Assembly (NCBI GenBank): GCA_014729775.1
Contig: WJJJ01000018.1
Coordinates: 1 to 32,544 of the forward strand
Direction of reading: 5' to 3'
DNA length: 32,544 nt
Origin: Candidatus Omnitrophota bacterium
GTDB taxonomy: Bacteria; Omnitrophota; Gorgyraeia; Duberdicusellales; 4484-171
Shown here in pieces: positions 1 through 32,544 of the stretch. The notes beneath the pieces are model-generated. The model worked only from the letters and a program-made list of their open reading frames with translations, made no database searches and was not told the origin of the DNA. Position numbers and translations under genes: made by a program. How positions within the stretch are numbered: position 1 is the stretch's first letter; the number at the start of each line of letters is the position of its first letter.

Positions 1-1
1 G

Positions 2-685
2 GCCTATATGGATGCCAATCCCGGGGTGACTATTTCAGTTGGGGGGGGCGGTTCCGGCGTGGGCGTTGCCGCGCTGATCGACGGGACGACTGATATCGCG
101 GACGCGTCCCGTCCGATCAAGGATAAGGAGCTGAAAAAAGCGGTATCCAACGGGGTGAATCCGAAAGCCCACGTGGTCGCGATGGACGGAATCGCGGTAG
201 TCGTACACCCGTCAAATTCGATTGATGAGATGACGATTGATCAGATTAAACAGATTTACACGGGGAAAGCGGACAACTGGTCGAAGATCGGAGGACGCGG
301 CGGGAAAATCGTCGTAATTTCCCGGGATACCGCGAGCGGAACCTTTGAAGCATTTAACAAGCTTGCGCTTGACAAAGCAAAGGTGCGTCCCGATGCGATG
401 CTGCTAGCCTCTAATCAGGCAGTGGCGACGACCGTGGCAAAAACTCCCGGCGCGATCGGATACGTGGGGCTGGGGTACTTAACTCCTTCGGTGAAAGCGG
501 TGACGGTCAACGGTGTGGACGCGACCAAAGAGACGGTGCTTTCAGGAGAATATCCGCTTTCCCGACCGCTGTTTATGTACACCGATGGAAAGCCCACCGG
601 CGTAGTGAAAGATTACCTTGATTTCGTGACCGGAGAAGTCGGACAGGCGATTGCGGAAGATCAGGGATACGTCGGATTAAAGTAG
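2..685 (+). CDS. pstS: Phosphate ABC transporter substrate-binding protein, PstS family (5' truncated by window edge)
   Basis: GGGGSGVGVAALIDGTTDIADASRPIK and SRDTASGTFEAF are PstS-type phosphate-binding motifs; followed by pstC/pstA/pstB. Confidence 0.93.
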   Translation, partial: AYMDANPGVTISVGGGGSGVGVAALIDGTTDIADASRPIKDKELKKAVSNGVNPKAHVVAMDGIAVVVHPSNSIDEMTIDQIKQIYTGKADNWSKIGGRGGKIVVISRDTASGTFEAFNKLALDKAKVRPDAMLLASNQAVATTVAKTPGAIGYVGLGYLTPSVKAVTVNGVDATKETVLSGEYPLSRPLFMYTDGKPTGVVKDYLDFVTGEVGQAIAEDQGYVGLK

Positions 686-710
686 ATCGAATACTCATTA
701 TTCCCTCACG

Positions 711-741
711 AGGCACGGCAGGTTATATTCCTGCCGTGCCT
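711..741 (+). terminator. Perfect 12-bp hairpin between pstS and pstC, without a U-tract (attenuator/processing stem)
   Basis: AGGCACGGCAGG-ttatatt-CCTGCCGTGCCT, perfect inverted repeat. Confidence 0.7.
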
Positions 742-768
742 TGACTCCGTAAAAAGTTTGTTTACAAT
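741..768 (+). promoter_or_regulatory. Candidate sigma70-type promoter upstream of pstC
   Basis: TTGACT (741-746), 16 nt spacer, TACAAT (763-768); ATG at 784. Confidence 0.55.
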
Positions 769-783
769 ATGAATCGTTGAGCA

Positions 784-1662
784 ATGAACAGAGAAAGATT
801 GTACAGATGGATTTTCACGGCACTGGCATTTTCCTCTCTTTTCTTTCTGGTCGGTATTACCGTCGTCTTATTTAAAGAAGGACTCCCGGTGTTCCGAGAG
901 GTCGGGCTGTTTGAATTTCTCGGGGGGAAGAGCTGGTATCCTACCTATGAACCTCCTGATTTCGGTATCCGGCCGTTGATCCTTGGTTCTCTGTGGGTGA
1001 CCGTGGGAGCGTTGTTTGTGTGTGTGCCTTTGGGCGTCGGGACCGCCTTGTATCTGAACGAGCTTGCCGGTCCCCGTCAGCGGGCGGTGCTCAAACCGAT
1101 CGTTGAGGTTCTGGCCGGTATCCCTTCCATTGTCTACGGATTTTTCGGAATGGTGCTCGTCGCACCGTTCATTCAGGATCTGTTCAACATTCCCGTGGGA
1201 CAGACTGCCTTTACCGGAAGTCTTCTTCTGGGAGTGATGGCGACTCCGACGGTGGCGAGTATTGCCGAAGACTCGCTCAGTTTTGTGCCAAAAAGCTTTC
1301 GCGAGGCTTCATTCGCGGTCGGCGCGAACCGATGGCAGACGCTGACGCGGGTCGTGATCCCGGCCGCCGGTTCGGGTATTTCCACCGCCATTATTCTCGG
1401 CATGAGCCGCGCCGTAGGCGAAACCATGACCGTACTGATGGTGTGCGGCGGAGCGGCGGTGATTCCGGATTCTTTTTTCGAGCCGGTGCGGCCGATGACC
1501 GCGACTATCGCGGCCGAAATGGGAGAAACGGTGATGGGAAGTGCGCATTACCACGCGTTGTTCGCGATCGGGCTCATTTTGTTTTTAATCACGCTGGTGT
1601 TTAATGTCGTTGCTGAAATTATCAGCAGAAGATACCGGTTAAAACTGGGGCTGGGCAGATGA
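784..1662 (+). CDS. pstC: Phosphate ABC transporter permease PstC
   Basis: Membrane permease with EAA-like loop (SFREASFAVGANRWQTLTRVVIPAAGSGI); position in pst operon. Confidence 0.94.
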   Translation: MNRERLYRWIFTALAFSSLFFLVGITVVLFKEGLPVFREVGLFEFLGGKSWYPTYEPPDFGIRPLILGSLWVTVGALFVCVPLGVGTALYLNELAGPRQRAVLKPIVEVLAGIPSIVYGFFGMVLVAPFIQDLFNIPVGQTAFTGSLLLGVMATPTVASIAEDSLSFVPKSFREASFAVGANRWQTLTRVVIPAAGSGISTAIILGMSRAVGETMTVLMVCGGAAVIPDSFFEPVRPMTATIAAEMGETVMGSAHYHALFAIGLILFLITLVFNVVAEIISRRYRLKLGLGR

Positions 1663-2561
1663 ACGGGACAAAGACCGTACCTTTCCCCCGCGCGGGTGGA
1701 TTCCCGAAGTTTCACTTACGGAATCTGACTCAGCGTATCGGGTTTTTCTTTTTGTTCTTATCCGTAATGGTGACGGTGCTCTTCCTCGGGGTTCTTCTGG
1801 TCTTTATTGTCGCCCGCGGTATACAGGTCGTGAACTGGGAATTTCTGACCCAGCCGCCCCGGGAGGCTATGACGGCCGGCGGGGTAGCGCCGGCGATCCT
1901 GGGGACGTTTTATCTTACGCTCGGGGCGATTCTTTGCGCGCTTCCGCTGGGGGTAGCGTGCGCGATTTATCTCGTCGAATATACGCCGAAAAGCTACGTA
2001 GTGAATCTCATCAGGATGAGTATTAATAACCTTGCCGGAGTTCCGTCGGTGGTATTCGGGTTGTTCGGTCTCGCGATATTCGTGAAATTCTTTAATTTCG
2101 GGGTTTCGATTCTTTCCGGCAGTTTGACGCTGGCGATTATGGTCCTGCCGTCGATCATTTCCGCGTCACAAGAGTCGCTGCTGGCGGTGCCGCAGTCCTA
2201 TCGTGAAGCGTCGCTCGCATTGGGCGCTTCCCATTGGCAGACGATTCGGAAGGTGGTGATCCCGACGGCGCTGCCCGGGATCCTTACCGGGGTGATTTTA
2301 AGCATTGGAAGGGTCGCCGGCGAAACCGCGCCGATTATTTTTACCGCCGCGACCTTCTACACCCGGATGTATCCCAGTTCGGTATTTTCGGAAGTAATGG
2401 CGCTTCCTTATCACATTTATGCGTTAATGACCGAGGGAGTACACGCGGACAAACAGGCGCCGATCGCGTTCGGTTGCGCGTTTATCCTGCTGTGCCTGGT
2501 GCTGTGTGTGTCCGCGATTGCGATTTATATCCGTCAAAAACAAAGGAGTAAATATGGATAA
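1659..2561 (+). CDS. pstA: Phosphate ABC transporter permease PstA
   Basis: [32 protein letters not shown]; overlaps pstC stop by 4 nt. Confidence 0.94.
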
Positions 2562-3408
2562 GCAGGCATTTCCACACACTGCGAGACGGCCGCAGTCCGC
2601 AGGGCGGCAATCCCCAGCCCAATCCCCGCAAAAGACAGATGATACCCGTGACATGGCTGTGCGCATCCGGGTCAGAAACATTGATTTCTATTACGGAAAC
2701 AGCCGTGCCCTGGAAAAGATCGACATGGATATTTATAAAAACAGAGTAACCGCGATGATCGGTCCTTCCGGCTGCGGGAAATCCACATTCATCCGGTTGT
2801 TCAACCGGATGAACGATTTAATCCCTCATACAAGGCTGGACGGGCTGATCGAGCTGGACAACCGTGATATTTACTCCTCTGGCGCAGATGTGGTGGATAT
2901 TCGCAGGCGGGTCGGGATGGTATTTCAGAAACCCAATCCTTTCCCGAAAAGTATTTTCGAAAATGTCGCTTACGGATTGGAAGTGAATGGGATCCGCAAT
3001 AAGAAGCTCAAGGAAGCGCGGGTGGTAGATTCGTTGAAAAAAGCCGCGTTGTGGGAAGAGATTAAAGATCGAATTCATGAGAGCGCTTTGCGTTTGTCCG
3101 GAGGACAGCAGCAGCGGTTGTGCATCGCCCGGTGCCTGGCTGTCGATCCGGAGGTGATTCTGTTTGATGAGCCCTGTGCCAGTCTGGATCCGATTTCTAC
3201 GCGGAAAATAGAAGAATTGCTTTTGGAGTTAAAGGAATCGTATACGATCGTGATCGTCACTCACAATATGCAGCAGGCGGCCCGGGTGTCCGATTATACC
3301 GCCTTTCTTTATATGGGAAAACTGATAGAGTTCGGCGAAACACAGAAGTTGTTTACGGTTCCCCGGAATAAAATGACCGAAGAATATCTCACGGGAAAGT
3401 TCGGATAA
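2554..3408 (+). CDS. pstB: Phosphate ABC transporter ATP-binding protein PstB
   Basis: Walker [23 protein letters not shown] signature, [13 protein letters not shown]; likely start ATG 2554 inside the longer ORF at 2506. Confidence 0.95.
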
Positions 3409-3438
3409 TCTGTTTTCTCATTATGCAAGGAGTGTGTG

Positions 3439-3894
3439 ATGGAGACAATAGAAGTATTATTCGTATGCGTCCATAACAGCGCGCGCAGTCAGATGGCCGA
3501 GGCGTATTTTAACCGGTTCGCGTCCGGACCCTGGCACGCGCAAAGTGCAGGGATTGAGCCGGGAGAACTGAATCCGCTCGTCGTCCAGGTGATGGAAGAG
3601 GACGGGATCGACATTTCGGGCAATTCTACGAAAAGCGTGTTTGATATTTACGAAAAGGGGGCGCTGTTTCGATATGTAGTGACGGTATGTGACCGGAGCG
3701 CGGCGCAACGGTGTCCGGTATTTCCCGGCGTTGCGGAGCGGGTTCATTGGGGGTTCGCCGATCCCTCGCAGTTTACCGGATCGAAAGATGAACGTTTAGA
3801 GCAAACCCGTCGGGTGCGTGATCAGATCAGAGAGACGGTCCTTTCCTGGATAGAGAAATTGAAGGAGGAAGAGAAATGCTTACCGAGCGATTAA
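3439..3894 (+). CDS. arsC: Arsenate reductase, thioredoxin-coupled (LMW-PTP fold) type
   Basis: VLFVCVHNSARSQMAEA P-loop, later Cys pair in VVTVCDRSAAQRCPVFPG, HWGFADPS; SD aaggag upstream of ATG 3439. Confidence 0.88.
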   Translation: METIEVLFVCVHNSARSQMAEAYFNRFASGPWHAQSAGIEPGELNPLVVQVMEEDGIDISGNSTKSVFDIYEKGALFRYVVTVCDRSAAQRCPVFPGVAERVHWGFADPSQFTGSKDERLEQTRRVRDQIRETVLSWIEKLKEEEKCLPSD

Positions 3895-4541
3895 CGGATC
3901 TAAAAAAAGAACTCGTAGAATACGGAGCGTTGGTCGAAAGCATGATTGAAAAAAGCATGCGGGGACTCTTGGAGCGCGATTCCAGCACGTTGGTGCGGAT
4001 TATCGAACAGGATGAACTTCGCGCCAATCAGCAGGAAATAGATCTGGATGAAACCTGCACGTCGCTTATCGCCCAGTTCCAGCCCGCCGCCGGAGATCTG
4101 CGGGCGATTCTTATGATTTCCAGAATGAACAACGATCTGGAAAGGCTGGCCGATCACGCGGTCAATATCGCGCAGAGCAGCTTGTATCTGATCGAGCGAC
4201 CGCAGGTGAAGCCGCTCATCGATCTGCCGAAGATGTCCCGGCGGGCGATCAGTATGCTCAAGGAAAGTATCAATTCATTCATTAACGAGGACGAAGAACT
4301 TGCTCTGAAAGTATGCGAACAGGATAACGAAGTCGATGATTACCGGCGTAAGATTCTCACCGAACTGATCAATGTTATGACCCGTGATCCTCTGACCATC
4401 GAACGATCGCTCCATCTGCTGAGGATTTCAAGTAATCTTGAGCGGATTGCCGATCTTTCCACCAACATCGGTGAAGACGTCATTTTTATGGTCAAGGGAA
4501 GAATCATCAAACATCACCAGGATGAGGCTGAAGAAGCCTGA
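3876..4541 (+). CDS. phoU: Phosphate transport system regulatory protein PhoU
   Basis: Two-repeat helical protein with NNDLERLADHAVNIA and SSNLERIADLSTNIGEDVIF motifs. Confidence 0.94.
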   Translation: MLTERLTDLKKELVEYGALVESMIEKSMRGLLERDSSTLVRIIEQDELRANQQEIDLDETCTSLIAQFQPAAGDLRAILMISRMNNDLERLADHAVNIAQSSLYLIERPQVKPLIDLPKMSRRAISMLKESINSFINEDEELALKVCEQDNEVDDYRRKILTELINVMTRDPLTIERSLHLLRISSNLERIADLSTNIGEDVIFMVKGRIIKHHQDEAEEA

Positions 4542-4643
4542 CCGTCCGGAGTCCCGTCCGAACGGATCCCGCCGCCGATTCTCCAAAAAGAAGTGGAATT
4601 TCTCCCGAGAATGATTACAATAGTAAGGTACTGAGAAAGGTGC

Positions 4644-5630
4644 GTGAAAATGAAGGCACTCGTATTATTCTCCGGAGGACTGGACAGTATCCTTGCCGCC
4701 AAGTTGATTCAGCGTCAGGGAATCGAAGTGGAGGGGGTCCATTACGTGACTCCGTTTACCTCGAAACAGCGCGGTCATCCTGAAGAGGTAGGGAGAATCG
4801 CCGAGCGCAACGGTATCCCCTGTCATATTCAGCAGATCGGCGAAGAATATTTTTCGATTATTACGCATCCGGCGTACGGAGTAGGCAAACACGCCAATCC
4901 CTGTATTGACTGCCGTATTTTTATGCTGCGCAAAGCGCAGGAGCGGATGCGGGCACAAGGCGCCGGTTTTCTTGTTACCGGGGAAGTCGTCGGGCAGCGG
5001 CCGATGACGCAGCAGAAGCACTGTCTTAACCGAATCGACAAGCACAGCGGCCTGAAAGGGTTGGTGCTCCGGCCGCTGTCGGCCGAGTTGTTGAAAGAAA
5101 CGCTTCCCGAAATACGGGGATGGGTTCGCCGAGAAGAATTATGCGCGGTATCCGGGCGGGGCCGGAAGCGGCAGTTCGCGCTGGCCGAAGAGTTCGGGGT
5201 CACGGAATATTTCCCGCCGGCAGGAGGGTGTTTGCTCACCTCTGCCGGATTCTGCAGCCGGCTGAAGGATTTGCTCGCGCACGGCAATCTGAATTTACGC
5301 AACGTGGAAGTATTGAAGACGGGACGCCATTTTCGTTTGACACCGCAGTACAAGCTCGTGGTAGCCCGTGATGAACGGGAAAACAGATATTTGGCCGGAT
5401 ACGCCCGGTACGGAGACACGGTGGTGACGGCGCGTGAGGCCGGACCGTATGCGCTCGGGATCGGAGAAGCGAATAGGGATGCGGTGAGGTTGAGCCGGAG
5501 GATCGTCGCCCGTTACGTGTCCAGGCAGAGAACGGTTCCTGTCGCGGCCGGTATCTATCCGCAGAAAGATCTGCAGGTGTGCCGGGTGAGTGCGCTGGAG
5601 GAGGACCGGCTGAAAAAATATCTTATTTGA
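4644..5630 (+). CDS. PP-loop ATPase, ThiI/MnmA-like sulfurtransferase family
   Basis: N-terminal ALVLFSGGLDSILAAKLI PP-loop; NPCIDCRIFM Cys motif; PAGGCLLT motif; GTG 4644 or ATG 4650 start. Confidence 0.75.
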   Translation: MKMKALVLFSGGLDSILAAKLIQRQGIEVEGVHYVTPFTSKQRGHPEEVGRIAERNGIPCHIQQIGEEYFSIITHPAYGVGKHANPCIDCRIFMLRKAQERMRAQGAGFLVTGEVVGQRPMTQQKHCLNRIDKHSGLKGLVLRPLSAELLKETLPEIRGWVRREELCAVSGRGRKRQFALAEEFGVTEYFPPAGGCLLTSAGFCSRLKDLLAHGNLNLRNVEVLKTGRHFRLTPQYKLVVARDERENRYLAGYARYGDTVVTAREAGPYALGIGEANRDAVRLSRRIVARYVSRQRTVPVAAGIYPQKDLQVCRVSALEEDRLKKYLI

Positions 5631-5636
5631 AAACTC

Positions 5637-6542
5637 ATGAATATTTTCGAAGATATCACCCATACGATAGGTCGTACACCCATGGTGCGTTTGTCGCGCA
5701 TCGGTACAGACGCCGGGATTTTGCTTAAACTGGAAATGCGCAATCCCGGCGGAAGCGTGAAGGACCGTATCGCGGCGGCAATGATCGCTGAGGCGGAAAA
5801 GAACGGACGGCTCCAAAAAGACACGGTAGTGATTGAGCCGACCAGCGGTAATACCGGCATTGCGCTTGCTGCGCTTTGTGCCCGCAGAGGGTATCGGTTG
5901 ATGCTCACCATGCCCGAAAATATGTCCCGGGAACGGCGTCGTCTGCTGGAATTGTACGGAGCCGAAGTCGTGCTTACCGACGCGGCGGCCGGGATGCGCG
6001 GGGCGATCGAGGAAGCCCGGCGCAGGGCCGAGCAGTACCCGCGGGTGTTCATGCCGCAGCAGTTTTCCAATCCAGCGAACGTCGAAGCGCACCGCCGGAC
6101 GACTGCCGAAGAGATTTGGAAAGATACGCAAGGAGGGGTCGAGGTGTTTGTCGCCGGGGTAGGGACCGGAGGGACAATTACCGGTGTGGGACGGGTACTT
6201 AAAGAGCGGAAACCGGGAGTGAAGATTTTCGCCGTGGAACCGGCCGGTTCGGCGGTATTATCGGGAGAGGATCCCGGGCCGCATGCGATCCAGGGGATTG
6301 GCGCGGGATTCGTCCCCGAGATTTTAGACCGGGATGTGTTTGACGGAATTCTGACCGTTCGTGGTGATGATGCTCGAAAGATGCAGGCACGGCTCGCGCG
6401 GGAAGAAGGAGTGTGCGCCGGGATTTCCAGCGGCGCCAACGTATGGGCCGCGAATGAAATCTCTGTGCGCGAAGAGTTCCGGGGGAAAGTCATTGTCACT
6501 TTGGCGTGTGATACCGGGGAGCGGTATCTTTCACAATTTTAA
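5637..6542 (+). CDS. cysK: Cysteine synthase (O-acetylserine sulfhydrylase)
   Basis: [23 protein letters not shown] (PLP Lys), [29 protein letters not shown]. Confidence 0.94.
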
Positions 6543-6551
6543 GGAGCGGGT

Positions 6552-7343
6552 ATGTTGGATGAAGTCGTAATTTCACGCAGTATCGTCGAATCATATAAAG
6601 AAAAATTTGTCCGGGTGCTGGACGTGGACGTCGCGATTGCTGGCGGAGGGCCGGCGGGTTTGGTGTGCGCCTATTTTCTTGCGAAAGCGGGCAAAAACGT
6701 AGCGGTGTTCGAACGCAAGCTTTCCCTGGGCGGCGGCATGTGGGGCGGAGGAATGCTCTTTAACGAAATCGTTGTCCAGCAGGCGGGCCAGGAGATTCTA
6801 GAAGAATTCGGCATTTCCTGTACCGAGTCCGAGAAAGGATACTTTCTTGCCGATGCCGTTGAGGGCATTTGCGCGTTAGGGTATCGCGCGGTGCATGAGG
6901 GCGCGACCGTAATGAATGCGATTTCGGTCGAAGACGTGATGGTGCGTAACCAAACCGTGTGCGGACTCGTGGTGAACTGGTCGGCAGTGGAAGTCGCGGG
7001 GCTTCACGTGGATCCGTTAACGATCCGGGCCAAGTACGTGGTGGAAGCTACCGGGCATCCCTGCGAAGTGGTAAAAGTCGTCGAACGGAAATCCGGTATT
7101 ACCCTGGCGACAGAGAGCGGGAAAATGCTGGGGGAGCGTTCGATGTGGGCTGACGCGGCGGAAAATAAGGTTTTGGACAATACCAAAGAAGTGTGTCCGG
7201 GACTGTACGTATGCGGGATGGCGGCGAATGCGGTATTCGGTGCTCCCCGCATGGGACCTATTTTCGGGGGAATGGTGCTTTCCGGAAAACACGCGGCCGA
7301 GCAGATCATCACGCGATTGTCACAGGAGAAAAATAAATCATGA
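6552..7343 (+). CDS. thi4: Thiazole synthase Thi4 family (archaeal/His type, sulfide-dependent)
   Basis: [20 protein letters not shown]-binding motif, [47 protein letters not shown]. Confidence 0.92.
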
Positions 7344-7564
7344 ATATTACAGAACTGCCGGAAGCAAAATCCGCCCGGGTAGTTGCGATTTCCGGCGGAG
7401 CCGGATTAAGAAAGAAACTGCAGGATTTAGGTATTCGGGAGGGAACGGTGGTGCGGAAAGTGACCCGTCTGTTTACGCACGGGCCGATCGTGGTCCGGGC
7501 CGGTTCAACCGAAATCGCGTTGGGCCGCGGGATGGCCTCCAAGGTAGAAATTCAGTTGATTTAA
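7340..7564 (+). CDS. feoA: Ferrous iron transport protein FeoA
   Basis: 74-aa SH3-like FeoA ([12 protein letters not shown]...[24 protein letters not shown]) immediately upstream of feoB. Confidence 0.87.
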
Positions 7565-7585
7565 ACCATTGACCGGTATCCTTTT

Positions 7586-9307
7586 ATGAAAGTTGTCTTG
7601 ATAGGAAATCCCAATGTCGGCAAAAGCGTGGTGTTCTCCCGTCTGACCGGAACCCGGGTGATCGCTTCTAATTATCCGGGAACGACCGTCAAGCTCAGCC
7701 GCGGGCACATGAATTTTCACACCATTCAGGCTGATCTTATCGACGTGCCGGGTACCTATAGTCTGGAACCGTCCAATAAAGCGGAAGAGGTGTCGATTCA
7801 GGTCCTGGGTGACGCCGATCTCATCGTGAATGTCGTCGATGCAACCAATCTTGAACGGAATTTATATCTTACGCTTGAACTGATCCGCACCACCGACACC
7901 CCCCTGGTGGTAGTGCTGAACATGTGGGACGAAACGGGCCACCGGGGAATAGAAATCGATAAGGATAAATTACAGCAGATGCTCGGTGTGCCGGTGGTAG
8001 CTACCTGTGCGCTTACCGGTGAAGGGGTTAAGGATCTTGTGATTGAGATGAGCCGGGCGAAAGAATCTCCCGCGCGACATCCGGGGGAACCGATTTGGCT
8101 TGAAATCGGCGAGATCGTCGAGCAGGTACAGAAGTTGTACCATAAACATCATACCTTTTTGGACGTACTGCACGAGGCGAGTATCCGGCCGCCGTTTTCG
8201 TTGCTGATCGCCGCCGGGCTGGTACTTCTCTCGTTTTGGATCATTCGGTTCATCGGAGAAGGATTGATTAACTGGGTGTTTGACCCGTTTTTTACCTACG
8301 TGTACACGCCGCTGTTGATGCGGTTAAGCGCACTGCTGGGCAAAGGATCATTCCTGCATAGCGTGTTCATCGGCGACCTGCTGGAGGGAAGCGTGGATTA
8401 CGGGGTGTCGTTCGGAATTTTAAGCACTGGTCTTTATGTGCCGTTTGCGGTGGTATTGCCGTATGTGTTCAGCTTTTATCTTATTTTGGGTATCATGGAA
8501 GACTGGGGTTATCTGCCCCGGATCGCGGTGCTGGGAGACCGGATGCTGCACCGTCTCGGTCTTCACGGGTACGCGATCATTCCTATGGTGCTGGGGCTGG
8601 GTTGTAATGTGCCCGGGGCGTTATGTACCAGATTGTTTGAGGAACGGCGGGAGAAATTCATCGCGGCAACCCTGCTGTCTATCGCGGTCCCCTGCATGGC
8701 TCAGTCGGCGATGATTATTAATTTGCTGGGGCCCTACGGCGGACAGTACGTGCTGCTGGTGTTTTTTGTGATTTTCCTGCTATGGTTTACGCTGGGCCAG
8801 CTCATGAACCGGTTTACCCGCGGTACCAGTCCCGAAATCCTCATTGAGATTCCACCTTACCGTCGTCCCCATTTTAAGAGTGTTCTCAAGAAGCTGTGGC
8901 TGCGGATTGAATGGTTTTTAAAGGAGGCCGTACCGCTGGTCTTGCTGGGGATTCTGGTGATCAACATACTTTATTTCCTTAAAGTCATTGATTTTCTCGC
9001 GGTGATATTCTCTCCGGTGATCCGGCATTTATGGGGACTGCCGGAAGAAGCGATCGGTGCGTTGATCGTCGGTTTTTTACGTAAAGACGTGGCCGTGGGG
9101 ATGCTGCGGCCCATGGGGCTTTCTTTGCGGGAATTAATTGTAGGAGCGATCGTGCTGGCGATATATTTTCCCTGTGTGGGAACGTTCATGGTGCTGATGA
9201 AAGAGCTGGGACTTAAAGACATGCTGAAGTCGATCGCGATCATGCTCGCGACCGCGGTACTCGTGGGTGCCGGAATGAACGTGCTGTTGGGGCTTGCGGG
9301 AGTGTAA
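7586..9307 (+). CDS. feoB: Ferrous iron transporter FeoB
   Basis: N-terminal G domain GNPNVGKS...NYPGTT...DVPGTYSL, then polytopic membrane domain with GLGCNVPG. Confidence 0.93.
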   Translation: MKVVLIGNPNVGKSVVFSRLTGTRVIASNYPGTTVKLSRGHMNFHTIQADLIDVPGTYSLEPSNKAEEVSIQVLGDADLIVNVVDATNLERNLYLTLELIRTTDTPLVVVLNMWDETGHRGIEIDKDKLQQMLGVPVVATCALTGEGVKDLVIEMSRAKESPARHPGEPIWLEIGEIVEQVQKLYHKHHTFLDVLHEASIRPPFSLLIAAGLVLLSFWIIRFIGEGLINWVFDPFFTYVYTPLLMRLSALLGKGSFLHSVFIGDLLEGSVDYGVSFGILSTGLYVPFAVVLPYVFSFYLILGIMEDWGYLPRIAVLGDRMLHRLGLHGYAIIPMVLGLGCNVPGALCTRLFEERREKFIAATLLSIAVPCMAQSAMIINLLGPYGGQYVLLVFFVIFLLWFTLGQLMNRFTRGTSPEILIEIPPYRRPHFKSVLKKLWLRIEWFLKEAVPLVLLGILVINILYFLKVIDFLAVIFSPVIRHLWGLPEEAIGALIVGFLRKDVAVGMLRPMGLSLRELIVGAIVLAIYFPCVGTFMVLMKELGLKDMLKSIAIMLATAVLVGAGMNVLLGLAGV

Positions 9308-9325
9308 ATAAACGGGGGAGGAGCG

Positions 9326-9724
9326 GTGATCCAGGCCGATATCCGTTTTTTGCGGGATGACGTGTTTGAGGTGAAGATGAGCCCGTCGGAAGTGGAGCAG
9401 TATATCGATAAGAAAAAAGAAGGCGCGGCGCCGCAGGGGCCTAATCCTTTGGAGATGTTGCTGGCTTCTTTAGGAGGATGTATCGGTATCTACGCCAAAA
9501 CCTATTTGCGCCGGCATGCGCTTGCGTTCGGGGAGTTGCGGGTGAGGGCCTGCGGCGAGCTCACCACGGAAAGCCCGGTACGACTGGTGAATCTGAAGAT
9601 CGAGGTGCGTACCGACGCCGAGCTGGGCCCGAAAAAAAACGTGTTCATGAAGTTTCTCAAAGGCTGTCCCGTTCACAATACCGTTCTGCATACCGATCAT
9701 ATTGAGATTGTGCTGGATACGTAA
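9326..9724 (+). CDS. OsmC family protein
   Basis: GPNPLEMLLASLGGCIGIYAKTY and CPVHNTV, the two Cys motifs of OsmC/Ohr-like proteins. Confidence 0.85.
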   Translation: MIQADIRFLRDDVFEVKMSPSEVEQYIDKKKEGAAPQGPNPLEMLLASLGGCIGIYAKTYLRRHALAFGELRVRACGELTTESPVRLVNLKIEVRTDAELGPKKNVFMKFLKGCPVHNTVLHTDHIEIVLDT

Positions 9725-9867
9725 GGCTGGATTTCTGATCCTTGATATTCGATATGGGCAGGCAGGGTATCAGGAAAGCGGCATAGCGAAATACACGCTG
9801 AGAATATCTGATAATATGATGCGCGAATACGCTTCGCAGTATCCATCGTTTCCGCAATGCTTTCTTT

Positions 9868-10737
9868 ATGCAGGTACTTAAGCCCTTTGATCCCTGGAAA
9901 TCCTCTCTTTGCAGCTGTCCGCCGAAATACGGGCTCTCTCCGTACACCGGATGCAGTCACGGATGCCGATACTGTTATGCGTCTTCTTATATACCCCGAT
10001 TTTCTCAGCCCCGTCCTAAGAAGGATTTTCTCGCCCGTCTGGAAAAAGATCTTGCCCGTCTTCCGTCCGGAACCACGGTCACTATGGCGAACTCCTCCGA
10101 CCCCTATCTTCCGGCGGAACGTTCCCTGCAGTTGACCAGGCAGACTCTCCGGCGGTTCGTCTCCGCCGAGGTCCGGCTGATGATCGTTACGAAATCGGAT
10201 TTAATCCTGCGCGATTTGGACGTGCTGTCTCAGTGTCCCCAGGTGGTCGTGGCGATCAGCATAAGCACGCTCGACCCGGCGGTTGCCGCGTTGCTCGAAC
10301 CCCGTGCGCCGGCTCCCGAAGCCCGGCTGGCGGCGATGCGAACGCTTTCCGGCTCCATTCCGGTGCTTTGCCGGCTGGACCCGCTTATTTTTCCTCTTAC
10401 CACCCGGGATCTTCAAGAGACCGTTCGCGTCATCGCCGCCTGCGGCGCCCGACACATTGTGAGTTCAACCTATAAGACTCGTCCCGACAATTTTCGAAGA
10501 ATGTGCGCCGTGTTCCCCGAATATGCTGCATACTGGCAGGACCTGTATCCGCGGCGGATAAGAAAACGGAGCGGGAGTCGGTATTTAGCCGAAGACCTGA
10601 GGAGGGAATTACTGCAACAAGTGCGGGCGGCGGCACTCGCTGAAGGATTGGATTTCAGTACCTGCCGGGAAGGATTCACTGAGATGCATACTGCCGAGTG
10701 CGACGGAAGGGCTCTTTTTTCCTCCGCCGCGTCCTGA
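9868..10737 (+). CDS. Radical SAM protein, SPL-family (COG1533-like)
   Basis: YTGCSHGCRYCYA (CxxxCxYC), NSSDPYLPAERSLQLTR, SISTLD. Confidence 0.85.
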   Translation: MQVLKPFDPWKSSLCSCPPKYGLSPYTGCSHGCRYCYASSYIPRFSQPRPKKDFLARLEKDLARLPSGTTVTMANSSDPYLPAERSLQLTRQTLRRFVSAEVRLMIVTKSDLILRDLDVLSQCPQVVVAISISTLDPAVAALLEPRAPAPEARLAAMRTLSGSIPVLCRLDPLIFPLTTRDLQETVRVIAACGARHIVSSTYKTRPDNFRRMCAVFPEYAAYWQDLYPRRIRKRSGSRYLAEDLRRELLQQVRAAALAEGLDFSTCREGFTEMHTAECDGRALFSSAAS

Positions 10738-10781
10738 TTTCTCTGCGATCCTTCTGTATTTTTCAGTCCACCCCCGCCCCC

Positions 10782-10957
10782 GGTCCAACCTACGCAGTTG
10801 AACCGTGTTAACCTACGCGGTTGAACCGGGGTGTCGGTACAGCTTGCTCAATAAAATCAGCCATCTATGCGTGTTAACTTCTGAAGTTAACCAGGTTCAA
10901 CCTACGCGGTTGAACTTCGGCGGTTGAGCTTCGGTCGAATACGGCTGAATCGCGGTT
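10782..10957. repeat. Cluster of short interspersed palindromes with core TTCAACCTACGCGGTTGAA
   Basis: Units at 10782-10804, 10807-10826, 10873-10891 (GTTAACTTCTGAAGTTAAC) and 10895-10915 (GTTCAACCTACGCGGTTGAAC), with degraded copies to about 10957. Confidence 0.75.
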
Positions 10958-11000
10958 GAACTTGACGATGGCGACGGGCATTCGCGGAGGGGATTATCCG

Positions 11001-11029
11001 TTGGTGTTGGCAGTGCATTCTGATATAAT
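11001..11029 (+). promoter_or_regulatory. Candidate sigma70-type promoter upstream of HPP gene
   Basis: TTGGTG (11001-11006), 17 nt spacer, TATAAT (11024-11029); ATG at 11041. Confidence 0.5.
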
Positions 11030-11040
11030 ACCTCTCAGCG

Positions 11041-11535
11041 ATGCGGTATCTAGACTCGAAATTCAAACGGTTTTGGAAACAGTACCTGTTTCAGTGCGGA
11101 TTGGCCACCGCGGCGATTGCGCTGATCCTGTTGATTTTGGAAATATTCGTCCATACGGCAATTATCGCTTCGCTGGGAGCCACCGCTTTTGTGATTTTCA
11201 CCCTTCCCCATCTGTATCCGGCGCGGCCGAAAGTATTAGTGGGCGGATATGTGTGGGGGACGCTGTCCGGGGTTCTGTGTGCCTGGGGAGCGCAACAGAT
11301 TTCAGGTTCTTTCGCTGAGTCTTACGTGCTCGTCCTGTGCGGAGCCTGCGCGGTAGGAATCTCTTCCTTTCTGATGGTCTGCGCCAACCACGAACACCCT
11401 CCGGCGGCCGGAATCGCCCTGGCGCTGGTGTTGAATGAGTGGGATATTATGACACTCGCCTTCATCTTTGCCGCAGTCGGCGTGATGCTGGTTCTGAAAG
11501 AAATTCTCAAGGTTCACCTGGTGGATTTGCGCTAG
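11041..11535 (+). CDS. HPP family integral membrane protein
   Basis: Four hydrophobic segments; SLGATAFVIFTLP and NHEHPPAAGIALAL (HPP motif). Confidence 0.82.
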   Translation: MRYLDSKFKRFWKQYLFQCGLATAAIALILLILEIFVHTAIIASLGATAFVIFTLPHLYPARPKVLVGGYVWGTLSGVLCAWGAQQISGSFAESYVLVLCGACAVGISSFLMVCANHEHPPAAGIALALVLNEWDIMTLAFIFAAVGVMLVLKEILKVHLVDLR

Positions 11536-11545
11536 CCGAACGGAA

Positions 11546-11573
11546 TTGATTTTTCGATTGATTGTGGTATAAC
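11546..11573 (+). promoter_or_regulatory. Candidate sigma70-type promoter upstream of groES-like gene
   Basis: TTGATT (11546-11551), 16 nt spacer, TATAAC (11568-11573); ATG at 11582. Confidence 0.5.
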
Positions 11574-11581
11574 TAAAGGCG

Positions 11582-11935
11582 ATGTCCAGGCAGATTATTT
11601 TAATCGGGGACAGGGTATTGATCGATCCCGACCGAGGAGAAGGTGCTACCGACGCGGGGCTCTACCTGCCGCAGACCGTCAAAGAAAAGGAGAAAGTCCA
11701 AACCGGAACCGTGGTGCAGACAGGACCGGGATATCCGGTGCCGGATCCCGTCACGCTTGACCAGGAACCGTGGCTGAAAGGGGGGAAGGATAAGTATTTT
11801 CCCCTTCAGGCACGTTCCGGGGATTATTGTATTTTTTTACGGGAACACGCGGTCGAAATCCGTTACGACCGGCAGAAATATTTGGTGGTACCGCATGCGG
11901 CGATTTTGGCATTGATACGGCAGGATTCCTTATGA
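11582..11935 (+). CDS. Divergent GroES/Cpn10-like co-chaperonin fold protein
   Basis: ILIGDRVLIDPDRGEGATDAGLYLPQTVKEKEKVQTGTVVQTGPG resembles the GroES N-terminal region; unusual central insertion; no groEL in window. Confidence 0.72.
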   Translation: MSRQIILIGDRVLIDPDRGEGATDAGLYLPQTVKEKEKVQTGTVVQTGPGYPVPDPVTLDQEPWLKGGKDKYFPLQARSGDYCIFLREHAVEIRYDRQKYLVVPHAAILALIRQDSL

Positions 11936-12456
11936 ACAGCAACATTTACCTCGTGGGATTTATGGCAACGGGCAAGACCAGCGGCGGTCGTATTCTCGCG
12001 CGGAAGCTCAACCGTCGATTCCTGGAAATGGATGAGGTGATCGAGGCCCGTGAGGGGATGCCGATTGTAAAAATTTTCAGCGAAAAAGGAGAACCCTATT
12101 TTCGCGCCGCGGAGACGCAGCTGCTGGAGGAAATTTCCCGCAAAAACGATCTGGTCGTCAGCTGCGGCGGAGGGGTGATGTGCCGGGAAGAGAATATCAA
12201 AATTTTGAAATCTTCCGGAATCGTCGTTGCTCTGGATTCGTCGCCGGAAAAGATCTATGCCCGGACCAAAGATGAGACGAACCGCCCGTTATTGAACGTA
12301 CCGGATCCGTTGAAGAAGATTACCGCCTTGCTGAAGGTGAGAGCGCCGTATTATGCTCAGGCGCATTTCACCGTGCAGACCGATTTACTCGATCCTCCGG
12401 GTGTTGCCGAGGAAGTGATGGCTCGATTGCCGGATTCGTTTGTGCATGGCAAATAA
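11932..12456 (+). CDS. aroK: Shikimate kinase
   Basis: GFMATGKTSGGRILARKL (P-loop), EMDEVIEAREGMPIVKIFSEKGEPYFRAAE, CGGGVM; ATG 11932 overlaps previous stop. Confidence 0.9.
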   Translation: MNSNIYLVGFMATGKTSGGRILARKLNRRFLEMDEVIEAREGMPIVKIFSEKGEPYFRAAETQLLEEISRKNDLVVSCGGGVMCREENIKILKSSGIVVALDSSPEKIYARTKDETNRPLLNVPDPLKKITALLKVRAPYYAQAHFTVQTDLLDPPGVAEEVMARLPDSFVHGK

Positions 12457-13552
12457 AGGAAGTATTCTGCTGAATATGATTCGGGAGATCCCGCCCCGAA
12501 AAAAAGAACATTTATGGGCGCGGTACCCGGATCTTCAACAGATTTTCACCGCTTCTGCGGCAGAGTTGGAGCGGGATGGCGGATTGAGCGCTCAGGAAGC
12601 CGAGAGTATACTCCGCGCCCGGGCCGAAAAGAAGTGGGAACGCGAAATTGAAGATGCCCGGGCACACGGGTTTCTGCTCATTGACCGAAATGATGAGGAA
12701 TACCCCCCTTTACTGCGGGAGATTTCATTCCCGCCGCTGGTGCTTTATGTCCGCGGGGAGGTGTCGGCGTTGACCCGCCGTGAGCTGTTCGCAGTGGTGG
12801 GATCCAGGCTCCCGACCCTTTATGGGACACAAATGGCCGCTTTTTTTTCCGGCAAGCTCGCGCTGACCGGGCTTGGAATCGTATCGGGGTTAGCCCGGGG
12901 TATCGACGCCTCAGCGCACCGGGCAGCGCTCACCGGAGGAGAAACCATCGCGGTGCTGGGCAGCGGTCTGTTACAGATCTATCCCCGGGAACATCGCAGG
13001 CTGGCCCAGGAAATTGCCGGGCAGGGAGCGGTCGTATCGGAATTTCCTCTGAGGGAACCTCCGCGGAAGGAAAATTTTCCCCGCCGAAACCGTATTATCA
13101 GCGGGATGTCCCGCGGAGTGTTGGTGGTGGAGGCCGCGCACCGAAGCGGCGCTTTGATTACGGCGCGTTATGCCTGTGAGCAGAACCGTGACGTATTCGC
13201 CTTGCCGGGACAGGTGACGTCTCCCTTGAGCGCGGGACCGCATGCGTTGATCCAGGATGGGGCAAAGCTGGTGCAATGTCTGGATGACATACTGCAGGAA
13301 CTTGGAATAGATCATGAGTTGTCGGCGCCGGCGGCGGCGCGTCTGACCGAAGAAGAACGGAAAGTAATCGATCTGTTAGGCACGAAGGGGCTGTCTCTGG
13401 AAGAATTGCTGCAACGTACTTCATTCGCCCGGCAGACCGCACACAGAATATTGATCGAACTGCAACTGAAAGGCCTTGTCAAAGAAGTCAGGCCCTGTTA
13501 TTTCATGAAAGGATTGGAAAAACCATATGGGCAAGTATCTGGTAATCGTTGA
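12446..13552 (+). CDS. dprA: DNA-processing protein DprA
   Basis: VVGSRLPTLYG, GLARGIDASAHRAAL, VVSEFPL, FPRRNRIISGMSRGVLVVEA, C-terminal winged helix. Confidence 0.94.
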   Translation: MANKGSILLNMIREIPPRKKEHLWARYPDLQQIFTASAAELERDGGLSAQEAESILRARAEKKWEREIEDARAHGFLLIDRNDEEYPPLLREISFPPLVLYVRGEVSALTRRELFAVVGSRLPTLYGTQMAAFFSGKLALTGLGIVSGLARGIDASAHRAALTGGETIAVLGSGLLQIYPREHRRLAQEIAGQGAVVSEFPLREPPRKENFPRRNRIISGMSRGVLVVEAAHRSGALITARYACEQNRDVFALPGQVTSPLSAGPHALIQDGAKLVQCLDDILQELGIDHELSAPAAARLTEEERKVIDLLGTKGLSLEELLQRTSFARQTAHRILIELQLKGLVKEVRPCYFMKGLEKPYGQVSGNR

Positions 13553-15503
13553 ATCTCCTACAAAGGCCCGGACTATTTTCGGCATTTTGGGGAAAGAGTA
13601 TGAGGTCGTTCCGTCAATGGGACATATTATAGACCTGCCCGCCAAACGTATTTCGGTGGATGTGGATGACGGCTTTACTCCCCATTACCGGGTGATTCCG
13701 GGCAAAAAAAAGATCCTCACCGAATTGAAAAAGAAAGCAAAAGGCAAGGACGCGGTGTATTTGGCCACCGACCCCGACCGCGAAGGGGAAGCGATCAGCT
13801 GGCATATTAAAGAAAAATTATCCGGCAAAGGAAATGCGTTTTACCGCGTGGTATTTCATGAAATTACCGAAGATGCTCTGCAGGAAGCGTTTGCACATCC
13901 CGGCCAGATAAATTTGCATAAGGTGAACGCGCAGACCGCCAGAAGAGTACTGGACCGGATCGTTGGTTATAACCTTTCGCCTTTGCTGTGGAAAAAGATC
14001 GTCCGCGGGCTGTCGGCCGGGAGAGTGCAGTCGGTCGCGCTCAAATTCATCGTCGAACGGGAAAAGGAAATCGGCAAATTCGTTCCCACGACGACTTTCG
14101 GAGTTGAAGCGCAGGCGTATGCCCGGGATCATTCTTTCCCGGTCGTGGTCGAGAAGTTTCGCGAAGAAAAAGCGGTGTTTGAGAATGAACATGACGCTCG
14201 AGAGTGTATCGAGATACTGACGAAGGAAGAGTTCCATCTTCGCGGGATTGAAAAACGCAAGCAGAAACGGCGTCCCCCGCCGCCCTTTACCACTTCTTCG
14301 CTGCAGCAGGAAGCATACAACAAGCTCAGGTTCTCTTCGCAGAAAACGATGATGGTCGCTCAGCGGTTGTACGAAGGTATTGAACTTGACGGCAAGCATA
14401 TGGGTCTGATCACCTATATGCGTACTGATTCGGTGCGGGTAGCACCGAAAGCCAAACAGGAAGTTTCAGATTTTATCGCCGGCTCTTTCGGGAAAGAATA
14501 TTTGCCGGAGAAACCTCACAAGTATAAGGAAAAAAAAGGTGCGCAGGGAGCTCATGAGGCGATCCGGCCTACCCGCGCGGCGAGGACACCGACGGAAATG
14601 CAGAATATTCTCGCGGGAGACGAGATGCGTTTGTATGAACTCATCTGGAACCGTTTTGTCGCGTCTTTTATGAAAGAGACGGTGATCGAATACGCGAAAA
14701 TGCGTATCGCCTCATCCAGTGCCGAGTGCGTCGCCGACGGAAGAAGGACCGTCTTTGACGGGTTCACCAAAGTTGCCGGCCAGAGCGAGGATTCCCTTCT
14801 TCCCCCGCTGCGGAAGGGAGACGCGGTGCGTCTCGATGAATTCACTCTGAAAGATCATACCACGAAGCCGCCGCCGCGGTTTAACGACGCTTCGCTTGTG
14901 AAGTTGCTGGAGGAAAAAGGAATCGGCCGGCCGTCCACTTATGCGCCTACCGTCTACACCCTGGTGAAACGTAATTACGTGCGTCGGGAGAAAGGAGTTT
15001 TTATTCCCACCGACCTCGGAGTGAAGGTGAGCGACCTTTTAGTCGAGCATTTTCCCGGCGTCATGGATGAGGGGTTTACCGCCGCAATGGAGGAAAAGCT
15101 GGATCAGGTCGAAGAAGGCGAGTTGGAATGGAATTCGATTCTGGAGGAATTTTATCCCGCGTTTAAGGAGAAGATAGAGGAAGCGAAGAACAACATCAAA
15201 AAGGAAGTGCAGTACGCCGGGAAAGAATGCCCGAAATGCGGAGCGCAGCTGATCATCAAATGGTCCCGAAAGGGGCGTTTCTTGAGCTGCGAAAAATATC
15301 CGCAGTGTAAATACGCCGAAAGTATTACTACCGGGGTGAAATGTCCGGACTGTAAAGAAGGGGAATTGATCGAGCGGCGTAATCGCAGAGGACAGCGTTT
15401 TTACGGATGTTCTAAATTCCCGGAGTGCCGCTTCACTTCCCGGACTCTTCCGGACGACAACGATAATCAGAATACCCAGGATACGGACGGACCGAAGCAA
15501 TGA
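13527..15503 (+). CDS. topA: DNA topoisomerase I
   Basis: TOPRIM KYLVIVESPTKARTI and DPDREGEAISWH; GLITYMRTDSVRV active-site Tyr; two C-terminal CxxC zinc-ribbon modules. Confidence 0.96.
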   Translation: MGKYLVIVESPTKARTIFGILGKEYEVVPSMGHIIDLPAKRISVDVDDGFTPHYRVIPGKKKILTELKKKAKGKDAVYLATDPDREGEAISWHIKEKLSGKGNAFYRVVFHEITEDALQEAFAHPGQINLHKVNAQTARRVLDRIVGYNLSPLLWKKIVRGLSAGRVQSVALKFIVEREKEIGKFVPTTTFGVEAQAYARDHSFPVVVEKFREEKAVFENEHDARECIEILTKEEFHLRGIEKRKQKRRPPPPFTTSSLQQEAYNKLRFSSQKTMMVAQRLYEGIELDGKHMGLITYMRTDSVRVAPKAKQEVSDFIAGSFGKEYLPEKPHKYKEKKGAQGAHEAIRPTRAARTPTEMQNILAGDEMRLYELIWNRFVASFMKETVIEYAKMRIASSSAECVADGRRTVFDGFTKVAGQSEDSLLPPLRKGDAVRLDEFTLKDHTTKPPPRFNDASLVKLLEEKGIGRPSTYAPTVYTLVKRNYVRREKGVFIPTDLGVKVSDLLVEHFPGVMDEGFTAAMEEKLDQVEEGELEWNSILEEFYPAFKEKIEEAKNNIKKEVQYAGKECPKCGAQLIIKWSRKGRFLSCEKYPQCKYAESITTGVKCPDCKEGELIERRNRRGQRFYGCSKFPECRFTSRTLPDDNDNQNTQDTDGPKQ

Positions 15504-16381
15504 TTCCATTTTCTTACTATATCGATAAATTTCTTGATTATCTCACGATCGAAAAAAACTATTCGCCGCATACGTTGAAAAATTACGCGTTTGATTTGCG
15601 CGAGTTCGCCGAGTTCCTTCAGAACTACAAAGTGACGGAGATTTCCCGCGTTGATTATTTCGTTCTGCGCAAGTTCTTGAGTACGCTCGCGGAAAAGAAG
15701 ATCAGCAAGCGCACGACTTCCAGGAAAATTTCGACCTTGAAGAGTTTTTTTAAGTTTTTGATACGGGAAGGCGTCATCTCCAGTAATCCGGCCGCATCGC
15801 TGATTTATCCGCGGCTGGAGAAACCGCTTCCTAAATTTCTCACGGAGGCGCAGGTGTCGCGTATCGTCGCGATGCCGGAGGGAAAAGGGGCGCTTACGCT
15901 TCGGGACAAAGCGATGCTCGAATTTCTGTATTCGACAGGGGCGCGGGTTTCGGAAATGGTAACGCTTAAACGGGACGATGTGGATCTTATCGGCGGAAGC
16001 GTGAAAGTGCAAGGGAAAGGACGCAAAGAAAGGATCCTTCCTCTGGGGGAACCCGCGGTCCGCGCATTGAAAGAGTACCTGGATACCCGGGATGATTCGC
16101 GGAGCGCGCTCTTCTTGAATCACCGGGGTACTCCGCTTACGGACCGGGGTGTCCGCAATATTCTGACCCGTTACATGAAAAAGACCGCTTCCGAACTGAA
16201 AGTGTCCCCCCACGTATTCCGGCATTCATTTGCTACGCATCTTTTGAACCGCGGAGCCGATTTGAGGAGTGTCCAGGAACTGCTGGGGCATTCCAGCATT
16301 TCGACCACGCAGGTATATACCCACTTAACGATTGATTCACTCAAGAAAGTATACGAAAAAGCGCATCCGCGCGCCAGGTAA
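15500..16381 (+). CDS. Tyrosine recombinase XerC/XerD family
   Basis: N-terminal SAM-like domain; TGARVSEMVTLKRDDVD, HVFRHSFATHLLNRGADLRSVQELLGHSSISTTQVYTH catalytic motifs. Confidence 0.94.
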   Translation: MIPFSYYIDKFLDYLTIEKNYSPHTLKNYAFDLREFAEFLQNYKVTEISRVDYFVLRKFLSTLAEKKISKRTTSRKISTLKSFFKFLIREGVISSNPAASLIYPRLEKPLPKFLTEAQVSRIVAMPEGKGALTLRDKAMLEFLYSTGARVSEMVTLKRDDVDLIGGSVKVQGKGRKERILPLGEPAVRALKEYLDTRDDSRSALFLNHRGTPLTDRGVRNILTRYMKKTASELKVSPHVFRHSFATHLLNRGADLRSVQELLGHSSISTTQVYTHLTIDSLKKVYEKAHPRAR

Positions 16382-16386
16382 ATACC

Positions 16387-17691
16387 GTGAAAAATATTTC
16401 CAAGATTATATTTTTTATCTTTTATGATTTATTATTCATTCTGCTTTTCCTTTTGTACCTGCCGGTATATCTGAAACGAGGAAAGATCACTGCTGCCGCG
16501 CTTAAGGAAAAGCTGGGACTGCTTCCTCTGCGGTTGGAGGAGTCGATCTGGATTCAAGTGGTGAGTGTGGGAGAGGTGAATTTAGTCGGAACCCTCATCC
16601 ATCGGCTCCGGGAGAAATATTCACTGCCGATCGTAGTTTCGACCACCACCCTGACGGGAAACATGCTTGCCAAAAAGAAATTCGAATCCACGGCCCACGT
16701 GATTTTTTTTCCTTTTGACCTTTTTTTCGTACTGCGCACCGTAATCCGCCGTTTGAATCCCAAGATATTCATCGCAGTCGAAACCGAAATATGGCCGCAC
16801 GTGTTTTCCGTGTTGCACGAACGCGGCATCCCGAGCGTGATCGTCAACGGCCGTATTTCACGCAAAGCGTTTCAGCAGTACCGGATTATCAAACCCTGCA
16901 TCAGCCGGGTCCTGAGAACCTGCAGCGCAGTCGGCGTACAGAATGAACTTTACCGCCAAAGATTTTTGCAGATCGGATGTCCGCCGGAGAAAACCGCAGT
17001 AAGCGGAAACATGAAATTTGAAAGTATCGGTGTGAATGAAGCCCGCCGGAAGGACTTTTTGTCCCGGTACACTCCCTGTCTCAAGCCGCACGGAGAGTTC
17101 CTGCTGGTTGCGGGCAGTACGCATGCGCCGGAGGAGGAGCTGCTGGTGCGCATATATCAGGATATTATCAAAAGTGAAGCGGGAGTCGGGTTGTGCGTCG
17201 CGCCGCGGCATATCGAACGGGTTCCCGAGCTGGAAAAGAAGATCGCCGCGCTGGGGTTTCCTACGGTGCGGATGAGCCGGATCACCGAGCCGCCGGAGGA
17301 GCGCTGCGTGTTCCTGCTGGATACTATCGGCCAGCTGCGATACCTATATTCTCTTGCCGACGCCTGTTTCGTGGGCGGAAGCATGGGTGCGCACGGAGGG
17401 CAGAATATACTGGAACCTTTATACTTTTCCAAACCGACCTGTTTCGGCTATTCTATGGAGAATTTCCAGGATGTGAAGGAGCGGGTATTAGAAAAAGGAG
17501 CCGGAATTCAGGTGGCGAATACCGAGGAGCTTCGTAAAGTATTACTGCAGTTTGTCAGAGATACCGCGCTGCGGGAGAATTTGAGGGCGAAATGCCGGGT
17601 GGTGTTTGAAGAGGAGAAAAAGAGCCTTACGCATAACATGGAAATTATTCAGCGGCACCTGGATCCGGTCATCGGAAAAAACGAAATATGA
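16387..17691 (+). CDS. waaA: 3-deoxy-D-manno-octulosonic acid (Kdo) transferase
   Basis: WIQVVSVGEVNLV, STTTLTGNMLAKKKF, AVETEIWPHVF, FVGGSMGAHGGQNILEP. Confidence 0.92.
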   Translation: MKNISKIIFFIFYDLLFILLFLLYLPVYLKRGKITAAALKEKLGLLPLRLEESIWIQVVSVGEVNLVGTLIHRLREKYSLPIVVSTTTLTGNMLAKKKFESTAHVIFFPFDLFFVLRTVIRRLNPKIFIAVETEIWPHVFSVLHERGIPSVIVNGRISRKAFQQYRIIKPCISRVLRTCSAVGVQNELYRQRFLQIGCPPEKTAVSGNMKFESIGVNEARRKDFLSRYTPCLKPHGEFLLVAGSTHAPEEELLVRIYQDIIKSEAGVGLCVAPRHIERVPELEKKIAALGFPTVRMSRITEPPEERCVFLLDTIGQLRYLYSLADACFVGGSMGAHGGQNILEPLYFSKPTCFGYSMENFQDVKERVLEKGAGIQVANTEELRKVLLQFVRDTALRENLRAKCRVVFEEEKKSLTHNMEIIQRHLDPVIGKNEI

Positions 17692-18719
17692 AGCGAAGAC
17701 TTAGGATGCGCCGGTGGTACGTGAGCTTTCTCGATTCGCCGCACCGAAGTGCGGGGTCAAAGATCTGCGCGGGGGTGTTGTTCGCGGTATCGCTGGTGTA
17801 CGGGGCCGGAGTGGCCGTCCGGAATTTTTTATATCAACGTGAAATGCTGCCTGTCTACCGGGCGTCCGGGCAGGTGATCAGCGTGGGGAATCTTTCCTGG
17901 GGAGGCACGGGAAAAACGCCGCTGACGATGTTGCTGTTTCGCGCATGCGCAGACCGGATGCGCACGGCGGTCATCCGCAGAGGGTACGGGGCCGACGAAC
18001 AGCAGCTCTACCGCGAAGCGGGCGCTTCGGTGTACAGTTTGCCCCAGCGGTCGGCCGTCATGGCCCGGCTGGAGGGTCAGTACGAGTTGTTTGTGCTCGA
18101 TGACGCGTTCCAGCACCGGAAAGTCGTTCGTGATATCGATATTGTCGCGGTAACTCCGAGAGAATTCGAGAAACCGTATCTTATCCCCGCAGGGACGTTG
18201 CGGGAGCCGTTATCCGCGCTGCGCCGCGCCGATATTATCCTTGTGAATCACTGCCGGCAAGAGAAGAAAAGTGCTATTCTTTCGCGTATCAGGCGGCAGA
18301 GCCGTTCTGATACCCCGGTTTTTTTCGCCTCCTACCGGATGCGCGCCTTACGGAATGGAGTCGGAGCGGAGGTGCCTGCCGCGCGGCTGCGGGACATGCG
18401 TCCGGCGGCGTTCGCCGCGGTCGGATATCCTGAAGGATTCTTTTCACTGCTGCGCGATGAGGGGATTACTGTGCACCGTGAAATTGCCTATCCCGATCAT
18501 TATACGCTCGGACCGGCCGAATACCGGGAAATGGAAGAAGGATTGCTGTGTCAGGGACATCAGGCGCTGTTGATCACCGAGAAAGACCGTACGCATCTGC
18601 CTCCCGGCAACAAGCGAATCGAGATCATCTGGGTGCAGGCAGAGTTGCGGATTGAACGGGAAAAAGATTTTCTCGACCGGGTGTTCGGACTGCTCGGTCA
18701 ACGGGGGCATCATACATAA
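17688..18719 (+). CDS. lpxK: Tetraacyldisaccharide 4'-kinase
   Basis: VGNLSWGGTGKTPLTMLLF Walker A, VIRRGYGAD, LDDAFQHRKVVRDIDIV; downstream of waaA. Confidence 0.92.
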   Translation: MKRRLRMRRWYVSFLDSPHRSAGSKICAGVLFAVSLVYGAGVAVRNFLYQREMLPVYRASGQVISVGNLSWGGTGKTPLTMLLFRACADRMRTAVIRRGYGADEQQLYREAGASVYSLPQRSAVMARLEGQYELFVLDDAFQHRKVVRDIDIVAVTPREFEKPYLIPAGTLREPLSALRRADIILVNHCRQEKKSAILSRIRRQSRSDTPVFFASYRMRALRNGVGAEVPAARLRDMRPAAFAAVGYPEGFFSLLRDEGITVHREIAYPDHYTLGPAEYREMEEGLLCQGHQALLITEKDRTHLPPGNKRIEIIWVQAELRIEREKDFLDRVFGLLGQRGHHT

Positions 18720-18737
18720 AGGAGGGCAGATCCCGGG

Positions 18738-20573
18738 ATGAATCAGAGTTCGCGTAAAGAGCCGGTCGGGTACCGGACCATATATGTCATCCAGAAACTG
18801 CTCATGCGTGTTCCGCTTAAAGGATGTCTGTGGCTGGGGCGGACCGCGGGTACGGTGCTGTATCTGTTGCCGAAGAAAAGGCGTACCGCCTTCAGGAACG
18901 TGAAAACGGCGTTTCCCGAAATGCCTCCCCGTCAGGCTCAGGGAATCGTGAAACGATATTATCGGGATTTCGGAGTTTCGATCGTTTCCTTGTTGATCGC
19001 ACCGAGGGTGCTGGATCAGGTCGATCTCAAAGGCATAGAGCACACACTTGCTGAGGGCGGTATTCTTACTTCGGTACACGCGGGGAATTGGGAGATTTTT
19101 GGGTATGTCTTGGCCCGCGTCCGGCCCTACGCGGTACTGGCCAAACGGCAGAAAAAAACGGTATTGGACCGGTTTCTGCATACGCTGCGTACACGCGGCG
19201 GGATCCGTGTCTGCTATACACTGAAAGAAGTGGTTGCTTGTCTCAAAGAGAATTATTTGGTCGCGGTGGTAATGGACCATGGAGCGGAAAAAGACGCCGC
19301 TTATATAGATTTTTTTTCTCATCCCGTGCCTACGCCCGGCGGCGCGGTGTATCTGGCCAGGAAATTCAATAAGCAGATATTTCCTTCGTTCGGATATTAC
19401 GAGGACGGGTTCCGGATCAAAGGAAACATCGCTTCCCCGGTGAATCCGGCGGGCATTCCGGACCGGGAACTGCTCACTTCTTTGAACCGATTTTTTGAAC
19501 AACAAATACGCCTTCATCCCCATGCGTATTTATGGTATTACAAGCGTTTCAAGAGGAAAAAGGATTTGCAGGTCGTAGTGCTGGACGACGGCAAAAAAGG
19601 ACATTATAATCAGAGCAAGGCTTTTGTCTCTTTTCTGCGGGAAGAACCGGTAGAGATCAAGGTGCAGACAGTAAACGTGCGGTACCGTCAATCGGGTATG
19701 CGGCAGCTGGCAGACGGGTGTGCAATGCTCTTCGGTGCGTGGGGCGGGGAATGGTGTCTGCGCTGGTGTCTCGCTTCCCGGACATGGCACCGTCTCCAAC
19801 ACATATATGCCGATGTAGTGGTAAGCGCGGGCAATTACGCCGCGCCGGTGAACCGGTTGTTTGCTTCTTTTATCGGGGCCCGCGCGGTCACTATTCTCAA
19901 ACCGAATGTGCCCGTGAGAAAATATGATTTAGCCGTCATTCCGGAGCACGACCGGGTTTTCGACCCGGCAGTGGTGACCATTAAGGGGGCGCTCACTTAT
20001 CCTTGTGATACAGAGGAGCCGGCGCGTCAGTGCCGGGCGCATTTTGCGCTGGGACCGGAGAAGAAAATTGCGTTATGTGTCGGCGGGCCGCTGCGTTCGT
20101 CCCGCCAGTTCATGGAACGGCTGAGCCACTTCCTGGCGCAGTTGAAACAGTACGCGCCGGCGCATCAATTGCGCCTGTTGGTCACCACTTCCCGCCGGAC
20201 GCCTCCGGAAGCCGAGGAAGAAATCATCAGGCAGTTGAAAGACTTTCGGTGTACCGAAGCGTTGGTGCTCGCCCGCAGGAAAAATTTCCCGTTCGTGTTC
20301 CCGGGGTTTGTGGCATTGGCCGAGCAGGCGTTCATCAGCGGTGAGAGTATTTCGATGGTTTCGGAAGCGGCCGCGTGGGGAACTCCCTGCGCGGCGGTGA
20401 TGCTGGAATCGTTCGAAGGAAAACACCGGCTATTTCTGGAGTCGATCCGGGATGAAGTGCGGGTGCTGGAGCCTCCCTTCCATATTTCCGCACCGTCAAC
20501 ATCCCGGTGCCGTCTTTATGAGCATAACCGGAATCAGCTAAAAAAGGCGCTGAAGGAGTGCGCACGGACATGA
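18738..20573 (+). CDS. Fusion: LpxL/HtrB-type lipid A acyltransferase (N-terminal) plus ELM1-like (DUF1022-type) domain (C-terminal)
   Basis: N-terminal HAGNWE (HX4E acyltransferase motif) and VVMDHGAEKDAAYIDFF; C-terminal LQVVVLDDGKKGHYNQSKAF, SAGNYAAPVNRL and FISGESISMVSEAAAWGTPCAA typical of ELM1-like proteins; uninterrupted 611 aa. Confidence 0.82.
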   Translation: MNQSSRKEPVGYRTIYVIQKLLMRVPLKGCLWLGRTAGTVLYLLPKKRRTAFRNVKTAFPEMPPRQAQGIVKRYYRDFGVSIVSLLIAPRVLDQVDLKGIEHTLAEGGILTSVHAGNWEIFGYVLARVRPYAVLAKRQKKTVLDRFLHTLRTRGGIRVCYTLKEVVACLKENYLVAVVMDHGAEKDAAYIDFFSHPVPTPGGAVYLARKFNKQIFPSFGYYEDGFRIKGNIASPVNPAGIPDRELLTSLNRFFEQQIRLHPHAYLWYYKRFKRKKDLQVVVLDDGKKGHYNQSKAFVSFLREEPVEIKVQTVNVRYRQSGMRQLADGCAMLFGAWGGEWCLRWCLASRTWHRLQHIYADVVVSAGNYAAPVNRLFASFIGARAVTILKPNVPVRKYDLAVIPEHDRVFDPAVVTIKGALTYPCDTEEPARQCRAHFALGPEKKIALCVGGPLRSSRQFMERLSHFLAQLKQYAPAHQLRLLVTTSRRTPPEAEEEIIRQLKDFRCTEALVLARRKNFPFVFPGFVALAEQAFISGESISMVSEAAAWGTPCAAVMLESFEGKHRLFLESIRDEVRVLEPPFHISAPSTSRCRLYEHNRNQLKKALKECART

Positions 20574-22636
20574 AAGTAGTACAGATGGTGCCGCGGATGG
20601 AAGTCGGCGGAGTGGAAAAGGGGGTTGTGGATCTGGTAAAGTATTTCCGGGACGGCCGAATTGAACATCAGGTCATCAGCGGAGGCGGACAGTTAGTACC
20701 CCGCCTGCAGGAATACGGAGCGCGCCACCGCTATTCAGCGGTATACCGAAAATCTCCGTTTTCACTGGCGCTGATTCCGAAAGTACGCAGAATTCTGGTA
20801 CAGGAACGCGCAGCGATACTGCATGCCAGGTCCCGGGTGCCGGCCTGGATCGGGTTTTTCGCCACGCGCAATACCGATACCCATTTTCTTACCACCGCTC
20901 ACGGAATGTATAAAAGCCGGAGATGGAGCGAGGTCATGAGCTGGGGGAAATACGTGATCTGTCCGTCCCGGACAGTAGCCAGGCACATCAAACAGTGGTA
21001 TCAGATACCGGATGAAAAGATTATCGTGATACCCCGCTGGGTTGATCTTTCGCTGTTTTCCTGCCGTCCCTATTCGGAACGCCGCTCGAGCAATCTGATC
21101 GTGAGTGTCGGGCGGATCTCTCCGTCGAAGGGGTACGAATATCTTATCGAAGCATTTAAACGGCTGGTTCGCGAAAATTCGTACCTCACCCTGCATATCG
21201 TTGGGACGCCTGACGCGTCGAAAATGAATTATTTTCATCATCTGAAACACCTGGTCACAAGACATTCTCTGCATTACAACGTGAAATTTATCGGTTACCG
21301 GGAGGATATCCCGGGAATACTTCACGATGCCCGTATGCTCGTGGCTCCGTCGGTACAGGATGAATCCTTTGGCCGGGTTATTATTGAAGCAATGGCTGCT
21401 GGGGTTCCGGTGGTGGCTTCCCGGGTGGGGGGATATCAGGAACTTATCCGTGACGGCCGGGACGGGATATTAGTGAATCCCCGGGACAGTGAGTCTCTCG
21501 CGGGAGGCATGCGGGAAGTCCTGCAGGAATCGATGCATGCCGCATACATGACGGAACAGGCAAGAGGAAAAGTCGAGCGGGAGTACACGCTGGAGACATG
21601 TTTGGAAAAAACCGCCGGCGTGTACGAGAAGACGGTATCGGAAAAACGCATTCTTGTGATGAAAATATCGGCCCTGGGAGACTTGATCCTGGTTTTTCCG
21701 GCTTTGCGGGCGTTACGGGAACGATTCCCCCGGGCTCGGATCACCCTGCTGACGCACAGAAAATTCACTCCACTGCTGTTCGAATGTCCCTATGTGGACG
21801 AAGTGGTCAGCGTCGAAGATCGATATCGTCGTCTCGGATATATCGTGAAATTAAGCGGGATGCTCAGGAGGAAATCATATGATTACGTGATTGATCTGCA
21901 GAATAACCGCGCTTCGCATCTGATCGCGTTTCTCACGTTTCCCCGGTATTCCTTCGGGTATCGACGACGTTTGGGATTTTTGTTGAGCCGGCCGGCGGAA
22001 ATTACGCGCAGTGATGACCCAATGACTTCGCAGGAAAGAATATTACGTTATTTAGGGGTCACGCTCAAATCAAAAGAGCTTCTTTTTTGGGAGACAGGCG
22101 AAAAGCCTTCTCTTCATTTACCCCAAGGGAATTTTATCGGGGTCAATGTGGGGGCGTCCAGGAAATGGGAAACAAAAAACTGGCCTGTGGATTCTATCGT
22201 GAAGCTTATCCGGCTGATCTACAAGTACCTTCCCTCATATAAAGTCGCGTTGCTCGGCGACCGTGATTCCTGCGCCCGCGCGCGGCAGATCGATGCGGCG
22301 GTGTTCCCTCAGCCGTTTGATCTGTGCGGAAAGACGCAGCTGGGGGATCTTCCCTCGCTATTGAGACAACTGGATGCCTGCGTGACGCCCGACACCGCGA
22401 CGCTGCATTTGGCTCGTGCCTGCGGAGTTCCGGTAGTGGCACTGTTCGGTCCAACGGACCCCCGGCGACATACCGTCGCGTCATCGGAATTGCGCGTGCT
22501 GGAGGGGCAGACCGAATGCCGGCATTGCTATCGTCCGCGCTGCGGAGCCGAGGATCCTGGTCAATGCATGCACAGCATCGAGCCGAAAGCCGTGTTCCAG
22601 GAACTGAAATCACTGCTTTCGGCGGCAGGGAAGTGA
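20570..22636 (+). CDS. Fusion glycosyltransferase: GT4 domain (N-terminal) plus GT9/heptosyltransferase-like domain (C-terminal)
   Basis: N-terminal VGRISPSKGYEYLIEAF and SFGRVIIEAMAAGVPVVASRVGGYQELI (GT4); C-terminal RILVMKISALGDLILVFPALRALRERFP and TPDTATLHLARACGVPVVALFGPTDPRRH (GT9); continuous ORF. Confidence 0.88.
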   Translation: MKVVQMVPRMEVGGVEKGVVDLVKYFRDGRIEHQVISGGGQLVPRLQEYGARHRYSAVYRKSPFSLALIPKVRRILVQERAAILHARSRVPAWIGFFATRNTDTHFLTTAHGMYKSRRWSEVMSWGKYVICPSRTVARHIKQWYQIPDEKIIVIPRWVDLSLFSCRPYSERRSSNLIVSVGRISPSKGYEYLIEAFKRLVRENSYLTLHIVGTPDASKMNYFHHLKHLVTRHSLHYNVKFIGYREDIPGILHDARMLVAPSVQDESFGRVIIEAMAAGVPVVASRVGGYQELIRDGRDGILVNPRDSESLAGGMREVLQESMHAAYMTEQARGKVEREYTLETCLEKTAGVYEKTVSEKRILVMKISALGDLILVFPALRALRERFPRARITLLTHRKFTPLLFECPYVDEVVSVEDRYRRLGYIVKLSGMLRRKSYDYVIDLQNNRASHLIAFLTFPRYSFGYRRRLGFLLSRPAEITRSDDPMTSQERILRYLGVTLKSKELLFWETGEKPSLHLPQGNFIGVNVGASRKWETKNWPVDSIVKLIRLIYKYLPSYKVALLGDRDSCARARQIDAAVFPQPFDLCGKTQLGDLPSLLRQLDACVTPDTATLHLARACGVPVVALFGPTDPRRHTVASSELRVLEGQTECRHCYRPRCGAEDPGQCMHSIEPKAVFQELKSLLSAAGK

Positions 22637-22638
22637 AC

Positions 22639-23721
22639 ATGACCGTGCTGATACTGACTACTCATTTGAATCGGGGAGGTATTTCCCGTTACTGTGTGAA
22701 TTTGGCCAGAGGACTGCATGCTGCGGGCCACCGGGTGGTGGTCGCCTCAGGAGGCGGAGAATGGGCGGAATCACTCGCTCAACTCGGCATCGCGCATTGT
22801 CATATACCGATCCAAACCAAGCTGATTGTCAGCGGAAAAGTTTGGCTGGCCTATTTCCGTTTGGTATCCGGAATGAAGAACCGGCAAATCGATATGATTC
22901 ACGCCAATACCCGGGTCACGCAGTTTCTGTCACGGCTGCTTGCCCGCAGATGGAGGGTTCCTTCGGTCAGTACGTTTCACGGTTTCTACCGGCCGTCTTT
23001 CATCCGGCGGGTTCTCCCTTGCGCCGGAGACAGGACGATAGCCGTCAGTCAGGCGGTGCGGCGGCATCTTGTGGCGGATCTTCATATCCCTCCCGCGCGA
23101 ATCCGGGTCGTGCCCAACGGGATCGATCTGGAATCTTTTGCCGGAACAAAAGGGAAGAAAGAGCAGTTCGGCTATCCGACTCATGTCTTTCTGTTCGGCA
23201 TTTTAGGCCGGATATCCGAGGAAAAAGGCCATTTTCTGGCGGTGAAAGCCTTTGCGCGTCTTTCCCGCGGGAATTTTTATCTGGTATGCAGCGGAAGGGG
23301 GAAAAAAGAAGCAGAATTAGATCATCTCATCCGTTCGCTGGGGGTCAGCGACCGGGTCCGGCGGGGCGAGTGGAACGCGGAACGATTTCTTGATATAATC
23401 GATGTGCTTCTCGTGCCCTCTCGAAAAGAAGGGTTCGGCTATGTGGTGCTGGAGGCCTTTGCCAAGGGAGTACCGGTAATCGCTTCAAGGACCGGCGGGC
23501 TGGAGGAATTAATCCGGGACCGCGAAAACGGTGTGCTGGTACCGCCGCGCGACCCAGCCGCGCTCGCCGCGGCGATGGGAGAACTTGCGGCTGACGCCCA
23601 TCTTCGCCGTACCTTTGCGGAGCGGGGGCGCCGCGAAGCCAGAGAATTCAGTGTGAACGTGATGACGCGCAAGACGGAACAGGTCTATTATGAACTCATG
23701 AGAAAGGACGGAGAATCGTGA
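22639..23721 (+). CDS. Glycosyltransferase family 4
   Basis: TTHLNRGGISRYCVNLARGL, GILGRISEEKGHFLAVKAF, EGFGYVVLEAFAKGVPVIASRTGGLEELI; the upstream part of the 22324 ORF is antisense-like extension. Confidence 0.9.
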   Translation: MTVLILTTHLNRGGISRYCVNLARGLHAAGHRVVVASGGGEWAESLAQLGIAHCHIPIQTKLIVSGKVWLAYFRLVSGMKNRQIDMIHANTRVTQFLSRLLARRWRVPSVSTFHGFYRPSFIRRVLPCAGDRTIAVSQAVRRHLVADLHIPPARIRVVPNGIDLESFAGTKGKKEQFGYPTHVFLFGILGRISEEKGHFLAVKAFARLSRGNFYLVCSGRGKKEAELDHLIRSLGVSDRVRRGEWNAERFLDIIDVLLVPSRKEGFGYVVLEAFAKGVPVIASRTGGLEELIRDRENGVLVPPRDPAALAAAMGELAADAHLRRTFAERGRREAREFSVNVMTRKTEQVYYELMRKDGES

Positions 23722-24482
23722 GAAAAGTCGTTTTTTTCCTCATGGCCGCCGTTGTCGTGGCCGCGGCGTTCTTTGTATGGCTGTATCCTCAATATGAAGT
23801 TCCCATTCTGATGTACCATTCGTTCAATGAGGCCTTGGTGGGCAAATATGCGGCGGTTTCTCCCAAAGTGTTTGCCCGTCAGATGGAATTTCTGCATGAT
23901 CGCGGATATCACGTGATTTCGTTAGAAGAATACTGCTGGATGCGTATTTCGGATAAACGGATCCCCAGAAATTCGGTGGTACTTACGATCGATGACGGAT
24001 ATGAAGATACCGTGCGCGCGTTTGAGATCCTTGACCGTTACGATTTCCCTGTAACGGCGTTTGTAATTACGGAAAAGATCGGAACGGCCGGCTATTTAAC
24101 ACGGGAAGATATCCAAAGGTACTTATCAAACCGTACCGGCACGTTAGGATCCCATACCATGACCGAAGCCTATCTCCCCGAAATTTCCGAACCGGCCCTG
24201 GAAAAAGAAGTGATTACTTCCAAAAAAGTTCTGGAGAAACGATTTGAGGTGCCGGTAAATACTTTCTCGTACACCCGGGGAGGGTATGATCGGCGGGTAT
24301 TGGCGAAGGTGGAGGAGGCCGGCTATCTCTGCGCGTGCACTACGAATCGCGGATATACCAAGGATCAGCCGCGGTATGAATTGAGAAGGATCAAGGTGAC
24401 CGACCGCGACACCGGAATCCGTTTTTGGGGGAAGCTCACCGGGTATTATAATGTTTTTCGGGAGTTGAAGGAACCCCATTAA
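23718..24482 (+). CDS. Membrane-anchored polysaccharide deacetylase
   Basis: N-terminal TM; PILMYHSF, VVLTIDDGYEDTVRAFEILDRYDFPVTAFV (NodB homology), LGSHTMTE. Confidence 0.9.
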   Translation: MRKVVFFLMAAVVVAAAFFVWLYPQYEVPILMYHSFNEALVGKYAAVSPKVFARQMEFLHDRGYHVISLEEYCWMRISDKRIPRNSVVLTIDDGYEDTVRAFEILDRYDFPVTAFVITEKIGTAGYLTREDIQRYLSNRTGTLGSHTMTEAYLPEISEPALEKEVITSKKVLEKRFEVPVNTFSYTRGGYDRRVLAKVEEAGYLCACTTNRGYTKDQPRYELRRIKVTDRDTGIRFWGKLTGYYNVFRELKEPH

Positions 24483-24501
24483 AACCGCAGGATTATCGTT
24501 G

Positions 24502-25545
24502 ATGGAAAAAGAATCCCGTAATATTCTTGTGGTGTCGGTGAATTGGCTGGGAGACGCGGTGATGCTTACTCCGGGATTAAAGGCCGTGAAGGAAAGGTTT
24601 CCGGCATCCCGTCTTTCGGTGATGTGCGTTACCCGGCTCGAGGAATTCTTTTCCGGAAATCCTTATGTGGACGAAGTCCTGGTTTTCGACGAAAAGACTC
24701 ATCACGCCGGCATCAAAGCGAAAATAGAGTATTCGCGCAATTTGCGGGCACGTAACTTCGACATTGTTTTTTGTGTGCAGCGATCCTTGACCCGTCTATT
24801 GTTGTGCGCGCTCGCGGGTATCCCCGAGCGGGTTGGGTACTCCCGGCGAAAAACCGCGCTGCTGCTTACGCACCGCGTTTCTGATCCGGGTGACCGAATA
24901 CATCGGCAGGACCGCTACTGTCTGTTGTTCGAACATTACGGTATTCCCGTGAGAGAAAAAATGAATTTCGTGTCAGTTCCGGAGTTCGCCCGGTCCGAAT
25001 CCAACGCGCTGCTTTCCGGAGTGCTGGGACGGGCTGATCACCTGGTGGGAGTGCAGCCTTCCGCGAACTGGGACGCGAAACGCTGGCCGCCTCAGCGGTT
25101 CGCCGCGGTGTGCGACAAGCTTATCCGGGAAAAAAACTGCGCGGTGGTCTGTATCGGCACCGAAGGGGACCGGTCCGTCGTTGAGCAGATGAGCGCGTTG
25201 ATGGAAGAGCCTCTCTATAACCTTCTGGGAAAAACCACTCTGCTTTCGCTGTGCGCGGTTCTGGAGCATTGCGATCTTTTTCTCTCCAATGACTCGGGTC
25301 CGGCGCATGTGTCGGCCGGTCTGGGAATTCCGACGGTGGTGCTGTTCGGACCCACCGACGCCCGGGTGACCGGTCCGCGAGGTTCGCGCGTAAAGGTACT
25401 GCAAAAACCGGTTTCCTGCACGATTCCCTGTTACCGCGCTGAATGCGCGCGCAATATGTGTATGGAGAAGATAGAGGTAGATGAGGTGTACCGCTGCGCC
25501 GTCGCTCAGCTCGGCGGCATCCAGGAATACTCTCGTACAGAATGA
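24502..25545 (+). CDS. waaF: Lipopolysaccharide heptosyltransferase II-like (GT9)
   Basis: ILVVSVNWLGDAVMLTPGLKAVKERFP, NDSGPAHVSAGLGIPTVVLFGPTDARVTGP. Confidence 0.87.
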   Translation: MEKESRNILVVSVNWLGDAVMLTPGLKAVKERFPASRLSVMCVTRLEEFFSGNPYVDEVLVFDEKTHHAGIKAKIEYSRNLRARNFDIVFCVQRSLTRLLLCALAGIPERVGYSRRKTALLLTHRVSDPGDRIHRQDRYCLLFEHYGIPVREKMNFVSVPEFARSESNALLSGVLGRADHLVGVQPSANWDAKRWPPQRFAAVCDKLIREKNCAVVCIGTEGDRSVVEQMSALMEEPLYNLLGKTTLLSLCAVLEHCDLFLSNDSGPAHVSAGLGIPTVVLFGPTDARVTGPRGSRVKVLQKPVSCTIPCYRAECARNMCMEKIEVDEVYRCAVAQLGGIQEYSRTE

Positions 25546-26522
25546 GACGAAAGAAGCATATCCGGTCCATTCTGGTAAATTTCCCCACTAATTTAGGGGA
25601 TGTAATTTTGACATTTCCGGCCGTGGACGCCCTGCGAGCTTCTTATTTTCAGAGCAGAATCACCGCGATTTCTTCGCCTCAGAGCAAAACATTGTTGCTG
25701 GCCAACCGCAGAATTACGGAAGTCGCGGTATTTAAGAAGCAGTGGAGGTTGAAACAAAAAAAGAAATTCGCCTGCGAATTGCGCGGCAGATATGATCTGG
25801 TGGTAGATTTTAAAAATTCCCTGCTTCCCTTCGTAACCGGCGGAAGACACCATACGCCCTTTATCCGTAAATTTCCTTCCGACATGCACCAGAAAGACCG
25901 CTACCTCAGTCTGATAAGGAGATTCTGCGACGGCGGCGATGCCGATCAAAACAGCATTGAGCTGTCGCCGGTCCAACAGCAGCAATGGGAGAATTTTTCG
26001 CTTCCGCGAGCGATATTCGTTTCTTGCGCGTCCCGGTCTCCGTTCAAAAGATATCCCTACCGGGAATGTGCACAGGCGGTGAAAAAAATCGCAGAACGTT
26101 ACCCTGTTGCGGTAGTCGGGGAGGAACGCGACAGAGACTATTACGGTGATATTCTTTCCCGGCCCAATGTATATGATCTGGTCGGAAAGACGTCTCTTCC
26201 GGAAGTGTTCTTTTTGATGAAGCGATATTGCGATCTTCTTGTTTCGGTAGACTCCGCTATTCTGCACATTGCCAGCTATCTGAACTTGCCCGTGGTCGCG
26301 CTGTTCGGCCCGACCGATCCCCGCCGCTACGGTCCGTTTTCCCGCCGGCACAGGGTGCTGCGGCGGGATATGGCCTGCGCTGCCTGCCGGCGGCTGACCT
26401 GTGAAAAACAAAATGATTCCTGTATGCATATCGATCCGCAGTCCGTGGTCGACGCGGCTGAAGAGATAAGGAAAGGGCACGATGCACAGGCAACTGAAGA
26501 GAATACTTTTGATCCGAACTGA
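25542..26522 (+). CDS. Heptosyltransferase-like glycosyltransferase (GT9)
   Basis: ILVNFPTNLGDVILTFPAVDALR, SVDSAILHIASYLNLPVVALFGPTDPRRYGP. Confidence 0.85.
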   Translation: MRRKKHIRSILVNFPTNLGDVILTFPAVDALRASYFQSRITAISSPQSKTLLLANRRITEVAVFKKQWRLKQKKKFACELRGRYDLVVDFKNSLLPFVTGGRHHTPFIRKFPSDMHQKDRYLSLIRRFCDGGDADQNSIELSPVQQQQWENFSLPRAIFVSCASRSPFKRYPYRECAQAVKKIAERYPVAVVGEERDRDYYGDILSRPNVYDLVGKTSLPEVFFLMKRYCDLLVSVDSAILHIASYLNLPVVALFGPTDPRRYGPFSRRHRVLRRDMACAACRRLTCEKQNDSCMHIDPQSVVDAAEEIRKGHDAQATEENTFDPN

Positions 26523-27528
26523 CCGGATCGGAGATCTGGTGCTTTCAACGCCGGCGATCGAAAATCTCCGGCGTGCGTATCCCCGGGCCTACATCGCGTG
26601 CATCTGCAGGCAGTATACGAAGGAAGTACTTGAAAATAATCCGTTTTTAAACGAAGTGATCGTATACGAGAAGGAAGGCCGGCATCATTCCTGGTGGCAA
26701 ACGATACGGTTTGCCCGAAACGTAGCACGGAAAGATTTCGACGCGGCATTCATCCTGCACGCGTCGCGGCGGGCGCATCTCATCGCGTTGCTTGCCGGTA
26801 TCCCGGTACGGATCGGCTGGGACCGCAAGACCGCGTGGGCACTGACCCGCCGGGTGCCGCACCGCAAATGGGAAGGAGCTAAACACGAATCAGAGTATAC
26901 GCTCGATCTGCTTCGCGCCTCCGGTATCCCGGTAAAAGAAACACGGCTTTATTTTTCCGTTTCCGAAGAGGCGAAAAGAAAAGCGAAGCGCATGCTGGAG
27001 ACGAAAGGTCTGTCTCCCAATCAGGAATATTTCGCAGTGCATCTTTCCGCATCATGTCCCGCGAAGCAGTGGCCTTTTCGTAATTTTTTCTGCGTGATGG
27101 AAAAAGTTCACGCGCACAGCGGGCTTGCGGCAGTCGTGATCGGAAGCGGGTCAGATTCTCGAGGGAAAAGCATGTTTGCACCACACCCCTGGATCATTGA
27201 TCTGCGCGGAGAGACCACTTTGAAGGAAACCGGCGCGGTGTTGTCACGGGCGCGAATTCTGATTACCAATGATTCCGGGCCGGCGCACATCGCGGCGGCG
27301 CTGGGAGTTCCGGTGGTATCGTTATTCGGCTACCATGATCCGGCCTTGTCTCCGGTCCGCTGGCGGCCGTTAGGGGAGGGATCGAAGGTGCTGCATAAGG
27401 ATGTCGGATGTGAAGTGTGTGCCGGCGACCGTTGCCTTCGGGATTACGCCTGTATTCGGGCTATTACGCCGGAGGAGGTGTTTGACAGCGCACACGCGGT
27501 GCTGGCCCAGCCTTCCGGAAGTGAGTGA
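26482..27528 (+). CDS. Heptosyltransferase-like glycosyltransferase (GT9)
   Basis: ILLIRTDRIGDLVLSTPAIENLRRAYP, TNDSGPAHIAAALGVPVVSLFG; overlaps preceding ORF by 41 nt. Confidence 0.87.
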   Translation: MHRQLKRILLIRTDRIGDLVLSTPAIENLRRAYPRAYIACICRQYTKEVLENNPFLNEVIVYEKEGRHHSWWQTIRFARNVARKDFDAAFILHASRRAHLIALLAGIPVRIGWDRKTAWALTRRVPHRKWEGAKHESEYTLDLLRASGIPVKETRLYFSVSEEAKRKAKRMLETKGLSPNQEYFAVHLSASCPAKQWPFRNFFCVMEKVHAHSGLAAVVIGSGSDSRGKSMFAPHPWIIDLRGETTLKETGAVLSRARILITNDSGPAHIAAALGVPVVSLFGYHDPALSPVRWRPLGEGSKVLHKDVGCEVCAGDRCLRDYACIRAITPEEVFDSAHAVLAQPSGSE

Positions 27529-27545
27529 GGCAAAGAAAAACGGCC

Positions 27546-27573
27546 TTTACACAGGTGTGTATGCCGGTATAAT
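27546..27573 (+). promoter_or_regulatory. Candidate sigma70-type promoter of the tRNA cluster
   Basis: TTTACA (27546-27551), 16 nt spacer, TATAAT (27568-27573). Confidence 0.6.
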
Positions 27574-27621
27574 GAATAATTCCGTATCCGGATACGTACC
27601 CGCACGGGTCACAGGACTGTG

Positions 27622-27686
27622 CGGGAGGTAGCGTAGTTTGGCTTAGCGGGCCCGCCTGAGGCGGCAGATCGGGAGTCTGCGCAGGG
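27622..27686 (+). pseudogene. Decayed/chimeric tRNA-Pro-like element
   Basis: 27 nt (27622-27648) identical to the 5' part of the intact tRNA-Pro, but the anticodon arm is CCGCC-TGA-GGCGG (27652-27664) and the T-arm/acceptor do not pair. Confidence 0.65.
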
Positions 27687-27735
27687 AATGCGCGAGAATA
27701 GATAACCGGCATGAGTGGGGTTGGAGAATATTTTT

Positions 27736-27811
27736 CGGGAGGTAGCGTAGTTTGGCTTAGCGCGTCTGCTTTGGGAGCAGAAGACCGGGAGTTCGAATCT
27801 CCCCCTCCCGA
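27736..27811 (+). tRNA. tRNA-Pro (anticodon TGG)
   Basis: CGGGAGG/CCTCCCG acceptor, TCTGC-TTTGGGA-GCAGA anticodon arm, GGGAG-TTCGAAT-CTCCC T-arm; CCA not encoded. Confidence 0.93.
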
Positions 27812-27848
27812 TGTTCCTGAACGAAGCGAATAACTTGAGCGTAGTGAC

Positions 27849-27925
27849 GCGCCCGTAGCTCAATCGGATAGAGCATCGGCCTTCTAAGCCGAGGGTTGCA
27901 GGTTCGATCCCTGCCGGGCGCGCCA
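27849..27925 (+). tRNA. tRNA-Arg (anticodon TCT)
   Basis: GCGCCCG/CGGGCGC acceptor, TCGGC-CTTCTAA-GCCGA anticodon arm, GCAGG-TTCGATC-CCTGC T-arm, encoded CCA. Confidence 0.95.
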
Positions 27926-27972
27926 ATTCTCGCGGAAAAAATATACTGGCCTTTCGCGAGGCAAGGAGTGGT

Positions 27973-29235
27973 ATGGCAAAAAAGAGAAGAAATACCCGTG
28001 AAAAAGAAGTGAATGCGGTTCAGCGGTTCCTTTTGAGAGGACTAGGCTGGACTTTTTTATGCGTCGCAGGATTGATGCTGCTGGGATACGCAGCCGTCTT
28101 TGTCTATGTGAACACGCAGGGAGAACGGATTTTCCTTCGCGGGCTGAAGGAGCAGACCGGTATTGAGGCGACCGTGGAAAGTGTGTCTTTACGTTTTCCG
28201 TTTACTCTGAGTGTCCGCACGCTGGAGTCCGAAACAATTTCCTGTCGTACGCTGAACGCCGTGTTCTTGTTTTATCATCCTGCCCGGCGCGAAATTGTTT
28301 TCCGTAAGGTGTACCTTGAGGGCGCGCGAATTCAATTCCGGAGGGAAGGGGAAAGGATCGTTCTGCCTCTGCCGAAGATCAAGAAAAAAGGGGAGGATCG
28401 CTATCTACTGAAAAAACCGGAACAGGCGCGGCTGCCGGAGGTGTCTCAGGAAGAGGCGGCGGAACCCCCACCGTATCAGATTGTCGCGAGAAAAATCATC
28501 CTCAAAGATTCAGATCTCGTGTTTGAAGACCGTTCTTCCGAAGAGCCGTTCCGGGCGGTCTTGGAGAACGTCCAGGCGGAACTCAAGGATTTTAGTTATG
28601 CGGAAAAACCGAGTTATCAGGTTGACCTGCGGGCGGGGCTGCGCGCGGGTTCATTTTTTTCCGAACGCGCGGTAAAAATACGGGGTTGGGCCGATCATCG
28701 CGAGCGGCACATGGATCTGGAGTTTCAGCTGGACAGAATTCGGTACCGGGCGTTCGCTCATTATTATCCTCCGTTCTGGAAGCCGGAACATCTGGGGATC
28801 AAAAACGCGGTGTTGTCATTTGCGTCCCGATGGACTGCCGAAAATAATAATTTGGTCGTGGACAGCACGCTTACGCTGGATCAGATTGAGTATGTGCAGG
28901 TACAGGAAGGGGAGGAAAAAAACGCAACGCGGAATCTGAAAACGATCCTTGCTTTACTGCGCGGCCCCCGCGAAAAACCGGTGCTGAATTTCAAAATCAA
29001 AACGAAAATGGATGAGCCGAAGTTTGATTTGTCCTCGATCCAGGCAGATATCGGTAAACAAATAAAAATCGGTCCCGCGATGCTGTTTGAGAATTTCTTC
29101 GGAAAGGTGAAATCGGGAGTGAATGAAGGGGTGGAAGAGACCAAAGAAATGACGGTTGATCGCGCCGTGGACGTGCTCAAAGAGGCCGGTGAGGGCATAG
29201 TCGACACCATGAAGGAAATGCTGGGGATTGAATAA
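27973..29235 (+). CDS. AsmA-like / envelope-associated protein with one N-terminal TM helix
   Basis: Basic N-terminus, single TM, then beta-rich repeats (VYLEGARIQFRREGERIVLPLPKI; ARKIILKDSDLVFEDRSSEEPFRAVLENVQAEL) reminiscent of AsmA/DUF748. Confidence 0.6.
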   Translation: MAKKRRNTREKEVNAVQRFLLRGLGWTFLCVAGLMLLGYAAVFVYVNTQGERIFLRGLKEQTGIEATVESVSLRFPFTLSVRTLESETISCRTLNAVFLFYHPARREIVFRKVYLEGARIQFRREGERIVLPLPKIKKKGEDRYLLKKPEQARLPEVSQEEAAEPPPYQIVARKIILKDSDLVFEDRSSEEPFRAVLENVQAELKDFSYAEKPSYQVDLRAGLRAGSFFSERAVKIRGWADHRERHMDLEFQLDRIRYRAFAHYYPPFWKPEHLGIKNAVLSFASRWTAENNNLVVDSTLTLDQIEYVQVQEGEEKNATRNLKTILALLRGPREKPVLNFKIKTKMDEPKFDLSSIQADIGKQIKIGPAMLFENFFGKVKSGVNEGVEETKEMTVDRAVDVLKEAGEGIVDTMKEMLGIE

Positions 29236-29246
29236 GGGGAGTTGCG

Positions 29247-29747
29247 ATGGCAAACGAACGATTGTCGAATTTGATCGGGGAATATCGCAGAGTGATTCAT
29301 ATCCTTCGCACTATCCGAGGGGATCTTCTTCGAATGGAGACCGCACTGGAAGTCGCCAAGGGCTTAAAGCGTGAACTGAACGGAGAGCTGGAACGGGCGC
29401 AACGGTCGGGGAAACAGGAGCGGGTTGCTTTCTGGAAAGAAGTAATTGAAGAGTATTTCTGCCGTGACGAAGGATTTCCTACCGAGCAAGAATTGAAATC
29501 GGCGAGGGAGGCGGTGGAGGCCAAGTACAAAGAGGAAATGTATTATAACCGCAAACTGAAAGTGATCGGCAAGTTGCTGGGGAGCCGCGAAGTCGAGCTG
29601 TTGGAGAATTACGACCGGAAAAATCTGTATATGGGAAACGACCAATCGTCCCGCCGGCACGCTCACGCGGTCGACGAGGAGGAAGAGGAGAAGGCCTTTC
29701 AGGAAGAGAAGGAAAGAAAGAAACGGGTGGCGTTCGATAAAATGTGA
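29247..29747 (+). CDS. Hypothetical coiled-coil/charged protein
   Basis: ORF with SD-like aggggag upstream, heptad-like charged helices, Glu/Lys-rich C-terminus; adjacent to the AsmA-like gene. Confidence 0.6.
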   Translation: MANERLSNLIGEYRRVIHILRTIRGDLLRMETALEVAKGLKRELNGELERAQRSGKQERVAFWKEVIEEYFCRDEGFPTEQELKSAREAVEAKYKEEMYYNRKLKVIGKLLGSREVELLENYDRKNLYMGNDQSSRRHAHAVDEEEEEKAFQEEKERKKRVAFDKM

Positions 29748-29762
29748 GATGGCCAGGGCGCC

Positions 29763-29791
29763 TTTACACCGCGAAAATTTTTTGGTATAAG
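29763..29791 (+). promoter_or_regulatory. Candidate sigma70-type promoter of tRNA-His
   Basis: TTTACA (29763-29768), 17 nt spacer, TATAAG (29786-29791). Confidence 0.6.
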
Positions 29792-29838
29792 AAAACGCAT
29801 GCCTCAGAGAAGTGTTCATTGATCGAATCTTTCGCGAT

Positions 29839-29916
29839 GGTGGATGTAGCTCAGCTAGGCAGAGCACTTGGTTGTGGCCCAAGAGGTCGCGGGTTCAAAT
29901 CCCGTCATCCACCCCA
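29839..29916 (+). tRNA. tRNA-His (anticodon GTG), with encoded G-1 and CCA
   Basis: G+GTGGATG/CATCCAC+C acceptor, CTTGG-TTGTGGC-CCAAG anticodon arm, CGGG-TTCAAAT-CCCG T-arm, CCA at 29914-29916. Confidence 0.95.
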
Positions 29917-30205
29917 ACCATTTTATTAATGGGAGAGAGAAACAGCGTAAGCGGGGCCTTTTCGGAATGCGTACAGGCGATGCCGTCTATTTTGCTCGAT
30001 ATTTTCCGCTGGAAGGAAAAACGCATGCAGCGGCATTGTGCCATTGTGCGTGCAGGCGCGGTTTTCGGGGGAAAGAATTTTATCAGCTGTATCCGATTCT
30101 ATTTTGAACAATCGGACAATTCTTCCTGCAGTGCCGCGCGTCTGCGGTGAGTAGACCGCCAGGGAAACCGGATTGCGTAGGTGTTCTTATTCTCCTCAAT
30201 TTTTC

Positions 30206-30233
30206 TTGCCAAATTCAATTACACACCTATAAT
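30206..30233 (+). promoter_or_regulatory. Candidate sigma70-type promoter (distal)
   Basis: TTGCCA (30206-30211), 16 nt spacer, TATAAT (30228-30233). Confidence 0.5.
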
Positions 30234-30313
30234 GTGTATGATGTGGGCTTCATTCGGCGGACTATGCCGAAGGCTTTCTTCAGGGGAAAATAAATAAAAT
30301 GGCCTTTATCCGT

Positions 30314-30341
30314 TTGCAGAGCGGGAGCGGTGTGGTATACA
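30314..30341 (+). promoter_or_regulatory. Candidate sigma70-type promoter just upstream of the riboswitch
   Basis: TTGCAG (30314-30319), 16 nt spacer, TATACA (30336-30341). Confidence 0.45.
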
Positions 30342-30371
30342 GTAGGTGTAAGGAAAAGACATTGCCGATAG

Positions 30372-30462
30372 GTGTCCGACAAGAGCAAACTCCGGGAAAC
30401 CGGGGGGCGCAAAGCTATGGACCTAAAAGGCATATGCCTTATGGTTGCCAGGCTGCCGTGGA
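30372..30462 (+). ncRNA. GEMM-I class cyclic dinucleotide riboswitch aptamer, with A at the Vc2 G20-equivalent (GEMM-Ib/cGAMP-like)
   Basis: GAGCAAAC-TCCGG-GAAA-CCGGG-GGGCGCAAAGC core; near-canonical GAAA tetraloop receptor CCTAAA...TATGG; 3' GGTTGCCAGGCTGCCG; matches Vc2 layout GGGCAAACC...GAAA...GGGACGCAAAGCC...CCUAA. Confidence 0.88.
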
Positions 30463-30476
30463 GAGGAATTATGCCG

Positions 30477-30505
30477 AAACCGCGCCTGGAGAAGCGCGGT
30501 TTTTT
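30477..30505 (+). terminator. Intrinsic terminator 1 (riboswitch expression platform)
   Basis: AAACCGCGC-ctggagaa-GCGCGGTTT followed by TTT; 9-bp stem. Confidence 0.88.
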
Positions 30506-30515
30506 GCCATGAGCG

Positions 30516-30545
30516 GCCTGCGTCCTGAACGCGCGGGCTTTTTTT
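30516..30545 (+). terminator. Intrinsic terminator 2, in tandem
   Basis: GCCTGCG-tcctgaacg-CGCGGGC followed by TTTTTTT; 7-bp stem with one G-U. Confidence 0.75.
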
Positions 30546-30609
30546 AGGGACGATCGGGCTTCGATAAGGATGCAACACAGGAGGAGGCGGGGAGATGTAC
30601 CAGGGAGGA

Positions 30610-31209
30610 ATGAGTATGTGGAAACAAATTATGGTGTTAGTGATAGGGATCGGAACTTTTTCCGCCGCGGGTTATTTTTATCATTCGATGCATACGGCCC
30701 AAGAAATCCCGCTGCAGCGGGTGTTTGAGATGGACGATCTTCACCGGGAGAAAGGACGTATTCTTGTTGACTCTTCGGTTCAGGAAGAATGGGGCAGCGC
30801 GCCAAAAGTCAATCGATTCTCGGTCAGGGTGGAATTTGTCGATCAGGCATCGGACTCCGCCGATTTTTTCGTTGATTCACAGGGTGTTGACTGTGCGTAC
30901 ACTACCCGTGTCGCGATGGAAGGCGCAGACAGGTATCGGAGCCAGGTTTCTTCCCAACGCGGTCAGATTTCGAAAGCGGACATGGACAGGATGGTGTGTG
31001 TCGCGCGTTTTCTGTTCGAACTGCTGGATAAGGAAGGGGATGTGGTCGTGAGAGAAACAACGGATCCTTATCGTTTACGCTTCGGAAGAACAAATAACGT
31101 GCGGGGGACTCTTCGGAATCTGTTCTCGGCAGAGCAGGCAAAATCCGTGCAGCGCGTAGTTCCTTCGATGATTATCGAACAGGTCAGCACCCGTCCCCCC
31201 GATCTTTAG
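30610..31209 (+). CDS. Hypothetical protein with N-terminal membrane anchor/signal, under riboswitch control
   Basis: SWKQIMVLVIGIGTFSAAGYFYHSM hydrophobic N-terminus; no family recognised; start ambiguous (ATG 30595, 30610 or 30616), gggagga precedes 30610. Confidence 0.7.
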   Translation: MSMWKQIMVLVIGIGTFSAAGYFYHSMHTAQEIPLQRVFEMDDLHREKGRILVDSSVQEEWGSAPKVNRFSVRVEFVDQASDSADFFVDSQGVDCAYTTRVAMEGADRYRSQVSSQRGQISKADMDRMVCVARFLFELLDKEGDVVVRETTDPYRLRFGRTNNVRGTLRNLFSAEQAKSVQRVVPSMIIEQVSTRPPDL

Positions 31210-31350
31210 CCGGCCGGGCTGTATTCCCTCACGAATACTCTGATCCGCAGGAAAAATGAACTTTTGCAGGAAAATTTTGTGTGTTGCGCGGGCAAGGACG
31301 TTCGAATGATGCGGTCAATGGCGTTGAAATTTGCGCGAGCAGAAGAGGGT

Positions 31351-31385
31351 GGGAGTAGAAGAGTGACGGCGTTTCTTCTACTCCC
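31351..31385. terminator. Perfect 12-bp hairpin between convergent genes
   Basis: GGGAGTAGAAGA-gtgacggcgtt-TCTTCTACTCCC; no adjacent long T-tract. Confidence 0.55.
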
Positions 31386-31423
31386 GTCCGTTAACCGTAA
31401 TTACTTTTTTCCCTTTTTCTTGT

Positions 31424-31741
31424 TCAGAAGCTGGATCCGCCGAATCCAGAGTTGCGGCCGCCGCCGAAGTTGTCTCTGCGCGGCTGCATTTTGCGAGCTT
31501 TGTTGACCGTCAGTTTTCTTCCGGCAAGCTCCTGTTCGTTCAGGGCTTCGATCGCTTTCTGCGCTTCTTCCTCTGTGTCGAATTCCGCGAAACCGAACCC
31601 TTTTGATCTACTTGTGTATTTGTCCCGGATAATTTTTACGTCCTGGACGTTGATGCCTTTTTCCTCGATGAACCCTTTCAGGTCTGATTCGTTGGTGTCG
31701 TAATTCAAGTTGCCGATGTACAGTTTTTTCTGTTCTTCCAT
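31424..31741 (-). CDS. RRM-domain RNA-binding protein with Gly-rich C-terminus
   Basis: KLYIGNLNYDTNESDL (RNP2) and SKGFGFAEF (RNP1); C-terminal DNFGGGRNSGFGGSSF; SD aaggaga upstream. Confidence 0.95.
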   Translation of the reverse strand: MEEQKKLYIGNLNYDTNESDLKGFIEEKGINVQDVKIIRDKYTSRSKGFGFAEFDTEEEAQKAIEALNEQELAGRKLTVNKARKMQPRRDNFGGGRNSGFGGSSF

Positions 31742-31884
31742 TTAAGATTCTCCTTTTACACTTGTCCGGAAATCCGTTAACGTAGACACTTGACCCTCTT
31801 TTCCGGCGAAATACCGCTTTTTGGCGCCGTCTCGGATATGCCGCCGGACTATTTCAATGAACACGCGCCATTCTCTGGTTTCAA

Positions 31885-31912
31885 CCAACTATATCATAAT
31901 TAATGGGTTTGG
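31885..31912 (-). promoter_or_regulatory. Candidate promoter of the RRM gene
   Basis: On minus strand: TTGCCA, 16 nt, TATAGT (ttgccaaacccattaattatgatatagt). Confidence 0.45.
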
Positions 31913-32007
31913 CAAGAGAAATTTCAAGGGCCCGGGAAGGTTGATAATTCCGCCGCGCATGATAGGATAAAGAGGTAGCATTTTGTTCGTTTGACCACTT
32001 CCTGGCT

Positions 32008-32544
32008 ATGGGACTTATTGAATTCTTCAAATCGCTGTTCACCCCGGCAGGGTCGCGCCGGCCTGCCGGGCGTCCGCGACGGCGGAGAACGACGCCCCGC
32101 TCCCGGCGTTCCGCGCGTACTCCTCGGTCCGGACGCAGGACTTCTTCCCGCTCCGGCGGTGTGAGGAAGTCTTCGCGAAAGTCTTCTCCAAAATCGGGAT
32201 CGGCGCGGCGGGTGTCCTCTACGTCGTCTTCCCGGCGCAGGCGGGCTTCCGGACGTTCTCCATCGACACCCAAAAAAACGAAATCGGGCCGGCCACGGAA
32301 GAAACCCGTCTCAAAGGCTTCCTCCCGGGCCGCACCCGCGAAGCGTCGTTCCGGGGTTCCGCGGGCCAAAAGAAAATCCTCTTCTCCGGCAAAGATTTCT
32401 TCAGGCCGCGCGCGTCCAAAAAGAACCCCTTCTTCGCCGGCCCCCGGCGGGGCGGTAACGCATTATTTCCCCAAGATTTCGGTCGCGGTGGTGAAACTAA
32501 AAAAAGAAATACGTATCGGAGAAAAAATCAGGATCAAAGGAAAA
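32008..32544 (+). CDS. Arg/Ser/Lys/Pro-rich disordered region fused to EF-Tu domain 2-like module (3' truncated by window edge)
   Basis: Open frame from ATG 32008 to window end (179 codons, no stop): MGLIEFFKSLFTPAGSRRPAGRPRRRRTTPRSRRSARTPRSGRRTSSRSGG...GGAVTHYFPKISVAVVKLKKEIRIGEKIRIKGK; the end resembles small 'translation elongation factor-like' proteins. Absent from the supplied ORF track. Confidence 0.72.
   Translation, partial: MGLIEFFKSLFTPAGSRRPAGRPRRRRTTPRSRRSARTPRSGRRTSSRSGGVRKSSRKSSPKSGSARRVSSTSSSRRRRASGRSPSTPKKTKSGRPRKKPVSKASSRAAPAKRRSGVPRAKRKSSSPAKISSGRARPKRTPSSPAPGGAVTHYFPKISVAVVKLKKEIRIGEKIRIKGK

Follow-up and report, generated by a model that had tools for sequence, protein, structure and literature searches.

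The window analysed here is the complete contig C13 (32,544 bp) of a 1.65 Mb genome that is 94% complete in 34 contigs, and its end truncates a gene for a protein with three parts: a predicted amphipathic helix, a long basic tail and the beginning of a β-barrel (Table 1). As the original prediction held, the frame opens with the ATG at 32008 on the forward strand and runs through 179 codons without a stop into the contig end. The translation begins MGLIEFFKSLFTP, continues through a stretch of R, S, K, P, A, G and T, and arrives at VTHYFPKISVAVVKLKKEIRIGEKIRIKGK. The frame from ATG 32008 is open in just 0.15% of 2000 base shuffles, and each of 2000 shuffles of the tail contains D, E or a stop codon. 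The ORF is a genuine gene, beyond chance. A 162-aa ORF on the minus strand (31881-32369) was rejected as an antisense shadow cast by the R/S-rich frame, the conservation sitting in the plus frame.

Table 1. Features at the end of the window and on contig C10 of the same genome (G000).
Feature	Coordinates	Strand	Basis
Divergent 105-aa single-RRM protein	31424..31741	-	RRM_1 E 5.5e-21
Possible divergent promoter TTGCCA-16-TATAGT, RRM gene	31888..31915	-	consensus match only
Possible sigma-70-like promoter TTGATA-16-TAGGAT, ~40 nt upstream of ATG	31941..31968	+	consensus match only
Tailed barrel gene	32008..32544 and G000:C10:3-143	+	translation, barrel profile search, C10 reading
N-terminal amphipathic helix MGLIEFFKSLFT	32008..32043	+	predicted helix, motif in relatives
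Basic disordered tail, 135 residues	32044..32448	+	composition, shuffles, structure prediction
U32_C / EF-Tu-D2-like barrel, first 32 residues (profile positions 4-35 of 81)	32449..32544	+	barrel profile

The remainder of the barrel can be located in the same assembly. A barrel profile of 81 positions, built from an alignment of relatives and run against the contigs of the source genome, matches three places: the end of C13, the start of contig C10, and a 410-aa U32 protein on contig C34. The end of C13 covers profile positions 4-35 and the first bases of C10 cover positions 39-79, with about 7 nt absent between the two. The C10 piece reads FTQLVESMQMDHEAVLVAKKGNEVGLQVARPVKEGDLMYSLDRKKK, ends in DLMYSLD followed by TAA, and corresponds to the last 46 codons and stop of the gene; its three best matches among the fetched relatives all belong to the tailed form, in the same bacterial family. 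C13 and C10 show no overlap at their ends, and their adjacency therefore rests on the complementary domain halves and on orientation. Because an N-terminal half lies at a contig end and a C-terminal half at a contig start, in compatible orientations and with no further halves in the genome, a single split gene is by far the simplest reading, a strong inference if not a proof, and its stop almost certainly sits at G000:C10:141-143. Instead of a stop or frameshift right past the window, or a missing domain, C10 thus supplies the missing part of the domain and an ordinary stop. It is next to inconceivable that the gene is an artefact, whether an assembly chimera or a false reading frame in low-complexity, GC-rich DNA that happens to run into a domain fragment. 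The ORF does stop at the contig edge and its tail is of low complexity, but the C-terminal half and stop are found at the start of C10, a promoter-like site lies upstream, and the identical plan recurs in dozens of independent genomes, a conservation that refutes this explanation.

Other loci in the window were noted in passing. A c-di-GMP-I riboswitch (RF01051, 77.5 bits) at 30374-30460 (+) lies upstream of a 204-aa ORF (30595-31209) that has a membrane-anchor-like segment at its start and no Pfam match above cut-off. A single ORF at 18738-20573 (+) is an unusual fusion, with a lipid A acyltransferase domain ahead of an ELM1-like one, while 20558-22636 (+) encodes a fusion of a GT4 glycosyltransferase and a GT9 heptosyltransferase amid a run of LPS-core genes. 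At 4644-5630 (+), a ThiI/MnmA-like HUP domain is joined to an NFACT-R_2 RNA-binding domain. Genes for tRNA-Pro(tgg), tRNA-Arg(tct) and tRNA-His(gtg) occupy 27735-27925 and 29840-29916 (+), and the short ORFs listed across 29744-30150 overlap the gene for tRNA-His and are probably not real.

The β-barrel spans about 80 residues and escapes standard annotation, as the window fragment had no match in Pfam or NCBIfam scans. Across 29 members of the family, GTP_EFTU_D2 (PF03144) is matched weakly in 19 (best E 9e-7) and Peptidase_U32_C (PF16325) in four at E <= 0.01, the score given for a single member lying below the Pfam curated cut-off. PF16325 finds no match in the source genome, U32 protein included, so the model is too strict here. 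In hhalign comparisons, the barrel aligns with the last 85 residues of 11 U32 proteins from Omnitrophota, all of the same bacterial family as the window, over 84 columns (E 1e-20, probability 99.3), and with EF-Tu domain 2 of related genomes over 44 columns (E 8e-4, probability 25), a comparison whose power is lowered by its six-sequence EF-Tu alignment. The barrel profile is matched over the full barrel by all 15 of the U32 proteins examined, and the 410-aa U32 protein of the source genome (PF01136 E 2e-76) matches it at E 3.2e-14; searching PDB sequences with the U32 protein returned no match. When the window protein is folded alone, a second helix is drawn at residues 155-167, of low confidence and not believed, the cut barrel being unfit for modelling from the window piece. 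The structural model is instead that of a tail-less relative from Patescibacteria (pLDDT 72.7, pTM 0.58), with 44% identity across the part present in the window. With this model, Foldseek places PDB 4he6 (E 2e-4, TM 0.75) and 4he5, which show the C-terminal domain of a U32 protein from Geobacillus, ahead of EF-Tu and IF2; the fold is also carried by SelB and eIF5B, translation factors like these two. As judged from the profiles and the model, the barrel is U32_C-like within a wider EF-Tu-D2-like fold, and its nearest kin is the U32 C-terminal domain. The earlier assignment to an EF-Tu domain 2 module is consequently right about the fold class, to which both the PF03144 matches and the Foldseek ranking point, but has to yield to the U32 C-terminus in the matter of closest relationship.

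Among proteins that carry this domain, TrhP of E. coli combines PF01136 with PF16325 and is needed for 5-hydroxyuridine at tRNA position 34, and the essential residues tested in TrhP fall in the catalytic domain (PMC6599085). For U32_C itself, the literature searched yielded no measured affinity for RNA. The PF01136 catalytic domain has no match in the window ORF or in six relatives, and a GTP-binding domain is absent from a protein that is made up of helix, tail and barrel; the true, intact EF-Tu of the source genome is encoded on contig C27. Because both catalytic domains are absent, the tailed protein is neither EF-Tu nor a U32 enzyme.

The same plan recurs in related genomes, where N-terminus, basic tail character and barrel are all found again. 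Of the 58 nearest genomes, 47 have a match (E <= 1) to the C-terminal 33 residues of the window fragment, and in 35 of the 58 the match sits in an open frame of 112-331 aa. The statement that such barrel proteins usually lack a tail does not hold in Omnitrophota, where the tailed form is the common one, these 35 genomes having frames of tail-bearing length. Of 237 sampled Omnitrophota genomes, 196 match the barrel profile, a count that includes U32 and tail-less copies. Three architectures are present among the extracted proteins, namely tail plus barrel, a bare 84-aa barrel, and a U32 enzyme ending in the barrel; starts of relatives were set at the first in-frame ATG, and since loci were sampled partly for long frames the ratio of tailed to tail-less forms is not a census. 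A tree of the barrels parts the U32 copies from the free-standing ones without resolving tailed members from tail-less ones. The hallmark of the tailed family, a THYF-x-K barrel that comes after a basic tail and closes with a VY-type strand, is present in the window gene, the second half of the barrel being on C10. In a spot check outside Omnitrophota, one Patescibacteria genome carries the tail-less form and three Bacteroidota genomes carry U32-length copies only; a plasmid search for the barrel family gave no match. We found no literature on the tailed barrel family among open-access papers, and the combination of helix, tail and barrel is undescribed in these papers and in the family libraries searched, each part being known already. 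The tailed barrel family is thus uncharacterised and phylum-wide in Omnitrophota, a new architecture assembled from known parts.

The tail comprises 135 residues (R 34, S 33, P 17, K 14, A 13, G 11, T 8), 36% of which are K or R and none D or E, in keeping with the R/S/K/P/G/A/T-rich composition first described, and it is unstructured in the prediction, with a pLDDT of ~50 that is low throughout. In this it shows the feature of bacterial histone H1-like proteins, a long disordered basic stretch rich in K, R, P and A. Sampled tailed proteins have a median of 46% K+R and 2% D+E over tail lengths of 16-243, the tail in the window being among the longest and most Arg/Ser-rich of the family. The ratio Arg/(Arg+Lys) climbs with local GC (rho 0.33, p 0.002, n=85, shared ancestry uncorrected). 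One relative (L015:1354-2337, minus strand) has a 243-residue Gly/Arg/Gln/Pro-rich tail replacing the lysine-rich one, in a stretch of 60% GC. Across the family the basic character is constant while sequence and length drift, with the Arg share tracking GC, a pattern that fits selection on charge.

A basic tail of this kind would suit DNA or polyphosphate as well as RNA. The protein could be a histone H1-like nucleoid protein, comparable to AlgP, Hc2 and PhaF, with a tail that condenses or coats DNA and a barrel that serves as a structural or dimerising cap. The composition of the tail agrees with that of bacterial H1-like tails, the 154-aa KPAA-rich disordered part of AlgP binds DNA (PMC9239181), and tail length varies here as it does in Hc2 (PMC2848022). 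We nevertheless consider a nucleoid role unlikely, since the fold family of the barrel serves translation and RNA modification and is not known for DNA binding, and the tail comes before the domain here, without clean repeats. By analogy, the tail could also have polyphosphate as a ligand, since the H1-like AlgP associates with polyphosphate granules (PMC9239181).

The original prediction overlooked that the tailed form has a conserved amphipathic N-terminus. Residues 3-11 are predicted to form a helix with a block pLDDT of 81, the best confidence in the chain for the window protein folded alone, and the hydrophobic moment of the N-terminal 11-mer exceeds that of most shuffles. The N-terminus reads MGLIEFFKSLF here and MGFFDFWKKLF, MALFDFLKTIF or MRLFDFLKELF, among others, in relatives, and an amphipathic 11-mer is kept at this position in most tailed members of the window's bacterial family. 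This conservation, together with the hydrophobic moment and the confident helix, is consistent with a tether, in which the helix would anchor the protein to a membrane or granule surface while the basic linker keeps RNA, ribosomes, DNA or polyphosphate close, on the model of the phasin PhaF, which is thought to link PHA granules and the nucleoid (PMC9239181). Many tailed members in other Omnitrophota families, however, begin MALKKK- or MPAKKK- and have no helix, so anchoring cannot be the core function, and as an account of the family we hold tethering to be improbable.

The gene neighbourhood is variable. The adjacent RRM gene had been read as a hint of function, but in 20 regions of about 2-16 kb each around tailed genes of relatives the same RRM type is met once, 6.4 kb away, and the neighbourhood therefore lends no support to a joint role with the RRM protein. 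No convincing conserved neighbour emerged from the relatives' regions; a DbpA-type DEAD helicase lies directly downstream of the tailed gene in two genomes only. The tail-less 84-aa paralogue, for its part, keeps a fixed position in several genomes of the window's family, with lpxI on one side and a SpoIID/TPR gene on the other (L098:5950-6201, minus strand; L105:6004-6255, plus strand; also L099, L100 and L111), a setting that hints at a function of its own close to lipid A synthesis.

The direct homology of the barrel to the C-terminal barrel of the U32 protein in the same genome raises the idea of a split U32 helper, a free copy of the barrel that brings an RNA substrate to the U32 catalytic subunit. 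Patterns of co-occurrence weaken it. No U32 gene was recognised among the scanned neighbours of relatives, and tailed genes occur in genomes with no detected U32 domain (the single-contig G001, and also G003, G010, G011, G014 and G024), absences that are soft because the genomes surveyed are mostly MAGs. Since several genomes with the tailed gene are without a detectable U32 domain, the tailed protein is not an obligate U32 partner, and a helper of this kind seems very unlikely.

The reading that we prefer, and to which we give about an even chance, is that of an accessory factor associated with RNA or the ribosome, in which the tail binds RNA and the barrel contacts tRNA, the ribosome or a partner. 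The tail would bind RNA, probably rRNA or tRNA, through its charge, and the barrel would add a more specific contact to a protein partner, tRNA or the ribosome. In members that have it, the N-terminal helix may contribute a further contact with a membrane or protein, and the whole, associated with RNA or the ribosome, would serve as an accessory factor with no catalytic part. A nucleic-acid-binding role is plausible, and RNA binding is probable because the charged arm is joined to a barrel that otherwise ends RNA-modifying enzymes; the lack of conserved gene neighbours counts against the RNA reading, as does a tail that would fit DNA or polyphosphate too. In a bolder version, a freed U32-type barrel, an H1-like RNA arm and a membrane helix confined to one lineage would form a phylum-wide translation accessory factor that tethers ribosomes or RNA to the membrane, which strikes us as distinctly doubtful. 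Whatever the role, use of the U32 C-terminal barrel alone makes its binding target testable on a small protein outside the enzyme, and an H1-like tail on a translation-type fold helps to ask if bacterial tails of this type serve RNA, DNA or polyphosphate. The family is also widespread in a large, mostly uncultured phylum while having no name or function in the libraries and papers searched.

Compared with known systems, the barrel is most like the U32 C-terminal domain (PF16325; PDB 4he5/4he6; TrhP/YegQ), which it resembles by profile, by fold and over the full domain length. In contrast to U32 proteins, it stands free of the PF01136 catalytic domain and follows a basic disordered tail. With EF-Tu domain 2 (PF03144) it shares the fold class and, in those 19 of 29 members, weak sequence similarity, but it lacks the GTPase domain and gives the weaker hhalign match. 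The H1-like tails of AlgP, PhaF and Hc2 have in common with the present one a long disordered stretch of variable length rich in K, R, P, A and S, whereas the folded partner differs, the tail precedes the domain, and the residues that dominate are Arg and Ser here and Lys in most relatives. Finally, the tail-less 84-aa proteins of Omnitrophota and Patescibacteria share the barrel with the tailed form, which differs from them in its tail and N-terminal helix.
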